DNA from: Comamonas fluminis
GTDB taxonomy: Bacteria; Pseudomonadota; Gammaproteobacteria; Burkholderiales; Burkholderiaceae_C
DNA: 64,000 bases
Direction of reading: 5' to 3'
Assembly (NCBI RefSeq): GCF_019186805.1
Contig: NZ_CP066783.1
Location: 3,547,501 to 3,611,500 of the forward strand
In this document: piece after piece, positions 1 through 64,000 of the stretch
Layout: each line of letters starts with the position of its first letter
Numbering within the stretch: position 1 is the stretch's first letter
The notes under the pieces: generated by a model
The model's database searches: none
The model's input: the letters and a program-made list of their open reading frames with translations, nothing else
What the model was told of the DNA's origin: nothing
Made by a program: the position numbers and the translations under genes

Positions 1-1
1 T

Positions 2-601
2 CTGTTTTGCCAAGAAACCCAGCACAAAGTGCAGCGCGCCTATCAGGCCTGCCACCGCGACGGTGAGGTGCGCGCCGACTGGCGTGCGTTCATGCAGGCC
101 ATGGGCGGCCATAGCTGCAAGCGCCATGACTGGCTGCTGCGCCCTGCCCGCCGCGCCGCCAAAGCTGGCGCAACCAATATGTATGGCGATGAGCTGACCG
201 TAGGGCCAGTGCGCGGCGTAGAGATCCAAACGGGCCGCGCACGCGGTCACTGGCTGGTGAGCCGCCGCATTGCGTGGAGCCACTGCACAGAAAAGCCCAT
301 GGCAGCACACGCCGAAGGTGTGGCTGCAGACGCCGAAGGTGTGGCTGCAGACGCGGATGGCGTCATCAACACCCCAGGCCAAGAGGCGCAGACACGGCAG
401 GCTTTGCCTGCCGCTTGGACTGGTTTCAATAACTTCACGGGCCGCCTTCAGGGCGCCGCCGCTGAACAGATATCGATCAGCAAAAACCGTGAATCAGGCC
501 AGCAAAACAGCCGCCTGGACCCCGATTCAGCCGCCTACCAGCGCCAAGCACTGGCCAACCGCTTTCAGCAAGCCGCCCATTTCTTCAAAAACGCCCATTG
601 A
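2..601 (+). CDS. Partial phage protein, probable C-terminus of a P2 gpA-type replication endonuclease
   Basis: The reading frame is open to the left edge, so this is the 3' end of a longer gene. The first ~90 residues, with a WRAFMQAMGG segment, a short tract around N-x-YGD and a final HW-x-VSRR-x-W, resemble the tail of gpA-like rolling-circle replication proteins of P2-type prophages. After that comes a low-complexity segment with a seven-residue AEGVAAD tandem repeat, then a tail I do not recognise. The catalytic tyrosines would lie upstream of the window. Its position before small overlapping phage genes fits. The identity is moderate to low confidence, but that it is a coding 3' end is likely. 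Confidence 0.5.
   Translation: MFCQETQHKVQRAYQACHRDGEVRADWRAFMQAMGGHSCKRHDWLLRPARRAAKAGATNMYGDELTVGPVRGVEIQTGRARGHWLVSRRIAWSHCTEKPMAAHAEGVAADAEGVAADADGVINTPGQEAQTRQALPAAWTGFNNFTGRLQGAAAEQISISKNRESGQQNSRLDPDSAAYQRQALANRFQQAAHFFKNAH
311..361 (+). repeat. 21-bp tandem repeat inside the partial phage gene
   Basis: The unit beginning GCCGAAGGTGTGGCTGCAGA occurs twice head to tail (311-331 and 332-352), followed by a decayed partial third copy. It encodes AEGVAAD, so copy-number changes keep the frame. Confidence 0.85.
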
Positions 602-622
602 TCCATCACAGGAGGAATCGCC

Positions 623-1189
623 ATGTCTGAAAACACCGTCAACACCACAGGAGAAGTCGATATGAATACTCAATCTGGCGTCAAAACGCTGCGCGAAGAA
701 TTTGAAGGCCTGTACGCCGGAATATTCGATCTGCAGAAGTCGGGCGATGCCTACCTGAGCCCAGTAACCCAAGCTGCGGCAATTGCCTGGTTTGATGCAT
801 GGGTGAGCTTCACCACGGTAGAGCATGCAGCGGGAGCGCTGCAGCTGAATTGCCACGGCGCAGCCAAGCGTGCGGGCTGGTGGCAACACCCCGCAACTGG
901 TGAGCCAGTGCAAAACAACCCCTACTGCTTTTCCAACAAGCTGATGCTGATCGTCAGCGAGGTGTCGGAAGCCATGGAAGGTGATCGCAAGAACCTCATG
1001 GATGACAAGCTGCCGCATCGCCCTATGCGCGAAGTGGAGCTGGCCGACGCCGTGATCCGGATCTTTGATCTTGCTGGTGCCTACGACATGGATCTGGGTG
1101 GAGCGATACAGGAAAAGCTGGCATTCAACGCCCAGCGCCCCGATCACAAGCTGGCCACCCGACAAGCCGCTGGCGGCAAGGCGTACTGA
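623..1189 (+). CDS. MazG-like nucleotide pyrophosphohydrolase domain protein (phage)
   Basis: A 188-residue protein whose C-terminal half carries the all-alpha NTP pyrophosphohydrolase pattern: an acidic SEVSEAMEG helix, then ELADAVIRIFD, giving the E-x-x-E and E-x-x-D metal-binding pairs of MazG/phage MazG-like enzymes. Such phage enzymes hydrolyse (d)NTPs or alarmones; the substrate here is unknown. Two starts each have a good ribosome binding site: ATG 623 (AGGAGG upstream) and ATG 662 (AGGAG 8 nt upstream). The longer form is reported. The N-terminal ~85 residues are not recognised. The next gene begins 2 nt after the stop, so they are co-transcribed. Confidence 0.75.
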   Translation: MSENTVNTTGEVDMNTQSGVKTLREEFEGLYAGIFDLQKSGDAYLSPVTQAAAIAWFDAWVSFTTVEHAAGALQLNCHGAAKRAGWWQHPATGEPVQNNPYCFSNKLMLIVSEVSEAMEGDRKNLMDDKLPHRPMREVELADAVIRIFDLAGAYDMDLGGAIQEKLAFNAQRPDHKLATRQAAGGKAY

Positions 1190-1190
1190 T

Positions 1191-1418
1191 ATGACCGCCC
1201 GCCGCACCGAACCGAGCCGCGCCGCCGTCGATCAGTCGGCGGGCTTCAAGTACACGCGCTCAGAGAGCACCGATCTGGCCAAACGCTTTGCCGCCATCAA
1301 GCGCGAGCAGGCCAAGGCCCAGCGCGAAGCCGCTGCAGCCGAATTTCAGCAGGCCCAGCAGTCGCTGGAGCTGGAGCAAGGCGCGCAAGTGCTGCCACTT
1401 TTCAAACAAGCCGTCTGA
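1191..1418 (+). CDS. Small phage protein, unknown function
   Basis: A 75-residue product starting at ATG 1191, immediately after the MazG-like gene stop, which points to translational coupling. The C-terminal two thirds are rich in K, R, E, A and Q with heptad-like spacing and probably form one long helix or coiled coil. I see no catalytic motif, signal peptide or membrane segment. It is typical of small unknown genes in early regions of temperate phages. The call rests on spacing and codon-use continuity rather than homology. Confidence 0.55.
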   Translation: MTARRTEPSRAAVDQSAGFKYTRSESTDLAKRFAAIKREQAKAQREAAAAEFQQAQQSLELEQGAQVLPLFKQAV

Positions 1419-1443
1419 CCGACAAACCACAGGAGCCATCACC

Positions 1444-1659
1444 ATGGACCACGCAATCACAGCGCTGCACAGCTACCGCGCCATCCTCATCCCGCTCAAT
1501 GCGAGCTCAGAAAACCTTGAAGACCTGGCCGACGCCGGTCTGCTGCCCACGATTCGCCTGAAGGCAAGCAACGCCACTCAGGCCGAGGCTCGCGCCCACC
1601 TAGCCAGCGGCAAGGGCGTGCTGCGTGTTGAGCGTGTGGAAGAAGGTGGGCAAGCATGA
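1444..1659 (+). CDS. Small phage protein, unknown function
   Basis: A 71-residue product with ATG at 1444 preceded by an AGGAG element at about 1431-1435. It overlaps the next gene by 4 nt (ATGA at 1656-1659). The sequence alternates hydrophobic and polar residues (AILIPLNAS, then a helix around EARAHLASGKG) and could be a small alpha/beta fold. No family is recognised. Its place in the run of overlapping genes before the integrase supports its being a real phage gene. Confidence 0.6.
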   Translation: MDHAITALHSYRAILIPLNASSENLEDLADAGLLPTIRLKASNATQAEARAHLASGKGVLRVERVEEGGQA

Positions 1660-2000
1660 AAAAACTGATTGCGATAGGCGAAGCAGTTGCAGCAACGAAG
1701 CCTCTCATCAAGCCTTGCAGTGATTGCCCTCTCCGACGTGATGCATTGGCCGGTTGGCTCGGAGGAAGCACACCAGAAGAGTATGCGCGCCTGTGTCACT
1801 CGGATGCCGTTGTGGAGTGCCATGTTCATGCAGGTAGTCGTTGCGCAGGACTGGCGATTTATCGAAGAAATACATGCAAATGGCAACCCAAGGAACACCA
1901 GCTCCCGGCAGATCACGAATCAGTGTTCTCCAACATTGTTGAATTTGTAGAGCACCACTCTCGCGCAAATGCTGGTTTGCCCCAAAGAGGACGCACATGA
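1656..2000 (+). CDS. Cysteine-rich phage protein, DUF6283-like
   Basis: A 114-residue protein with a PCSDCPLRRDA motif, then a ECHVHAG-x-x-CAG segment. The C-x-x-C-P plus distal C-H...C pattern suggests one bound metal or a small redox centre and resembles the DUF6283-type proteins of phages and actinobacteria; that family link is from memory and weak. Function is unknown. It is coupled to both neighbours by 4-nt overlaps (1656-1659 and 1997-2000), so it is translated as part of the phage gene run. Confidence 0.65.
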   Translation: MKKLIAIGEAVAATKPLIKPCSDCPLRRDALAGWLGGSTPEEYARLCHSDAVVECHVHAGSRCAGLAIYRRNTCKWQPKEHQLPADHESVFSNIVEFVEHHSRANAGLPQRGRT

Positions 2001-2206
2001 ACAACGAATACCTGAGCAACCAGGAACTGAGCCGTCTCACCGGCGGCAGCGAGAACTCGCATAAGTCCCACTGGCTCAAGCTGCGCAGCATCCCTCATCA
2101 GCAGGACGGCAAGCGCATCATCGTTTCGCGGGAACATGTCCGCAATTGGCTGGAAGGCAAGGTCACGCTGACGCGAAGCGGCATGAACCTGGGCGCCATC
2201 CGATAG
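1997..2206 (+). CDS. DUF4224-like small protein, possible excisionase/HTH partner of the integrase
   Basis: A 69-residue protein beginning NNEYLSNQELSRLTG and continuing with a helix-turn-helix-like arrangement (K-SHWLKLRSIPH, then VSREHVRNWLEG). This matches the pattern of DUF4224 and MerR/excisionase-like winged helices that commonly sit directly upstream of phage integrases. The likely role is DNA binding, either as directionality factor or regulator of integration. The integrase starts 18 nt after its stop. The family call is by pattern only. Confidence 0.65.
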   Translation: MNNEYLSNQELSRLTGGSENSHKSHWLKLRSIPHQQDGKRIIVSREHVRNWLEGKVTLTRSGMNLGAIR

Positions 2207-2223
2207 AAAGCAAGGAGCAGAAG

Positions 2224-3255
2224 ATGCCCAAAGTCACCAAGTACCCGCGCTTGCGCACCAAGGTCTACAAGGGCAAGGGTGGCAAGGCTTATGTCTACTA
2301 CGTGTACGACATGCGCAAGGAAAACAAGCCCGACATTCGCCTGGGCACGGACTATGCCAAGGCCCTGCAGAAGTGGGATGAGTTGCATAACCTCCGTCCG
2401 CAGGACATTGGCAGAATCGAGGAAGCCTTTGCACGCTGGGAAGAGCGGGAGCTGCCCAAGTACAGCGCGGATACCTATGCAGGCTACCTGAAGAACCTGC
2501 GCACCATCCGGCCCGTGTTTGGCCAGATGGTCTGGGATGAGGTGGACCTACCCACGCTGCGCCAGTATCTGGACCTGCGTACCGCAAAGACACAGGGCAA
2601 CCGTGAAATGTCACTGCTGCGTCTGATCTGGGGCAAGGCCAAGCTTTGGGGCATGACCCGCACCCCATGGCCTGCCGAGGGCATTCGTGGCTGGAAAAAT
2701 GAGGAAAACGCCCGGGTCTTTGAGGTAACGCCTGAGCTATTTCGCGCCGTGTACGCCCAGGCCGATCAGGTACTGCGTGACAGCATGGATACGGCATCCG
2801 CCACGGGCATGCGCCTGAAGGATGTGATTGCGGTGGAGATGCCTAGGAATGGCCTGCTCAAGCGCATCGCCAACAAGACCCAGAAGGTCAAAGGCGCCAT
2901 TGAGTTCGACATTGCCGATTCTCCGGTGCTCACCCGCATCGTCCAGCGCCGCGAGCTGGTGGACACGCTCTGCCCCAATCTGCTGGTGCTGCCCAATGGT
3001 CTGCCGGTGACCTACCGCATGATCTCCCGCCGCTGGGAAGACGCCCGCGATGCCGCGGCCTACCGCGCCGAAGTCACCGGCGACGATGAACTGGGCAAAC
3101 GCATCCGCCAGATGTACCTGCGCGACATGCGCAGCTTCGCAGCGAACCTGGCTGAAGACATCGATGAAGCATCAAAGCTGCTGGACCACAGCAGCGTGAA
3201 CGTGACGCGCAAGCACTACCGGACGCGGGCTACGCGGTTGAAGGCAGTGCGGTGA
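2224..3255 (+). CDS. int: Tyrosine recombinase / phage integrase
   Basis: A 343-residue site-specific recombinase. An N-terminal basic arm-binding region and a SAM-like core-binding region (about residues 60-160) precede the catalytic domain. Visible catalytic residues are R197 (ATGMRLKD), a lysine near 219-223, R303 in LRDMRSF, H322 in LLDHSS and the nucleophile Y332 in RKHYRTR. The box II position normally His (H-x-L-R) reads R-D-M-R, as in several P2-type integrases. ATG 2224 is chosen for its GGAGCAGAAG ribosome site; the frame is open further upstream but overlaps the preceding gene. It likely recombines the tRNA-Leu site at 6252-6306. Two cargo genes separate it from att, which is unusual. 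Confidence 0.95.
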   Translation: MPKVTKYPRLRTKVYKGKGGKAYVYYVYDMRKENKPDIRLGTDYAKALQKWDELHNLRPQDIGRIEEAFARWEERELPKYSADTYAGYLKNLRTIRPVFGQMVWDEVDLPTLRQYLDLRTAKTQGNREMSLLRLIWGKAKLWGMTRTPWPAEGIRGWKNEENARVFEVTPELFRAVYAQADQVLRDSMDTASATGMRLKDVIAVEMPRNGLLKRIANKTQKVKGAIEFDIADSPVLTRIVQRRELVDTLCPNLLVLPNGLPVTYRMISRRWEDARDAAAYRAEVTGDDELGKRIRQMYLRDMRSFAANLAEDIDEASKLLDHSSVNVTRKHYRTRATRLKAVR

Positions 3256-3282
3256 ATGTGTGCGGATTTTCCCCGCACGTGA

Positions 3283-4353
3283 TTAATAAAACTTGCTGTT
3301 GCTTTCAATCCGTGCTCTCTCCGCCTCGGGAAACCGTCTTTCGGCGAGTAGCTGTTCAGAAGCCATTCGCCCATCTTCCAGAGCACCGGCATACCATGCA
3401 GAGCTGGCCAGCTCATCCAGAGCCCGCCATTCATAGACAGACGCATCGACAAACAACAGATCCTCTGTTTTCTTGATGCGAGAAGCACGCAAGGCATAGA
3501 GGTGAGCCAAAGTCATATGCCCCTGCAGCCTTAGATATCTGGACAGCTCGTAAAGAGGCTCTGCCCGACTTGGGCGCAGTGCATAAGCGCGCAAATATGC
3601 CTGCTGCACATCCGTACTGGAGCGCTGTAGCCTTTCCATCAGTACTGCAACCTGGAATGCGGCATACCAAGTTTCTTCGGCCCAGCCTTGAATTCCCATC
3701 CGTTTTTCGTATTGCTGCAGACTCTCAGACAGCAGGCCAGCATCCCGGTAGCTTTGGGCAAGATAGAAGGTGTACCGAGGATGATCCGACTGCTTTGCAA
3801 GTGCTTTTTTGAGCACCTCAATGTCTTTGAGATATGTGGATGGGTCTCTGGCTCTGGCTCCATCTCTGCTGACGTGAATTTCTGGTCCAGCAAGCAATTC
3901 CCATTGATGAGGCTCAGGACAGGTCAAGTACTCGTGAATCACGCCTTCCCACGCCCAATTCCGACGGGTAGAGATCAAGCTGTTTCGAGAATACTGGGTC
4001 GAATTCAGAATGCATTTGAAGAGATATCCATCAGCATCCAGCTCTGGCCACTGAAAGCCTGACGGTAGTTGCAGCTGCTCATCCGCATCGATGAAAAGCA
4101 CATAGTCAGCGTCGGATTGAGCAAAGACCAAGGCCTCATTTCGATTGTGCGCAAAGTCAACCCAAGGCCGTTCATAGAGCGTGCCGGGGATACCGGCCAT
4201 CGCCTCCTGCACAAGCTGCTGCGTCCCATCAGTAGAGCCCGTGTCAACGATGACCCATCGATCAATCCACGGCTTAACAGATTCGAGGCAGCGCTTTATT
4301 ACAGGAGCCTCGTTTTTCACGATCATGCTCAAACTGATGCTTTTTTCTGACAT
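3283..4353 (-). CDS. Family 2 glycosyltransferase with C-terminal TPR-like region
   Basis: A 356-residue cytoplasmic protein. The N-terminal GT-A domain (residues 1-~200) has the opening SLSMIVKNEAPVIKRCL, the nucleotide-sugar binding DTGSTDGT motif near 37-44 and a D89-A-D91 metal-binding DxD. Residues ~200-330 are helical with TPR-like spacing (YTFYLAQSYRDAGLL, ALRPSRAEPLYELSRYL). This GT2-plus-TPR layout occurs in protein glycosyltransferases such as SunS-like enzymes and in enzymes encoded beside collagen-like surface proteins. It lies head to head with the threonine-rich collagen-like lipoprotein 70 bp away, so it may glycosylate that protein (inference). Acceptor and donor sugar are unknown. 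Confidence 0.85.
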   Translation of the reverse strand: MSEKSISLSMIVKNEAPVIKRCLESVKPWIDRWVIVDTGSTDGTQQLVQEAMAGIPGTLYERPWVDFAHNRNEALVFAQSDADYVLFIDADEQLQLPSGFQWPELDADGYLFKCILNSTQYSRNSLISTRRNWAWEGVIHEYLTCPEPHQWELLAGPEIHVSRDGARARDPSTYLKDIEVLKKALAKQSDHPRYTFYLAQSYRDAGLLSESLQQYEKRMGIQGWAEETWYAAFQVAVLMERLQRSSTDVQQAYLRAYALRPSRAEPLYELSRYLRLQGHMTLAHLYALRASRIKKTEDLLFVDASVYEWRALDELASSAWYAGALEDGRMASEQLLAERRFPEAERARIESNSKFY

Positions 4354-4395
4354 GGCGAGAAATTGAAATCAAAAAAGGGAGCAAGGAAAGCAGAA

Positions 4396-4423
4396 TCCAC
4401 GGCCTATCCGTGGAGCTTTAAAA
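4396..4423 (+). promoter_or_regulatory. Hairpin overlapping the ribosome binding site of the collagen-like gene
   Basis: TCCACGG (4396-4402) and CCGTGGA (4408-4414) form a 7-bp stem with a 5-nt loop. The GGAG Shine-Dalgarno (4412-4415) lies in and just after the 3' arm, 8 nt before ATG 4424. The stem could hide the ribosome site and lower or condition translation. This is a structural inference from sequence. Confidence 0.5.
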
Positions 4424-6124
4424 ATGCGAACTTCTGTCAATCCGCTTCTTGCCAGTTTACTGGTTGGTCTCACAATTTCTTTGTCAGCCTGTGGCGGTGG
4501 AGATGATGGAGGCGAAGCCAGCGTCCCCACCACCTCTGGCTTTGTGCTGCTTGGGGCAAAGACTGCACCAGCCAGCACAGTCGGCAAAGATGGCGACTTT
4601 TATTTGGACAGCTCCACAGGCAAGCTCTATGGACCCAAAGCAAATGGAGCATGGCCCACTGACCCACTGACGCTGATTGGCCCTGCTGGCCCTGCTGGCG
4701 TAGAAGGCCCTGCTGGAGCAGAGGGCCAGCCTGGATACACGCCTGGCGCCGTTCTGATTACTGGTACGCGCGCACCCGCAAGCACTGTGGGCCGTGACGG
4801 CGACTTCTATGTCGATATCAGCACGTATGCGCTGTATGGCCCCAAATCCGGAAATGTTTGGGGCTCGACTATTGGTACTTTGAAAGGAGCCACTGGTGCC
4901 ACCGGCGCGACAGGTGCAACCGGTGCAACCGGCTCTAATGGAGCAGCAGGGGCTGATGGTGCTACAGGTGCCACCGGCCCTGCCGGTGCAACAGGCTCCA
5001 CTGGAGCAACAGGCCCTGCAGGTGCCACAGGTGCAACTGGATCTACGGGTGCTGCAGGTTCGACAGGTGCAACAGGCTCTACAGGCGTAGGCGGCGCCAC
5101 TGGTGCAACTGGCCCTGCAGGTGCAACTGGATCTACTGGTGCGGCAGGCCCGACAGGTGCAACAGGCTCTACAGGCGTAGGCGGCGCCACTGGTGCAACT
5201 GGCCCTGCAGGTGCAACTGGATCTACTGGTGCGGCAGGCTCGACGGGTGCAACAGGCTCTACAGGCGCGGGCGGTGCCACTGGCGCAACAGGTCCTGCAG
5301 GTGCAACCGGTGCAACTGGATCCACCGGCGCAGCAGGCCCGACAGGCGCAACAGGGTCCACAGGTATTGGCGGAGCAACAGGTTCAACTGGCCTGACCGG
5401 CCCAACAGGAGCTACTGGCGCGACGGGATCTACCGGTGCTGCAGGCCCGACAGGAGCTGATGGAGCGACCGGTGCAACAGGTCCTGCTGGTGCAACTGGG
5501 ACCGGGTCCACAGGTTCAACCGGAGCGACAGGCCCTACAGGCGCGCAAGGGCCTGCCGGTGCAACAGGTGCCCAGGGCGCGACAGGAAGCACTGGCGCAC
5601 CCGGCGCAACGGGCCCCGCGGGCGCTCAAGGTCCAGCTGGTGCGACAGGTAGTACAGGAGCAACTGGTGCAACCGGCGCCACCGGAGCAAGTGGACCTGT
5701 AACCTATTCTTACTACATTAATGATGCAAATAACTGGGGAGCGACCCAAGCATCAACAAGCAGCAACGTTTACTACATGACGACAGGTAGTGGATGGACA
5801 CAGTCCGTGGACAACGGAGTCCTAATACCTAGAGCATGCAACAACCTAAAGTTTCTAGCGACCCTGTCCGGGACTCTAGCCGGTTTAACATCCACTTACA
5901 AATTGGAGCTTCTGAGCTCAACACCTCTGTCAGCCCCCCCTGGCACTCCCATTAACACTTTCAATTGCACCGTTGGTAAATCAACCCCTTCATGCAACAT
6001 CTCTGAGCAAGGAAGTCTCCTTATTCCCTCCGAAAGTATTCTCCAAGTCCGGGTTAGTGGAGGAACTCAAAACTTTTCAGAATGGACAGGTGCTCTTTAC
6101 GCTTCCGTGGTCTGTGGTGATTAA
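4424..6124 (+). CDS. Collagen-like repeat lipoprotein (prophage cargo)
   Basis: A 566-residue protein with a lipoprotein signal peptide (hydrophobic core then lipobox L-S-A-C at about residue 23). Two related ~50-residue units follow, each with APASTVG(K/R)DGDFY(L/V)D and LYGPK, split by a short G-P-A-G tract. A long G-X-Y domain spans about residues 155-425, dominated by GAT, GPA and GST triplets, with one phase break (GATGTGST). A non-collagenous C-terminal head of ~140 residues begins GPVTYSYY. Collagen-like bacterial proteins trimerise and act in adhesion or surface filaments; threonine-rich triplets can be O-glycosylated in Bacillus BclA. Location on a prophage suggests lysogenic conversion of the cell surface (inference). 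A tail fibre is less likely because of the lipobox. Confidence 0.9.
4886..5698 (+). repeat. Collagen G-X-Y coding repeat, ~90 triplets
   Basis: Nine-base units encoding Gly-X-Thr/Ala repeat for ~810 bp. Larger near-identical blocks, including a repeated ACAGGCGTAGGCGGCGCCAC segment near 5081 and 5171, show recent duplication. All units are multiples of three, so expansion or contraction would alter stalk length without frameshift. Confidence 0.95.
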
Positions 6125-6159
6125 CGCATGACACAACTCTCAGCGGATTGAGAATTCAT

Positions 6160-6210
6160 AGGCGCAAAGTACAGCCAACAGAATGGCGTATCGGTTCTGA
6201 CTTTGCGCCT
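6160..6210. repeat. Perfect 11-bp inverted repeat near the att site
   Basis: AGGCGCAAAGT (6160-6170) is exactly repeated in inverse as ACTTTGCGCCT (6200-6210), 29 nt apart and 41-91 nt inside the attachment site. The spacer is long for a terminator and there is no T-run. An integrase arm-type site pair is possible; a weak terminator for the collagen-like gene is an alternative. Confidence 0.6.
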
Positions 6211-6251
6211 AAAGCTCGCCTCAAAGCCAGCCTGTACAGGTTATGCAATAA

Positions 6252-6306
6252 GACTCAAAATCCCCCGCCGCAAGGCGTGCCGGTTCGATTCCGGCCCCGG
6301 GCACCA
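6252..6306 (+). other. Prophage attachment site: 3' part of tRNA-Leu(CAA), 5' half missing
   Basis: The sequence reads as a tRNA-Leu from the anticodon loop onward: loop CTCAAAA (6254-6260, anticodon CAA), stem TCCCC (6261-6265), long class II variable arm (6266-6278), T arm GCCGG-TTCGATT-CCGGC (6279-6295), acceptor strand CCCGGGC (6296-6302) and ACCA (6303-6306). Upstream bases (AATAAGA) do not pair with the anticodon stem and no D arm is present. This is what an att junction looks like when a phage integrates into a tRNA gene and displaces the original 3' end. It is not expected to be a functional tRNA. Confidence 0.9.
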
Positions 6307-6313
6307 CATACAG

Positions 6314-6350
6314 AAAAGCCGTTAAGTTTCAAAGACTTAACGGCTTTTTT
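6314..6350 (+). terminator. Rho-independent terminator of the displaced tRNA-Leu locus
   Basis: AAAAGCCGTTAAGT (6314-6327) pairs with ACTTAACGGCTTTT (6335-6348) around a 7-nt loop and runs into a T-rich tract. It sits 8 nt after the tRNA CCA, as expected for the original host tRNA terminator. Confidence 0.85.
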
Positions 6351-6675
6351 CTTTTTCGTTTTCATTCACACAAAACTCTGTTTCCGCCAAAAACCATGGC
6401 GTTAGCAGTTTCAATTTCCTGCGATGGAGCCCTGCCGCATTCGCAAGAACTGCCTGTGCCCAAACATGGTGTGAATCTGCAGCACCTCACCGCCCAAGCC
6501 AAAGCACTCGAAAAGGCTTGAGTGCAGCACTTCTTTTCCTCTGCCCTCATGGCTATCACCTGCCAGGAAGGTTTGCCTCAAAACAACATCAGATTAAAAT
6601 GATCCGAAAAATGAGATCAATTTGATTTCATTTGTTATGATGAATCCATCGCAATCGGATTGAACAAGGAAGCAG
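6351..6675. other. Intergenic region, no clear gene
   Basis: About 325 bp between the tRNA remnant terminator and the HD hydrolase gene. A 41-codon frame at 6396-6521 has no ribosome site or recognisable content. The last 80 bp are AT-rich and should hold the promoter of the downstream pair. Imperfect direct and inverted GAT-rich words (ATGATCC, GAGATCAATTTGATTTC, ATGATGAATCC) could be regulator half-sites. Confidence 0.5.
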
Positions 6676-7101
6676 ATGTCAACTCTGGACCGCGCCATTG
6701 AGATCGCCAGCTCCGCCCATGCAGGACAGGTGGACAAGGCTGGACAGCCCTATATTTTTCACCCCATCCGCGTGATGAATCGCGTTGAGACGGAACACGA
6801 AAAGATGGCAGCCGTTCTGCACGATGTGGTGGAGGACACACCCATCACGCTTGCAAACCTGGAGCACGAAGGCTTTCCTGCCGAAGTGCTGCAAGCAATT
6901 GATGCACTGACCAAGCGCAAGGGCGAGACACGGCTTGAAGCAGCCCTGCGCGCTGCAGCAGACCCGATTGCGCGCACCGTCAAGCTGGCTGACAACGCCG
7001 AAAACATGGATCTGTCGCGCATTGCCAGCCCCACAGACAAGGATTACGCCCGGCTGCGCGAGTACGAGCAGGTCAGAGCCATTCTTCTTGCTACCCACTG
7101 A
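6676..7101 (+). CDS. Small SpoT/Mesh1-type HD-domain hydrolase
   Basis: A 141-residue stand-alone HD domain of the RelA/SpoT hydrolase type. Metal ligands are visible in order: H15 (SSAHAGQ), H29 (YIFHP), H49-D50 with E53-D54 (LHDVVEDT) and D106 (VKLADNAEN). Length equals the HD fold alone, with no synthetase, TGS or ACT domain. Members of this group (small alarmone hydrolases) remove the 3' pyrophosphate of (p)ppGpp, and some act as antitoxins to toxic small alarmone synthetases; no synthetase is nearby. The WYL regulator gene begins 15 nt after the stop, so the two are one operon. The real substrate is not proven by sequence. Confidence 0.85.
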   Translation: MSTLDRAIEIASSAHAGQVDKAGQPYIFHPIRVMNRVETEHEKMAAVLHDVVEDTPITLANLEHEGFPAEVLQAIDALTKRKGETRLEAALRAAADPIARTVKLADNAENMDLSRIASPTDKDYARLREYEQVRAILLATH

Positions 7102-7116
7102 ATACGCCGCACCGCC

Positions 7117-8004
7117 ATGAACAATGAAGAACTACTCTCCAGCCTTTCTGCCGCGCAGCGGCTGCGCCTGACATTTATAGAGTTTCGCGTGTGGTTCTAT
7201 GGCGCTGTGGCCCGCAAGCATGTGCTGGAGCGATTTGAAGTTGCCACCGCGGCAGGAACCCGCGACCTGATGCTCTACAAGCAACTGGCCCCCGAAAATG
7301 TGAGCTACGAGCACAAGCTCTATCTCTATCAGCCAACGTTCAAGCCGCTGTTTGCGCATGACCCCGAGAAGGTTCTGGCCGCACTGACATCCGGTGTCGC
7401 CGCCGCGGATTCCGGCACGGCCAGCGAAACCATTTCCTTCGCTGCACCCAGACGCCTGAACCAGCCAGACCTCTACACGCTGGCGACCGTCACCCGGGCG
7501 ATTCACAAGGGGCAGATTCTGGCGCTGACCTATCTGTCCATGAAAAAAGGTGCCGGCGCCCGGGTCATCGTGCCCCACTCGCTGGTGGACTCTGGACTGC
7601 GCTGGCACGTACGCGCCTTCGACCGCACCAAAGGGCATTTTCGCGACCTGGTGCTGACGCGCATGGAGGATGTTCGCGCATTGATGGACTGCAGCCCCCC
7701 TGCCCTGCCCGAGCGGATAGCCGCCGATACGCAGTGGAACCAGATGTTCAAGCTGACCTTGATTCCCCATCCATCGCGCCCGCACCCCGAGGTGATTGCC
7801 AAAGACTTTGGAATGCAGCAGGGGCGCTTGCAGGTTTCATTGCGCGGCGCTGTGGCCGGTTATGTGATGCGGCAGTGGCAGGTGGACTGCAGCCCGGATG
7901 CGCATCTGAACGGCCCCGAAGTCCGGCTGCGCCTGGCAGACCCCGCTGAACTGCACGGTGCAGGCAGCGCAGCACTGGCACCGGGCTACATCGTCAAGTC
8001 CTGA
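7117..8004 (+). CDS. WYL-domain transcriptional regulator, BrxR/CapW-like
   Basis: A 295-residue protein. The N-terminal ~90 residues look like the winged helix of BrxR/CapW-type regulators: RLRLTFIEFRVWFYGAV, then LERFEVATAAGTRDLMLYKQLAPENV. The WYL domain (about 125-200) includes a basic ligand face, ILALTYLSMKKGAGARVIVPHSLVDSG and WHVRAFD. A C-terminal WCX-like extension ends the protein. In the family, dimers repress anti-phage defence operons (BREX, CBASS) and sense a nucleic acid or nucleotide ligand through WYL. No such operon is evident here; its partner is the upstream HD hydrolase. The BrxR-like assignment is pattern-based. Confidence 0.75.
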   Translation: MNNEELLSSLSAAQRLRLTFIEFRVWFYGAVARKHVLERFEVATAAGTRDLMLYKQLAPENVSYEHKLYLYQPTFKPLFAHDPEKVLAALTSGVAAADSGTASETISFAAPRRLNQPDLYTLATVTRAIHKGQILALTYLSMKKGAGARVIVPHSLVDSGLRWHVRAFDRTKGHFRDLVLTRMEDVRALMDCSPPALPERIAADTQWNQMFKLTLIPHPSRPHPEVIAKDFGMQQGRLQVSLRGAVAGYVMRQWQVDCSPDAHLNGPEVRLRLADPAELHGAGSAALAPGYIVKS

Positions 8005-8035
8005 CCCTATTCAACGCCTGAAGGAGCGACTCAAG

Positions 8036-8524
8036 ATGCCGCAGAGCCTGCCCCAACCTTCCGCTGATTTGCCAGCGCAAGACAGTGAGTTGATCGAGCA
8101 CTCTGCGGATTTGATGCTTTTTGCACGCTATCTGCAGCGCCTGCCGACCCACGTCAAGGTCACAGTGAAAGACACCGAGCACGGCGCTGATGTGTATGCC
8201 ATTTACCGGAACGATGCTGGTGAATTTAGCTACCAGTTCGCACGGTTGATTCCGGATGAGAAAGGAGTCAGCACCCTGGGTAGCGATATTTATGCCGAAA
8301 TTCACAAGGCATTTCGAGCTGCCCTGCCCGCATCTGGCTATCTGGGTTTTCGTGGCTGTGGACGTTTTGCCATCGCACCGCTCATGCTCGTTGCCAAGCT
8401 GTACGAGCGTTATGGCAGAGGCATTTTCCTCGACGGAGATTCAAAACCGCGCCCGTGCACGGCCATTGAATCGCAATACGGCTGGCAGATCCGCAATTTC
8501 CGCACTGATGCACCACTGAGATAG
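8036..8524 (+). CDS. Hypothetical protein, same operon as the WYL regulator
   Basis: A 162-residue product from ATG 8036, with an AAGGAG ribosome site at about 8021, 31 nt after the WYL gene. No family is recognised. It appears soluble and globular, with a helical N-terminal part (ELIEHSADLMLFARYLQRLP), a beta-rich centre (VKVTVKDTEHGADVYAIYRND) and a second half containing GYLGFRGCGRFAIAPLMLVAKLYERYGRG. There is no signal peptide or transmembrane helix. Close spacing suggests co-expression with the HD-WYL pair. Confidence 0.65.
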   Translation: MPQSLPQPSADLPAQDSELIEHSADLMLFARYLQRLPTHVKVTVKDTEHGADVYAIYRNDAGEFSYQFARLIPDEKGVSTLGSDIYAEIHKAFRAALPASGYLGFRGCGRFAIAPLMLVAKLYERYGRGIFLDGDSKPRPCTAIESQYGWQIRNFRTDAPLR

Positions 8525-8551
8525 TTTCCCACCCGAAATACAGGAGGAGAG

Positions 8552-8806
8552 ATGTCCAAGCTAAAGTCCAGATTTCGCCCCAAGGCCCCCAAGCCACTGA
8601 AGCCTTCGGCACCTAAAACCTGGCATGTCGATATTCATGAATCTGAAGCCGACTGGGGCGTGCGACTGGATGAACGCCTTGTTTTTCCGACTGAAGAACA
8701 AGCCTTGGCATACGCCCAGAAATTCAACGAAGAAGCAGCAACATATGCCACTGCGCAGCAGTCGTTTCATGCCTTTGCATATTGCAAAAAGCTCACCAAA
8801 GAATAA
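8552..8806 (+). CDS. Small hypothetical protein
   Basis: An 84-residue product with a good ribosome site (AGGAGGAGAG just before ATG 8552). The first ~20 residues are rich in K, R and P and probably disordered. The rest alternates short strands and helices (HVDIHESEADWGVRLD, EEQALAYAQKFNEEAATYA). It is not recognised. It lies 27 nt after the preceding gene and 16 nt before the next, in a run of small genes that may be one transcript. Confidence 0.6.
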   Translation: MSKLKSRFRPKAPKPLKPSAPKTWHVDIHESEADWGVRLDERLVFPTEEQALAYAQKFNEEAATYATAQQSFHAFAYCKKLTKE

Positions 8807-8822
8807 ACCAGGGATTTAAAAA

Positions 8823-9095
8823 ATGACTGATAAGAAACTGATTGCGGAAGAAATTTCCACCATTCTGTGGGAACTGGACCCCATGACAACCTGCTGCAAC
8901 GCCAACGAAGGTATGGAGGATGAGTATTCCAGTGAAGCTGCTGAAATCACATCACTTGCGAACAGCGGAATGCCGGTTCGCCAAGCAGTTCAGGAGGTCT
9001 TTGAAAAATGGTTCTGGGAAGACTGCCTGACTTCCGGTTCAGCCCCTACCAAGCTTGATGTGATTTTAGAAAAAATCTCAAAAATTTCGCCGTAA
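8823..9095 (+). CDS. Small acidic hypothetical protein with DPMTTCC motif
   Basis: A 90-residue strongly acidic protein with a WELDPMTTCCNANEGMEDEYSSEA stretch followed by two amphipathic helices and a KWFWEDCL motif. The D-P-M-x-T-C-C plus DEY pattern occurs in small unknown proteins of many Proteobacteria, and acidic single-domain proteins of this size are sometimes immunity proteins, but no toxin gene is adjacent here. Function is not assigned. It starts 16 nt after the previous stop. Confidence 0.6.
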   Translation: MTDKKLIAEEISTILWELDPMTTCCNANEGMEDEYSSEAAEITSLANSGMPVRQAVQEVFEKWFWEDCLTSGSAPTKLDVILEKISKISP

Positions 9096-9177
9096 TTGCC
9101 TACACCGTATTTTCAGACCTGTGCAGAATAAACGGCACAGGCCCTCTCTTTAAAAATCTTTGAAAGGCTTGAAAAAC

Positions 9178-9405
9178 ATGGACAACAAAGAAGAGCTGGA
9201 AGTTTACCGAGGCATCAAAATCAAGATTCAGCAGTCTTTTGATGGCCTGCCCGGTTTTTACACCGCCATAGCAGGCACTTTTGATGGCGGTGACCGCGCC
9301 ATTCTCGACACGACCTGCTATGAAGAAATGATTGAGGCCATCGACGAATACTTCGAATGGAAAAAGCAACGTGATGCCGAAAGAGGCATTCCGCCCAAGC
9401 CCTGA
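9178..9405 (+). CDS. Small hypothetical protein
   Basis: A 75-residue product. ATG 9178 is chosen because of AAAGG about 10 nt upstream; an in-frame TTG lies at 9160. The sequence suggests a small beta-hairpin domain (EVYRGIKIKIQQSF, FYTAIAGTFDGGD) followed by a helix (CYEEMIEAIDEYFEWKKQRDAE). It is unrecognised. It is the last of the small-gene run and is followed by a strong terminator at 9439-9475. Confidence 0.6.
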   Translation: MDNKEELEVYRGIKIKIQQSFDGLPGFYTAIAGTFDGGDRAILDTTCYEEMIEAIDEYFEWKKQRDAERGIPPKP

Positions 9406-9438
9406 ATCATTCCCCAAGCAAAAAAGCTCGCTGCATGT

Positions 9439-9475
9439 AAAAAGCCGCCCGTTTTCACAAACTGGGCGGCTTTTC
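9439..9475. terminator. Bidirectional rho-independent terminator
   Basis: AAAGCCGCCC (9441-9450) pairs with GGGCGGCTTT (9464-9473), with A-rich and T-rich flanks on both sides. It lies between convergent genes (stop 9405 plus strand, stop 9500 minus strand) and can serve both. Confidence 0.9.
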
Positions 9476-9499
9476 TCTGGCCATGAAATCTCAAACTGT

Positions 9500-9718
9500 T
9501 CAGAAAGTGCGGCGAATCAGCGTACGCCCGGCGTCGGTGATATGCCAGTGCCGCTCGGTGTCCTGGGTCACCAGGCCACGCTCCAGCAGGCGTTTGGACA
9601 GGTAATCACGAGCGGCGGACCACAGCGATACGTCCTGCCCCATCTCCAGTTGCTTGAGGGTTTCCAATTCATCGACCGTTGGTTCATACACTGGTGCGCG
9701 ATAGACTGCGGTTTGCAT
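9500..9718 (-). CDS. Small winged-helix-like hypothetical protein
   Basis: A 72-residue product. The pattern LETLKQLEMGQDVSLWSAARDYLSKRLLERGLVT followed by HWHITDAGRTLIRR reads as the last helices and wing of a winged-helix fold, as in MarR/PadR-like 'restriction of growth by T-D-x-G' motifs. There is no separate effector domain. It is possibly a tiny DNA-binding protein. It is transcribed toward the shared terminator and diverges from the lrgA-like gene across a ~195 bp region. Confidence 0.6.
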   Translation of the reverse strand: MQTAVYRAPVYEPTVDELETLKQLEMGQDVSLWSAARDYLSKRLLERGLVTQDTERHWHITDAGRTLIRRTF

Positions 9719-9914
9719 GATGATTTCTCCTAAGCTCGTGCTATATCACTGGCTGCTCCGGCCCCGAAGCGCCTGAGATTCAAGATAGACCTGCGCGCCG
9801 TAGCGCGCAATAGCTGGCTTTCGGCTTTACCTAACTTCACGCCGCCTTTCAGACCCGTGGCTGAGCGCTGAACCCGGCGCTTGGCCGCTCTTATTTTTGG
9901 AGCTAGCTGCCGCC

Positions 9915-10307
9915 ATGCTGTATGCGCTTGCCACTCTTTTTGCCTTTAATTTACTGGGAGAGCTGCTGGTGCGTGTCTCTGGCCTGCCGTTGCCTGGCGC
10001 GCTGGTCGGCACGTTGCTGCTGCTGATAGGGCTGCTGTTCTACAAGCGCCTGCCCAAGCCGCTGGAAGACACCGCGCAGGTTTTGCTGCAGAACATGATG
10101 CTGCTGTTCATCCCCGTGATTGCGGGCGTAATGCTGGAGTTTGACCACCTGCGCCGCGAATGGCTGCCGTTTGTGCTGTCCTGCGTGGTGGGCGCAGCCG
10201 TCACATTTACCGCGACGGCGCTGACTTTTCGCTTTTTTCTTCAGCGCGAACGCGCCAAAAGCACCAAGGATGAAGCAGCAACCGGCAACGAGCAGGAGGC
10301 CGCATGA
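9915..10307 (+). CDS. lrgA: CidA/LrgA family membrane protein
   Basis: A 130-residue inner-membrane protein with four predicted hydrophobic helices and the family's conserved PLPGALVGTLLLLIGLL motif near the second helix. LrgA/CidA proteins are holin-like and influence murein hydrolase activity, autolysis and export of small metabolites such as pyruvate. ATG 9915 is used; an in-frame TTG at 9897 is less likely. The stop overlaps the start of the lrgB-like gene by 4 nt, which confirms the operon. The C-terminal cytoplasmic tail is charged. Confidence 0.85.
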   Translation: MLYALATLFAFNLLGELLVRVSGLPLPGALVGTLLLLIGLLFYKRLPKPLEDTAQVLLQNMMLLFIPVIAGVMLEFDHLRREWLPFVLSCVVGAAVTFTATALTFRFFLQRERAKSTKDEAATGNEQEAA

Positions 10308-11044
10308 ATACCCCCCTACTTGAACGCCTGTCCACCGCCTGGACCGGGCTGGCCAATGCATCGCCCCTGCCCTGGCTGGTACTGACCATGGTGGTCTATC
10401 TGGTGGCCATGGCCATCTACAAGAAAAGCGGCAGCCGCCCCATGCTGATTCCCGTGTTCACTGGGGTGCTGGTGGTGGTGGGCATCTTGGTGCTGACGGG
10501 TACGCCTTACGAGACCTACCGCAGCGGCGTATCGCTGCTGGGGCTGATGATTGGCCCGGCCACGGTGGCGCTGGCCATTCCGCTGTACGCACAGCGTGAA
10601 CGCATCAAGCAGCTGTGGCTGCCCATCAGCGTGGCCCTGCTGGTGGGCTGTGTAGTGGCGCTGTTTTCTGCGCTGGGCATAGCCTGGGCTTTTGGCGGCT
10701 CGGAAGCGACGCTGATTGCTGTAGCTCCCAAGTCGGCCACCATTCCCATCGCCCTGCCCATGGCCGAGCGCTTTGGCGGAACACCTTCGCTGGCGGCCGT
10801 GGCCGTGGCCATTACCGGCATCAGCGGCACCATGATGGCGCCGCTGCTGTGCCGCTTGCTGCGCCTTAAAGACCCTGCGGTGCAGGGCTTTGCCATTGGC
10901 CTGACGGCCCACGCCATTGGTACGGCTCGCTCCATTCAAATCAACCCCACGGCAGGCGCATTCTCGGCTCTGGCCATGGGCCTGAACGGCGTGGCGACGG
11001 CGGTGATGATGCCGCTGGTGCTGGCCATTACGCCCTGGATTTAG
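10304..11044 (+). CDS. lrgB: LrgB/CidB family membrane protein
   Basis: A 246-residue integral membrane protein with about seven hydrophobic helices. The LrgB signature is clear: GPATVALAIPLYAQRERIK, then APKSATIPIALPMAERFGG, TGISGTMMAPLL and GLTAHAIGTARSIQ. It is the usual partner of LrgA/CidA, involved in cell lysis control and, in plants and some bacteria, in glycolate/pyruvate transport. It is translationally coupled to lrgA by an ATGA overlap. No LytSR two-component pair is adjacent. Confidence 0.9.
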   Translation: MNTPLLERLSTAWTGLANASPLPWLVLTMVVYLVAMAIYKKSGSRPMLIPVFTGVLVVVGILVLTGTPYETYRSGVSLLGLMIGPATVALAIPLYAQRERIKQLWLPISVALLVGCVVALFSALGIAWAFGGSEATLIAVAPKSATIPIALPMAERFGGTPSLAAVAVAITGISGTMMAPLLCRLLRLKDPAVQGFAIGLTAHAIGTARSIQINPTAGAFSALAMGLNGVATAVMMPLVLAITPWI

Positions 11045-11048
11045 TCAT

Positions 11049-11090
11049 TTTTTGATAGCTGCTAGCGCTTTATTCATAAGGACTAGAGAC
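11049..11090. repeat. Intergenic hairpin of the GATAGCTGCTAGCGC type
   Basis: The word TTGATAGCTGCTAGCGCTTT with a following partly complementary CTAG stretch lies between the converging lrgB and DMT genes. Related words occur at 36867-36910 and 63859-63905. I associate this with a short intergenic repeat common in Comamonadaceae genomes; it may also act as a weak terminator. Confidence 0.55.
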
Positions 11091-11099
11091 TCAGAATTC

Positions 11100-12050
11100 C
11101 TATTTTTTAGGCCTGCGATAGGCCCAGACCGCCAGCAGAATCAGCACCATGCCCAGCGCCTGCACCGGTGCGGGGTGGTGGCCAAACCACAGCAAATCCA
11201 CCAGCACCGCCACGACGGGGTAGATAAAGGACAGACCCGCAATGGCCTGCGCGCTCAGGCGCTGAAAGGCGGCGTACATCAGCGTGTACATCCAGGCCGT
11301 GTGCACCAGCCCGAGCACCACCACTGCCGCCCAGGCCTTGGCTGAAAACTGCGCGCTGGTGGCCAGCTGCCAGGCCGGTGCGGCCAGCGCCAGCACACCG
11401 ATCACCATTTGCAGCATGGCAATCTGCGCCGGGGCCAGACGCTTGAGGCGCTGGGTGGCCAGCGTGGCCACGGCATACAAGGTGGCGGCAGCCAGCGTCA
11501 GCAGCACACCTGCCGCTGATGCAGCATGCCCGCCCTGCAGCAGCCCGCTGCTCAGCGTCACGCCTATCAGCGCCAGCAGCAACCAGGGCAGCTTACGCAC
11601 AGGCAGCGCCTCTTGCCCCAGCATCGCCGCCAGCAGCAGCAAGATAAAAGGCTGCACGTGATAGACCACGGTGGCCACGGCAATCGAGCTATAGCCATAG
11701 GCCGTGAACAAACACACCCAGTTCAGCACCAGCGCCAGCCCGCCCACTGCCAGCCAGAGCGATTCCGCCCGCGTAGGCCGCAGCCACTGGCGCGAATACG
11801 CCACCCAGGCCGCCAGCCCCAGTGCGCCCAGCAAGCAGCGCAGCCAGACCACCAGCATCACGGGCAGGCCGCTTTCCACCACCAGCAGGCCGATGGTGCC
11901 CGACAGCAGCATGGCCAGCACCATGCGCCAGCTGCCGCCCCGGGGCGGAGCTGCGGAGAGAATAGCGGGTGCTACAACCTGCGGGGTGGCCTGCGGGATG
12001 GCCTGCGTGGCGGCAGCGCCTGGGGCTTGGGTGAGTGGTGGTGTGTTCAT
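11100..12050 (-). CDS. DMT superfamily (EamA) exporter
   Basis: A 316-residue inner-membrane protein with ten hydrophobic segments in two EamA repeats, preceded by a ~35-residue Ala/Pro-rich cytoplasmic N-terminus. The final repeat contains the typical AGLSFIYPVVAVLVDLLWFGHHPAPVQALGM segment. DMT proteins export amino acids, purines or other metabolites by exchange with protons; the substrate is not predictable. The true start could be the internal Met near residue 42, which would remove the odd N-terminal tract. A LysR gene is divergent, so the pair is probably a regulator-exporter unit. Confidence 0.85.
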   Translation of the reverse strand: MNTPPLTQAPGAAATQAIPQATPQVVAPAILSAAPPRGGSWRMVLAMLLSGTIGLLVVESGLPVMLVVWLRCLLGALGLAAWVAYSRQWLRPTRAESLWLAVGGLALVLNWVCLFTAYGYSSIAVATVVYHVQPFILLLLAAMLGQEALPVRKLPWLLLALIGVTLSSGLLQGGHAASAAGVLLTLAAATLYAVATLATQRLKRLAPAQIAMLQMVIGVLALAAPAWQLATSAQFSAKAWAAVVVLGLVHTAWMYTLMYAAFQRLSAQAIAGLSFIYPVVAVLVDLLWFGHHPAPVQALGMVLILLAVWAYRRPKK

Positions 12051-12076
12051 GGCGTAAGCGTCGCGTATTGCGCACC

Positions 12077-12090
12077 ACGCATCAATGCGT
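12077..12090. promoter_or_regulatory. Palindrome between the DMT exporter and LysR gene
   Basis: ACGCAT-CA-ATGCGT is a perfect 6-bp-arm palindrome in the 107-bp divergent intergenic region. It is a candidate operator for the LysR protein; nothing else in the sequence confirms it. Confidence 0.35.
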
Positions 12091-12157
12091 CACCATGCAA
12101 ATCACCGTTGCGCCGTATTCAACAAAAACCGCTTTCAAAGCTGCTTACCCTGCCCCC

Positions 12158-13087
12158 ATGCTCACCGAACACACCTTGGTCCCCGAAATGCTGGTCTTCG
12201 CCAAAGTGGTGGAGCTGCGCGGCTTTGCCGCTGCGGCGCGCCAGCTGGGGCTGACCACCTCGGCCGTCAGCCGCAGCGTGGGCCGGCTGGAGGCGCACTG
12301 GGGCGCGCGCCTGTTGCATCGCACCACACGGTCTGTTTCGCTGACCGAACTGGGCGCCGAGGTCTATGCTGGTTGCGCCCAGATGGCCCGCCTGGCACGC
12401 GAGGTGCACGCCACCGCCGGCCACTATGGAGACACCCCGCGCGGCACGGTACGCATCAGCGCCCCGGTGGTGTTTGGCGACATCTGGCTGGCCCCGCAAC
12501 TGCCCGCGTTGCGCCAGCGCTGGCCGGCCGTGGAAATCTCCATGCAGCTGAGCGACCGCATGGTGGACCTGACCGAAGAAGGGCTGGATCTGGCCATCCG
12601 CATCACCACGCCCGCCCAGTTGCCCCCCGGCTTGGTGGCACGCGCGCTGCGCCCCGTGCGCTACATCGCCGTGGCGTCACCCGCCTGGCTGCAGCAGTTG
12701 CCCAGCCCCCTCACCCACCCGCGCGATCTGGCCGATCTTCCTTGCATCACCCTGGGCTATGGCGATTTTCAAAACCAGCTGCGCTGGGAGCCGGTGGCGG
12801 CCCATAACCCAGCCCCGGTCGAGCTTGCCGTGCACACCCCCATCACCGTGGCCAGCAGCACCGGGATCGTCACCCTGGCCCTGCAACACCAGGGCGTGGG
12901 CATTGCGGCCGACTTTGCAGCAGAGCAGGCCCTGGCCGATGGCCGCCTGGTGCAACTGCTGCCCGGCTGGCAACTGTGCGGCGGCTATGCCGAACGCACG
13001 GCCTATGCGCTGTACCCGCCCACGCGCCATCTGCCGCTGAAAGTGCGAGCCTTGATTGACCATTTGGTGCAGGGAGAGGGAAATTGA
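12158..13087 (+). CDS. LysR family transcriptional regulator
   Basis: A 309-residue LTTR. The N-terminal HTH is visible as GFAAAARQLGLTTSAVSRSVGRLEAHWGARLLHRTTR, followed by the linker helix and a periplasmic-binding-like effector domain from residue ~95. Its R-x-V-S-LT-E-LG segment places it near the CrgA/DsdC-like group that commonly controls adjacent exporters. ATG 12158 is chosen so that the HTH starts near residue 10; frames further upstream encode no LTTR sequence. It is divergent from the DMT exporter, its probable target. Confidence 0.9.
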   Translation: MLTEHTLVPEMLVFAKVVELRGFAAAARQLGLTTSAVSRSVGRLEAHWGARLLHRTTRSVSLTELGAEVYAGCAQMARLAREVHATAGHYGDTPRGTVRISAPVVFGDIWLAPQLPALRQRWPAVEISMQLSDRMVDLTEEGLDLAIRITTPAQLPPGLVARALRPVRYIAVASPAWLQQLPSPLTHPRDLADLPCITLGYGDFQNQLRWEPVAAHNPAPVELAVHTPITVASSTGIVTLALQHQGVGIAADFAAEQALADGRLVQLLPGWQLCGGYAERTAYALYPPTRHLPLKVRALIDHLVQGEGN

Positions 13088-13156
13088 CAAAAATATGCTC
13101 ATAAAAAATAATTTTTGAATCATCTTTAAAACTGGATGACAAAAAAGGATACGAGC

Positions 13157-14164
13157 ATGCAGATACGGAAAGAAATGTTTTTAACTTTTCCCTTGCAATT
13201 TTTTCTAATATTAGGGTTAATGCTGAAACCAGCCATCGCCAGTGAATATCAAGTTGATATCGGTTGGGTGCCAGGGTTTATGTCTGAATACAATAATAAA
13301 CAGACATATATTGCAGATGCATCCGGCAAGGTTATTACGCATTTCGGCGGTAGAAACATTGCAGGCGGAGAATTAGGCACCGGTGTGCAGAATTCTCCCA
13401 GATCGGATTTTCAAATACCAAGTTCCATGCTGGTCACATGGCTTTCTTTTCAAGATGGCAACTTTTGGCAAGCCCAAATAAATTTACCCAAAGAAGCCAT
13501 ATCCAAATTATTAAATGAGAAAATTCAAGGCGTTTTTGTTTCCAAGCCCTCTCAGAAAATTCGAAGATATGACCGAATTGTGGTGAATTCTGGACCGGAA
13601 GGAAAAGTTTATATTTTTCTCGGTGGTGCAGACATCAAATTCATTGGAGCGTATCAAGGACATAAAATAGATATTCCTTGGGAAACACATATACAACAGA
13701 CTTGGTCCAATTCACCAGCACAAGCCATTACCAAAGATCAATATGTGACAAGGGTTAAGGCATCCCGTAAAAACGCCCTCAAAAAGGCCGAATCATTCAA
13801 TGAAAAAATATTCCACCCCGTCCAATGGAAATTAAACACAAACTCACCAAAAAAATTGATTGCATATACTGCAAAGATGATGAATGGAGAAGATCAAACC
13901 GTTTTAAATAATGTGGATAGCACCACTTTAAACTATATCCCAAAACTATTTATATTGGATGTAAAAGAAGGATCGGTCAAATCACGTTACCGCGTCACAT
14001 TGGATGCGGATATTGACTCAATTTTCCATGCAAATTTTAATGCTCAAGATCTTGTGAATTTCACTATAGATTTTTCCAGCCCCAATGAAGCCCATTTATA
14101 TGTAGAACAAGGGGGCAAGAGAGTGGAATTTAAAAAAATAGATATTGAGGAAATGGGCCTATAA
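13157..14164 (+). CDS. AT-rich secreted protein of unknown function, DUF2931-like
   Basis: A 335-residue protein with a signal peptide (basic MQIRKE, hydrophobic FPLQFFLILGLMLK, cleavage after AIAS). ATG 13157 is preferred to 13136 because AAAAGGA lies 7 nt upstream. The mature start YQVDIGWVPGF-MSEY resembles DUF2931-type envelope proteins, some of which occur near type VI effectors; this link is weak. A second part (about 215-335) is a separate beta-rich domain. Base composition is markedly AT-rich against GC-rich neighbours on both sides, and it has no operon partner, so recent horizontal acquisition is likely. Confidence 0.7.
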   Translation: MQIRKEMFLTFPLQFFLILGLMLKPAIASEYQVDIGWVPGFMSEYNNKQTYIADASGKVITHFGGRNIAGGELGTGVQNSPRSDFQIPSSMLVTWLSFQDGNFWQAQINLPKEAISKLLNEKIQGVFVSKPSQKIRRYDRIVVNSGPEGKVYIFLGGADIKFIGAYQGHKIDIPWETHIQQTWSNSPAQAITKDQYVTRVKASRKNALKKAESFNEKIFHPVQWKLNTNSPKKLIAYTAKMMNGEDQTVLNNVDSTTLNYIPKLFILDVKEGSVKSRYRVTLDADIDSIFHANFNAQDLVNFTIDFSSPNEAHLYVEQGGKRVEFKKIDIEEMGL

Positions 14165-14523
14165 AACGGGTCGGAAGCCACCTGGGCGCCACTCCAGCAC
14201 AGATACAGCCCCGCCATGCCCTGCTTCACCTTCACCATGTCCGGTTGTCCCCATTCCCCCTGCCCAAGCTTGTGGACAAGCGCGATGCGGCATCTGGATA
14301 AGCCTCCTAAGTCTTTGTTTCGCAATGACTTCGCAGTTGCCGCTTAAATTTTAGGCAAATCCACAATCCAGCGGACCCAGCCTGTGAACTATGCAATTCA
14401 TAGCAGCTCACGCAATCTGGAAAAGCGCTGCAGACCAAGTTCTCCCCAATCCGGCGCTACAAGCTTGTGGACAAGCCCTCACCTTGGTTTGAATAACTGG
14501 CTTAAGCCATTGATTCCACGCAA
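14165..14523. other. Intergenic region with two GCTTGT-GG-ACAAGC palindromes (DnaA-box-like)
   Basis: No gene is seen in ~360 bp. The 14-bp perfect palindrome GCTTGTGGACAAGC occurs twice, at 14268-14281 and 14463-14476, both preceded by CAA. Each contains TTGTCCACA on one strand, one mismatch from the TTATCCACA DnaA box. Partial matches (TCTGGATAA near 14293, AAATCCACA near 14358) lie between them. A DnaA-binding patch is possible; so is an unrelated dispersed hairpin. Confidence 0.45.
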
Positions 14524-14562
14524 AAAAGCCATGGCTGATTATTTTTTTATCAGCCATGGCTT
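14524..14562 (-). terminator. Rho-independent terminator of tenA
   Basis: AAGCCATGGCTGAT (14526-14539) and ATCAGCCATGGCTT (14549-14562) form a 14-bp stem. On the minus strand it is followed by a T-run and lies 20 nt beyond the tenA stop. Confidence 0.9.
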
Positions 14563-14581
14563 CAGATACGCAAAAGACGAC

Positions 14582-15253
14582 TTACTTCAGCGCACCCTGC
14601 CACTCGTCCAGGCGATAAGCGCTGTCCCAGAACATCCACTCCAGCCGCGCCGCATCCTTGTAAGCGGCGTGCATGGCCGCGCGTGTGGCGTCGTTGGCAT
14701 CAGCAGCCAGGCGGTCCACCGTGGCACAGACCCCGCGCACAGCGGTGTGGAATTCCTCGCTGGCGTAGGTGTCCACCCAGGCCTGATAAGGATTGTCCTT
14801 GGCCGATCGCGCATGAATATCGCGCCCCACTTCGGCGTAAATCCAGAAGCATGGCAGCAGAGCCGCCACGGCCACTGGGTAAGGCTTGCTCCAGGCCGTA
14901 GACACGAGGAAGCTGGTGTAGTGGTGGCAGGCAGGCGTCAGCGGCGTGGCCGCGAACTGCTCGGCGGTAATGCCAAAGTCGCGCATAAAGCCGCCATGCA
15001 GGGCTCGCTCCACCACTACAGCTTCATTGGCCGCATTGGCAAACTGCACCACACCTTCTGCGTTGTCGGACTTGGCCGCCGTCACCGCAAGGGCGCGGCC
15101 ATAGGCGACCAGGTAGTGCGCATCCTGAATCATGTAGTGGCGAAAGCGCTCCTGGCTCAAGGTACCAGCGGCCAGCTCCTGGTTGAAGGGCAGCTCCAGC
15201 GTGCTTTGAAACAGCGGCTTGTTGGCATCCCAGAGGCTTTGACTGAAAGACAT
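14582..15253 (-). CDS. tenA: TenA family aminopyrimidine aminohydrolase (thiaminase II)
   Basis: A 223-residue all-helical TenA/PqqC-fold protein. Recognisable parts are FRHYMIQDAHYLVAYGRAL near residues 38-56, the catalytic cysteine in LLPCFWIYAEVG and the closing WMFWDSAYRLDEW. TenA hydrolyses 4-amino-5-aminomethyl-2-methylpyrimidine to HMP for thiamin salvage. The ATG at 15253 has a CGGAGA ribosome site; a TTG 6 nt further upstream is less likely. It is monocistronic with its own terminator. I looked for a TPP riboswitch upstream and did not find one. Confidence 0.92.
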   Translation of the reverse strand: MSFSQSLWDANKPLFQSTLELPFNQELAAGTLSQERFRHYMIQDAHYLVAYGRALAVTAAKSDNAEGVVQFANAANEAVVVERALHGGFMRDFGITAEQFAATPLTPACHHYTSFLVSTAWSKPYPVAVAALLPCFWIYAEVGRDIHARSAKDNPYQAWVDTYASEEFHTAVRGVCATVDRLAADANDATRAAMHAAYKDAARLEWMFWDSAYRLDEWQGALK

Positions 15254-15590
15254 GGGCAATATCTCCGATATTCAAATTCATAGCAGCCAGCGCATGCACT
15301 GGCTGAGGAACTTGGCATTCTGGTCGATATTTTCCGCACTGCGCCGCATGGCCGTTCAGCCCATGCCAGTATTGATTCAGATGCCCCGGGTGGCACAATT
15401 CACGAGGCACAGCAAACACTTCGCACCCAGCGCAGATCGCCTTCAATTTCCCGGAATATATGCTGCACACCCGCGCAATGCCGCATCGCTCTCAAGCAGC
15501 CACAGGTATCAGCAAGCGCATTGAAAAATCCCGCTTGCGCCTTCTTCTCGTTGGTGCAAGCGGGGCAAGCGGGACCGATGTCAGGCGCCC
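15254..15590. other. Intergenic region upstream of tenA, no gene seen
   Basis: About 335 bp between a Bug gene (reading leftward) and tenA. AGCCAG (15285-15290) with CTGGCT (15299-15304) forms a small hairpin in the tenA leader. No THI-box, tRNA or convincing open frame is present. Confidence 0.5.
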
Positions 15591-16565
15591 TCAATCCATC
15601 TTGATATTGGCAATCTTGACGTAGCGAGAGTAGCGATCTTTGTTAGCCTGCAGCAGGCCTTTGAGGAAGTCTCCGCCCGGCTTCTCAATCGGCTCCATTC
15701 CAGCGGGAATCAGCACTTTTTTCGTGAACTCGTCCGAGGCAACGATCTCCTTGATCGCATCTTCCAGTTGGGCCTGAACCTGCGCGGGTATGCCTTTGGG
15801 GGCAAACACCCCAAACCAGATACGGTTGTCAAACCCCGGCAAGCCTGCTTCGGTGAAGGTCGGCACCTCTGGCATCAGAATGCTGCGCTCCCGGCTCATG
15901 ACTGCCAGCACCTTCAGACGGCCGCTTTTGACATGCTCATGAATGAGGGACGGCGACAAGATCAGAAACTGCACATCTCCGTTGATCAGTGCAGGCACCA
16001 CTTCCGCCGAGCCTTTGTAGGGCACGTGATTGAAGCGGCCTCCAACCGATGACGCAATCGCTTCCGCAGCCAGGTGGGCGTTGCTGCCAATGCCGATCGA
16101 ACCATAGTTGATGCTGTTACGCGGGTCTTTCGCGTACTGGATGAACTCCTTGAGCGAGCTCACCGGCAAAGATGAGTTGACGATCAAAAACTCTGGCGCA
16201 TGCATGACCCCGCTGACCGGCACAAAGTCACGCGCAGGCTCGTAGCTCATCTTTTTATAGATCAGCGGGTTGATGGAGATAGTGGCATCCGTGGCATACA
16301 GCAGTGTGTACCCATCCGCCTTGGATTTCGCGACCAGATCTGCACCAATCATGGTGTTGGCCCCTGGCCTGTTATCCACCACCACGGACTGTCCCAGCTT
16401 CTGACTGAGCTTTGCCGCCAGTCCACGCGCCGTCGTATCGGCGGGCCCGCCCACAGGAAAAGGAACAATCAGTCGCAGAGGTCGCGAGGGAAATTTTTCC
16501 TCGGCCCATGTCCATCCGGCGCCGCAAGCCGCAACAGCCAGTGCAAGCAAGTTTCGTCTTTGCAT
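15591..16565 (-). CDS. Bug/TctC-type tripartite tricarboxylate transporter binding protein
   Basis: A 324-residue periplasmic binding protein with a signal peptide (MQRRNLLALAVAACGAGWTWAEE). Bug hallmarks are FPSRPLRLIVPFPVGGPADTTAR, VVVDNRPGANTMIGADLVAKSKADGYTLL and FNHVPYKGSAEVVPALINGDVQ. These proteins bind carboxylates, including aromatic acids, for uptake or sensing. No TctAB membrane genes are nearby, so it is an orphan. ATG 16565 is used; upstream codons are not signal-peptide-like. The Rieske oxygenase gene ends 11 nt upstream, so they form an operon, suggesting it binds the oxygenase substrate (inference). Confidence 0.93.
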   Translation of the reverse strand: MQRRNLLALAVAACGAGWTWAEEKFPSRPLRLIVPFPVGGPADTTARGLAAKLSQKLGQSVVVDNRPGANTMIGADLVAKSKADGYTLLYATDATISINPLIYKKMSYEPARDFVPVSGVMHAPEFLIVNSSLPVSSLKEFIQYAKDPRNSINYGSIGIGSNAHLAAEAIASSVGGRFNHVPYKGSAEVVPALINGDVQFLILSPSLIHEHVKSGRLKVLAVMSRERSILMPEVPTFTEAGLPGFDNRIWFGVFAPKGIPAQVQAQLEDAIKEIVASDEFTKKVLIPAGMEPIEKPGGDFLKGLLQANKDRYSRYVKIANIKMD

Positions 16566-16575
16566 GGTGTGCTCC

Positions 16576-17595
16576 TTATGCCTGCTCTTCGGCCAGCATG
16601 GCATCAATACGTCGACGTGCGCGCAATGCGCCTGAATCGCCAGCCAGGAAAATCGGCTTCATGTCCCAGAAACTCGTCTCTCCCATGGCTCGCTGCTGAT
16701 GCTCCAAAACTGGCTTGTCCTCCACGGTGAAGGCTTTCTCAAAGCCATGACCAATCACGCGCGTCATCTCGCTGTCCTCCACGCAGTAGTCGCGGGACAT
16801 GCTCCAGAAATAGTGATTGCTGGTTTCAGTCTCAGGGGTGACCAAATGCAGGCTGAAAGCCACCTTGCCGTCTTCGCGCCGACCGCCTGGCTCAGTCATC
16901 CCCATCTCGATCACCATATTGCTGGGCGGATACCAGGTTGTATCCAGCCACGAGTCCGCCAGACGATGCGCAAAGCCTCGGGACGCAGCGCTTAGTGGGG
17001 CCTGAAACTGGTTAGGCATCCAGCGCTTGAGCCGCAGATGCTCCGGCTTGTCTTCAATATCAGTCTTTACCGTCGCCAGGGCTTCAGACCCCAGCGTATC
17101 TGCATGCAGATAATTGGTATGCGTCAAGTCAAGAATATTATCAACCATCAGTTGATAGTTAGATTCTCCGCGTATATATCCTTTGACACTGGCCCAAGAG
17201 TCATCTTCAATATACCAAAAATCAGGAATTTTGCTTTCATCTGCTTTTTCAGGATCACCCATCCAGATATAGAGCAATTTCTGTTTCTCCACCAAAGGGT
17301 AACTTCGCACTTCGGCACCCCGTGGAATGGATTCACCACAGGGTGTTGCCGAGCATTTTCCCTGCGCATTAAAAACCAGCCCGTGATAGGCGCACTGCAC
17401 GGTATTGCCTATTTTCTTTCCCAGATGCAAGGGAACGAATCGATGGGGACAGCGGTTCCTCAACGCGACAGCCACTCCATCCTCCTGACGAAACAACAGA
17501 ATGGAATCACCAAGTATCGTTCTGTAAAAAAGGTTATCAGATCCAACCTCATCCGCCCAAGCTGCCACATACCACGCATTTTTAACGAACTTCAT
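16576..17595 (-). CDS. Rieske non-haem iron aromatic oxygenase (VanA/DdmC-like)
   Basis: A 339-residue terminal oxygenase alpha subunit. The Rieske centre ligands are C49-P-H51 and C68-A-Y-H71. The mononuclear iron motif is DNILDLTHTNYLH with H159 and H164 and bridging D156. Overall length and the closing LVTPETETSNHYFW pattern match the vanillate demethylase (VanA) and dicamba demethylase (DdmC) branch, which performs O-demethylation or monooxygenation of aromatic acids. No dedicated ferredoxin-reductase lies beside it; a plant-type ferredoxin reductase occurs at 46973. It is followed by a Bug gene and diverges from a LysR gene. Being next to the mhp cluster, it may generate hydroxyphenylpropionates from methoxy precursors (inference). 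Confidence 0.9.
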   Translation of the reverse strand: MKFVKNAWYVAAWADEVGSDNLFYRTILGDSILLFRQEDGVAVALRNRCPHRFVPLHLGKKIGNTVQCAYHGLVFNAQGKCSATPCGESIPRGAEVRSYPLVEKQKLLYIWMGDPEKADESKIPDFWYIEDDSWASVKGYIRGESNYQLMVDNILDLTHTNYLHADTLGSEALATVKTDIEDKPEHLRLKRWMPNQFQAPLSAASRGFAHRLADSWLDTTWYPPSNMVIEMGMTEPGGRREDGKVAFSLHLVTPETETSNHYFWSMSRDYCVEDSEMTRVIGHGFEKAFTVEDKPVLEHQQRAMGETSFWDMKPIFLAGDSGALRARRRIDAMLAEEQA

Positions 17596-17734
17596 CGTGT
17601 CTCCTTAGTTTAATCATTGGATGAAATTGCCATTCAAAAGCCACCCCTTCAAACCCATGAAGGCTTCTTCAAAGATTGAAAATTAAATTTACGATGTGTG
17701 CTCAGCAGATGAAAGATACGTATGCTTATAATGC

Positions 17735-17753
17735 TTATCCAAAAAATGGATAA
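17735..17753. promoter_or_regulatory. Palindrome at the Rieske/LysR divergent promoter
   Basis: TTATCCA-AAAAA-TGGATAA forms perfect 7-bp arms just upstream of the LysR start at 17766. The same half-site recurs as ATCCAT-AAA-ATGGAT at 18733-18747, beyond the regulator's stop. It is a candidate autoregulatory LTTR site. Confidence 0.45.
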
Positions 17754-17765
17754 CAAGGAGGCACG

Positions 17766-18701
17766 ATGGATACGCGTTTGCTGACTTACTTTCTGCGAGT
17801 TGCCGAACTTGGCAGCATCAACAAGGCAGCCATTGATCTCAACCTGTCGCAGCCAGCCTTATCTCGCCATATGGCGGCGCTGGAACAGGAGATGGGGAAT
17901 ATACTTTTTCACCGCAGCAAAGGCGGGGTAACCCTGACTAATGCCGGTCAAATGCTGGCCGACCGCGTGCGTCCTCTGCTCAAGCAATTCACGGTTCTTA
18001 AAGAGCAAGTCAGTGAACAATCTTCGGGACAGTTAATCATCGGGTTTTCACCATCCTGGCACCATGTATTCACTTCTCGGTATGTGAAATCTTTGCTGGA
18101 CGAGCGAATGCAATTGTCGCTACGTGTTTACGAGGATGTGAGCCATGTTCTGCGTGAGTACCTCTCCGCAGGGCTGGTAGACCTTTGCATTGCACCTTTT
18201 GATGCATCAGCGTCCCCCGCCTACCGCCAGACCCCTTTGGTGCGGGAGCCACTGGTTCTGATCGGCTCCAAAAGCAGCGGCCTGGATACCGAAAATGCAT
18301 CATCGATATCCATCATTAAAGACAAAAAGCTGGTTCTTGCAGGAAAGTCCAATGCTCTACGAAATTATGTCGAACGACAGATACTTCGTAATGGATTCAA
18401 GCTGCAACTGGCCCTGGAAACCGACACCCTGACTTTTTGCCTGGATCTTGCGACGAGTGGTCGCGCATACACCGTCTTACCCGCAGGGGTTTTAGGTGAT
18501 GCAGAGATTAATAAAAATCTTTCTTGGACACATCTGCGTGGAATGTATATCACCTGGAGTCTTTATGAAAACATGCGCAGCAGCCAATCTGACAGTGTCA
18601 TGACCGCCAGAGACCTTATCTATAAAAATATCATGCAATGTGAATCAAATAAACAATGGCTAGGTGTCGAACTGCTTTATGGAAAGAACACCATTGAATA
18701 A
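17766..18701 (+). CDS. LysR family transcriptional regulator
   Basis: A 311-residue LTTR. The HTH reads LGSINKAAIDLNLSQPALSRHMAALEQEMG and is followed by the ILFHRSKGGVTLTNAGQ wing. The effector domain lies from ~90 onward and carries the usual FSPSWHHVF first strand and SGRAYTVLPAGV hinge. ATG 17766 has an AAGGAGG ribosome site 5 nt upstream. It is divergent from the Rieske oxygenase-Bug operon, its probable target. The downstream 190 bp to mhpC is AT-rich with no gene. Confidence 0.92.
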   Translation: MDTRLLTYFLRVAELGSINKAAIDLNLSQPALSRHMAALEQEMGNILFHRSKGGVTLTNAGQMLADRVRPLLKQFTVLKEQVSEQSSGQLIIGFSPSWHHVFTSRYVKSLLDERMQLSLRVYEDVSHVLREYLSAGLVDLCIAPFDASASPAYRQTPLVREPLVLIGSKSSGLDTENASSISIIKDKKLVLAGKSNALRNYVERQILRNGFKLQLALETDTLTFCLDLATSGRAYTVLPAGVLGDAEINKNLSWTHLRGMYITWSLYENMRSSQSDSVMTARDLIYKNIMQCESNKQWLGVELLYGKNTIE

Positions 18702-18889
18702 ATATTTCAAAAATAAATTACATGTAAAAAATATCCATAAAATGGATGAAGCCAAGAAATCCATAGATTCCTTAGCCTCTTCCTGAATTTAAAAATAAAA
18801 TTCACACTCCAAAAAGACATTAAATACTCTGACAACTATTCATCATCAATAGCCAATGTATTTAATGAACTTCTCAGAATAATGTCAAT

Positions 18890-19750
18890 TTATCTGGTCA
18901 AAAAGTCCTGAACCATTTTATTAAAAGCATCTGCATGCTCCCATTGCGCCCAGTGCCCGCACTGGTTAAAGACATGTAACTCCGCATTGGGAATACCCCA
19001 GATCAAGCGCAGACCAATATCCAGCGGAACAAAACGATCATCCCGTCCCCAGATTACCAATGTCTTGGCCTTTATCTCCGATAAGCGGGAGCTGTAATCA
19101 CTGAACTGTTTGGGATTGATCTGCAGACTTTTGACAAAATTTTCCAGATGGTCACGGCGTGCAAGAATATTATTCAAGCGCTGCTGGTAAAGCTCTTCCG
19201 TCAAGCTGCTGGCGTCATATACAAACACGCTCATCATGCGCTTGATATTTTCCACCGTAGGATCGCGATACAGCGCACCAATCAACTTGATGCCTTCGGT
19301 GGGCATGGGCACAAAGCTGCTGGGCCCGCCAGTTCCCCCGCCCATCAAAATGAGCTTTCCAACCATCTCCGGGTTCGCCAGCGCAAAGCCAACGGCACTA
19401 TGCCCGCCCATGGAGTTGCCAATGATGTGCACCTTGGCAAGCTGAAGCTCGTCCAGCACCGCCTTTAAACAACGCGCATTGAGGTCAGAGCGCGAGCCTG
19501 TGCTGACGATGGTGTCGCTCTTGCTCCAGCCCGGGCAGTCCAGCAAGATGACGCGGTAGCCTGCACTGACCAGCGGCTCGATATTGCGGTGAAAGTTGGC
19601 CCAGCCACTGGCGCCCGGCCCTGAGCCGTGCAGCATGACGACAACCTGCTCTCCACTGCCAACGTCGTTGTAATGCAGTTTGAGAGGCTTTCCATCTTCA
19701 GTAATGGTGACAAATCGGCTGGTTGATTCTTCAGTAATGGCGGTGTTCAT
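18890..19750 (-). CDS. mhpC: 2-hydroxy-6-oxonona-2,4-dienedioate hydrolase
   Basis: A 286-residue alpha/beta hydrolase, the length of E. coli MhpC. The oxyanion-hole [10 protein letters not shown] motif, nucleophile elbow GNSMGG (Ser ~114), acid in [11 protein letters not shown] and catalytic His in [11 protein letters not shown] are all visible. This is the C-C bond hydrolase of the meta-cleavage pathway, splitting the ring-fission product of 2,3-dihydroxyphenylpropionate into succinate and 2-hydroxypentadienoate. It is the last gene of the mhp operon, 102 bp after mhpE. Confidence 0.93.
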
Positions 19751-19852
19751 ATCCGTATTTCCGTGAGTGGAAAGCAGCTTGCGAAAAGATGCTCACGCAA
19801 GCGAGAAAAAGACTTTGAAGGGTGATTACCTTGATCTGACTGAGAGGCCTGG

Positions 19853-20884
19853 TCAGGCCGCCACGGCCCCCTGCTGGCGCAGCAAGTCCAGAGCCACGTC
19901 CACAATCATGTCTTCCTGGCCGCCCACCATGCGGCGCTTGCCCAGTTCGACCAGAATATCCACAGCTTTGAGGTTGTACTTGGCCGCAGCCACTTCAGCA
20001 TGGCGAAGGAAGGAGCTATATACACCGGCATAGCCAAGCGCCAGGGTTTCACGATCCACGCGCACGGGGCGATCTTGCAGCGGGCGAACAATGTCGTCGG
20101 CAGCATCCATCAGCTTGTACAGATCGGTGCCATGGTTCCAGCCCATGCGGTCTGCAGCGGCGATGAACACCTCCAGCGGGGCATTACCGGCACCTGCCCC
20201 CATGCCAGCCAAGCTTGCATCGACGCGGTCGCAGCCCTCTTCCACAGCCACAATGGAATTGGCCACGCCCAGGCTCAGGTTGTGGTGGGCGTGCATGCCT
20301 GTCTGCGTTTCAGGTTTGAGCACATCCTTGAAGGCGCGAAAGCGATCACGCACATCCTGCATCCCCAGAGCCCCGCCAGAGTCCACGACATAGCAGACCG
20401 TTGCCCCATAGCTTTCCATCAGCTTGGCCTGTTGGGCCAGCCCTTGCGGAGTTTGCATATGGCTCATCATTAAAAAGCCCACGGCCTCCATGCCCAGGTG
20501 CCGGGCATACTCAATATGCTGGCGCGAAACATCGGCCTCGGTGCAGTGAGTTGCCACACGCACCACACGTACACCGGCATCGTAGGCAGCTTTCAGATCA
20601 TGAACAGTGCCAATGCCCGGCAGCAGCAGCGTTGTAAGCTTGGCATGCTTGACCACGCTGGCAACCGCCTCAATCCATTCCAGATCCGTGTGAGCACCAA
20701 AGCCATAGTTGAAGCTGGAGCCTTGCAAACCGTCCCCATGCGCAACTTCGATGGAGTCCACTCTGGCTTCATCAAGTGCTCTGGCAATCTGCTGGACCTG
20801 ATCAATGCTGTACTGATGGCGGATGGCATGACTGCCATCTCGCAAAGTGACGTCGGAAATATAAAGTTTCTTGTTCGCGTTCAT
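19853..20884 (-). CDS. mhpE: 4-hydroxy-2-oxovalerate aldolase
   Basis: A 343-residue class II pyruvate aldolase of the HMGL-like TIM-barrel type. The opening [20 protein letters not shown] has the R-D and metal-binding Asp, and [14 protein letters not shown] carries the metal-binding His pair. It cleaves 4-hydroxy-2-oxovalerate into pyruvate and acetaldehyde and normally channels acetaldehyde to MhpF, encoded directly upstream with an 11-nt gap. The C-terminal communication domain is present, so the length is full. Confidence 0.95.
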
Positions 20885-20895
20885 AGCCGTCTTTC

Positions 20896-21846
20896 TCAGG
20901 CAGATGCATGCTCGGCAGCCAGCATGCGGGCTGCCATGTGCTCGGCAGTACGAAGACCCGCGCTGGTCATGATGTCCAGATTTCCTGCATAGGCGGGCAG
21001 GTAGTGAGCAGCGCCTTCCACCTCCAGAAACACCGAGGTTTTCAGACCTGTCATTGCATTGCCAACGCCGGGAATGCGAATGGGCGTGTCGATGCGGTCG
21101 AACTGCACTTTTTGCTTCAAGCGATAGCCGGGAACGTAAGACTGCACATCTGCCGCCATGCGCTCGACAGATTCGGCAATGGCGTCCTGGTCCGCAAAGT
21201 CACTCAAGGTGTAGACCGTATCGCGCATGATCAATGGCGGCTCTGCCGGGTTCATGATGATGATGGCTTTCCCCTTGGAGGCCCCGCCAACCACCTCGAT
21301 GGCTTTCGATGTAGTTTCTGTGAACTCGTCAATATTGGCGCGCGTTCCAGGGCCTGCACTTTTGCTGGCAATCGAAGCCACGATTTCACCGTAATGCACC
21401 TTGGCAACCCGGGATACCGCGGCCACCATCGGAATGGTGGCCTGCCCGCCGCAGGTAACCATATTGACGTTCAGCGCATCCAGATGCGATTGACCATTGA
21501 CGACGGGAATGCAGTAAGGGCCAATGGCTGCAGGCGTCAGGTCAATCATTCGAATGCCTGGCTTGAGGCCACGCAAGAACGCATCATTTTTGACATGGGC
21601 GCCAGCACTGGTGGCATCGAACACAAAGTCGATGTCAGCAAACTCAGGCATGCGAGTCAAACCCTCCACCCCTTCATGAGTCACTGCGACGCCCATGCGA
21701 GCTGCGCGCGCCAGTCCATCGGAGGCAGGGTCGATACCAACCATGGCGCCCATTTCAATGTTTTTGCCGTGGCGCAGGATCTTGATCATCAGATCAGTAC
21801 CAATATTCCCGCTGCCAATGATGGCTGCCTTGAGTTTGCGTGTCAT
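20896..21846 (-). CDS. mhpF: Acetaldehyde dehydrogenase (acetylating)
   Basis: A 316-residue enzyme, identical in length to E. coli MhpF. The Rossmann motif [15 protein letters not shown] is at the N-terminus and the catalytic cysteine is in [14 protein letters not shown]. It oxidises acetaldehyde to acetyl-CoA with NAD+ and CoA in complex with MhpE. It lies between a Bug gene and mhpE with short spacers. The final steps of the pathway therefore deliver acetyl-CoA and pyruvate to central metabolism. Confidence 0.95.
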
Positions 21847-21865
21847 AGCAATATTCAGTGTGAAA

Positions 21866-22843
21866 TCATTCGATAGAGGCGCCGCTGGCTTTAATCAGCG
21901 GTGCCCAGCGAGTCAGCTCGGACTGGATGAAAGCTCCAAACTGAGCCGGAGTAGAAGGGAAAGGCTGCATGCCTTGATCGGCAAAGCGCTTGAGCACTTC
22001 GGGATCTTTCATCGCCTTCAGCAGCGCTTCATTGAGGCGGTTGACAGTGGCCGCTGGCGTACCAGCCTTTGCCACAGCGCCAAACCACACGCCAGCGTTC
22101 ACGCCTTGGATTCCGAGTTCGGCAAGCGTTGGCACATCAGGCATTTGCGGAGCACGCTTGTCTGCGGCAATGGCAAGCGGTTTGAGCTTTTTGCCTGCAA
22201 TCAGGGGCGCTGTGCTGATGACGGGGTCAAACATGAAGTCAACTTGACCACTCATCACGTCTTGCAGCGCAGGTGCCGAGCCTTTGTATGCCACATGGTT
22301 GAAGGTGCCGCCCGTTTTGCCACGGAAGGTTTCACCCAGCAGGTGCCCAATGGAGCCCATGCCCTGTGAAGCGAAGTTCAGGCCACCCTTGCGGGTTTTG
22401 GCTTGCTGCACCACGTCGCTGACGCTGTTCATGGGGCTATTGACCCCAACCACCATCACCAGAGGTGAAGAGATCAGCGAAGTGATGGGCGTGAAGTCCT
22501 TCAGAGGGTCATACGAAAAGTTGCGAAACAACGTGGGGTTGATGGCAAACATTTCGGTGGCGCCCACGTAAATCGTGTGCCCATCCGCCGGTTGCTGGCG
22601 CACAAAGGCCGCCGCAATCTGGCCGCCACCGCCTGGCTTGTTATCGACAACCACAGGTTTGCCAAGTTGTTCGCTGACTTTGAGCGCCAGGATGCGCGCA
22701 ATGGCATCCGTGATTCCGCCTGCAGGAAATGGCACGACCATGGTCAGTGAGCGGCTGGGAAAGCTCGCCTCCGCCCAGGCAGGTGCAGCAGTGGCTGCAA
22801 TGGCGAGAGCGCTAAGGCCTAGCAGGTTACGTCGATTCCACAT
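21866..22843 (-). CDS. Bug/TctC-type binding protein inserted in the mhp operon
   Basis: A 325-residue periplasmic protein with a signal peptide ([25 protein letters not shown]). Family signatures are [50 protein letters not shown] and [26 protein letters not shown]. It lies between mhpD and mhpF with only 20 nt to mhpF, so it is co-transcribed with catabolic genes. The likely ligand is a phenylpropanoid acid (inference from position). The E. coli mhp locus has instead a separate MFS transporter, MhpT, which is absent here. Confidence 0.92.
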
Positions 22844-22933
22844 GCGATTGTCTCCGTTGTAGTAAGTCGGTTTCCGGGGTGAAAAATGGCAAATTCGTGA
22901 GGCTTGCTGGCTAGTGCCAGTCTTGGTGCCTCT

Positions 22934-23722
22934 TCAAATCTGGCCGAACTGGGCGCGAACAGAGCCGACGCCACTGATATGGGCTTCGAAGCGGTCTCCC
23001 GCCTGAACAGGAACCATGGGGCCCAAGGCTCCTGTCAGCACAAGATCACCTGCGCGCAAAGGCTGACCCAGCTGTGCCAGCTTGCGGGCTAGCCAGACGG
23101 CGGCATTGAGAGGATGGCCAAGGCAAGCCGCACCTGTGCCGGTGGATACCGCCTCGCCATTGCGCTCCATTCGCATATCGCACAGCTTCAAATCCAGCGC
23201 GTTCAGCCGCGTTGGCACTGCGCCCAGCACGACGAGGCCGCTGGATGCGTTGTCTGCCACGGTATCGATGAAGCGAATATTCCAGTTGGCAATACGGCTG
23301 CCCACGATTTCTATCGCGGGCAATACATAGTCGGTCGCGTGAATGACGTCGACCAGCGTGGCATCTTTCAGATCCAGATCACGCGCCAGAACCAGCGCCA
23401 CTTCTGCCTCTACTTTGGGCTGCAAAGTGCGTGACAGAGGTACGACTTCATCGTCGCCGTAAACCATGTCCGCAAACAAAGTGCCAAAGTCAGGTTGATC
23501 CACACCCAGTTGCTTTTGCACCGCCAGCGAGGTCAGACCAATTTTGCGACCGATGATGCGGCGCCCCTGTGCCTGCGCATGCTGCACGTTGGCAAGCTGC
23601 ACGGCATACGCAGTCTCGTTGTCAAGGATTTCATCGCGCAGTGGAGCAATCGGTGTAGATGTCGCTTCCGCCTGGCGAAGACGTTCTGCCCACTGGGCAA
23701 TAGGGAGGTTGGATTCAGACAT
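22934..23722 (-). CDS. mhpD: 2-keto-4-pentenoate hydratase
   Basis: A 262-residue member of the fumarylacetoacetate-hydrolase-like hydratase family. It shows [24 protein letters not shown], the metal-binding acidic set in [10 protein letters not shown], and the closing [19 protein letters not shown]. It adds water to 2-hydroxypenta-2,4-dienoate to give 4-hydroxy-2-oxovalerate. It is placed after mhpB with a 26-nt gap, and a Bug gene follows after 90 nt. Confidence 0.94.
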
Positions 23723-23748
23723 GGTGTTCTCGTGCTGGTTATTGAGGG

Positions 23749-24720
23749 TTATTGCTGGGTGTGCATCAACATCAATCCATAACCTGCAATCAGGGCAGGA
23801 ATGGCGCGGTAGGCCCGCACGGTGCAGGGCAGTTCTGTGTTCAATGGCAATGCGCTGCGTGCAACCAGCCAGGTTTTTGATTCGTGTGCAGAGTTACCCG
23901 CCGCTTCAGCAATGGATGCTTCGCTCATGGCACACAGACTCGACAGCTCGCCTCGTGCCAGCGCTTCCATCCACTGCAGATCCCACTGAGGATTCAAGGG
24001 TTTCATCCAGTCTTCGCCATTGGCCAGCGCCATGCCTGCCGCTTTGACGCGTTCGGTTTTTGCAGCCCGCTCCTGCACGGTCGGCATCTGCTTGACCGTA
24101 ATGCGTTCGCGCACGGCGGGATCTGGATGCTGCAGGGTCGGGACCGGTGGCTCGTGCGACAGCCCCCCAGATCCAATGAGCAAAGTACGCTGGGGCAAGG
24201 TATCGAGGAACTTGCCAATGGCCTGACCCAGCTCCACACAGCGAGACATGCGCGCTATGGTCGGCTGTGCAACTGCATTGAGGAAGATGGGTATGACTGG
24301 CGGTGTCTTGAGGTCATCACCCCACAGCACCTGCAGCGCCTGAGAAAAACCGTGGTCCACCAGCATGCGCCTGGAAACAGCCATATCAAAATGGGCGTCC
24401 ATCAAGTGCTCGGCCAGCGCAACCGCTGTATCACTGGGAACATTCAGTGGACCTGCGGGAGAGAGGTAGTCCCCTACGGCAGTCACTTCGCTGCCGACGC
24501 AGAACGTGGGCATCAGATCATTGAAGAATCCGTTGTAATGGTCCGGGCCAATCAGGATGATGAGCTCGGGATCAAAGGCATGAACAGCAGCCCTCGCCTG
24601 TTCCACCGCGCAGTCGAGGGCGTTCTGATCCTCTTCGCTGACAGGGTTCAGCCCCAGCAGCGGAGAGTGAGACATGCCCAAAAATGCGCGCTTCGCATTC
24701 TGAAGTGCGACCTCAATCAT
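23749..24720 (-). CDS. mhpB: 2,3-dihydroxyphenylpropionate 1,2-dioxygenase (extradiol)
   Basis: A 323-residue class III (LigB-type) extradiol dioxygenase. Conserved pieces are [10 protein letters not shown] at the N-terminus, [23 protein letters not shown] and the catalytic VDHGFSQAL and [12 protein letters not shown] segments. It opens the ring of 2,3-dihydroxyphenylpropionate between C1 and C2. E. coli MhpB is 314 residues, so length agrees. It overlaps mhpA by 4 nt (24717-24720) and is therefore translationally coupled. Confidence 0.94.
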
Positions 24721-26504
24721 GCGAGCACCTGCGCTGCAGCGGGCAATTGCGCATGAAGCACACCTGCCAGTTGTCTTGTGATGCTCGACACCTCCTGCGG
24801 AGACGCCAGTGCGGCCACAAAGCGGTCCGGGCGAACGAACACAATCGATTTGGTTTGTGCCCCGAACCAGTCCTTGATACGCCCCTGCGCATCACCAATC
24901 GTCAGCACACCATCATTCGTTGACGAGGCGTGCGCAAGCTGACCTGTTGGCATCACTCGAATGAAGCGGGCTCCCAGCCCTTGCCAGAACGCACGTGCTC
25001 TGTCATCCATGCCATAGCTTGGATCGGTGCCCCAGGCGATGACGGCGAAGTTCAGGCCAATCAGGTCATCCAGACGGACTGTTTCCCCTTGTGCAGTCAG
25101 CACTCTGGGCTGAATGAACATGCGCCCGACGGGGCTGGGCTGCGGGGCTTCCAGGCCATGCACCAGACGGCCAAACAGAGACTCTTTTTTCTCGGCCATC
25201 AAGCCTAACAGTCGACTCAGAGGCGTGTCTCCGGAGCGGTCCAGCAAACCGGCCAAGGGAGTTTTTTGTCCCTGGTTGCTGGTTGCGCTCTGATGCAGAA
25301 CCACGCCTTGCTCATAGCGCGGCATGGGTTTGAAGCGCATCTCCGCAAAATACTGCTTCACCGGGGGAACAGCGTTCAGCGCCAGCATCACGGTGTCACG
25401 CACCTTGGCTGCGGTATGGCTCTCCGGCGCAAAAATGTCTCCCGCAACTTCAGACAGGTGAATCATGCTGCGGGCATGGCTTCGGCGCTCTTGTTCATAA
25501 CTGTCAAGCAGGCTGGAGCCCGCCTGGCCTTTGACAACCATTGCCAGCTTCCATGCAAGATTGCTGGCATCGCGCATGCCGCTGTTGTAGCCCTGACCTT
25601 GCCAGACCGGCATGATGTGCGCGGCATCTCCCGCCAGCAAAATACGGTTCACACGAAACTGATCCGCCAGACGGGCGTTGTGGGTGTAGACGCGCTTACG
25701 GATGTAATCCACCTTGTCAGGGTCTGCCACCACCTTGCGCATCAACTGGGCCAGGTTCTCAGGCTTGGAGAGTTCCTCCTCAGTTTCGCCGGGCATGACC
25801 ATGAATTCAAAGCGACGAATTCCGTGAGGCAGTGCTGCCGAGACATAGGGGCGCTCGGGATCGCAGTGCATGCCGATATGCGGCGTGCCCAGCGGGTCAT
25901 TGCGCACGTCAACCACAATCCACTGGTTGGGCTTGGTCCGGCCTTCAAAGCCGATGTTCAACGTGCGGCGAATCATGCTGTTGCCACCGTCGCAGGCCAC
26001 CATGTATTTAGCCGTCAGCGTGCGCACCTGACCACTTCCACTTTTAATTTCTGCACTCACGCCAGAGTCTGTCTGGGAGAACTTTTGAAGCTCTTGGCCC
26101 AGCAACACCTGAACCTTGGGAAAGCGCTGAAGCCCCTGGTAGAGGATGGCATCGACCTGCGGCTGAATGAACGCGTTGCGACGTGACCAGCCAAACTCGT
26201 CTGTACGTGGCTCAATGGAAGCAAAGCACTGGCCCGATGCCGTGTAAAAGCGCATCCAGTGATCTGGCGTGATGTGCGCCTGCACTTGCTCCGACAGCCC
26301 TGCCGCCTGCAAAGTGCGCAGGGACTCGTCATCAATACCGATAGCGCGTGGGTAGTCGATGATGCTGTCGAGCTTTTCAATCACCAGCACGCTCACCCCG
26401 GCAAGGCCCAGGGTGTTGGCCAGTGTCAGGCCCACAGGCCCTGCGCCAACTATCAAAACATCACATTCGTTGATTTCAACTTGTCGTTGATCTTGGGCAT
26501 TCAT
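24717..26504 (-). CDS. mhpA: 3-(3-hydroxyphenyl)propionate hydroxylase
   Basis: A 595-residue FAD-dependent aromatic hydroxylase. The FAD-binding [25 protein letters not shown] is at residues ~20-45, the DG motif is [14 protein letters not shown] and the third FAD motif is [26 protein letters not shown]. The C-terminal thioredoxin-like domain is intact. It makes 2,3-dihydroxyphenylpropionate with NADH and O2, the entry step. It is about 40 residues longer than E. coli MhpA, mostly in the C-terminal third. It is the first gene of the operon; a palindromic operator lies 80 bp upstream. Confidence 0.95.
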
Positions 26505-26584
26505 GGCGTTGTCTCCAATGTCGCTTCAGCACGTATTTCTTGCTGTTTTGATCATTCTCAACATCAATGCCAAAATCCCGAACC

Positions 26585-26603
26585 ATGTGCACGTGGTGCA
26601 CAT
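26585..26603. promoter_or_regulatory. MhpR-type operator, palindrome ATGTGCAC-GTG-GTGCACAT
   Basis: A perfect 8-bp-arm palindrome with a 3-nt centre in the 226-bp mhpA-mhpR divergent region. The repeated GTGCAC core matches what I recall of the E. coli MhpR activator site (GGTGCACCTGGTGCACA). It should be the binding site through which MhpR activates mhpA transcription with 3-hydroxyphenylpropionate. Confidence 0.75.
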
Positions 26604-26730
26604 ATTTGCTCGTAAATACCCTTAACCCTAGAGTCAAAAGCCCGGGATCACCCTCATCAAAAACGGTCTGATCGCTCCAGCGTCTTTGGGTCATCAAGGG
26701 ACTTGAACCATTTTTTCACCATGGATTGCC

Positions 26731-27552
26731 ATGAAACCTTCAGACACCGCATCAACCGGCAATGACTACAAGGATGTGCGCAGCCTTTCTCGTGGGCTGG
26801 CATTGCTGCAGGCTCTCAATCGAGCGCCTGGCGGCATCGCCACAACCACGGCCCTTGCGCAAAGCTGCAATATCCACAGAACTACCGTCAAGCGTCTGCT
26901 GGAGACTCTGCGTGCCGACGGCTATGTCCGTCAGGGAGAAAAAGAAGGCCAGTACTACCTGACCTTTGCCGTCCGAGGATTGAGCGAAGGCTTTGTCGAC
27001 GATGACTGGGTGGAGCAGATTGCCTTGCCACTCATGCGTGCGGCCATACCCGATCTGCTCTGGCCCTGTGATCTGGGAACACTGGAAGGTGGATTCATGG
27101 TGGTGCGAGAGAGCACTCACCGGTTTAGTCTTCTCTCTCAGCACCGCGGAAAAATAGGCGAAAAGCTGCCGCTGTTTTTTACTGCCATGGGGCGTGCCTA
27201 TTTAAGCGCTTGCTCTGATTCCGAAAGGGAAGGACTGCTGACCCTGCTCGGACAACGAACTGACGAAGTGGGGAGCATGGCGCGAGATGTCAAAGCGGTA
27301 GAGCGCTTAATCACTGAAACGCGCACACGTGGCTATGCAATGAATGATGGCGACTGGGATCGAGAGCATGCCTTTGCGGCCATTGCGGTGCCAGTGGTTT
27401 CGCGTGGCCAGTTGCACGGCGGTATCAACCTTGTGTTCCCCAAAGCTGCGATCAATGTCACGGAAGTGGAAAAACGCTACCTTCCTCGCCTGAAGCGCCT
27501 TGCCCAGCGCATTGGCAAAGATATTCAGCCATGGATGAACAGGGGCAATTGA
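26731..27552 (+). CDS. mhpR: IclR family activator of the mhp operon
   Basis: A 273-residue IclR-type regulator, close to E. coli MhpR (277). The N-terminal winged helix has RGLALLQALNRAPGGIATTTALAQSCNIHRTTVKRLLETL. The ligand domain includes MGRAYLSACSDSEREGLL and a closing GGINLVFPKAAINVTEVEKRYLPRLK. It is divergent from mhpA. By family knowledge it activates transcription in response to 3-(3-hydroxyphenyl)propionate. ATG 26731 follows the short leader CACCATGGATTGCC; an ATG at 26722 is out of frame. Confidence 0.93.
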   Translation: MKPSDTASTGNDYKDVRSLSRGLALLQALNRAPGGIATTTALAQSCNIHRTTVKRLLETLRADGYVRQGEKEGQYYLTFAVRGLSEGFVDDDWVEQIALPLMRAAIPDLLWPCDLGTLEGGFMVVRESTHRFSLLSQHRGKIGEKLPLFFTAMGRAYLSACSDSEREGLLTLLGQRTDEVGSMARDVKAVERLITETRTRGYAMNDGDWDREHAFAAIAVPVVSRGQLHGGINLVFPKAAINVTEVEKRYLPRLKRLAQRIGKDIQPWMNRGN

Positions 27553-27648
27553 GACCAAGCCGCAGCAGGCTTCTGGCCAGTGCCTCGCTGCAATGCCGCA
27601 CGAGATCTCTCACTGACTACGCATGGCCCCAATCCCGGTAGCTGTGCA

Positions 27649-28587
27649 TCAGTCACCCTTCGCTCGGCTCTGCAGCCATGCGCTGAAAATGCGCAATGCT
27701 GGGCTCTGCTGGGCATCCGCCGCCAATTCGGGCGTGACCAAGTAATACGCCCGGTTGCCGCGCAGCGGCTGGGGGCAGGCAATGATCAGGTCGCCGCGCG
27801 CAAGCTCTTGCTCAATCAGCATAGGCGGCATCAGCGCTACGCCCAGACCCTGGCTGGCAGCTACGGCCAGCATGGAAAACAGCTCCAACCGCATGCCGTC
27901 CAGCGCACGCGGGGCATCGACGTTCATGGCCTCAAACCACTGCCTCCAGCCCTGCGGGCGCGTGCTTTGCTGCAGCAGTGGCAGGCGGGCAATCACCTCC
28001 GGCCCCACGGGCAGCCAGGCGCGGCCCGGGTCGCGCTGCTGGGCGGTGGCCAGCAGTTGCGGGCTGCAAACGGGCACGACTTCTTCATCCATCAGCCACT
28101 GGGCCTGCACGCCGGGCCAGCGCGCCACCTGCTCGGGCGTGCCCGCGTAGATGGCGGCGTCAAACACGGTATCGGCAAACAGAAAAGGCCGGGTCTGCAC
28201 ATCGATGTGCACGGTGATGTCCGGGTGCTCGCGCGTGAGCTGGGGCAGGCGCGGCAGCAGCCAGCGGGTGGTGAAGGTGGGCACTGCCGCCAGGTTGATG
28301 GGGCCGCCCTCGCCCTGGTGGCTCATCAAATCCAGCGTGTCGCGCTCCAGCCCCTGCAGCCAGCGGCCCACCTGCTTGGCGTAGTGCTGGCCTGCATCGG
28401 TCAGCAGCACTCCATGGCGCGTGCGCTTGAACAGGGCCACGCCCACAAACTCTTCCAGCGCAATGATCTGGCGCGAGACGGCGCTTTGCGTCAGCGACAA
28501 CTCCTGCGCCGCCTTGGTATAGCTGATGTGCCGGGCGGCCGATTCAAAGCAGGCCAGCGCCTGGGTGGAGGGAAGAACTCTACGCAT
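27649..28587 (-). CDS. LysR family regulator of glutarate catabolism (GcdR-like)
   Basis: A 312-residue LTTR of the GcvA/TrpI subfamily. The HTH is ISYTKAAQELSLTQSAVSRQIIALEEFVG, followed by ALFKRTRHGVLLTDAGQ. It is divergent from gcdH with a 195-bp region rich in palindromes, the arrangement of gcdR-gcdH in pseudomonads. Activation of gcdH by glutarate is inferred from that arrangement. Its 3' end converges on mhpR across ~96 bp. Confidence 0.9.
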   Translation of the reverse strand: MRRVLPSTQALACFESAARHISYTKAAQELSLTQSAVSRQIIALEEFVGVALFKRTRHGVLLTDAGQHYAKQVGRWLQGLERDTLDLMSHQGEGGPINLAAVPTFTTRWLLPRLPQLTREHPDITVHIDVQTRPFLFADTVFDAAIYAGTPEQVARWPGVQAQWLMDEEVVPVCSPQLLATAQQRDPGRAWLPVGPEVIARLPLLQQSTRPQGWRQWFEAMNVDAPRALDGMRLELFSMLAVAASQGLGVALMPPMLIEQELARGDLIIACPQPLRGNRAYYLVTPELAADAQQSPALRIFSAWLQSRAKGD

Positions 28588-28643
28588 ATATCTTGTGCTT
28601 AAAACGCATGGATTAAGCTAAAAACAACGGGATAACCCTGATT

Positions 28644-28718
28644 AATGCATCTATACATGCATTTTACTCATCCATAGATGATTAATCATCGTTTGCCTCG
28701 CTAGGTTTGGCAAACCTA
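28644..28718. promoter_or_regulatory. Cluster of three palindromes in the gcdR-gcdH divergent region
   Basis: Three perfect inverted repeats occur within 75 bp: AATGCAT-N6-ATGCATT (28644-28663), GATGATTAATCATC (28677-28690) and TAGGTTTG-G-CAAACCTA (28702-28718). The spacing is about 30 and 26 bp between centres, roughly helical repeats. They are likely regulator sites and RNA polymerase contacts for both promoters. Confidence 0.55.
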
Positions 28719-28782
28719 ATATGTGTGCAAGCACTCAGGCAGCAGGCCTGCAACTCAACACTTTCGCATTCAGGAGATGAAC

Positions 28783-29973
28783 ATGGCCAATGGTTACCAG
28801 TGGGACGATTGCTTGCAGCTCGACCAGCAACTGACAGAAGACGAGCGCATGATCCGCGACGCCGCACGCGAGTACTGCCAGGACAAGCTCAAGCCCCGCG
28901 TGCAAGCCATGTTCCGCAATGAGTCGGTTGATCTGTCCATCTTCCGCGAGATGGGCGAGTTGGGCCTGCTGGGCCCCACCATCCCCACCGAATACGGCGG
29001 CGCAGGCCTGAACTATGTGAGCTACGGCCTGGTGGCACGCGAGATCGAGCGTGTGGACTCCGGCTACCGCTCCATGGCGTCTGTGCAATCGTCTCTGGTG
29101 ATGGTGCCCATCAACGAGTTCGGCACCGAAGCGCAGAAGATGAAATACCTTCCCAAGCTGGCTTCTGGCGAGTTCATTGGCTGCTTCGGTCTGACCGAGC
29201 CTGACCACGGCTCTGACCCCGGCAGCATGGCTACCCGCGCCTATAAGGTGGACGGCGGCTACAAGCTCAAGGGCAACAAGATGTGGATCACCAACAGCCC
29301 CGTGGCGGATGTGTTTGTGGTCTGGGCCAAGGAAGTGGCCGAAGACGGCACCGTGGGCCAGATTCGCGGCTTTGTGCTGGAAAAGGGCATGAAGGGCCTG
29401 AGCGCGCCCGCCATTCACGGCAAGGTGGGCCTGCGCGCCTCCATTACCGGCGAAATCGTGATGGACGATGTGTTCTGCCCCGAAGAAAACGCCTTCCCCG
29501 ATGTGCGTGGTCTGAAAGGCCCGTTCACCTGCCTGAACAGCGCCCGCTTCGGCATTGCCTGGGGCGCGCTGGGTGCCGCCGAAGACTGCTGGCACACCGC
29601 CCGCCAGTACACGCTGGACCGCAAGCAGTTTGGCCGCCCTCTGGCCGCCAACCAGCTGATCCAGAAGAAGCTGGCCGATATGCAGACCGAAATCACCCTG
29701 GGCCTGCAAGCCGCGCTGCGCGTGGGCCGCATGAAGGACGAGCACCAGAACGTGATCGAAATCACCTCGCTGATCAAGCGCAACAACTGCGGCAAGTCGC
29801 TGGACATTGCCCGCATGGCGCGTGACATGCTGGGCGGCAACGGCATCAGCGACGAGTTCGGCGTGGCCCGCCATCTGGTGAACCTGGAAGTGGTGAATAC
29901 CTACGAAGGTACGCACGATGTCCACGCCCTGATTTTGGGCCGTGCGCAAACTGGCATCGCTGCATTTAACTGA
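28783..29973 (+). CDS. gcdH: Glutaryl-CoA dehydrogenase
   Basis: A 396-residue acyl-CoA dehydrogenase. The signature [18 protein letters not shown], the WITNSP segment, the [15 protein letters not shown] region and the C-terminal [40 protein letters not shown] carrying the catalytic glutamate (YEGT) are present. It oxidatively decarboxylates glutaryl-CoA to crotonyl-CoA using FAD, in lysine, tryptophan and benzoate-type catabolism. ATG 28783 is chosen for AGGAG at 28772-28776; ATG 28777 lies too close. It is followed by a repeat element and then the CoA-transferase. Confidence 0.95.
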
Positions 29974-29975
29974 CA

Positions 29976-30045
29976 CCCCCTGAGCGGCTTCGCCGCGAGG
30001 CGGCGGGGCCGCCTAGGCTCTTGCTTGCTGCCCTCACCTTGGGGC
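29976..30045. repeat. GC-rich REP-like element
   Basis: CCCCCTGAGCGGCTTCGCCG followed by CGAGGCGGCGGGGCCGCC, then CTCTTGCTTGCTGCC. Closely related sequence occurs at 60172-60262 and a rearranged form at 59640-59712. Several nested hairpins are possible. It sits directly after the gcdH stop and may terminate or stabilise the transcript. Confidence 0.6.
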
Positions 30046-30224
30046 GGTGGCGCAGGTCACTGGCACTGGTTCAGGTATGGCCGCTTCATCTGATTTGCTA
30101 TCCATTTGTTAGCTAGTACCTCTTTATTTGAATGGGTTTTGAATCACTTTTTATTCAAAATTCATACCAATACAGCGCAAGCAGCTTCTGTTTTCATAGC
30201 TCCCCGTTTCTGGACTCCTCTGAC

Positions 30225-31475
30225 ATGAACGCATCGACAACCACTTCCACTGGCGCACTGGCTGGCATCAAGGTGCTGGATCTGTCGCGCGTGCTGGCGG
30301 GGCCCTGGGCCACGCAGATGCTGGCTGACCTGGGCGCCGATGTGATCAAGATTGAGCGACCCGTGGCTGGTGACGATACGCGGCACTGGGGGCCTCCGTT
30401 CTTGAAGGACGATGCGGGCAACGACACACGTGAAGCCAGCTACTTCACGGCCTGCAACCGCAACAAGCGCAGCATGACTGTGGACATGGCCCACCCCGAA
30501 GGCCGCGCCCTGCTGCAGCGCATGGCGGCTGAGGCCGATGTGGTGGTGGAGAATTTCAAAACTGGCGGGCTGGCCCAGTACGGGCTGGAGTATGACAGCC
30601 TGAAGACCGCCAACCCGCGCCTGATTTACTGCTCCATCACCGGCTTTGGCCAGGACGGCCCCTATGCCGAACGCGCCGGCTACGACCTGATGGTGCAAGC
30701 CATGTGCGGGCTGATGAGCATTACCGGCCATGCCGATGGTGAGTCCGGTGGCGGCCCGCTGAAAGTGGGCGTGGCGGTGATCGATGTGTTTACCGGCCTG
30801 TATGCCAGCAATGCCATCCTCGCCGCACTCAATGCGCGCCACTCTACCGGCGCAGGTCAGTACATCGACATGGCGCTGCTGGACGTAGGCATGGCCGTGC
30901 TGGCCAATCAGGCAGCGGGCTTTCTGGCCACGGACAAGGCCCCGGGCCGCGCCGGCAATATTCACCCCAGCCTGGCTCCATATCAGGACTTTCCCACGCT
31001 GGACGGCAATGTGCTGCTGGCCATTGGCAACGACGGCCAGTTCGCCCGCTTTTGCGCCGCCATCGGTCAGGACGGCTGGGCGCAGGATGCGCGCTTTGCC
31101 ACCAACACCGCCCGCGTGCAGAACCGCGCTGCACTGCTCGACCTGATGAAGCCGCAAATGCTGCTGCGCAGCACGACGGACTGGATTGCGCTGCTGGAAG
31201 ACAAGGCCGTGCCCTGCGGCCCCATCAACACGATTGCCGAAGCGTTTGAAGACCCCCAGGTCAAGGCGCGCGGCATTCAGAAGACCTTGCCGCGCCAGGC
31301 AAGCGACGGCATCAGCCACGTTTCCACCGTAGCCAGCCCCATGCGCCTGTCGGCCACGCCCGTGACTTACCGCAGCGCCCCGCCAGCGCTGGGCCAGCAC
31401 ACGGACGAAGTGCTGCGCGAGATGGGGCTGAATGCCGAGCACATCGCCGCGCTGCACCAACAAGGGGTTGTTTGA
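30225..31475 (+). CDS. CaiB/BaiF family CoA-transferase (probable glutarate CoA-transferase)
   Basis: A 416-residue class III CoA-transferase. It opens with LAGIKVLDLSRVLAGPWATQMLADLGADVIKIERP and has the catalytic Asp in GYDLMVQAMCGLMSITG, plus FKTGGLAQYGLEYDSL. The pairing with gcdH suggests a succinyl-CoA:glutarate CoA-transferase (SUGCT-like) that makes the GcdH substrate. ATG 30225 gives the canonical N-terminus, though its ribosome site is weak. The spacer from gcdH is 250 bp, so a separate promoter is possible. Confidence 0.88.
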   Translation: MNASTTTSTGALAGIKVLDLSRVLAGPWATQMLADLGADVIKIERPVAGDDTRHWGPPFLKDDAGNDTREASYFTACNRNKRSMTVDMAHPEGRALLQRMAAEADVVVENFKTGGLAQYGLEYDSLKTANPRLIYCSITGFGQDGPYAERAGYDLMVQAMCGLMSITGHADGESGGGPLKVGVAVIDVFTGLYASNAILAALNARHSTGAGQYIDMALLDVGMAVLANQAAGFLATDKAPGRAGNIHPSLAPYQDFPTLDGNVLLAIGNDGQFARFCAAIGQDGWAQDARFATNTARVQNRAALLDLMKPQMLLRSTTDWIALLEDKAVPCGPINTIAEAFEDPQVKARGIQKTLPRQASDGISHVSTVASPMRLSATPVTYRSAPPALGQHTDEVLREMGLNAEHIAALHQQGVV

Positions 31476-31589
31476 AGCCACACACCCGGCCAGAACCACT
31501 TCATTTCAAGAGGGCTAAAGCCCCGGAAAACGGCAGACCGCTTTCACAAAAAGCGCTGTTCTGCACATCACATTAGCAAGGAGACAAAT

Positions 31590-32558
31590 ATGTTCAAGTT
31601 CACAGCCACCGTGCTCGCCGCCCTGGCGTTTTGCGGCGCCGCACAAGCACAGGCCAGCTACCCCAACAAGCCCATCCGCCTGCTGGTGCCCTTTGCCGCT
31701 GGCGGCACAACGGACCTGATCGCCCGCATCATTGCAGAGCCGCTGTCCAAGGAACTAGGCCAGTCCGTGGTGGTGGAAAACAAGGGTGGTGGTGGCGGCA
31801 GCATTGGCGCGGCAGAAACCGCACGCGCCAAGCCCGATGGCTACAACCTGGGCATTGCCACTGTGTCCACCACGGCCACCAACCCGGCCATCAACCCCAA
31901 GATTCCGTACAACGTTGCCACCGATTTCACGCCAATCGTGAACATCGCCGCCACCCCCAACATCATTGCGGCCAACCCAAAGTTCGCGGGCAAGGATTAC
32001 AAGAGCTTTCTGGCTGAGGTCAAGAGCAACCCCGGCAAGTACTCCTATGCATCGCCCGGCCAGGGCTCCATCACCCACCTGATGATGGAAATGTTCAAGC
32101 TGGAGACCAAGACCGACATGACCCACGTGCCCTACCGTGGTTCGGGCCCGGCGCTGAACGACGCGGTTGCCGGTCAGGTTCCGCTGATTTTTGACAACTT
32201 CCCTTCGACCCTGCCCTTTGTGAAGGAAAAGCGCCTGACCGCCATCGTGGTGGCCGCGCCCCAGCGTCTGGCCGTGCTGCCTGATGTACCCACCTTCAAG
32301 GAAATGGGCCTGCCCCAGGTCAACCGCATGGCGTACTACGGCATCGTCGGCCCCAAGAATCTGCCCAAGGAAGTGGTGGACAAGGTCAACGCCGCCGTGC
32401 GCAAGGCCGTGCAGGACCCTGCTGTGAAAAAGCGCATCGAGGAAAGCGGCTCCATCATCATGGCCGACACCCCCGAAGCCTTTGCCAAGCAAATGGCCGA
32501 AGAGCTGGCCGTTTACAAGAACGTGGTCGTCAAGCAGAACCTGAAGATGGACGAGTAA
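31590..32558 (+). CDS. Bug/TctC-type binding protein of the glutarate cluster
   Basis: A 322-residue periplasmic binding protein with the signal peptide MFKFTATVLAALAFCGAAQAQA. It has YPNKPIRLLVPFAAGGTTDLIAR, VVVENKGGGGGSIGAAETARAKPDGY and MTHVPYRGSGPALNDAVAGQVPLIFD. Location directly after gcdH and the CoA-transferase suggests a dicarboxylate ligand such as glutarate. An AAGGAG ribosome site precedes ATG 31590, and a terminator follows at 32581-32616. Confidence 0.93.
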   Translation: MFKFTATVLAALAFCGAAQAQASYPNKPIRLLVPFAAGGTTDLIARIIAEPLSKELGQSVVVENKGGGGGSIGAAETARAKPDGYNLGIATVSTTATNPAINPKIPYNVATDFTPIVNIAATPNIIAANPKFAGKDYKSFLAEVKSNPGKYSYASPGQGSITHLMMEMFKLETKTDMTHVPYRGSGPALNDAVAGQVPLIFDNFPSTLPFVKEKRLTAIVVAAPQRLAVLPDVPTFKEMGLPQVNRMAYYGIVGPKNLPKEVVDKVNAAVRKAVQDPAVKKRIEESGSIIMADTPEAFAKQMAEELAVYKNVVVKQNLKMDE

Positions 32559-32580
32559 GCGTCTTCAATTCATAAGCAAA

Positions 32581-32616
32581 GTCCTCGCCGGCATGCACGC
32601 TGGCGAGGACTTTTTT
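32581..32616 (+). terminator. Rho-independent terminator after the Bug gene
   Basis: GTCCTCGCC (32581-32589) pairs with GGCGAGGAC (32602-32610), followed by TTTTTTC. It ends the gcdH-CoA-transferase-Bug transcript. Confidence 0.92.
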
Positions 32617-32677
32617 CATCTCGCTTCATGCACAAGCAAGGTGCCCATGCATGAAACTGGTGCAAGCACCTGGGCCA

Positions 32678-33727
32678 TCAGAAGCGGTGACGAATACCCA
32701 CCACAGCGCTGGTGCCAGACTTGTTGGGAATGTCCATGCTCACGCGGTCATACATGGCCACGGCATAGACATCGGTGCGCTTGGACAGGAAGTGGTCATA
32801 GCCCAGGCTGACGGTGGTGCGCGTACCACTGACACTGCCCACCTCAGACTTGGTGCGCGCAGCCGCTGCCTTGAAGGTACCGGGCGTGCCACTGACGGGA
32901 ATGTCCAGCCCCAGCGAGTAAGTCGTGTTCTCGCGGTCCTGATCTTTGATTTTGGCCTGACCGTAGGTGGCATAGAGCTTGGCCACGCTGAAGTCATAGC
33001 TGCCACCCACCATCCAGTTGCTCTTGGTGGGCATCACCGCCAGCGATACGGGGTTGTTGATCTGCGCACGCTCGTAGAACGCGGTCAGGCTCAGCGGGCC
33101 GCCCGAGTACATCAGGTTCAGGCCCACATTGTTCTTGCTCTTGTTGCCGCTGCTGGTCTGCTCACCAAACTGGTAATGCACATTGGCTCTGACGCCGCCA
33201 AAGCTGGGGGTGGAGTACAGAATCTGGTTGCTCCAGCCCGTGTTGGAAGCGGTGGTCAGGCTGTCATTGCCCCAGGCGGCGGTCGTCATATTGGCATGCA
33301 GCACCAGCGGCGAGACGGTGAAGGAATCGCCAAACGGATTGGTCAGCACCGTGGGCAGAAAGTTCGGCGCCAGACCGCGTCCCAGGCTTACGCGGCCAAA
33401 GCTGCCAGCCAAACCCACATTGGCATCACGCGAGAAAAAAGGGTCGGCATCAAAACGACCAGGGGCTCCGGTATCGGCGCGAAAAAAGCTGGTGATATTG
33501 AAGTCGGCCTTGAGACCGCCGCCCAGATCCTCCACGCCCTTCACGCCCCACCAGGAAGTGGTCATACCGCCAGAGCCGACCGAGGCCACACGCTCCTGGC
33601 CCGCCATCTTCACGGAGCCGACATAAGCATCCACAGTGCCCGTCAACTGCACCGAGCTTTGCGCCTGGGCCGACAGGCTGGCTGCAGCCAGTGCGATGGT
33701 GGTGAAAGTTGCGGCAATTGCTTTCAT
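32678..33727 (-). CDS. Outer-membrane porin (Burkholderiales OmpC/Omp32 type)
   Basis: A 349-residue porin with the signal peptide MKAIAATFTTIALAAASLSAQAQ and a mature start SSVQLTGTVDAYVGSV. Alternating beta-strand segments run throughout, and the C-terminus ends in ...VVGIRHRF with the terminal phenylalanine recognised by the BAM complex. The PEFG-like loop 3 segment is represented by GRGLAPNFLPTVLTNPFGDS. ATG 33727 is used since upstream codons would bury the signal peptide. It transports small, probably anionic solutes, as in Omp32-like porins. Confidence 0.93.
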   Translation of the reverse strand: MKAIAATFTTIALAAASLSAQAQSSVQLTGTVDAYVGSVKMAGQERVASVGSGGMTTSWWGVKGVEDLGGGLKADFNITSFFRADTGAPGRFDADPFFSRDANVGLAGSFGRVSLGRGLAPNFLPTVLTNPFGDSFTVSPLVLHANMTTAAWGNDSLTTASNTGWSNQILYSTPSFGGVRANVHYQFGEQTSSGNKSKNNVGLNLMYSGGPLSLTAFYERAQINNPVSLAVMPTKSNWMVGGSYDFSVAKLYATYGQAKIKDQDRENTTYSLGLDIPVSGTPGTFKAAAARTKSEVGSVSGTRTTVSLGYDHFLSKRTDVYAVAMYDRVSMDIPNKSGTSAVVGIRHRF

Positions 33728-33770
33728 GGGTGATTTCCTCTCTAAAAAATTTGAGACGAAGCACTCATGC

Positions 33771-33803
33771 AAAAGTCGGGCCAGTTCTCCGGCCCCGACT
33801 TTT
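33771..33803 (-). terminator. Rho-independent terminator after the MFS gene
   Basis: AAAAGTCGGGGCC-type arms (33771-33782 and 33792-33803) form a strong stem with A/T flanks, 22 nt beyond the stop at 33826 on the minus strand. Confidence 0.85.
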
Positions 33804-33825
33804 CAGGCCAATGGTTAAAGCTGAA

Positions 33826-35034
33826 TCAGGGCTTCAAACGAAAGCTGTCGGCCAGCTTCAGCATCATCCAGGCGCAGCCTGCCGCGCCCAGCGCTACCAG
33901 CGTGCCGCCCACCCAGCCAATCTGACCCATGCCCCAGTGGGTGCTGACAATGCTGCCCAGCAGCGCACCACCGCCAATGCCGATATTGAAAATGCCCGAG
34001 AACATGGACATGGCCACGTCCGTGGCATCCGGCGCCAGCCTCAGCACCTTGGACTGCATGGACAGCGCAAAGCAAATCATGGCAATGCCCCAGATGGCGC
34101 TTTGCAGATACAGGCTCCAGACATGGGCGCTGCTGGCCACCAGCAGCAGCAAGCTCAGCGCCAGCACCGCAATGGCCGCCACCAGAAAACCGCGCGGAAA
34201 CTTCATGCCCAGCCAGCTAAACAGCACGCTGCCCACAATGCCCATGCCGCCGTACAGCAGCAGCACTGCGGTGGTGACATTGCCTTCAAAACCAGCGATG
34301 TCCTGCACAAAAGGCTCGATATAGCTATAGGCCGTGAACTGCCCGGTAATCACCACCACCAGCAGCACATAAATGCCCACCAGCGCCGGGCGCCTGAACA
34401 GCACGGGCACGCTGGACAGAGAGCCCGCGTTCTCGCTGGGCAGCAATGGCAGCAGCTTGCCCAGCACCAGCATCACCACCGCAGCCACGCCGCCAATGGC
34501 CCAGAACGTCATGCGCCAGCCCAGCCATTCGCCCACCACGCGCCCCAGAGGAATACCCAGTACCATGGCCACCGATGTTCCCGTGGCCAGCAGGCTCAGC
34601 GCCATCGCCTTTTTGCCCGGTGGTGCCACCCGCACGGCCAGCGATGCCGTAATGGACCAGAAGATGGCATGCGACAGCGCAATACCGATGCGGCTGATGA
34701 CCAGCGAAGCAAAACTCCAGGCCACACCCGACAGTGCGTGGCTGAGCACAAACACCGCAAACACCCACATCAGCAGCTTGCGCCGCTCCATCTGCCGCGT
34801 CATCAGCATGAAGGGCAGCGAAGCCAGCGCCACCACCCAGGCATAGATGGTCAGCATCAGGCCCACCTGCTCTACCGGCATGCCGAAGCTGGCACCAATG
34901 CCGCTGAGCAGGCCCACAGGTACAAATTCGCTGGTATTGAAAACAAAAGCGCCCAGCGCCAGCGCAATGACGCTGAGCCAGGCCTGGGTGGACGATCTCG
35001 TCGGAGGAATGGATACGGTAGAGGTTTCTGTCAT
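33826..35034 (-). CDS. MFS sugar/drug efflux transporter, SotB-like
   Basis: A 402-residue, twelve-helix major facilitator. The opening [27 protein letters not shown] with the first helix TSEF motif and the [17 protein letters not shown] motif C region match the arabinose/IPTG efflux protein SotB and its relatives. ATG 35034 is chosen; a longer frame begins with non-membrane residues. It probably exports sugars or toxic analogues by proton antiport. Neighbouring genes do not specify the substrate. Confidence 0.88.
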
Positions 35035-35169
35035 GCCAAAAAAGCGGGCTGGCGCATGGCGCCGCAAACCCGAAATTGTGCGCGTGCACCATGACAGATC
35101 GCAGACTGCCCCATCTTTCCCCATCAAACATTAGGGCTGGGCAGCCTTTAAGCCCTTATCCATTCACCA

Positions 35170-35829
35170 TCAATAGGCAACCGTAAAGCGGGCCTGGATA
35201 TGCGCGCTCTGCTCCAGCGCATCAATCAGCGCCACGGCCAGATCCTGCACCGAAATATCGCCGGGTTGGCCGCCAGCCTGCATCAGCGGTTCATCCTTAC
35301 CGCTGCGATAGTGGCCAGTTCGCCCCTTGGCCTGTGCCGCCGATCCGCCATGGAAGCCCACCGCTGGGCTAAGCACGGTCCAGTCCAGATCACGCTCTTT
35401 TTGCAGCTCAGTGTACATATCGCGTGCGGCTGTAGCTCCTGGTTTGATAGCGGCAGGAAATTCTGGCGAATCCACCAGTTGCTGCCCATTCACATACAGG
35501 CTACCTGCACCGCCCACGACCAGATAGCGCTTGATGCCCGCGGCCTTCACGCCCTGCACGATGGCGCGTGAGCCGCTCATGAAATCGTCATAGATATTGG
35601 GGTTGGTCCAGCCCGCGTTATAGGCGCTGACCACGGCATCGACACCCGCGACTGCGCGCTTGACTTCATCGGCGTGCTGCACATCCGCCTTGATGATCTG
35701 CACATGCTCGCGCACCGGAAACTTTTCGGGGTGGCGCACCAGCACCACCACCTCATGGCCGCGCTGCAGCAACTCTTCCAGCACGCTTGCACCCACAAAA
35801 CCTGTAGAACCGATCAATGCCACTTTCAT
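35170..35829 (-). CDS. NAD(P)-binding oxidoreductase, atypical SDR/NmrA-like
   Basis: A 219-residue Rossmann protein starting MKVALIGSTGFVGASVLEELLQRGHEVVVLVR, with the G-x-x-G-x-x-G cofactor loop and a D-V near residue 50. A catalytic Tyr-x-x-x-Lys is not obvious, which is typical of atypical SDRs and flavin-reductase-like or regulatory NmrA-like proteins. The substrate is unknown. It is divergent from a LysR gene across ~120 bp, a common regulator-target pairing. Confidence 0.85.
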   Translation of the reverse strand: MKVALIGSTGFVGASVLEELLQRGHEVVVLVRHPEKFPVREHVQIIKADVQHADEVKRAVAGVDAVVSAYNAGWTNPNIYDDFMSGSRAIVQGVKAAGIKRYLVVGGAGSLYVNGQQLVDSPEFPAAIKPGATAARDMYTELQKERDLDWTVLSPAVGFHGGSAAQAKGRTGHYRSGKDEPLMQAGGQPGDISVQDLAVALIDALEQSAHIQARFTVAY

Positions 35830-35951
35830 TTTCCAACTCCTTGTATTCGCAACCGAAAATTTGCAACAGGGCTAAAGAATAAATCGCATCAAACCGCAGA
35901 AAAAGCCCTTTCAGCCCCATTAACTTTGAAGTACAGCTTCACAATCACCCC

Positions 35952-36869
35952 ATGGAAGATTTCAGACGCATGGCTATTTTTGCCGCCGTGGTGCAAGGCG
36001 GCTCCATGAGCGCGGCGGCCCGCCAGCTGGATATGACACCCTCGGCCGTCAGCCAGCATATTCGCCAGCTGGAGAAAGACGCGGGCATCAGCCTGCTGCA
36101 CCGCTCCACCCGCCAGCTCAGCCTGACGGATGCGGGCCAGCGCTTTTATACCCAGTGCGCTGCCATGTGCGAAGCCGCAGACCGCGCCAGTGCAGAGCTG
36201 GCTGCCGAGCGCCAGCAACCCAGCGGCGAGCTGCGTCTGTCTGCACCCGCAGGCTTTACCCAGCACGCCGTGCCCGCGCTGGGCCAGTGGCTCAGCCAGC
36301 ACCCGGCGCTGCGCCTGCGCCTGCTGATGGATGACGCCCCCATTGATCTGATTCAGGCCCGCGTGGACCTGGCGCTGCGCTTTGGCCATCTGCCGGACTC
36401 CAGCTGGGTGGCCCGCCCGCTGGGCCGCAGCACCACCGTGCTGTGCGCTGCGCCGCAGTTGCTGGCGCAGCGCAGCCACCTGCCGCAGCATCCGCGTGAT
36501 CTGGATGGTCTGCCCTGGCTGGACATGAGCCGCAGCGAGCCGCCACAGATCAACGCCCTGTGGCAGCACCCCCACAGCGGCGAGAGCTTTCAGCTGCAGG
36601 CTGCGCCGCAGATGAGCAGCAACCACCGCGCCGCCGTGCAGCAGTTCTGTGAAGCCGGGCTGGGCCTGGCCTTGCTGTCCGCCCACGACGTCACCGCCAG
36701 CCTGCGCGAAGGGCGACTGCTGCGCCTGCTGCCGCAGTGGGACATGGGCCAGCTTGATATCTGGGCCGTGACCGCCCAGCGCGATGCACTGAGCGCCAAG
36801 GTGCGTCAGGCTATCGAAGTGCTGCGCCAGTACTTCGCGCGGCTGGAGGGCATGCAGCAGTCGCTATGA
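35952..36869 (+). CDS. LysR family transcriptional regulator
   Basis: A 305-residue LTTR with the HTH GGSMSAAARQLDMTPSAVSQHIRQLEKDAGISLLHRSTRQL. The effector domain spans ~90-295 and has the GDLALRFG-type motif of the CrgA/PecT-like group (VDLALRFGHLPDSSWVARPLG). It is divergent from the NAD(P)-binding oxidoreductase, its likely target. The distance between the starts is 122 bp. Confidence 0.92.
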   Translation: MEDFRRMAIFAAVVQGGSMSAAARQLDMTPSAVSQHIRQLEKDAGISLLHRSTRQLSLTDAGQRFYTQCAAMCEAADRASAELAAERQQPSGELRLSAPAGFTQHAVPALGQWLSQHPALRLRLLMDDAPIDLIQARVDLALRFGHLPDSSWVARPLGRSTTVLCAAPQLLAQRSHLPQHPRDLDGLPWLDMSRSEPPQINALWQHPHSGESFQLQAAPQMSSNHRAAVQQFCEAGLGLALLSAHDVTASLREGRLLRLLPQWDMGQLDIWAVTAQRDALSAKVRQAIEVLRQYFARLEGMQQSL

Positions 36870-36987
36870 ATTTCAAAGCTGCGAGCGCACGTTATTCATA
36901 GAATTTAAAGATATATCACTTGAAATATGAGCTGCAGAAAGCGCAAACAGCTCTGTTTTCAGGAGTATCCAGTTTGCGTTGGGCATG

Positions 36988-37016
36988 AAAAAGGCCTGCC
37001 AAAAGGCAGGCCTTTG
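36988..37016. terminator. Bidirectional rho-independent terminator
   Basis: AAAGGCCTGCC and GGCAGGCCTTT enclose AAAA, between convergent genes ending at 36869 and 37034. On the minus strand the stem is followed by TTTTTC. Confidence 0.88.
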
Positions 37017-37033
37017 AGTGCAGCAAAACGCAA

Positions 37034-38170
37034 TCAGTTCAGATCGATAGGCGTCTTGGCACCGTTCACATAGCGGCTCAGCGTGTAGCTGGGGTTCTTC
37101 ATTTCGCCATTCTTCTCGAAGGCGATCTTGGAGGTCACGCCCGCGAAATCCGACTTCTGCAGGAAGGGGATATAGACCTTGGGGTCCCAGGAATTGGCAC
37201 GCTTCATGGCATCAGCCAGCAGCATGGTCGCGTCATAGAAATACGGGCTGTAAACCTGGAACTGGCCGGGATACTTGGCGTCGTAGCGCTTCTTCCATTC
37301 CGTGCCGCCAGGCATCTTGGCAATCGAAGCACCGCCGTCCGCGCAAACCACGTTCTCCAGCGGTTTGGCACCAGCGGCCACCTTGGCCAGCTCGGTCACG
37401 CAAATGCCGTCGCCGCCAAACATCTTGACGTCGTTCATGCCCAGCTGAGCCATCTGGCGCAGCATGGGGCCAGCCTGGCCGTACATGCCGCCGTAGAAGA
37501 TGGCGTCGGGCTTCTTGGCCTTGATCGAGGTCAGAATGGCCATGAAGTCCGTGGCTTTGTCATTCGTGAACTCGTTGGCCACGATCTTGATGCCCTGCTT
37601 TTCAGCGTCTTTCTTGAACACGCTGGCCAGACCCTGACCGTAGGCCGTACGGTCGTCAATGACGGCCACGTTCTTGAGCTTGAGGTTCTTGGCCGCATAG
37701 GTTGCCAGCGCAGCGCCCAGCGCGTTGTCGTTGGCAATCACGCGGTAAGTGGTGTTCCAGCCGGGCTTGGTCAGATCAGGGTTGGTGGCCGCGCCGGTAA
37801 TCATGGGAATGCCGCAGTCCTGGAACACCTTGGACGAAGGAATCGCCACACCGGAGTTCACGAAAGCGACAGCACCTGCCACCTTGTCATCGCACAATTT
37901 CTGCGAAGCTGCGGTGCCCTGCTTGGGGTCTGCCACGTCGTCTTCTGCCACAAGGACGAACTTGACCTTCTTGCCGCCAATTTCCAGCTTCTTGGCGTTG
38001 ATGTCCTCAATCGCCATGCGCACGCCGTTTTCATCATCCTTACCGAAGTGAGCCTGAGGACCTGAAACCGGGCCAATGTGGCCAATCTTGATGACCTGTT
38101 CCTGGGCCATTACTGCCGTGCCCATACCAGCTACTACCGTCGCGATACACAGCTTGCCAAAACTCTTCAT
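37034..38170 (-). CDS. Branched-chain amino acid ABC transporter binding protein (LivK-type)
   Basis: A 378-residue periplasmic type I binding protein with the signal peptide MKSFGKLCIATVVAGMGTAVMAQ. Mature sequence begins EQVIKIGHIGPVSGPQAHFGKDDENGVRM and continues VVAGAVAFVNSGVAIPSS and DRTAYGQGLASVFKKDAEKQGIKIV, all typical of LivJ/LivK. ATG 38170 is chosen for the signal peptide. The livHMGF genes are not adjacent, so it works with a transporter encoded elsewhere. It lies between two terminators as a single-gene unit. Confidence 0.93.
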   Translation of the reverse strand: MKSFGKLCIATVVAGMGTAVMAQEQVIKIGHIGPVSGPQAHFGKDDENGVRMAIEDINAKKLEIGGKKVKFVLVAEDDVADPKQGTAASQKLCDDKVAGAVAFVNSGVAIPSSKVFQDCGIPMITGAATNPDLTKPGWNTTYRVIANDNALGAALATYAAKNLKLKNVAVIDDRTAYGQGLASVFKKDAEKQGIKIVANEFTNDKATDFMAILTSIKAKKPDAIFYGGMYGQAGPMLRQMAQLGMNDVKMFGGDGICVTELAKVAAGAKPLENVVCADGGASIAKMPGGTEWKKRYDAKYPGQFQVYSPYFYDATMLLADAMKRANSWDPKVYIPFLQKSDFAGVTSKIAFEKNGEMKNPSYTLSRYVNGAKTPIDLN

Positions 38171-38346
38171 TGCGCACTCCACTCGGTTGAGATAAGCCGC
38201 AACCTTATTCTTCTGTTGCACCAGTTGGCAATGTCGCAATCGCCTAGGCATCGTCACTGCAACAAGGGCACAACAATCAGCGTTTTCATGGATCGGCAAG
38301 CCGCTCCAGCTGTGCTTAATGCTGTTGCACCCAGCATGCAGCAGCC

Positions 38347-38384
38347 ATAAAAAAAGCGGGATGCCCCTTGCACAGCACCCCGCT
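38347..38384 (-). terminator. Rho-independent terminator after ribH
   Basis: On the minus strand AGCGGGG...CCCGCT is followed by TTTTTTTAT. It lies ~20 nt beyond the ribH stop at 38406. Confidence 0.85.
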
Positions 38385-38405
38385 GACTGTTTTCAGGCAA
38401 CCGCT

Positions 38406-38948
38406 TCAGGCGGCCTTGGCATGAAGCCAGGCATCCACCTTGGCATGCTGATCCAGCGTTGCCAGGCAGGCATGGGCCACTTCCACGCCCTTTTTCACAA
38501 AATGCTGTCGGAAAAACTCCACGTGATCGCCGTGCTCGTGGAAGTCACGTGGCGTCAGCACCGCAGAGAACACTGGCACTTCGCTATCGAGCTGCACGCG
38601 CATCAGACCGTCGATCACCGCCGTCGTCACAAACTCGTGACGGTAGATGCCGCCGTTGACGATCAGCGCCGTGGCAATCACCGCGTCAAAGCGGCCACTT
38701 TGCGCCAGCTTCTTGGCCAGCAATGGAATTTCCAGTGCGCCAGGCACGCTGAAATGGGTAATGTTGCCAGCCGCAACGCCTTGCGCCTGCAGCTCTGCCT
38801 GCGCGGCATCACGCGCCTGGTAAACCACTTCCGTGTGCCAGCTGGCACTGATGATGGCAATGCGGCTGCGGCCCGCAGTAGCCTTCCAGGGCGTACCTTC
38901 GGAAGTAGCGTGGGTTTCAAAGTTCATGGAGATAGGGGTCTGATTCAT
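38406..38948 (-). CDS. ribH: 6,7-dimethyl-8-ribityllumazine synthase, RibH2 type
   Basis: A 180-residue lumazine synthase catalysing the penultimate step of riboflavin synthesis. Substrate segments are visible: IAIISASWHTEVV (substrate Trp), VPGALEIPLLAKKL, GGIYRHEFVTTAVIDGLMRVQL and VPVFSAVLTPRDFHEHGDHVEFF. The pattern matches type II enzymes such as Brucella RibH2, rather than the short housekeeping RibH1 with its conserved RHD loop. In Brucella the RibH2 gene is under flavin control; here an FMN riboswitch sits upstream at 39044-39204. It stands alone, away from the other rib genes. Confidence 0.93.
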   Translation of the reverse strand: MNQTPISMNFETHATSEGTPWKATAGRSRIAIISASWHTEVVYQARDAAQAELQAQGVAAGNITHFSVPGALEIPLLAKKLAQSGRFDAVIATALIVNGGIYRHEFVTTAVIDGLMRVQLDSEVPVFSAVLTPRDFHEHGDHVEFFRQHFVKKGVEVAHACLATLDQHAKVDAWLHAKAA

Positions 38949-39043
38949 GGTGGTTTTTCCAAAAATTCCAATGAATCAGGGCGTGCGCAAAAACGCCTGC
39001 CCATGCAGCAGCAAACACTGCGTCAAAGGCCAACGCTGCGCGA

Positions 39044-39204
39044 TCTCTTTCATCCGGACTATGACCGTCGGCTCTGGCATCTCACCAGATCTGCTGACCC
39101 TGCAAGCCTCAGACGAGGATCGCAGGCGCTCGCGGGCTGCTGCCATCCATGCCTTTGCATGTCTGCAGATACCGCCGGTGGGGAGTTTCGCCCCGCCCTG
39201 AGAA
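39044..39204 (-). promoter_or_regulatory. FMN riboswitch (RFN element) upstream of ribH
   Basis: Read on the minus strand, the conserved RFN pieces appear in order: TCTCAGGGCGGGGCGAAACT, CCCCACCGGCGGTAT, an AGCCCGCGAGCG arm, GGTCAGCAGATCTGGTGAGA, TGCCAGAGCCGACGGTCATA and GTCCGGATGAAAGAGA. All six stems of the aptamer can form. The ~95 nt between it and ATG 38948 should hold the expression platform (terminator or ribosome-site hairpin). It binds FMN and shuts off ribH when flavin is abundant. Confidence 0.96.
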
Positions 39205-39472
39205 CGCTGCTTTGCAGTGAAGCTTGATTCACCACAAGACAAAGTCATTCTAGCGACGGTTTGACACGACTTTTGCCAAAAGGGTCACCCAGGCGTCATC
39301 AAAAAAACAAGGCAAAAACGGCTGAAGCGCTTATTCAACAAGCGATGAAAGCTATCAATACAAGAGCTTCGATTAACAGCGCGGTCAACCCATCCCAGGC
39401 TTCCCCCGTTAAAACCTGACTCGCCTGAACTTGCCGCCCTGCGGCACAGCCTCACAAAAATCAAGGAAGACC

Positions 39473-40102
39473 ATGAAAACTGCGGCATTGCACACCTTTC
39501 TGCGCCACTCATCCCGCTGGGCCGGCATGGGCGCGCTCGCCATCCTGTGCACCGCCTGCGTAACCATGGAAGAAGGCTATGGTGGTGGTTATGGCGGCGG
39601 ATACGGCGGAGGCTATGGCGGCGGCAGCTATGGCTACCCTGCTACGCCCGTCTATGGCGCGCAGCCGGTCTATCCAGGCTACGGCTACGACCGTGGGGAT
39701 TGGGGCGCCCGCGAACGCGAACGTGTGCGCCTGCAGCGCGAGCGCGAGTACAACCAGCAAATGCGCGACCAGCAACGCCAGGCCCGGGAACGCGATCAGT
39801 GGCAACAACAGCAGCAGCGTGAGCGCGAGCAGCAAATGCGCGACCAGCAACGCATGCAGGATCAGCAGCGCCGCGACTGGCAGCGCCAGCAAGAGCAAAA
39901 TCGCCGTGATCAGGATCAGGCCAGACGCGATCAGGAGCGCAACCAACAGCAGCAAATGCAGCAGCGCGAGCGTGAACGTCAACAGGCTGACCGTCAGCAA
40001 CAGCAACAGCGGCAACAAGATCGCCAGCAACATTGGCGCGATCGTCAGCAACAAAATCCTGATCAGCGTCAGCAACGCCGGGAATTTGAACGAGGCAGCT
40101 GA
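39473..40102 (+). CDS. Low-complexity lipoprotein, Gly/Tyr head and Gln/Arg-rich coiled tail
   Basis: A 209-residue protein with an N-terminal signal ending ILCTAC, a plausible lipobox. Next comes a Gly-Tyr repeat (EGYGGGYGGGYGGGYGGG, about 37-55), a short Pro/Tyr segment, and from ~75 onward an extremely Q-, R-, E- and D-rich stretch without hydrophobic residues. The tail would be an extended charged helix or disordered and might bind peptidoglycan or nucleic acid; no function is known. ATG 39473 follows AAGGAAG. It lies next to another small envelope protein gene. Confidence 0.75.
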   Translation: MKTAALHTFLRHSSRWAGMGALAILCTACVTMEEGYGGGYGGGYGGGYGGGSYGYPATPVYGAQPVYPGYGYDRGDWGARERERVRLQREREYNQQMRDQQRQARERDQWQQQQQREREQQMRDQQRMQDQQRRDWQRQQEQNRRDQDQARRDQERNQQQQMQQRERERQQADRQQQQQRQQDRQQHWRDRQQQNPDQRQQRREFERGS

Positions 40103-40195
40103 AGCAAACGGCAAGTTGACTGACAGGGCTTCTGATTTTTCGCACGACACCGCATAATTTGCGAGCATCAAAGCTATAAGCAACAAGGAGCAGCC

Positions 40196-40882
40196 ATGAA
40201 CCAGCGATCACCGTCATTCCTTTCGCTGGTGAAATCTGCTGCTTTGCCTGCCCTGACGGCATGCACTCTGCTTTTGTGGGGCATGGATGGCAATGCCCAA
40301 ATCATGCGCTGCACCGATGCAAAAACCGGCGAGGTCACCTACACCAACGGACGTTGCCTCGGCGGCGAAGCATCCGCACAGATCCGCCCTGCGCAAAGCC
40401 CTGATGAAATCGCCCAGGAGCGCGATGCTGCCGCCAAGGCGCGCGAGTTGAGCAAGGCCCAGATGTCTCGTGACGAAGCCCAGAGACGCCAACGCGAAGA
40501 GGCTGAACGCAAAGAGCGAGAAGCCGCTGAAAAAGCCCAGGCCCGGGCTGGCGGCAACCTTCAGAACACTGCGGCCTGCCGACAGGCTCGGGAACGCCAT
40601 AACGCCATCCTGGCCGAAGCCAATCCCGACCCCGCTACCTGGGGAGAGCGCAGCCAGGCCGCACAGGCTCAGATGGAAATGAGCTGCCTGGGTGCCACGG
40701 CCTACCAGCAACTGCAGCAGACCCGTGCGCTTCAGCCCAACGCCATCAACCGCCCGCAGTGGGGCTATGGCCAAGTTCACCCTCCTGTAGTTCGCCCCCT
40801 GCCCCAGCCCCCAGCCAAGATCGTCAACTGCAATGTCTTTCGCTGCTATGACAACCGGGGCGGCGTGCACCCCATACCTTGA
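40196..40882 (+). CDS. DUF4124-like secreted protein with charged coiled-coil region
   Basis: A 228-residue exported protein. After a signal peptide ending in GNAQ comes an N-terminal DUF4124-like segment (IMRCTDAKTGEVTYTNGRC), a short Cys-bounded beta unit common in betaproteobacterial periplasmic proteins. Residues ~75-125 form a long E/R/A/K helix. Further cysteines in TAACRQARERHNAIL and the C-terminal NCNVFRCYDNRGG may form disulfides. Function unknown. AAGGAG precedes ATG 40196. Confidence 0.8.
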   Translation: MNQRSPSFLSLVKSAALPALTACTLLLWGMDGNAQIMRCTDAKTGEVTYTNGRCLGGEASAQIRPAQSPDEIAQERDAAAKARELSKAQMSRDEAQRRQREEAERKEREAAEKAQARAGGNLQNTAACRQARERHNAILAEANPDPATWGERSQAAQAQMEMSCLGATAYQQLQQTRALQPNAINRPQWGYGQVHPPVVRPLPQPPAKIVNCNVFRCYDNRGGVHPIP

Positions 40883-41103
40883 CCCGAGGTCTAAACACCT
40901 AGCCTGCTGAGATTCAGGAAAACGCCGCAGATGCCTCCTGAAACAGCACCTCTTCGTGCTTGGGCAACGCTTTCGACAGCCTCTCACGTTAGCTCCTTAC
41001 CTACAGGCTGCTCGGACAGCAGCACCTAGCATTGAACCTCCTATTGAGCCGAGCCACTTCACCAGGTGGCTTAGCCCTGTTTCTGCACGGAAGTTCTCTG
41101 TTT

Positions 41104-42849
41104 ATGCGCCCTAAACAACAAAAAGCGGCCATCGCTTCATCGCCAGCTACCCTCGGGAAATCGCCCTCCGGAATCAAAGGTCTGGATGAAATCACGGGCG
41201 GTGGCCTGCCCACCGGGCGCCCTACGCTGATCTGCGGCGCAGCAGGCTGCGGCAAAACCTTGATGGCGGCCGAGTTCGTCGTGCGCGGCGCGGCGCAGTA
41301 CAACGAGCCTGGCGCCATCATCCTGTTTGAAGAGACGGCCGAGGAGCTGACGGCCAATATGCGCTCCATTGGCTATGACCTCGATGCCATGCAAAGCCAG
41401 GGCCAGCTGGCGCTGGACTTCATCCGCGTAGATCCTGCCGAGCTGATTGAAACCGGCAGCTACGACCTGGAAGGCCTGTTCATTCGCATTGGTCACGCCA
41501 TTGACTCTGTCGGCGCCAAGCGCGTGGCGCTGGACACGATTGAAACCCTGTTCAGCGACATTGCCAACCATGCCATCTTGCGTGCCGAGCTTCGGCGCCT
41601 GTTTCGCTGGCTCAAGGACCGTGGCGTCACCGCTGTGATCACCGGCGAGCGCGGGGAAAAAGCCCTGACTCGCTATGGACTGGAAGAGTATGTGGCCGAC
41701 TGCGTGATCCTGCTCGATCACCGCATCGTCGATCAGGTATCCACGCGCCGGCTTCGCGTTGTGAAATACCGCGGCTCTGCGCACGGCACCAACGAATACC
41801 CGTTCCTCATTGGCGCACGTGGTATTTCCGTCCTCCCCATTACCTCGCTCACGCTGGACCACGAAGTATTCAGCGAACGTGTCTCCACCGGCATCAACGG
41901 CCTGGACATGATGCTGGGCGGCGCTGGCGTGTATCGCGGCAGCAGCCTGCTGATTTCGGGCACACCCGGTACCGGCAAAAGCAGTATTGCCGCAGCCTTT
42001 GTTGATGCAGCCTGTGCACGGGGCGAGCGCGCCATCCTGTTTGCCTATGAGGAATCACGCAACCAGCTGGTGCGCAATATGCAGTCCATCGGCATCAAGC
42101 TGCAGCGCTGGATTGACAAGGGCCTGCTGCAGATTGAAGCCACCCGCCCCACCCTGCAGGGCCTGGAGCAGCATCTAGTGCATATGTACAACCTGGTGAA
42201 CGAATTCAAGCCCAGCGTGGTTGCCGTAGACCCCATCAGCAACCTGACCAGTCACCAGAACGATGCCGACCTGTCGCTGACCCTGATGCGCCTGATTGAC
42301 TTTCTGAAGACCCAAGGCACCACGGCACTGTTTACCAGCCTGAATGCAGAAAGCACAAACACCCCCGGCTCGCAACTGGGCGTGTCGTCCCTGATGGACA
42401 GCTGGCTGTGGCTCAACAATATCGCCTTCAATGGCGAACGCACGCGCACGCTGCAAGTCCTTAAATCGCGCGGCATGCCTCACTCCAATCAGGTGCGTGA
42501 GTTTGTGTTCTCCAACCACGGTGTGGACCTGATCGATGTCTATATGTACGGCGACCAGGTACTGACTGGCACGGCACGCGTGGCACACGAAGCCCAGGTG
42601 CAGGCCACATCCGCGCTGCGCGAGCGAGACCATGAGCGACGCATGCGCGACCTGACCGACAGGCGCAAGGCTGTTGACGCGCAGATTGCCGCGCTCAATG
42701 TGGCCGAGCAAGAGCGCGAAGGTCAGGTCAAGTTCGAAATTGCCCGCGAAAAGCTGGAGGCAGAAGGTGCGCTCAATCGTGCCCGCGTCATCTCGGCGGC
42801 CCGCAGCGCTGCCTCGAATGAGAAACGCAAGAAACAGGACAGGAGATAG
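41104..42849 (+). CDS. kaiC: KaiC-like double-domain ATPase/kinase
   Basis: A 581-residue protein with two RecA-type KaiC domains. CI has Walker A GAAGCGKT (45-52) and paired catalytic glutamates E76-E77; CII has GTPGTGKS (286-293) and E316-E317. The CII segment aligning with the autophosphorylation site of cyanobacterial KaiC (S431-T432) reads S428-S429 in VSSLMDS, so a phospho-acceptor pair is kept as Ser-Ser. Beyond ~490 it has a ~90-residue charged coiled-coil extension absent from the 519-residue cyanobacterial protein. It is the first gene of a four-gene operon with two kaiB genes and a histidine kinase. ATG 41104 fits homology; the frame is open upstream. Confidence 0.95.
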   Translation: MRPKQQKAAIASSPATLGKSPSGIKGLDEITGGGLPTGRPTLICGAAGCGKTLMAAEFVVRGAAQYNEPGAIILFEETAEELTANMRSIGYDLDAMQSQGQLALDFIRVDPAELIETGSYDLEGLFIRIGHAIDSVGAKRVALDTIETLFSDIANHAILRAELRRLFRWLKDRGVTAVITGERGEKALTRYGLEEYVADCVILLDHRIVDQVSTRRLRVVKYRGSAHGTNEYPFLIGARGISVLPITSLTLDHEVFSERVSTGINGLDMMLGGAGVYRGSSLLISGTPGTGKSSIAAAFVDAACARGERAILFAYEESRNQLVRNMQSIGIKLQRWIDKGLLQIEATRPTLQGLEQHLVHMYNLVNEFKPSVVAVDPISNLTSHQNDADLSLTLMRLIDFLKTQGTTALFTSLNAESTNTPGSQLGVSSLMDSWLWLNNIAFNGERTRTLQVLKSRGMPHSNQVREFVFSNHGVDLIDVYMYGDQVLTGTARVAHEAQVQATSALRERDHERRMRDLTDRRKAVDAQIAALNVAEQEREGQVKFEIAREKLEAEGALNRARVISAARSAASNEKRKKQDRR

Positions 42850-42851
42850 CC

Positions 42852-43205
42852 ATGACTGCCTCTTCCTCCCCGCAAGACTACGACGGCGCAGCTGTGGCCG
42901 AACCCGAGTGGTTCTTGCGCCTGTATATCGCGGGCAAAGCCGCACGCGCTGAAACCGCGCTGCAAAACCTCAAGCGCCTGTGCGAGGAGCATCTGGCAGG
43001 CCGCTACAGCATTGAAGTGATAGATCTTCTGAAAACCCCAAAACTGGCGGCTGGCGACCAGATTCTGGCCGTACCCACCGTGGTGCGCAAAGTGCCTGAA
43101 CCCATGCGCCGCATTATTGGCGACCTGTCAGACCGGGAACGCGTGCTGGTTGGACTCGATATTCAGCCCGTTTCGACGGATGGCCGATCGGCAGGCACGC
43201 TATGA
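42852..43205 (+). CDS. kaiB: KaiB-type fold-switching protein, first copy
   Basis: A 117-residue protein with a ~20-residue N-terminal extension before the KaiB domain. The domain is canonical: LRLYIAGKAARAETALQNLKRLCEEH, YSIEVIDLLKTPKLAAGDQILAVPT and the closing RRIIGDLSDRERVLVGLDI. KaiB binds the phosphorylated KaiC ring after switching to a thioredoxin-like fold. It starts 2 nt after the kaiC stop. Confidence 0.95.
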   Translation: MTASSSPQDYDGAAVAEPEWFLRLYIAGKAARAETALQNLKRLCEEHLAGRYSIEVIDLLKTPKLAAGDQILAVPTVVRKVPEPMRRIIGDLSDRERVLVGLDIQPVSTDGRSAGTL

Positions 43206-43549
43206 CACACCAAGACCAGGCCGATACCCTGTCCGGATGGGATTCGCCCGACTGCAGTGATGTGTGCGAAATGGCGGAGTTTCGGCTGTACGTGAGCACG
43301 GTATCCCCACTGTCTTCGCGTGCCATCGTCAATGCACGGCAGTTTCTGAATGCGCACCTGCCTGGCTCCTATCAATTGACGGTGCTCGATATCGCCAAAC
43401 ATGTTCTGGAAGCCAAGCGCGATCAGGTGATTGCCTCGCCCACGCTGGTGCGCAGCTCACCCTTGCCCAGTCGCCGCGTCGTCGGCGATCTTTCGGATGT
43501 TGTGCGCATGCGCGACTGGTTCTGCCTGCAAGCCCCCTCGACTCCATGA
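43202..43549 (+). CDS. KaiB-type protein, divergent second copy
   Basis: A 115-residue paralogue of the preceding KaiB, overlapping it by 4 nt. Preserved parts are FRLYVSTVSPLSSRAIVNARQFLNAH, YQLTVLDIAKHVLEAKRDQVIASPTLVR and RRVVGDLSDVVRMRDWF. The C-terminal GLDI motif of canonical KaiB is replaced and the 'K-N-P-x-L-A' loop is changed, so it has probably diverged in partner choice. It overlaps the histidine kinase start by 4 nt. It may link KaiC to the kinase, as in other proteobacterial kai loci. Confidence 0.92.
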   Translation: MTHQDQADTLSGWDSPDCSDVCEMAEFRLYVSTVSPLSSRAIVNARQFLNAHLPGSYQLTVLDIAKHVLEAKRDQVIASPTLVRSSPLPSRRVVGDLSDVVRMRDWFCLQAPSTP

Positions 43550-45873
43550 TGTATCCCGGAACTACCGCGAAGGCTGCAGCCTCCCCCGATATCGCTGCAC
43601 TGACCTCCGAGAATCAGGAACTACGTCTGCGTCTGCGCGAGCTGGAAGACACGCTGGGCGCCATCCGCGCCGGCGAAGTAGATGCACTGGTGGTCAACGA
43701 CGACATCTTCATTCTGGAAAGCGCCAGCGCCACTGGCAATCGTCTACGCCAGGATGTGCTGCTGCAGATGAAAGATGCGGTCTTTGCATTTGACTGCGAT
43801 GACCAGCTCATTTTTTTGAACCAGTCTGCCGAGCAGCTCTATGGCCTGAAGGCCAATGAAGTTCTGGGCTGCTGCAAAGCCAGCCTCTACACCGAACTGC
43901 AGGACAAGGGACATCCCCCTCAGCCAGAGAGGCGGATGAAGCCAGTGGCCGAAAGCGAGTCAGCAGCCCCCCCGCAGCGCTTTGACAGCTTTGCCATTCA
44001 CCGCTTGCACAATGGCTCATCGCTGTATGTGGAGCAAAGCATCTCCATGCTGCTGGACAAGGCCCAGCAGATTTTTGGCACGCTGATTGTGGTGCGTGAT
44101 GTCACAGAGTCACGCCAAGCCGCCATTCGCCGGGATGCTTTCGCTCGCCTTGGCGAATCTCTGCGCGACCTCGACACCCCTTTAGATGTGGGCTACCGCT
44201 CGGCCCAGATGCTTGGCGAAACACTGGGCCTGCTGCGCGCGGGCTTTGTACGGTTTACGCAACCAGACAACTCCTTGCTCGTAGCCTGCGAATGGCTTTC
44301 TGCAGAGGCCAGCTCTATTGTCGGGCGCATTTTTGCTGACGATTTTGTGGACCTTATCGCTGAACTGGAGCACCGCGCCACCATCAGCATCAACGATGTC
44401 AGCACCGACCCTCGCACCCGCCATGTCGCCCCCATGCTGGCAGACATGAGAATCGGTGCCATGGTGTGCATTCCCTACCTGCACAACGGTCAGCTGTACG
44501 CGGTTCTCTTTCTTCACGATACCCAGGTGCGCAACTGGACGGATGCAGAACTGTCCTTTATCAACGAAGTGGCCGAACGCACGCAGATTGCCGTGGAACG
44601 TGTCAACAGCGCCACCGCATTGCGCTACAGCGAAGCGCGGCTGCGCGAAGTCAACGAGAGTCTGGAAGCGACCGTACAGGCACGCACACAGGAGCTGATC
44701 GGAGCACAGGAAGCTCTGCGCCAATCCCAGAAAATGGAGGCCGTTGGGCAACTGACCGGCGGCATTGCCCACGACTTCAACAACCTTCTCGCAGGCATGA
44801 GCGTGAGCCTGGAGCTGGTTCGCCGCCGCGTGCAGCAGGCCCGTTATGGTGATATCGACCGCTATCTGGACATGGGCAGCGAAGGCATCAAGCGTGCGGC
44901 ATCGCTCACCCAGCGGCTGCTGGCCTTTGCGCGCCGACAAACGCTGGACCCAAGACCCACCGACATTAATCGCCTGGTCTCGGGAATGCAGGAACTGATA
45001 GAGCGCTCCATCGGCCCCAATGTCTCACTCGCTGTGGCCGGTGCGCAGGACTTGTGGATCACCCGTATCGACGGGCCGCAGCTGGAAAATGCCCTGCTCA
45101 ATCTCTGCATCAATGCCCGCGATGCCATGGCCCCCGCAGGTGGAAAACTGGTCATAGAGACCAGCAACAAACACCTGGACAGCCTGGCCGCGGCCACCCA
45201 CGAACTGCAGCCAGGTCAGTATGTGGCACTGAGCGTGACCGATACCGGGGTGGGCATTCCCAAGGATTTGATCAACCGCATCTTTGATCCGTTCTTCACC
45301 ACCAAGCCTACAGGTCAGGGCACAGGTCTGGGCCTATCGATGGTGTACGGCTTTGTGCGTCAATCAGGCGGCGAAATACGCGTGTACTCCGAGCCCGGAC
45401 AGGGCACGACGATGCGCATGTACTTTCCGCGCCATTTCAGCGAGGACGATTTTATGGAGAACACCCGCAACACCAGCGTTGTGCCAGATGGAGCAGGCAA
45501 GCGCATCATGCTCATTGATGACGAAGCCACCATCCGCACGCTGATTGCCGAAGAACTGCGCGATGCAGGCTATGTGGTCACGACCGCCGAAGACGGCCCA
45601 TCTGCGCTGCGCATTCTGGAAGGGCCGATCGAGATCGACCTGCTCATTACCGACGTGGGCCTGCCCGGTGGCCTGAACGGCCGTCAAGTGGCAGATGCCG
45701 CGCGCGTCAAACGCACCGATCTGAAAGTGCTGTTCATCACCGGCTATGCAGAGACCGCCGCCGTGGGCAATGGCCTGCTGGCCCCTGGCATGCATGTGCT
45801 GACCAAGCCGTTCGAAATTGCCGAGCTGGCTGACAAGATCAAGGTATTGATCAGCGATGACAGCCCGCAGTGA
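43546..45873 (+). CDS. Hybrid histidine kinase (PAS-GAF-HisKA-HATPase-REC) of the kai operon
   Basis: A 775-residue soluble sensor kinase with no transmembrane helices. A short N-terminal coiled coil ([19 protein letters not shown]) leads to PAS (about 65-190), GAF (about 200-345), a second coil, HisKA with H409 in [13 protein letters not shown], HATPase motifs ([24 protein letters not shown]) and a C-terminal receiver with acceptor D703 in [11 protein letters not shown]. The H-D-F-N-N box is typical of the family that phosphorylates its own or a partner receiver. Coupled by a 4-nt overlap to the second kaiB, it is the likely output of the clock-like module. No DNA-binding response regulator is adjacent. 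Confidence 0.93.
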
Positions 45874-45907
45874 GGTCGTGACACAGCAAACTTGCCAGCA
45901 CACCCAC

Positions 45908-46861
45908 TCAATGCGGCTGAGCCAGCCCCTCTCTCACCGTGGGGTAGTTCAGCTGCAGCTTCAGCTCTCGCTTGAGTCGCTGGTTGCTCAGGCGGCGTGA
46001 CTCGCTCATGAAGCTCAGCAGCATCGCAGGCAGCTCTGCGACAGCCTGTTGCCTGCTGATACGCGCTGGCCTGGCCAGCCCATAGAGATCAGCGGCCAGA
46101 TCAAAGTAATCTCCCATCTTCATCTGCGTATCGTCACTGGCGTGATAGATGCGCTGCGGCTTGCCGCGCCATAAGGCCCTGATACAGATTCTGGCCAGGT
46201 CTTCCGCATGAATATGGTTGGTGTAAACATCATCCTGCGTCTGCAGCACTGGCGTGCCACGTAGCAGCCTGGCGCGCGGCGTGCCCCCTTCACGGTCCGG
46301 GGCATAAATGCCGGGAATGCGCACAATGCTGGCCACCTGCCCCTTCAGCCCTGCGTCTCTCATGCGCTGCTCGGCATCCACCCGGCGCAATGCTCTGGGT
46401 GTCGCCGGTGCCACGCTACGGGTTTCATCAATCCATTGCCCCTGGCAGTCCCCATAGACCCCGGATGTGGAGGCATAAACCAGACTGCGCGGCAGCCGCC
46501 CAAGTAGCAGGGAAGCGAGCAAGAACCGGCTTCTGTCATCACGCTGCCAGCCAGCCTCGCCTTCCTGCAAACTGGGAGGAGGCGCCAGATACAGCACCCG
46601 CGTGGCCACACCGGCCAATCTGCGCAGGCTGCGCGGCTGATCCAGATCACCCCATAGTGGCTGCACACAAGAGGCTTGCAGAGCAGAAAAACGGCTGCGA
46701 TCACGCACCATTGCCAGCACAGCCAGGGAGCCACCTCCCGAAGCGGCGCTGGTCAATCTGCGTGCAATGCGCCTTCCTATGTCGCCATAACCGACGATCA
46801 GCACACGTTCACGACGAAAGCGCGCTGGTAGCGCGCCCAATGGGCTTTGGTTTGAGGGCAA
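45908..46861 (-). CDS. NAD-dependent epimerase/dehydratase (YeeZ-like extended SDR)
   Basis: About 317 residues, extended SDR fold. The cofactor loop is RVLIVGYGDIGRRIAR, the catalytic Tyr is probably in VYASTSGVYGDCQG, and there is IVRIPGIYAPDREGG further on. It resembles the E. coli YeeZ-type proteins of unknown substrate. The start is uncertain: the frame is open far upstream with no good ATG; TTG 46861 is given, and the GTG/TTG codons nearer the Rossmann strand are alternatives. It is divergent from the ferredoxin reductase gene. Confidence 0.8.
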   Translation of the reverse strand: MPSNQSPLGALPARFRRERVLIVGYGDIGRRIARRLTSAASGGGSLAVLAMVRDRSRFSALQASCVQPLWGDLDQPRSLRRLAGVATRVLYLAPPPSLQEGEAGWQRDDRSRFLLASLLLGRLPRSLVYASTSGVYGDCQGQWIDETRSVAPATPRALRRVDAEQRMRDAGLKGQVASIVRIPGIYAPDREGGTPRARLLRGTPVLQTQDDVYTNHIHAEDLARICIRALWRGKPQRIYHASDDTQMKMGDYFDLAADLYGLARPARISRQQAVAELPAMLLSFMSESRRLSNQRLKRELKLQLNYPTVREGLAQPH

Positions 46862-46972
46862 AATCGGGGCCTGCTGCGTACACGGATAGAGGGGGCATTC
46901 ACGCGCTGCTGCCAGCTGCAGCCACGCCGGGTAATGCCTCCCAGTTACGCCTTCAAGGATAACCAAAACGTC

Positions 46973-48019
46973 ATGACCGAGATTGCCAACGCTTCGTTTG
47001 AAATTACCGTCCTTCCCAGTGGACGTGCTTTTGCCACGCAAGGCGCAGAGACCATTCTGTCCGCAGCCATTCGCACGGGCGTAGGCCTGCCCTATGGCTG
47101 CAAGGATGGCGCTTGTGGCTCCTGCAAATGCAAAAAGCTCAGCGGCGAAGTCAGCCACGGCACGCACTCCGACAAGGCCCTGAGCGCCGAAGAAGAAGCC
47201 AGCGGCTACGTGCTGACTTGCTGCGCCACCCCGCAAACAGATGTGGTGCTGGAATCGCGCCAGGTGACGGACGCCAGCTCTTTTCCCATCAAGAAGATGC
47301 CTGTGCGCGTCGCTGCACTGGAAAAGAAGTCGCATGACGTAATGCAAGTGCGCCTGCAACTGCCCGCCAGCGAAAAGTTCCAGTACCACGCCGGTCAGTA
47401 TGTGGAATTCATTCTGCGCGATGGCTCTCGCCGCGCATACTCCATGGCCACGGCACCCCATGTGCAGGAAACCGCGCCCGGCGTAGAGCTGCACATCCGT
47501 CACATGCCCGGCGGCAAGTTCACCGACCATGTCTTTGGCGCCATGAAGGAAAAGGAAATTCTGCGTGTGGAAGGCCCGTTCGGCAGCTTCTTCCTGCGCG
47601 AGGATTCCGACAAGCCCATCATCATGCTGGCATCCGGCACCGGCTTTGCCCCTATCAAGGCACTGATCGAGCATATGCGCCACAAGGGCATCCACCGATC
47701 CATCACCCTGTACTGGGGCGGCCGTCGCCCTTCCGACCTGTACTACGCCGACTGGATTGCCGAGCAGGCCGCCGCCATGCCGCAGCTGACCTATGTGCCC
47801 GTGATCTCCGATGCCCAGCCTGAAGACGCCTGGACAGGCCGCACCGGCTTTGTGCACCAGGCGGTTCTAGATGACTTTGCCGACCTCTCCGGCCACCAGG
47901 TCTATGCCTGTGGCGCCCCTGTGGTGGTGGACTCGGCTCGCGCCGCTTATACCAGCGAGCGAAGCCTTCCTGCAGAAGAGTTCTACGCTGACGCCTTCAC
48001 TTCCGAAGCGGACAAGTAA
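46973..48019 (+). CDS. Plant-type ferredoxin / FAD-NAD(P)H reductase (CDP-6-deoxyglucoseen reductase-like)
   Basis: A 348-residue electron-transfer protein. The N-terminal [2Fe-2S] domain has ligands in YGCKDGACGSCKCKKL and a fourth Cys in LTCCATPQ. An FAD domain follows (RRAYSMATAP) and an NAD(P) domain (MLASGTGFAPIKALIEH, ending YACGAPVVVDSAR). This layout occurs in CDP-6-deoxy-delta-3,4-glucoseen reductases and in reductases of Rieske or multicomponent oxygenases. It might serve the reductase-less Rieske oxygenase at 16576 (inference only). ATG 46973 gives the usual N-terminus; ATG 46934 is in frame. Confidence 0.92.
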   Translation: MTEIANASFEITVLPSGRAFATQGAETILSAAIRTGVGLPYGCKDGACGSCKCKKLSGEVSHGTHSDKALSAEEEASGYVLTCCATPQTDVVLESRQVTDASSFPIKKMPVRVAALEKKSHDVMQVRLQLPASEKFQYHAGQYVEFILRDGSRRAYSMATAPHVQETAPGVELHIRHMPGGKFTDHVFGAMKEKEILRVEGPFGSFFLREDSDKPIIMLASGTGFAPIKALIEHMRHKGIHRSITLYWGGRRPSDLYYADWIAEQAAAMPQLTYVPVISDAQPEDAWTGRTGFVHQAVLDDFADLSGHQVYACGAPVVVDSARAAYTSERSLPAEEFYADAFTSEADK

Positions 48020-48139
48020 TCAGCAATAGCGAGGTAAACCGGGGTGAAATCTGCCACTCACTCGGGTTTACACGCAATTTTCCTGTTTCAATAACTTATA
48101 GCTCAGGCTGGGCTGCAATTTTTTGCACAATAGTCGGCT

Positions 48140-49108
48140 ATGAACCGTAGAAACAGCCTTCTCTCGGTCATGGCGGCCGCTGCTGCCTTGGCCTCCCCCC
48201 TGTCCCAGGCCCAAGAACCCATCCGTCTGATCGTGCCTTATGCGCCCGGTGGTCCTCTGGACATCACCTCGCGCGCCCTAGCCGAGCGAGTGCGCGACTC
48301 TCTGGGCACCGTCATCATTGACAACAAGGCGGGCGCTGGCGGCAATATCGGCGCCGATGCCATTGCCAAGGCAGCCCCGGATGGCATGACCATCGGTCTG
48401 GCAGCCACCGCCACCCATGCCGTCAACCCCTGGCTCTACACCAAGATGCCCTACGACGCAGGCAAGGACTTTGCGGGCATCACCCAGATGGTTCGCGTGC
48501 CCAATGTGCTCGTCATGAACGCAGCCCGTGCCGAACAGCTCAAGATTCACAGCGTGGCAGACCTCATCAGCTACGCCAAGAGCCACCCCGGCAAGCTGAA
48601 CTACGGCAGCGGCGGCAACGGTTCTGCCGGTCACCTGGCCGGTGAAATGCTCAAGCAAAAAGCAGGCATCTTTGCACTGCACGTGCCCTATCGCGGCGCC
48701 AACCCTGCGCAGCTGGCACTGCTGTCCGGCGAAGTGGATTTCAACATCGACAACCTGGCTGCGGCGGCCCCCAACATCAAGAGCGGCAAGCTTGTAGCCC
48801 TGGCGGTGACGTCTCTGAATACCACCCCTTTGCTGCCCGGTGTTCCCGCTCTGTCCAAGACCTTCCCCGGCTTTGCCATTGACACCTGGTGGGGTCTGGT
48901 CGCACCCGCGGGCACCCCCAAGCCCGTGCTGGACAAGCTGAGCAAGGCTTTCAACGACGCGCTGCACGCGCCCGAAACCAAGACCCGCTTCAGCGCACTG
49001 ATGGCCGAACCCGTTGGCTCCACACCTGCCGAGTTCGACAAGTTCATGGCCGCCGAGCGTGCCAAGTACCAGCCCATCGTCAAGGCCTCTGGCGCCAAGG
49101 TGGACTGA
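48140..49108 (+). CDS. Bug/TctC-type binding protein
   Basis: A 322-residue periplasmic binding protein with a signal peptide (MNRRNSLLSVMAAAAALASPLSQAQ). The signatures are IRLIVPYAPGGPLDITSRALAER, IIDNKAGAGGNIGADAIAKAAPDGM and LHVPYRGANPAQLALLSGEVDFNID. No transporter or catabolic gene is adjacent, so its ligand is open. It lies 120 bp after the reductase gene; the spacing suggests an independent promoter. Confidence 0.92.
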   Translation: MNRRNSLLSVMAAAAALASPLSQAQEPIRLIVPYAPGGPLDITSRALAERVRDSLGTVIIDNKAGAGGNIGADAIAKAAPDGMTIGLAATATHAVNPWLYTKMPYDAGKDFAGITQMVRVPNVLVMNAARAEQLKIHSVADLISYAKSHPGKLNYGSGGNGSAGHLAGEMLKQKAGIFALHVPYRGANPAQLALLSGEVDFNIDNLAAAAPNIKSGKLVALAVTSLNTTPLLPGVPALSKTFPGFAIDTWWGLVAPAGTPKPVLDKLSKAFNDALHAPETKTRFSALMAEPVGSTPAEFDKFMAAERAKYQPIVKASGAKVD

Positions 49109-49136
49109 TAAAAAGTGAGCAGGAAGCCATTGCTAT

Positions 49137-50687
49137 TCAATGGCTTCCCGCCACTTTGCATTCAAGTGCTTCCGTTTTCTGTGCGCTGATGCGCCAAAGC
49201 ACCTGTCCATGGCTGACCGCCACCTGTTCAGCCTGAGCCAGAAACGGAAAGTCTTTTTCCGCATCGCTGCGCCCCACGAGCCAGGCCACAGAGTCCTGGC
49301 AGAGACTGGCGCGCACAGCATCCACCGGCAGCAATGTGGCCTGCGCCAGTACGGGGTTGAAAGCGGCTGCATCCAGCAGCTCTGTGCGCCAGTTGTCACG
49401 ATGACTCTGCCGCGCCTTCTGCCACTCATCTGCCACCTTCACGGGCCGCTTCAGCTGGGCATAAAAAGGCAGGTCGTACACATATTCCTTGAGCATATAG
49501 ACCGGCTCGTTCTGTCTGACTTGCTGCAAGGCCAGACCCAATGACCGGGCGGAATATTTCTGATTGACTGTCAGAGCGCCCACCACCACCAGTGCCATGA
49601 ATGCGCTGCACAGCACCGAGATACGCCACCATCGGCGCGCACGCTCAGACCCCATGAGTTCCAGACTCAGATCGGCCATCAGCCATGACAAGGCAGGCAC
49701 CGCAGGCATGATGTAGCCAATCAGCTTGGACTGCGGCAGCGAGAAGAACAGAACAATGCAGATGACCGTCAACCCCATCAGCAGGCGCACATCGGTCAGT
49801 ACCTGGTCAGCGCTGCGCCAGTAACTGCTGGCAGGCAGCTTCTTGATCCACAACAGGCAAGGCAGGCTGCAAACTGCCAGGGCGGCCGGATAGAACCAGA
49901 ACGGCTCGACGTTGTTGAAGCCCCCGGCAGCAAAGCGCTGAAAGTGCTGCACGATAAAAAAGTAGTGCAGAAAGCCATCAAACCTTTGCTGCATCACCAC
50001 AAACCAGGGGGCTGCAACCATCAAAAACAGCAGCAGGCCCGGCAACGAGATCAGCATCCACAAACTGCGCCAGCGGCGACGCAATACCAGCCACAGCAAT
50101 ATCACCATGGCGGGCAGCACAAAGCCAATCAAGCCTTTAGCCAGGACACCCAAAGCTGCCAGCAGATACGACAGAAGCAGTGTTTTGCTATAGTCCTGCT
50201 GCGACTCAAAACACAACACCGTATGGGCCAGGCACAGAATCGTGGCCGTAATACAGCCCGCAACCAGAGTGTCCAGATTCGCGAACTGCGCCCCCAGAAA
50301 AAACAGTGGCTGCGCCAGCAGCACCAGCAAGGCCCGGCGCGCCCTGACCGGACCGCACCAGCGCACGGTAAAAAGGTAGAGCGCAAAGGCGCCCAGAATG
50401 GCCCCCACCAGAGATCCTGCTCTTGCGGCCAAAGCGGTGTGCCCGGTCAAAGCCATGGCGGCGCCAGAGATCCAGTAGAACAGGGGCGGCTTGTGAAAAA
50501 AAGGCAGGCCGTTGAGCGTTGGCGTCAGCCAGTCGCCCGTAGCCAGCATTTCCCAGGCAACCGTGGCATAACGCCCTTCATCCGGCAGCATCAAAGGCCT
50601 GATCCAGGCGGTGCAGCACAAGCACAAGGCAATGAGCAGCAAGACTCTCCCCTTGCTCGCAAACAGTGCCTGATAAAACTTGGTCAT
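49137..50687 (-). CDS. Family 39 glycosyltransferase, ArnT-like integral membrane protein
   Basis: A 516-residue protein with about twelve transmembrane segments. The GT39/ArnT features are the periplasmic acidic loop PLMLPDEGRYATVAWEML after the first helix and the LPFFHKPPLFYWISG motif. Such enzymes transfer a sugar from an undecaprenyl carrier to lipid A or other acceptors in the periplasm. The arn genes for aminoarabinose synthesis are not nearby, so the donor is uncertain. It is convergent with the Bug gene and separated from folK by ~235 bp with a terminator. Confidence 0.88.
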   Translation of the reverse strand: MTKFYQALFASKGRVLLLIALCLCCTAWIRPLMLPDEGRYATVAWEMLATGDWLTPTLNGLPFFHKPPLFYWISGAAMALTGHTALAARAGSLVGAILGAFALYLFTVRWCGPVRARRALLVLLAQPLFFLGAQFANLDTLVAGCITATILCLAHTVLCFESQQDYSKTLLLSYLLAALGVLAKGLIGFVLPAMVILLWLVLRRRWRSLWMLISLPGLLLFLMVAAPWFVVMQQRFDGFLHYFFIVQHFQRFAAGGFNNVEPFWFYPAALAVCSLPCLLWIKKLPASSYWRSADQVLTDVRLLMGLTVICIVLFFSLPQSKLIGYIMPAVPALSWLMADLSLELMGSERARRWWRISVLCSAFMALVVVGALTVNQKYSARSLGLALQQVRQNEPVYMLKEYVYDLPFYAQLKRPVKVADEWQKARQSHRDNWRTELLDAAAFNPVLAQATLLPVDAVRASLCQDSVAWLVGRSDAEKDFPFLAQAEQVAVSHGQVLWRISAQKTEALECKVAGSH

Positions 50688-50866
50688 TCTTCACCTCGCA
50701 TCGACGAGACGAGGAGCAGTCATGACCATGCACCGGCCACAGAGCATTCGGTATTCAGCAACTCTGCCCTCGTCAATATGAGGCGCAGTATTCACACCGT
50801 GTCTGAAAAGAAGCTGAACGGGCAAAGCACGGAAAACTTTGCTGGTTTGAAAATTTCAGAAAACAA

Positions 50867-50904
50867 AAAAGCCCAAGAACAGATGAATCATGTCTTGGGC
50901 TTTT
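50867..50904 (-). terminator. Rho-independent terminator of the hda-HAD-pcnB-folK operon
   Basis: AAAAGCCCAAGA (50867-50878) pairs with TCTTGGGCTTTT (50893-50904). On the minus strand it ends in TTTTTTG, 20 nt past the folK stop. Confidence 0.92.
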
Positions 50905-50923
50905 CAAAGACACACCAGTACCT

Positions 50924-51445
50924 TCAGGCTGGTGTCTTGGGCTGCCGCCACCACTGCGGCCCCTCGCTTTGCACAATGCCCTGGCCCTGCACTTGCTGCA
51001 ACTGTGTAGAGCCTACGCACTGGGGTGCTATCTCAGCCAGCGGCACCAGCACAAAAGCGCGTTCCCACATGCGGGGATGAGGAACGGTCAGCTCTGCGGC
51101 ATCAGACTGCCAGCCTCCCCACAGCTCAATATCCAGGTCCAGCGTACGCGGCGCATTGCGGTAAGGGCGCTCGCGCCCGGCCTGCAATTCAATGGCCTGC
51201 AGCGCGTGAAGAAACTCCAGCGGCTTCTGCTGCGTCTGCACCAGCGCCACGGCATTCAGATAATCAGGCCCAGATGAGTCTATGGGGCTGGTGCTGTAGA
51301 GCGAGGACACATCCAGCAACTGCCCCCCTGGCAGCGCCGCAATCGTCTGCACCGCCCAGGCCAGAGTGCCACGCGCATCGCCCAGATTGGCTCCCAGGCC
51401 AATAGCCACCACATTGGCAGCCAGGGCAGCAGCGTGATTACTCAT
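50924..51445 (-). CDS. folK: 2-amino-4-hydroxy-6-hydroxymethyldihydropteridine pyrophosphokinase
   Basis: A 173-residue HPPK, folate pathway. It shows VAIGLGANLGDARGTL, SSLYSTSPIDSSGPDYLNAV and the ATP-binding RYRNAPRTLDLDIELWG-type segment with the HPR motif in VPHPRMWERAFVLVPL. It transfers pyrophosphate from ATP to the pterin. ATG 51445 is the start consistent with the fold and overlaps the pcnB 3' end by 8 nt, so translation is coupled. It is the last gene of the operon. Confidence 0.94.
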   Translation of the reverse strand: MSNHAAALAANVVAIGLGANLGDARGTLAWAVQTIAALPGGQLLDVSSLYSTSPIDSSGPDYLNAVALVQTQQKPLEFLHALQAIELQAGRERPYRNAPRTLDLDIELWGGWQSDAAELTVPHPRMWERAFVLVPLAEIAPQCVGSTQLQQVQGQGIVQSEGPQWWRQPKTPA

Positions 51446-53009
51446 TGCCGCCAGCAGCCGGCGCACCACCTGCAGCGGGCTTGCGGCGGCGACGGCGGCG
51501 CTTCTTGGGAGCTTCGCCACCTTCCGCCTCACCAGCGACCTGATCCAGTGGGCTGCTGTCGCCCTCGGCTTCCGCCTTTTTCTTGGCGACACGGTGTACT
51601 TTGGGTGCCGCCTGCTGCTGGCTGCGCTGGCGAGCCCGCTGCTCATCCCGCGCCTGGGCAATCAGATCATCGCGGCGGGCATCGTCGGCCTGCGAGAACT
51701 CCTGCCACCAGCTGGCCATGCTTTCCTCCACCTCACCAATGTCGGCACGCAGGCGCATGAAGTCAAAGCCTGCGCGAAAGCGCGGCTGGGCCACCATGGA
51801 ATAAGGCGTGGCACCGGTGCGCTTTTCAAAGCGCGGCTGCATGACCCAGATCTCGCGCATATCGGCTGCCAGCTTGCCACGGCCCGAAACATCGCCAATG
51901 CGCTGGTCAAACACCTCGTCAATCGACTCCTGCAGCGCGGGGAAGGGGTGATAGCCCTTGCCCAGACGCTTTTCCCAGCCAGCTTTCACGTCCTGCCACA
52001 GCACGCAGGCCAGTAAAAAGCTGGGCGCCACGGGCTTGCCTTCGGCTACACGGCGGTCGGTATCCATCAGCGCGGCCTGCACAAACGGATGGTCAGCGCG
52101 CTCCATCACCACATCCAGCAGCGGATAGATGCCGCGCGACAGGCCCAGCTCCTGCAGTTGCTTGACCGACGCAATGGCGTGCCCGGTCTGCAGCAGCTTG
52201 AGCATTTCGTCAAACAGGCGGCTTTGCGGCACTTCATGCAGCAAAGGTTCGCACTCCACCAGCGGCTTGGCTGTCTTGGCTTCCAGCTTGAAGCCTTTTT
52301 CATGCAGTTTGGCCGCAAAACGCACAGCGCGGATGATGCGCACCGGGTCCTCGCGGTAGCGAGTGGCCGGGTCGCCAATCATGCGCAGCACCTTTTTCTT
52401 GGCGTCTGCAATACCGCCGTGATAGTCGACCACGATTTGCGTCTCGGGGTCGTAATACATGGCGTTGATGGTGAAGTCACGGCGCGTGGCATCCTGATCC
52501 TGCGGGCCCCAGACGTTGTCGCGCAGCACGCGGCCGCTGGCATCCACGGCATGCTTCATGCCGGCCAACTGGGCCTTGCTGGTGCGTTCATTGCCGCTGA
52601 CCTGCTCTGCCGCGCTGTTATCCAGAAAAGCACGGAAGGTAGAGACTTCGATGACTTCGTTTTCGCGGCCACGGCCATAGACCACGTGCACGATGCGAAA
52701 GCGCTTGCCAATGATGAAGGCACGGCGAAACAGGTTCTTGACCTGCTCGGGCGTGGCGTTGGTCGCCACGTCAAAGTCCTTGGGACGCAGGCCCAGCAGC
52801 AGATCGCGCACGGCGCCGCCCACGATATAGGCCTCAAAGCCCGAGCGCTTCAGGGTCTGCACCACGTCGATGGCGCGGCGATCCACCAGATTCGGGTCAA
52901 TGCCGTGCACCTGCACTGCCACTTCATCACGTTTGCCGAACTTGGGCTTGCGCGAGCGGGGGGCTGCGGGCGCCTTGCCCAGCAGCTTGTCAATAATGTT
53001 CTTGATCAT
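51438..53009 (-). CDS. pcnB: Poly(A) polymerase I
   Basis: A 523-residue class II nucleotidyltransferase. The N-terminal NTase domain carries AYIVGGAVRDLLLGLRPKDFDVATNATPEQV with the catalytic D-x-D, then the RRDFTINAMYYD and GDPATRYREDPVRIIRAVRFAAKL motifs of PcnB/CCA enzymes. The very basic C-terminal tail with KKRRRRRRKP is typical of betaproteobacterial PcnB and helps RNA binding. It adds 3' poly(A) tails that promote RNA decay. It overlaps the HAD gene by 4 nt. Confidence 0.95.
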   Translation of the reverse strand: MIKNIIDKLLGKAPAAPRSRKPKFGKRDEVAVQVHGIDPNLVDRRAIDVVQTLKRSGFEAYIVGGAVRDLLLGLRPKDFDVATNATPEQVKNLFRRAFIIGKRFRIVHVVYGRGRENEVIEVSTFRAFLDNSAAEQVSGNERTSKAQLAGMKHAVDASGRVLRDNVWGPQDQDATRRDFTINAMYYDPETQIVVDYHGGIADAKKKVLRMIGDPATRYREDPVRIIRAVRFAAKLHEKGFKLEAKTAKPLVECEPLLHEVPQSRLFDEMLKLLQTGHAIASVKQLQELGLSRGIYPLLDVVMERADHPFVQAALMDTDRRVAEGKPVAPSFLLACVLWQDVKAGWEKRLGKGYHPFPALQESIDEVFDQRIGDVSGRGKLAADMREIWVMQPRFEKRTGATPYSMVAQPRFRAGFDFMRLRADIGEVEESMASWWQEFSQADDARRDDLIAQARDEQRARQRSQQQAAPKVHRVAKKKAEAEGDSSPLDQVAGEAEGGEAPKKRRRRRRKPAAGGAPAAGGNE

Positions 53010-53710
53010 GGTGCTTCGCTAAATAGGTCCACGATGCGCCAGCCGCGTTCCTCGGCCAGGGCACGCAAGCGCGCATCGGGGTTGGTGGCCACCGGGTGAT
53101 CCACTTTTTCAAGCAGGGGCACATCGTTCATGGAGTCGCTGTAGAAGGTCGCTTCCACATCCTCCCAGCGCAGGCCCTGGGCGTTCAGCCACTCGGTCAT
53201 GCGCACGACTTTGCCCTCGCGCATATTGGGAATGCCTGCAATCTCACCAGTAAACCAGCCACTGGCATCTCGCGCCAGCTCCGTCGCCAGCAAATGCTGC
53301 ACGCCGAAAGCCCTGGCAATGGGCGCCGTCACAAACTCATTGGTCGCCGAGGTGATGACCACGGTATCTCCTGCATCCAGATGCTTTTGCACCAGCTCGA
53401 TGGCGGCAGGCTTCATCGCAGGGCGAATGACCTCATCCATGAAACGCTGGTGCGCGGCTGCAGATTCCGCCTCGCCACGCTCAACCACGGCTGCCGTGGC
53501 AAAGCGCACGTAATCGGGGATATTGAGCTGGCCTGCCTGGTAATCGGCAAAGAAAGCATCGTTTTGACGACCAAAAGCTTCGCGGTCGCACCAGCCAATG
53601 GCGATGGAGAACTCGCCCCAGCCGTGGTCAGAGTCCAGCGGCAGCAGCGTATGGTCCAGGTCAAACAGCGCCAGCTTTGGCTTGTTTGGCGATTCAGAAG
53701 AAGTCGACAT
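53006..53710 (-). CDS. HAD-IB family phosphatase (SerB-like)
   Basis: A 234-residue HAD hydrolase. Motif I is ALFDLDHTLLPLDSD, motif II is the VVITSATNEFV serine/threonine, motif III the lysine in MREGKVVRM, and motif IV SDSMNDVPLLEKV. This is the HAD-IB subgroup linked to SerB-like and histidinol-phosphate phosphatases; the exact substrate cannot be read from sequence. It lies between hda and pcnB in a conserved Burkholderiales order. Confidence 0.9.
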   Translation of the reverse strand: MSTSSESPNKPKLALFDLDHTLLPLDSDHGWGEFSIAIGWCDREAFGRQNDAFFADYQAGQLNIPDYVRFATAAVVERGEAESAAAHQRFMDEVIRPAMKPAAIELVQKHLDAGDTVVITSATNEFVTAPIARAFGVQHLLATELARDASGWFTGEIAGIPNMREGKVVRMTEWLNAQGLRWEDVEATFYSDSMNDVPLLEKVDHPVATNPDARLRALAEERGWRIVDLFSEAP

Positions 53711-53767
53711 GCAAATCCAACAAAAAGTGCTGTGGCATGGCCATAGCAGGGAGTGAGGCGCTCGGCT

Positions 53768-54475
53768 TCACTCGGTTTCCAGCATGGTCTTGAGCAGCGG
53801 AATAGTGATTGCTCGCTTGTTGCGCAGTGCAAAGCCGTCCAGCATGTCCAGCAATTGCATCAGACTGCCCAGGTCACGCGAAAAGCGCCTGAGCATATAG
53901 TCCATCACTTCGTCGCTCAGGAACACGCCACGGGCATCGGCTTCCTGACGTAGCACGGCACGGCGTGCCGATTCGTCCAGCAGATGCAGTTGAAAGACAT
54001 GGCCCCAGCCCAGGCGGGTGCGCAGGTCTTCACGCAGCTTGAGGTCCGCCACAGGCAACTGCCCCGCAGCCAGCACCCAGCGCGGCAGGCCGGTGGCGGG
54101 ACTGGTGGCATTGACGAACCAGTTAAAGGCGCGTGCTTGCTGAAACGGCGTGTAGATGTCCACATCGTCCATCAGCACAGCCACCCAGCGCTCGTCAAAC
54201 TCTGGCGGGAATGGGGTCGAAGCATCCATCCAGCCGACCATGGCCCCCTGCTCACGCAAGGCTTCACGAACGGCTTTGAGCAAATGGGTCTTTCCAGAAC
54301 CCGCCTCACCCCACAGATAAGTGGGCACTGGCGTTCTGGTTTGCCGAGCCTGACCATCGCCCACCCAGTGACGCAGATGGTCAATCAGGGCTGCATTGGG
54401 GCCGACAAAGAACCGCGACAGCGTCGGGCCGGGCGCCATGCTGATATCCAGAGCCAGCTGCTTCATCTGCGACAT
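53768..54475 (-). CDS. hda: DnaA regulatory inactivator Hda
   Basis: A 235-residue AAA+ protein related to DnaA domain III. It has a short N-terminal beta-clamp-binding peptide (MKQLALDI), Walker A GEAGSGKTHLLKAV, Walker B VLMDDVDIY and a final helical lid. With the sliding clamp it stimulates ATP hydrolysis by DnaA to stop re-initiation. It is the first gene of the hda-HAD-pcnB-folK operon. The start could also be the Met four codons downstream. Confidence 0.93.
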   Translation of the reverse strand: MSQMKQLALDISMAPGPTLSRFFVGPNAALIDHLRHWVGDGQARQTRTPVPTYLWGEAGSGKTHLLKAVREALREQGAMVGWMDASTPFPPEFDERWVAVLMDDVDIYTPFQQARAFNWFVNATSPATGLPRWVLAAGQLPVADLKLREDLRTRLGWGHVFQLHLLDESARRAVLRQEADARGVFLSDEVMDYMLRRFSRDLGSLMQLLDMLDGFALRNKRAITIPLLKTMLETE

Positions 54476-54823
54476 ATGCGCAGCGCCCCCTTTCCTGGGT
54501 GCTCAACAGCCCATGCGGCGAAATCTGGCAGGAGATTCATCAGCATCAATGTGGAAGATACAAAGCCCGGACGCGCGTTCAGATCAGGCCTTGCAGGAAT
54601 GCAGCAGCGCGATCACTCGGTAACAAAAGCGCTAATTTTAGTCTGCAGTGGCGGCCTTCGGCCCCGTCATGGATGATTTTGCCTACTGCTGATGTTGCAG
54701 GCAGGCCATGATTGCCCTGCAAAACCCTTTGTTCCGAGGCAAGCACGCCCGCTGGACGGATGGGGGCCGTAGAATCCCGGGGTTTCCCGCCCATGCTGGG
54801 CGCACCCTGCACCGGATCCATCG
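54476..54823. other. hda-purM divergent intergenic region, no gene seen
   Basis: About 350 bp holding both divergent promoters. No convincing open frame, tRNA or riboswitch is seen. I did not find a PurR-like palindrome or a purine aptamer core. Confidence 0.5.
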
Positions 54824-55876
54824 ATGAGCTCTTCTGCATCCTCCTCTACTCCCATTTCCTACAAAGACGCTGGCGTTGATATCGACGCGGGCGACGCCCT
54901 GGTCGAGCGCATCAAGCCGCTGGCCAAGAAAACCATGCGCGAAGGCGTGATGGCCGGTATCGGTGGTTTTGGCGCACTGTTTGAAGTGCCCAAGCGCTAC
55001 AAGGAGCCCGTGCTGGTTTCCGGCACCGACGGCGTGGGCACCAAGCTCAAGCTGGCGTTTGAATGGAATATGCACGACACCGTGGGCATCGATCTGGTGG
55101 CCATGAGCGTCAACGACGTGCTGGTGCAAGGCGCCGAGCCCCTGTTCTTCCTGGACTACTTCGCTTGCGGCAAGCTGCATGTGGACACGGCTGCTGCCGT
55201 GGTGGGCGGCATTGCCAAGGGCTGCGAGCTGTCTGGCTGCGCACTGATCGGCGGCGAAACCGCTGAAATGCCCGGCATGTACCCCGATGGCGAATACGAC
55301 CTGGCAGGCTTTGCCGTTGGCGCCGTGGAAAAGTCCAAGATTCTGACCGGCCAGAACGTCAAGCCTGGCGACGTGGTGCTGGGTCTGGCCTCGCACGGCG
55401 TGCACTCCAACGGCTTCTCGCTGGTGCGCAAGTGCATCGACCGCGCTGAAGCCAATGGCACGATTCCCGCCACTCTGGATGGCAAGCCTTTCAAGGCCGC
55501 CATCATGGAACCCACACGTCTGTACGTGAAAAACGTGCTGACCGCGCTGGAAAAGCACCCCATCAAGGCGCTGGCCCACATCACCGGTGGTGGCCTGCTG
55601 GAAAACATTCCTCGCGTACTGCCCGAAGGCACTGCCGCTCACCTCAAGGCCGGTAGCTGGCCCCAGACCGAGCTGTTTGCCTGGCTGCAAAAGACAGCGG
55701 GCATTGACGATATCGAAATGAACCGCACGTTCAACAACGGTATCGGCATGGTGGTCGTAGTGGCTGCAGAAGATGCCGCCGCCACAGCCGCCACACTGGC
55801 CGAACTGGGCGAAAAGGTCTACACCATTGGCGCGATCACCGAAATCGGCTCTGGCAAACCGGTTGAAGTGCGCTAA
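54824..55876 (+). CDS. purM: Phosphoribosylformylglycinamidine cyclo-ligase
   Basis: A 350-residue AIR synthetase. Diagnostic stretches are [75 protein letters not shown], and [24 protein letters not shown]. It makes aminoimidazole ribotide from FGAM and ATP in purine synthesis. Full length. The following permease gene starts 36 nt later. Confidence 0.97.
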
Positions 55877-55912
55877 TCTAGCCACTTATCGCATTCGCTC
55901 TTTTCAGCTTGC

Positions 55913-56974
55913 ATGACGCAGCACCTGCCCGCTCCCATCGCCCCCCAGCCCCCAGCCCCTTCCAGCAAGGTCATTCTGGCGAGCTATTTACTGATGGCAG
56001 CGGCGCTGCTGCTGGTCATGCACCAGGGGATTCTTCCCGGCCTGCTCTGCGTCTGCGTCGGCTTTTTGCTGACCCGTGCGCTGACCAGGCTGCTGAGCCG
56101 CGCTGACAAGCGCCCCCGCCCAACGGCTGTGTTACCGCGCTGGGCACAGGTGGTTGCCACCACCATCATCATTCTGGCGCCGCTGGCCTTGCTCAGTGGC
56201 GCGCTGTCCCATACCCGCGCCTACATCACGGAAGCTCCTGCTCAGTACAAGGAACTGCTGGACTACCTTTCCAGCACAGTGCTGGAACTGCGCGACAAAC
56301 TGCCTGCCGACATGGCAGCCCAGTTGCCCGAAGGCTCTCAGGAAATTCAGCGGCTGCTGTCCCACTATCTGGCAACCAAGGCCGGCATATTGGCCAATGC
56401 AGGCCGCACCTGGCTGACGGGCCTGCTCTACGCCTATGTGGGCATCATCATTGGTGCGCTGGCGGCTGTGCGCCCTATTTCCCTGCGTCGCCCCCCGCTG
56501 GTGGCCGCGCTGAATCAGCGCATTCTGTATTTTGGCGAGGCCTTCCGCCAGATCGTCGCAGCCCAGTTCTGGATTGCCGCGTTCAATACCGCACTCACCG
56601 CCATCTTCCTGCTGCTGGTGCTGCCCATCTGGGATCTGAGCCTGCCCTATACCCCGGCACTGATTACGCTGACTTTTTTTGCCGGCCTGATTCCCATCGT
56701 CGGCAATCTGCTGTGCAACACAGTGCTGACCATTGTGGGCCTGTCTGTCTCGCCCGTCGCAGCCGCCGCTTGCCTGGCGTTTCTGATCCTGATCCACAAG
56801 GCCGAATACGTCATCAACGCCAAGGTGGTTGGCACGCGCACCCATATGGGCGTGTGGGAACTACTGGCCGTGATGTTTGTGGCCGAATCTGTCTTTGGCC
56901 CCGCCGGTCTGGTGGCTGCACCGCTGTTTTACGCCTACCTCAAGAAAGAACTGGAAGCCGTCAAGCTGGTGTGA
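55913..56974 (+). CDS. AI-2E family (YdiK/PerM-like) permease
   Basis: A 353-residue membrane protein with an N-terminal hairpin, a soluble segment (about 95-160) and a cluster of C-terminal helices including GLIPIVGNLLCNTVLTIVGLSVSP and the conserved EYVINAKVVGTRTHMGVWELL. Family members include TqsA and sodium/proton antiporters; the substrate is unclear. Its place just after purM is conserved in several betaproteobacteria. ATG 55913 is used. Confidence 0.9.
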   Translation: MTQHLPAPIAPQPPAPSSKVILASYLLMAAALLLVMHQGILPGLLCVCVGFLLTRALTRLLSRADKRPRPTAVLPRWAQVVATTIIILAPLALLSGALSHTRAYITEAPAQYKELLDYLSSTVLELRDKLPADMAAQLPEGSQEIQRLLSHYLATKAGILANAGRTWLTGLLYAYVGIIIGALAAVRPISLRRPPLVAALNQRILYFGEAFRQIVAAQFWIAAFNTALTAIFLLLVLPIWDLSLPYTPALITLTFFAGLIPIVGNLLCNTVLTIVGLSVSPVAAAACLAFLILIHKAEYVINAKVVGTRTHMGVWELLAVMFVAESVFGPAGLVAAPLFYAYLKKELEAVKLV

Positions 56975-56994
56975 GCGGCCCAAGCCCTCAAAAC

Positions 56995-57843
56995 CTATAG
57001 CACCTTACGCAAATTGTTCATGGTTTTTTCCAGAAAACCATATTCAGAATCAGGTGCAACCAGCGCATAGCGCTCCAGATCGGAGAGCGCCCTGTCATTG
57101 ATGCCCGCCTGCGCATAGGCCAGACCTCGCTCGCGCAGCAGCTCTGACTTCGCGGGCTGCAGCAGCATCAGACGGTTGATGACTGCCACCAGCATGTCCC
57201 AGTCGCGCTGGGACTGGTGAATTTCCTGCAGATTGCGCAGCATGCGCTCCACAATGTCACGCGGGCTGGCGGCCTGCAGATACAGTCCCAGTGGCGCTGC
57301 CTCATCAGCAGAGATACCCGCCTGATCGAGAAAAGGCTGCAGACGTTCGGCCAGCGCATTGGCCGAATGCGACTCCCCCGTCAAAGGATCCAGCACCACC
57401 TGCCCCTGCGGCAGCAGCGCCTTGACCATGAAGTGCCCCGGAAAACTGATGCCTTCCACCGCCAGACCCAGACTGCTGGCCAGCTCCAGCCAGATCAGCG
57501 CCACGCTGATGGGAATGCCCCGCCGCGTGTTGAGCACATGGTGGATGTAGCTATTGCCCGGGTCGTAGTAGTTGTTGAGATTGCCCGCAAAGCCCAGCTC
57601 GCCATAAAAGAATTTATTGAGGGCGCTGAGCTGGCGCAACGGGTCTGTCTCGCCCGACAGGCGCTGCTTCAGCCGCACCTGCAGGCGGTCCAGCTCGGCC
57701 ATCACGGCCTGCAGATCAAGGCCTGGGGCCGCATCCTGGGCAATGCTGATGGCGGCCTCGGTCAGCGCAAAGTTTTCATCACTCTGAACCAGAGAGGCAA
57801 AGTACTGCAGGGCGGTGGGGTGCTCGTCAATCGTCCAACTCAT
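56995..57843 (-). CDS. SirB1-type transglutaminase-like/TPR protein
   Basis: A 282-residue protein. The N-terminal SirB1 domain has ALNKFFYGELGFAGNLNNYYDPGNSYIHHVLNTRRGIPISVALIWLELASSLGL and the SFPGHFMVK His segment of a papain-like/transglutaminase-like fold, in which the catalytic cysteine is replaced. The C-terminal part has a TPR-like pair (MLVAVINRLMLLQPAK, LSDLERYALVAPDSE). Function is poorly known across the family. ATG 57843 is chosen. It converges with the purM operon with only 20 nt between the stops. Confidence 0.9.
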   Translation of the reverse strand: MSWTIDEHPTALQYFASLVQSDENFALTEAAISIAQDAAPGLDLQAVMAELDRLQVRLKQRLSGETDPLRQLSALNKFFYGELGFAGNLNNYYDPGNSYIHHVLNTRRGIPISVALIWLELASSLGLAVEGISFPGHFMVKALLPQGQVVLDPLTGESHSANALAERLQPFLDQAGISADEAAPLGLYLQAASPRDIVERMLRNLQEIHQSQRDWDMLVAVINRLMLLQPAKSELLRERGLAYAQAGINDRALSDLERYALVAPDSEYGFLEKTMNNLRKVL

Positions 57844-57947
57844 AAGCGGCTTTGTAAGCCGCCTGCGCCGTAATGACAAGCGAAATACCCCTGATGCGTA
57901 GGCAGAACCTGCGCTAGCCGCTCATTTTTTTGAGTGAAACCGTGCTT

Positions 57948-59513
57948 TTAGCGGCGCAGCAACTGGCGAAGATTCAAGCCCGAGAGCCGCAGCACGCCAA
58001 AGTACAGCACAGCCGCCCCCGCCATCATGGCGGCCAGCAGGCCCGCGCGCAGCAGGCTCTGGCTGCGCAGGCCCACCCAGTCAAAGTGCTGGCTGCCCCA
58101 CAGCAGCAGCACAGCAAGCAGCACACTGGCCGCCAGCACCTGCACGATGAACTTGAGCCAGCCCGGCTGGGGCTGGTAGACGCCACGGCGCAGCAGCCCA
58201 GTCAGCAGCCAAGTCGCATTGACCAGCGCCGCCAGACCAATCGACAGCGCCAGGCCTGTGTGCTTGAGCCAGGGCACCAGCACCAGATTCAGCAACTGCG
58301 TGATGACCAGCACCACGATAGCGATCTTGACGGGTGTGCGAATGTCCTGGCTGGCGTAATAGCCAGGGGCCAACACCTTGATGGCCACCAGGCCCAGCAG
58401 GCCTGCGCCATAGCCCATCAGCGCCAGCGAGATCTGGCCCACATCGCTGTCATGCAGGGCACCGCGGTGGAACAGCGTGGCCACCAGCGGCGTGGCAAAA
58501 GTCAGCAGGCCCACGGCGCAAGGCACGGCCAGCAGCACGACCAGGCGCAAGCCCCAGTCCAGCATGTTCGAGTAACGCTGCGCATCGCCCGCCGCCTTGG
58601 CCGAGGCCAGTTGCGGTGTCAGCACCACACCCAGCGCCACGCCCAGCAGCGAGGTGGGAAACTCCATCAAACGGTCGGCATAGAACAGCCAAGTCACGCT
58701 GCCCGGCGCCATGTACGACGCGATCTGGGTGTTGATCATCAAGGAGATCTGCGCCACACCCACACCCAGCAGGGCTGGCCCCATCAGCGCCAGAATGCGG
58801 CGCACACCGGCTTCATTCCAGGCTTCCCGAATGGCAGATGGCGAAAAGCCAATGCGCGGCATCAAACTCATGGCGCGCAGTGCGGGAATCTGCACCCCCA
58901 GTTGCAGCACACCGCCCAGCATCACCCCGCCAGCCATGGCATAGATGGGCTCAAAGCCATGCTTTTGCAGCCAGGGCGCACCCAGCAGCGCCGCCACAAT
59001 CATGCTCAGATTCAGCAGCACCGGCGTGGCCGCTGGCACGGCAAACTTCTTCCAAGTGTTGAGAATGCCCGCCGAAAGCGCCACCAGCGACATAAAGCCG
59101 ATGTAGGGGAACATCCAGCGCGTCATCACCACGGCAGCGTGGTAGCCGTCCGGTGCCTGGCGCATGCCGCTGGCCAGCAGCCACACCAGCAAAGGCGCGC
59201 CGATCACGCCCAGCACGCACACCACAATCAGCGCCCAGAACAAAATGGTGGCCACATGGCTAATCAGCTTGTGCGTGGCCTCTTCCCCATGCTGGGTCTT
59301 GCTGGCAGCCAGCACCGGCACAAAGGCCTGGCTAAACGCCCCTTCGGCGAACAGGCGCCTGAAAAGATTGGGAATTCTGAAGGCGACATTGAAAGCATCC
59401 GTCAGGGCATTCGCCCCGAACATGGAAGCCATGAGCAGATCGCGCACCAGCCCCGAAATACGGGAGGCCAGCGTCAGAAGGGATACGGTGGAGGCGGCTT
59501 TGAACAGTGACAC
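57948..59513 (-). CDS. murJ: Lipid II flippase MurJ
   Basis: A 521-residue protein with 14 predicted transmembrane helices. It opens SLFKAASTVSLLTLASRISGLVRDLLMASMFGANALTDAFNVAFRIPNLFRRLFAEGAFSQAFVPV, a highly conserved MurJ/MviN start with the essential Arg residues. It flips lipid II across the inner membrane for peptidoglycan synthesis. It is monocistronic, convergent to nothing nearby, and divergent from rpsT. Confidence 0.97.
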   Translation of the reverse strand: MSLFKAASTVSLLTLASRISGLVRDLLMASMFGANALTDAFNVAFRIPNLFRRLFAEGAFSQAFVPVLAASKTQHGEEATHKLISHVATILFWALIVVCVLGVIGAPLLVWLLASGMRQAPDGYHAAVVMTRWMFPYIGFMSLVALSAGILNTWKKFAVPAATPVLLNLSMIVAALLGAPWLQKHGFEPIYAMAGGVMLGGVLQLGVQIPALRAMSLMPRIGFSPSAIREAWNEAGVRRILALMGPALLGVGVAQISLMINTQIASYMAPGSVTWLFYADRLMEFPTSLLGVALGVVLTPQLASAKAAGDAQRYSNMLDWGLRLVVLLAVPCAVGLLTFATPLVATLFHRGALHDSDVGQISLALMGYGAGLLGLVAIKVLAPGYYASQDIRTPVKIAIVVLVITQLLNLVLVPWLKHTGLALSIGLAALVNATWLLTGLLRRGVYQPQPGWLKFIVQVLAASVLLAVLLLWGSQHFDWVGLRSQSLLRAGLLAAMMAGAAVLYFGVLRLSGLNLRQLLRR

Positions 59514-59639
59514 GCTGCGAAGTGTATGCGTTCACGCCCACGCCCGCTTGCCAAGATCGCACGCTTTGCACTCTGTAGCACTCGTCAATCAGGCATGCCC
59601 TAACACCAGGACAGCAAGCAAGCGCCGCCGCGCAGCGAG

Positions 59640-59712
59640 GCTGTCGTCCCCCTCCCCTAGCGCGCAGCGCGTAGAGAGAGGGGTGAAGCCGCGCAGCGGC
59701 ACAGGGGGTGTG
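59640..59712. repeat. GC-rich REP-like element upstream of rpsT
   Basis: GTCGTCCCCCTCCCCTAGCG, GCGCGTAGAGAGAGGGG and GTGAAGCCGCGCAGCGGCAC form nested hairpins. The parts are related to the elements at 29976 and 60172. It lies in the murJ-rpsT divergent region, just before the rpsT promoter. Confidence 0.55.
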
Positions 59713-59765
59713 CTAGAATCCGTGGTTTTGCTGACATCATCCTCAGACACCTAAGGAAATAAATC

Positions 59766-60059
59766 ATGGCAACTAAAGCCAAAAAGAACCCCCGCCTGGC
59801 TTCCGGCCGCAAGCGCGCCCGCCAGAACGTCAAGCTGAACGCTGCGAACACTTCGCTGCGTTCCAAGTACCGCACTGCTGTCAAGAATGTCGAGAAGGCT
59901 GTTGTGGCCGGCGACAAGACCAAGGCAGCTGAACTGTTTGCCAAGGCTCAGTCCGTGATCGACACGATCGCTGACAAGGGCATCTTCCACAAGAACAAGG
60001 CAGCTCGCGATAAGAGCCGCCTGTCCGCCAAGGTCAAGGCCCTGGCTCTGGCTGCTTAA
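59766..60059 (+). CDS. rpsT: 30S ribosomal protein S20
   Basis: A 97-residue, very basic helical protein beginning [32 protein letters not shown] and ending [16 protein letters not shown]. It binds 16S rRNA near the body of the 30S subunit. AAGGAAA precedes the ATG. A strong terminator follows at 60134. Confidence 0.97.
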
Positions 60060-60133
60060 ACCCAGCCTCCCTCAAGCACGGATGACTTCGGTCATCTGCC
60101 GTTTGTAACGGGTGCGCTGTCAGCAAAAACATC

Positions 60134-60160
60134 AAAACCGCCTTCGGGCGGTTTTTTTGT
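60134..60160 (+). terminator. Rho-independent terminator of rpsT
   Basis: AAAACCGCC (60135-60142) and GGCGGTTTT around a TTCG tetraloop, followed by TTTTTG. It lies ~75 nt after the rpsT stop. Confidence 0.95.
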
Positions 60161-60171
60161 GGGTGAATGAA

Positions 60172-60262
60172 TCCCCCCTGAGGCGCTTTGCGCCTTCCCC
60201 CCAGGGGGACGACGCCTTCGCCGCGAGGCGGCTCTTGCTCGGCGTCTCTGGCTTGGGGCATG
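60172..60262. repeat. GC-rich REP-like element downstream of rpsT
   Basis: CCCCCTGAGGCGCTTTGCGC and CGCCTTCGCCGCGAGGCGG blocks, then GCTCTTGCTCGGC. Shares CTGAGGCG/CTTCGCCGCGAGGCGGC words with 29976-30045. Confidence 0.6.
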
Positions 60263-60338
60263 CCTTATCGGCGCGCAGCGGGCATAAAAAAACGCACCTT
60301 TGTGCGTTCATTCGTCTGGATTTGAGAAAAGAAAGCGC

Positions 60339-60662
60339 TCAGGCTTTCTTTTTGACTTCGTCGGGGATCAGGCAGGCTTCGGCCACTTGCAGGTCATTGT
60401 CCTTGGCGAAGTTCAGGCAGAAGTCCCAGGCCATGGGTTCGTAGTCGCGCAGGTCGCGGTTGATGACCACGCATTTGGTGCCATTCATCACTGTGGGCAC
60501 GCACCAGGGAGAGTAGCTCAGGTGACTGCCTGCACAGGCTCCGCCTGGTCGAAACTGGCTCATGACTCCAGCCAGGCGCTCGGCCCAGTCGCTGGGTCGG
60601 AACGTTTTGCCGGCCTGAGTCATACCCAGAATGAACAGTTCTTTGCTGGAAGGGGTAACCAT
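60339..60662 (-). CDS. DUF3579 domain protein
   Basis: A 107-residue protein with a hydrophilic N-terminus (VTPSSKELFILGMTQAGKTFRPSDWAERLAG) and a Cys-containing centre (GGACAGSHLSYSPWCVPTVMNGTKCVVINRDLRDYEPMAWDF). This matches the DUF3579 family of Burkholderiales, function unknown, usually found beside argF/argD. ATG 60662 gives the family N-terminus; longer frames add a basic tract. Divergent from argD. Confidence 0.88.
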   Translation of the reverse strand: MVTPSSKELFILGMTQAGKTFRPSDWAERLAGVMSQFRPGGACAGSHLSYSPWCVPTVMNGTKCVVINRDLRDYEPMAWDFCLNFAKDNDLQVAEACLIPDEVKKKA

Positions 60663-60730
60663 CAAATATTCGCCAAAAAAATCCGGGGCGACCGGGCGGG
60701 ATCTCCACCAACATGCCCAATGAATCATTC

Positions 60731-60750
60731 TAGCTCTTATATAAGAGCTA
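60731..60750. promoter_or_regulatory. Perfect 20-bp palindrome TAGCTCTTATATAAGAGCTA
   Basis: A complete dyad in the 250-bp region between the divergent DUF3579 gene and argD. AT-rich centre and length are typical of a dimeric regulator site. Which regulator binds is unknown; arginine-responsive control of argD-argF is one option. Confidence 0.5.
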
Positions 60751-60913
60751 GGGTTAGTCTGCAGATGTCAACCCCAGTATGACGTAGGTTCATTGCATGG
60801 CAGCGATGCGCAATCCGCAATGTTGGGGTTATCAGGGGCATCTAGAATCAAGCCTCGCATTTTTTCAAGGTGTCCTGTGCACCGCCAACCGTCCTGTTGA
60901 GGAGATTCCTGCA

Positions 60914-62110
60914 ATGACCGTTTCCACCGAGGTTGTCCAGCCCCACGTGATGTCCACCTATGGCCGCGTCCCTATCGCTCTGGAGCGAGGTCAGGGCTGC
61001 CGCCTGTGGGATGTCAACGGCAAGGAATACCTCGATGCACTGGGCGGCATCGCGGTCAACACACTGGGTCACAACCACCCAAAGTTCGTGCCTGCGATTC
61101 AGGACCAGGTGGCCAAGCTGATCCACTGCTCCAACTACTACAACGTGCCCGGCCAGGAAGAGCTTGCCAAGCTGCTGACCGAGCGCGCCAAGATGGACAA
61201 GGCCTTTTTCTGCAGCACTGGCCTGGAAGCCAACGAAGCCGCCATCAAGCTGGCACGCAAGTTTGGCGTGGACAAGGGCATCGCCAACCCCGTGATCGTG
61301 GTCTATGACCATGCTTTCCACGGCCGTTCGCTGGGCACCATGAGCGCCACCGCCAACCCCAAGGTGCGCGAAGGCTTTGGCCCGCTGCTGGAAGGCTTTA
61401 TCCGCATTCCCGCCAACGACATCGAAGCCCTGAAGAAAGCCACCGCAGGCAACCCCAACATCGTCGGCGTGATGATGGAGCCCATTCAGGGCGAAGGCGG
61501 CCTGCACCCCATGCGTGCCGAATACATGCAGCAAGTGCGCGCCCTGTGCGATGCCAATGACTGGCTGATGATTCTGGACGAAGTGCAATCCGGCATGGGC
61601 CGCACCGGCAAGTGGTTTGCCCACCAGTGGGCAGGCATCGTGCCTGATGTGATGTCTCTGGCCAAGGGCCTGGGCTCTGGCGTGCCTGTGGGCGCCATCG
61701 TGGCCAAGGGCAAGGCAGCCGAAGTGCTCAAGCCCGGCAACCACGGCACGACCTTCGGTGGCAACCCCCTGTCCATGCGCGCTGGTATCGAAACCATCCG
61801 CATCATGGAAGAAGATGGTCTGCTGGCACACACCACCAAGGTTGGTGCGCACCTGAAGGCCAAGCTGCAGCAAGAACTGGGCAGCCTGCCTGGCGTGGTG
61901 GACGTGCGCGGCGAGGGCCTGATTATCGGCATCGAGCTGAACAAGCCCTGCGGCGTGCTGCTGGGCCGTGGCGCCGAAGCGGGCCTGCTGTTCTCCGTCA
62001 CCGCCGATACCGTGGTGCGCCTGGTGCCTCCGCTGATCATGACGGAAGCCGAAGCTGACGAAGTCGTGGCACGCCTGAAGCCACTGGTGCAGCAATTCCT
62101 TGCCGAATGA
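60914..62110 (+). CDS. argD: Acetylornithine aminotransferase
   Basis: A 398-residue class III PLP aminotransferase. The PLP lysine is in VMSLAKGLGSGVPVG, with FFCSTGLEANEAAIKLARKFG, the cofactor-phosphate motif and LDEVQSGMGRTGKWFAHQ. It converts N-acetylglutamate semialdehyde to acetylornithine. ATG 60914 has the GGAG site 8 nt upstream. It overlaps argF by 4 nt, forming an argDF operon. Confidence 0.93.
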   Translation: MTVSTEVVQPHVMSTYGRVPIALERGQGCRLWDVNGKEYLDALGGIAVNTLGHNHPKFVPAIQDQVAKLIHCSNYYNVPGQEELAKLLTERAKMDKAFFCSTGLEANEAAIKLARKFGVDKGIANPVIVVYDHAFHGRSLGTMSATANPKVREGFGPLLEGFIRIPANDIEALKKATAGNPNIVGVMMEPIQGEGGLHPMRAEYMQQVRALCDANDWLMILDEVQSGMGRTGKWFAHQWAGIVPDVMSLAKGLGSGVPVGAIVAKGKAAEVLKPGNHGTTFGGNPLSMRAGIETIRIMEEDGLLAHTTKVGAHLKAKLQQELGSLPGVVDVRGEGLIIGIELNKPCGVLLGRGAEAGLLFSVTADTVVRLVPPLIMTEAEADEVVARLKPLVQQFLAE

Positions 62111-63054
62111 AAGTTTTGTCGATGACAGCCATCAAACACTATCTGCAGTTTTCCGATTTTTCGGCTGACGAATACGACTACCTGCTCTCGCGTGCCACCC
62201 TGATCAAGAAAAAGTTCAAGGGCTACGAAAAGCACCACACGCTGAGCGACCGCACCATGGCCATGATCTTCGAGAAGGCCAGCACCCGCACCCGTGTGAG
62301 CTTTGAAGCCGGCATGTACCAGCTGGGTGGTTCCGTGGTTCACCTGACCACGGGCGACAGCCAGCTGGGCCGCTCCGAGCCCATCGAGGACAGCGCCCGC
62401 GTCATCAGCCGCATGACCGATCTGGTCATGATTCGCACCTTTGGCCAGGACAAGATCGAGCGCTTTGCCGCCCACTCTCGCGTGCCCGTCATCAACGGCC
62501 TGACCAACGAGTTCCACCCCTGCCAGATCCTGGCCGACATCTTTACCTTCATCGAGCATCGCGGCTCGATCAAGGGCAAGGTGGTGGCCTGGGTGGGCGA
62601 TGGCAACAACATGGCCAACACCTGGCTGCAGGCTGCTGACCTGCTGGGCTTTACCGTCCATGTCAGCACCCCCGGTGGCTACGAAGTGGACGAAAAGCTG
62701 GCCTTTGGCGGCAAGACGCCCCGCGAAGGCTGCTACAAAGTCTTCAAGGACCCGCTGGAAGCCTGCAAGGGCGCCGATCTGGTCACCACCGATGTGTGGA
62801 CCAGCATGGGCTACGAAGCTGAAAACGCTGTGCGCATGAAGGCCTTTGCCGACTGGTGTGTGGACGAAGAAATGATGCAGGCTGCCAAGCCCGAAGCCGT
62901 CTTCATGCACTGCCTGCCCGCCCACCGTGGCGAGGAAGTGACTGCCGAAGTCATCGACGGCCCACAGTCCGTCGTCTGGGACGAGGCAGAAAACCGCATG
63001 CACGTGCAAAAGGCACTGATGGAATACCTGCTGCTGGGCCGCCAGCCAGGCTGA
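62107..63054 (+). CDS. argF: Ornithine carbamoyltransferase
   Basis: A 315-residue transcarbamoylase. It has the carbamoyl-phosphate motif STRTRVSF, the DSQLGRSEPIEDSARVISRMTD segment, HPCQILAD and the ornithine-binding HCLPAHRGEEV. It makes citrulline from ornithine. Two starts are possible: ATG 62107, overlapping argD as ATGA, and ATG 62122, which begins the usual family N-terminus TAIKHYLQF. Confidence 0.96.
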   Translation: MKVLSMTAIKHYLQFSDFSADEYDYLLSRATLIKKKFKGYEKHHTLSDRTMAMIFEKASTRTRVSFEAGMYQLGGSVVHLTTGDSQLGRSEPIEDSARVISRMTDLVMIRTFGQDKIERFAAHSRVPVINGLTNEFHPCQILADIFTFIEHRGSIKGKVVAWVGDGNNMANTWLQAADLLGFTVHVSTPGGYEVDEKLAFGGKTPREGCYKVFKDPLEACKGADLVTTDVWTSMGYEAENAVRMKAFADWCVDEEMMQAAKPEAVFMHCLPAHRGEEVTAEVIDGPQSVVWDEAENRMHVQKALMEYLLLGRQPG

Positions 63055-63092
63055 TTCACTACGACCTGGCTCATCTGCATACCTCCACACCC

Positions 63093-63356
63093 ATGCACCT
63101 GAGCCACATCACATCTCCAGACCGCCAGCGGGCTTTGCGCCAGCTGGCGGTTTTCTTTTGCCCGCTGCGCCCTGCCATGGGCGATGCACGCTACGGGCAA
63201 TGTGGTGGCCAGCGCGCCCTGCGCCAGCCGCATATGGCACGCCACACACGCGTGCCTTCCTACTTCGGGCCGCGCAAGCCATTTGCCGCCCGCGTGCGTG
63301 CGCTGTATGTGCGCATCCACACCTTTTATCTGAAGTTTCTTCAAGGCCACACCTAG
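63093..63356 (+). CDS. Doubtful small basic protein
   Basis: An 87-codon frame from ATG 63093, very rich in R, P, C and H. The argF terminator lies inside its 5' part, so this start is unlikely. A shorter 40-codon form from ATG 63234 (MARHTRVPSYFGPRKPF) is another reading. No homology is recognised. It may be only a chance frame in GC-rich DNA. Confidence 0.25.
   Translation: MHLSHITSPDRQRALRQLAVFFCPLRPAMGDARYGQCGGQRALRQPHMARHTRVPSYFGPRKPFAARVRALYVRIHTFYLKFLQGHT
63119..63158 (+). terminator. Rho-independent terminator of argDF
   Basis: ACCGCCAGC (63121-63129) pairs with GCTGGCGGT (63143-63151), then TTTCTTTT. It lies 65 nt after the argF stop. Confidence 0.85.
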
Positions 63357-63480
63357 TGGCTCAGGCCTTCGCCCGCTGTGCGCTTTGCCGCGCCGGGCTT
63401 GCTGATCTCTCTTTTCACAGCCATCCCCTGCATGAGGAGGACGGCGTGACCGCGATGCCTGAACTTTTGAAGAACCCACG

Positions 63481-63846
63481 ATGCCCTCCCCCATCCACCC
63501 CTGCCTGACCTGCGGCGTGTGCTGCCAGAACTACCGCGTGGAATTTTCCGTCTATGAACTCCAATCCATGGGCGGCACCGTGCCCGATGAACTGGCCCAT
63601 GAGGTGCCCGGCAAGGGCAACCGTGCCCGCATGAATGGCACGCAGTTGCACCCAGTGCGCTGCGTGGCCCTGCGCGAGCTGCCTGAAGTCGGCGAAGGCT
63701 GCATAGGCTGCGGCATTTACGAGCAGCGCTCACGCCCCTGCCGCGACTTTCCTTTTGCCTCCTATGGCTGCCATGACACCCGCGCCAAGTTCGGCCTGCC
63801 GGAACTGGAGGAAGAAGACGTCACACATTGGCTGGAAGCGGCCTGA
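63481..63846 (+). CDS. YkgJ family cysteine-cluster protein
   Basis: A 121-residue protein with the signature CLTCGVCCQNYRVEF near the N-terminus and a second set, GCIGCGIYEQRSRPCRDFPFASYGC. The C-x-x-C-x-x-x-C-C and C-x-x-C-x-x-Y...RP-x-x-C-x-x-F-P pattern defines the YkgJ (UPF0153) group, thought to bind zinc or an iron-sulfur cluster. Its role is unknown. It follows argDF after a terminator and a ~120 bp spacer, so it is probably a separate unit. Confidence 0.9.
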   Translation: MPSPIHPCLTCGVCCQNYRVEFSVYELQSMGGTVPDELAHEVPGKGNRARMNGTQLHPVRCVALRELPEVGEGCIGCGIYEQRSRPCRDFPFASYGCHDTRAKFGLPELEEEDVTHWLEAA

Positions 63847-63858
63847 AGCTCTGTACCA

Positions 63859-63905
63859 ATTTGATAGCAGCTAGCGCATGTAAAACCTACGCCTGGGCTT
63901 CATAA
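63859..63905. repeat. Intergenic TTGATAGCAGCTAGCGC element
   Basis: A degenerate copy of the hairpin word seen at 11049-11090, right after the YkgJ-type gene. The remaining ~95 bp to the window edge shows no gene. Confidence 0.5.
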
Positions 63906-64000
63906 CTCCTCAAAGCCCCAGCCAAATCTGGCGCAGGCCGCCGCGGTTTGTAGTGCATGACAGCCAAACAAAAGGCCTGAGGCCCATTCACGGGGCACTC

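Follow-up and report, generated by a model that had tools for sequence, protein, structure and literature searches.

A kaiC-kaiB-kaiB-hybrid kinase operon in Comamonas fluminis with two KaiB lineages and a kinase module associated with kai loci

The gene set described here has as its relative the simplest biological timer known. A described system close to the locus presented here is KaiBC of Rhodobacter sphaeroides, which is portrayed, in the sections of PMC10076222 drawn on here, as an hourglass driven by ATP/ADP. In the SasA-KaiABC output system of cyanobacteria a histidine kinase likewise stands beside KaiC, and the Ramlibacter tataouinensis survey, in the excerpt of PMC3164672 used here, shows a histidine kinase or a GGDEF/EAL protein coming after kaiC-kaiB. 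A further point of comparison is offered by KaiBs stabilised in the fold-switched state, namely that of Legionella (4KUN) and KaiB-TV-4, the latter as presented in part of PMC10808063.

We analysed a window of 64,000 nucleotides of Comamonas fluminis DNA (contig NZ_CP066783.1, positions 3,547,501 to 3,611,500), in which an earlier note had pointed to a kai operon. Counted from the first letter of the window, the features are:

40196..40882, + strand: upstream flanking gene, 228-aa protein; adjoins the downstream flank in relatives that are without the operon at this place
41104..42849, + strand: kaiC, 581 aa, KaiC2 type
42852..43205, + strand: kaiB1, 117 aa, canonical KaiB lineage
43202..43549, + strand: kaiB2, 115 aa, second KaiB lineage
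43546..45873, + strand: hybrid histidine kinase, 775 aa, CckA-like core
43597..43746, + strand: N-terminal module of the kinase, about residues 18-67; a coil plus a 12-residue motif
45908..46813, - strand: downstream flanking gene, read as epimerase-like, its start placed approximately

The operon, its KaiC and its distribution

The four-gene operon proposed in the earlier note is present on the + strand with the spacing given there, that is, 2 nt between kaiC and kaiB1 and overlaps of 4 nt at both kaiB1/kaiB2 and kaiB2/kinase, and its four proteins would be expected to be made in a fixed ratio. An in-frame TTG at 41032 might give a KaiC longer by 24 aa. Pfam recognises KaiC (E=1.2e-107), PF07689 in KaiB1 (88 bits) and in KaiB2 (53 bits), both above the cut-off, and PAS, GAF, HisKA, HATPase_c and Response_reg in the kinase. 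Across the whole genome kaiB1 and kaiB2 are the only KaiB matches and the operon KaiC is the sole protein with two strong KaiC domains. KaiA, on which membership of the KaiABC circadian oscillators depends, was found nowhere in this genome (0 of 1; the same search was positive in Synechococcus elongatus only, as control), which bears out the absence of kaiA that had been read from the locus. PADLOC matched KaiC alone, with two ATPase-bearing models (mad8 at 58 bits, IetA at 19 bits), and a defence system was set aside.

The operon KaiC is, by its alignments, of the R. sphaeroides KaiC2 type: it matches R. sphaeroides KaiC (8DBA) with 617 bits over residues 17-570, tail included, against about 320 bits for cyanobacterial KaiC. 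It has two RecA-like ATPase domains, a Ser428-Ser429 pair, both catalytic Glu pairs and a C-terminal extension of about 90 aa that aligns to 8DBA; in hourglasses of the KaiC2 type the corresponding extension builds a coiled-coil dodecamer. These features recur in 84 listed KaiCs from loci that carry at least two KaiBs (82 two-KaiB loci plus L091 and L093, leaving aside the split or truncated KaiCs of L051, L053 and L054 and the locus L036, whose contig has no KaiC): both Glu pairs are present in 84/84, the two serines in 82 and 83, and a tail of at least 50 aa in 78, the other six being without a long tail. The locus thus agrees with the R. sphaeroides hourglass in KaiC type, Ser-Ser sites, C-terminal extension and kaiC-kaiB-kinase order, in keeping with the earlier suggestion of a KaiA-less KaiBC locus with hourglass-type relatives (PMC10076222, in the part cited above). 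It differs in adding KaiB2 and a hybrid CckA-like kinase; the R. sphaeroides locus, on plasmid NZ_CP030274.1 (16 plasmid records matched KaiC, and 5 of them were examined), has one annotated KaiB and a kinase of the HWE type of 478 aa.

All four genes look to be under purifying selection, with dN/dS against the nearest relative, L047, of 0.08 for kaiC, 0.14 for kaiB1, 0.33 for kaiB2 and 0.17 for the kinase, and of 0.11-0.36 in two further comparisons; dS is at least 0.7 and partly saturated. On these values and the intact reading frames a decayed operon was rejected. Decay or absence in close relatives had been named beforehand as grounds against the reading, and only absence was found: the operon occurs in 0/4 sampled congeners, where its flanking genes adjoin. 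Since the flanks adjoin in relatives and selection appears purifying, gain of an intact operon is indicated, not decay, and the operon was probably acquired horizontally. In the window's family KaiB is found in 27/399 genomes and the tandem pair in 16, a sporadic occurrence; a system specific to Comamonadaceae was rejected in view of the same gene order in loci labelled as many phyla.

The listed two-KaiB loci number 86. Their record labels assign them to ten bacterial phyla and to archaea, but a label may be wrong where, as in many cases, the locus comes from a metagenome bin. As L067 shares its genome with L044 and L087 with L050, the 86 loci represent at most 84 genomes. The named loci, 80 in number, rank best among at least 589 relatives matched by a KaiC alignment with the window's KaiC at its head, and this choice by likeness biases the share of two-KaiB loci upward. 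The contexts in PMC3164672 resemble the window in that kaiC-kaiB is followed by a histidine kinase; the excerpt of its text, figures aside, describes neither two KaiB lineages nor a shared module. More widely, searches of the open-access literature (figures and subscription papers lying outside this scope) yielded no description of the two KaiB lineages, of the module or of the absence from the sampled congeners.

Two KaiB lineages

The two tandem KaiBs named in the earlier note are both there, yet they are not equivalent copies. In the tree of the listed two-KaiB loci one branch (SH-aLRT 99) parts all 86 first from all 86 second KaiBs, and by this topology kaiB1 and kaiB2 are distinct lineages and not interchangeable copies; in view of this parting across all 86 loci a recent duplication in the host lineage was rejected. 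In a subset tree of 35 loci (34 random draws plus the window, with L067, L087 and the long-branched L053 left out beforehand) the second KaiBs form one clade (93/85). In the tree of all 86 loci the single KaiBs fall mostly (16/19) on the second-KaiB side of the dividing branch, and one second KaiB among the 86 scores higher with the KaiB1 profile than with the KaiB2 profile. A Mantel test used 80 loci.

The predicted folds differ as well. The AlphaFold2 model of KaiB1 has the ground-state topology at low confidence (pLDDT 66.9), and its nearest 17 structures are all ground-state crystals. KaiB2 is modelled in the fold-switched, thioredoxin-like and SasA-like fold (pLDDT 85); its nearest structures are switched KaiBs, with 4KUN the best match, and then the SasA sensor. 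AlphaFold2's preference among KaiB folds is disputed, as the parts of PMC11344769 and PMC10836070 used here indicate. SasA is reached by the KaiB2 profile at 6e-5 and by the KaiB1 profile at 0.37, while for thioredoxins KaiB2 does no better (0.0099 against 0.003), and KaiB2 as a redox thioredoxin was rejected, CXXC being present in 0/86 second and 0/86 first KaiB domains of the listed loci. According to part of PMC10808063, the substitutions I68R/V83D/N84A shift R. sphaeroides KaiB to the switched fold; the corresponding residues are S, D and W in KaiB2 and M, V and G in KaiB1. Where R. sphaeroides numbering has G88, the listed first KaiBs have G in 100% of cases and the listed second KaiBs in 74%. 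The three fold-switch prolines are kept in both KaiBs of the window and in 85/86 first and 84/86 second KaiBs of the listed loci, so that KaiB2 may still switch. KaiB2 resembles the fold-switched-stabilised KaiBs in its predicted fold; unlike them, it stands behind a canonical-lineage KaiB in the same operon.

The kinase and its N-terminal module

The kinase is soluble, as had been proposed: its highest 19-residue hydropathy is 1.35, with no transmembrane-like stretch. It comprises PAS (74-191), GAF (218-349), HisKA (401-465, H409), HATPase_c (509-629) and receiver (654-765, D703), and its core is CckA-like (5idj, 181 bits), although scores of 324 and 295 bits stay below the NCBIfam CckA equivalog cut-offs of 1000. 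The KaiB-like domain by which a SasA kinase would be recognised, PF07689, is absent from it in the Pfam scan. The locus is thus like SasA-KaiABC in its kinase beside KaiC and in the SasA sensor fold predicted for KaiB2, and unlike it in that the sensor-like protein is separate, the kinase has no KaiB-like domain and there is no KaiA.

Ahead of the PAS domain lies a module of about 50 residues that no Pfam hit with an E-value of 0.01 or lower covers. A profile finds it behind kaiB in 85/86 listed two-KaiB loci, missing only L138, whose contig stops 182 nt past kaiB2; 25 of these 85 matches, the window included, seeded the profile and 60 are independent of the seed. A regular expression found 81/86, missing L138, L044, L047, L067 and the window itself. 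The module also occurs in 7/20 one-KaiB loci and in the R. sphaeroides operon kinase (57.7 bits), and its partner therefore need not be KaiB2. In the window's family, 18 strong matches in 399 genomes all adjoin kaiB (18/18), and among sampled kaiB-less family genomes 1/372 has a match, a weak one; these family searches, like those by phylum, scored the first 16 or 22 candidates per genome. A search of 28 genomes with all candidates scored gave one strong copy away from any kai gene.

Behind the module the effectors vary. Among 62 of the 85 partner proteins scanned by Pfam (8 truncated or split and 15 from the family were left out), PAS is found in 61, HATPase_c in 40, a receiver in 23, GGDEF in 5, EAL in 5 and sigma-54 in 1. 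In eight Bacteroidota-type loci the module protein is merely 232-241 aa long, and in the other KaiC class nine output proteins begin with a distant form of the module (hhalign probability 87, E 4.1e-6). The earlier note had placed the meeting of timer and other signals at the PAS and GAF domains; both are present, and coupling probably takes place at the N-terminal module, not at PAS/GAF alone.

Proposed mechanism and its alternatives

The reading we favour is that the operon encodes an energy-state timer coupled through the module to a CckA-like kinase, with KaiB2 as a non-switching, SasA-like partner, a proposal that could equally well prove right or wrong. For binding, timing and signal flow towards a target we infer the following. 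KaiC would autophosphorylate without KaiA, owing to an exposed A-loop and extended tail; a drop in the ATP/ADP ratio, together with the binding of KaiB1, once refolded from its ground state, to the CI ring, would leave KaiC dephosphorylated, and the system would act as an hourglass or a recorder of the energy state, not as a clock that sustains itself. KaiB2, if held in the predicted KaiC-binding, thioredoxin-like fold, would bind CI as the SasA sensor domain does, without the slow refolding step, and, in competition with KaiB1 or as its complement, would help to present the state of KaiC. The module would recruit the soluble hybrid kinase to the KaiBC complex, which would set its CckA-like kinase/phosphatase activity, while PAS and GAF would add other inputs.

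The three prolines kept in KaiB2 and its retained GDLS-type region would also suit a subfunctionalised clock KaiB of other affinity or kinetics in place of a SasA-like adaptor, with the module reading KaiC directly, as its presence in one-KaiB operons including that of R. sphaeroides would allow; we regard this as rather doubtful, for the predicted fold differs from that of KaiB1, the C-terminal switch segment is less conserved and the KaiB2 profile reaches SasA. A real possibility, if short of even, is that KaiC and KaiB set kinase activity by ATP/ADP as a stress or energy-state switch with no time-keeping role, consistent with the sporadic distribution, with the ATP/ADP-set R. sphaeroides hourglass itself and with the implication of a Legionella KaiB in stress responses (from part of PMC10808063). 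Against it stand the prolines behind slow KaiB refolding: their retention in 85 of the 86 listed first KaiBs suggests that the slowness is itself under selection.

The two alternatives that concern the module seem unlikely to us. One reverses the signal, so that the module would convey PAS/GAF inputs to KaiC and the timer would have its output elsewhere; the R. sphaeroides operon kinase has been suggested to carry a redox signal to KaiBC (in the portion of PMC5520375 cited here) and PAS is nearly constant in the scanned module proteins, but the HATPase_c, receiver, GGDEF, EAL and sigma-54 domains behind the module are effectors of the output type. The other takes the module for no more than a coil for dimerisation in a PAS-kinase subfamily that has travelled with kai genes. 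The coil does sit directly before PAS, and an orphan copy exists; on the other side, the module stays constant while effectors vary, is borne by the short Bacteroidota-type proteins and has its distant form on output proteins of the other KaiC class.

Returning to the timer coupled through its module, a wider reading, to which we lend only tentative belief, is that KaiA-less timers of the KaiC2 class in bacteria and archaea are all coupled in one way, by a Kai-associated docking module at the N-terminus of the partner protein whatever the effector, and that many of the operons add a second KaiB, fixed in the KaiC-binding fold, as a free-standing sensor of the SasA type. The module, common to partner proteins across phyla and to the R. 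sphaeroides kinase, is a specific piece to probe. The paired lineages may supply a natural ground-state and a natural fold-switched protein from one operon and, if so, would let the purpose of fold switching be tested cleanly. If the wider reading is true, one KaiB times by refolding and the other reports the time.

The operon and its KaiC

The earlier note had described a four-gene kaiC-kaiB-kaiB-kinase operon without kaiA, and intact ORFs, family matches and genome-wide searches bear this out. Neighbouring genes lie 2 nt apart or overlap by 4 nt, and NCBIfam gives the same family assignments for their products as Pfam:

41104-42849, + strand: kaiC, intact ORF
42852-43205, + strand: kaiB1, intact ORF
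43202-43549, + strand: kaiB2, intact ORF
43546-45873, + strand: kinase gene, intact ORF

The products of kaiB1 and kaiB2 are the only KaiB matches in the whole genome, the operon's KaiC is the only protein genome-wide with two strong KaiC domains, and a genome-wide search found no KaiA. The best solved relative of this KaiC is that of R. sphaeroides (8DBA; 617 bits over residues 17-570, tail included), as against about 320 bits for cyanobacterial KaiC, and its Ser428-Ser429 align with the R. sphaeroides serine pair. In a set of 84 KaiCs, all from loci that carry at least two KaiBs, every protein has both the CI and the CII Glu pair (84/84); the two phosphosite serines occur in 82 and 83 of them, and a tail of 50 residues or more in 78. 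Excerpts of PMC10076222 describe KaiA-independent phosphorylation and a tail-mediated dodecamer for R. sphaeroides KaiC, which acts together with KaiB as an hourglass governed by ATP/ADP. The locus represents a variant of the KaiBC systems with a KaiC2-type KaiC, and its time-keeping role is only putative.

KaiB is present in 27 of 399 genomes of the family (Burkholderiaceae_C) and in none of four sampled congeners. The two genes flanking the operon in the window adjoin each other in all four of these congeners and in genome G231, whose kai operon is on a different contig; the matched stretches are 13-183 nt apart. The simplest reading is that the operon was gained by insertion, while its relatives may instead have lost it. 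In G300 (locus L051) an otherwise similar operon has kaiC and the kinase gene each as two ORFs, through decay or sequencing error. Other features of the window are:

4424-6124, + strand: GAT/GPT repeat protein, collagen-like, with a lipoprotein-like start
18890-26504, - strand: cluster resembling an mhp-type aromatic meta-cleavage pathway (hydrolase, aldolase, acetaldehyde dehydrogenase, hydratase, ring-cleavage dioxygenase and monooxygenase; ORFs named by reading only)
26731-27552: IclR-like regulator with this cluster (by reading)

Two KaiB lineages and their predicted folds

We compared 109 loci: the window, 80 named loci (the best 80 of at least 589 KaiC relatives) and 28 family stretches from the 26 other KaiB-bearing genomes in the family sample. 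Exactly two KaiBs are found in 86 loci, one in 20, and three, four and none in one locus each; the tandem arrays of three (L091, 9737-10891, an archaeal record) and four (L093, 6721-8185, a Planctomycetota bin) each follow one KaiC. By record labels, the 86 two-KaiB loci comprise Pseudomonadota (29, plus 15 more from the window's family), Bacteroidota (18), Thermodesulfobacteriota (6), the archaeal Methanobacteriota (4), Verrucomicrobiota and Planctomycetota (3 each), Chloroflexota, Lentisphaerota, Nitrospirota, Spirochaetota and Acidobacteriota (1 each), and three without a phylum label, including the window. On a tree of 201 KaiBs a single change accounts for which of them are labelled "first" and which "second". 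All 86 first KaiBs share one side of a branch (SH-aLRT 99) with the reference KaiBs from R. sphaeroides, Anabaena and S. elongatus, and in a bootstrapped 35-locus subset the second KaiBs form a single clade (support 93/85; recovered in 92% of bootstrap trees). Lineage profiles, of which some of these proteins were members, correctly sort 86/86 first and 85/86 second KaiBs. Of the 19 single KaiBs, 16 lie on the second-KaiB side of the tree, so the second lineage may have arisen by duplication within this operon or in another way, depending on the root. Over 80 loci, distances correlate with those of KaiC at r 0.68 for KaiB1 and 0.63 for KaiB2, as expected from joint inheritance or transfer as a unit.

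AlphaFold2 models, each made from an alignment of the protein's own lineage, predict opposite folds. The KaiB2 model (mean pLDDT 85) runs strand-helix-strand-helix-strand-strand-helix, and its top eleven Foldseek matches are switched or KaiC-bound KaiBs, followed by SasA sensor domains. KaiB1 is modelled in a ground-state-like order and its top seventeen matches are ground-state crystals, with switched KaiBs only at E 2e-3 or worse; these matches weigh less because the pLDDT is low (67). The KaiB2 profile reaches SasA at 6e-5, whereas the KaiB1 profile hardly does (0.37); for plain thioredoxins the KaiB1 profile has a slight edge (0.003, against 0.0099 for KaiB2). According to excerpts of PMC10808063, R. 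sphaeroides KaiB I68R/V83D/N84A is 86% in the switched state (the third mutation is N84A in the methods and once N84R in the results), and in models V83D by itself is enough to convert the last strand to a helix. The corresponding residues are M, V and G in KaiB1 and S, D and W in KaiB2, and position 83 is hydrophobic in 86/86 first versus 54/86 second KaiBs. Switching is limited by isomerisation of three prolines, as part of PMC11551320 describes; 84 of 86 second KaiBs retain all three, which counts against a locked KaiB2 fold.

The N-terminal module of the partner kinase

The closest solved structures to the kinase core are CckA-type kinases (5idj, 181 bits). H409, the N-box, the G-box, D703 and K754 are all present, and the sequence has no transmembrane-like stretch. 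The protein begins, ahead of the PAS domain, with a module that combines a coil with the motif [12 protein letters not shown] and to which a Pfam scan assigned no family. A profile built from 25 seed stretches matches 85 of the 86 two-KaiB loci (25 being the seed, and the missing locus a contig end); the module lies less than 700 nt from kaiB2 in 81, and the remaining four, the window among them, likewise have it there.

In the 399 family genomes the profile matches 19, 18 of them strongly (E 1.2e-10 or better), and all 18 strong matches adjoin kaiB. The weak one (7.4e-4) is in a KaiB-less genome; none turned up among the candidates scored in the remaining 371 KaiB-less genomes. At this level nine KaiB-bearing genomes, with another KaiC class or no fetched KaiC, likewise yielded no match. 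That class (L032-L034, L040-L042, L049, L052, L055) has one KaiB and, where KaiC is on the stretch, a KaiC of 36-40% identity, and its partner proteins start with a stretch that distantly resembles the module (hhalign with nine aligned: E 4.1e-6, probability 87).

Across 299 phylum genomes 12 have a match: nine strong ones adjoin kaiB (window included), two at about 1e-3 are in KaiB-less genomes, and that of G504 adjoins a KaiB remnant. There (L147, 8595-11944) the short remnant (31 bits) is next to a protein that has just the coil of the module, which looks like a decaying kai locus. Scoring of all candidates in 28 genomes with Kai-bearing loci, many of which had contributed to the seed, gave 30 strong matches, 28 at known loci and one after a second kaiC-kaiB; G713 has two weak ones (3.7e-5 and 2.9e-4). 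The last strong match, on a 1750-aa kinase in G708 (L177, 6019-11271), has no kai gene within the 12 kb fetched; since G708 has a kai operon elsewhere (L134), this kinase may be its trans-acting partner. In two Methylococcaceae bins (L096, 10626-15335; L097, 10535-17594) one kai operon is followed by two module-bearing proteins.

The effector behind the module is variable: in 62 module-bearing proteins we found PAS (61), HATPase_c (40), HisKA (36), receiver (23), HWE_HK (8), GGDEF (5), EAL (5) and sigma-54 (1) domains. All five operons inspected among 16 plasmid records (R. sphaeroides, Falsirhodobacter, Rhizobium, Sinorhizobium, Pararhizobium) carry the module, and only that of Pararhizobium is annotated with two KaiBs. 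We infer binding, and since one-KaiB operons have the module too, it may bind KaiC or KaiB1 instead of KaiB2, or neither of them. The kinase may act as output or as input of the system; an excerpt of PMC5520375 proposes the latter for the kinase of the R. sphaeroides operon.

In the portions of the literature searched, we found no description of the two KaiB lineages or of the Kai-associated module. The main interest of the locus is that one operon combines two KaiB lineages, predicted to adopt opposite folds, with a partner protein that carries this module.
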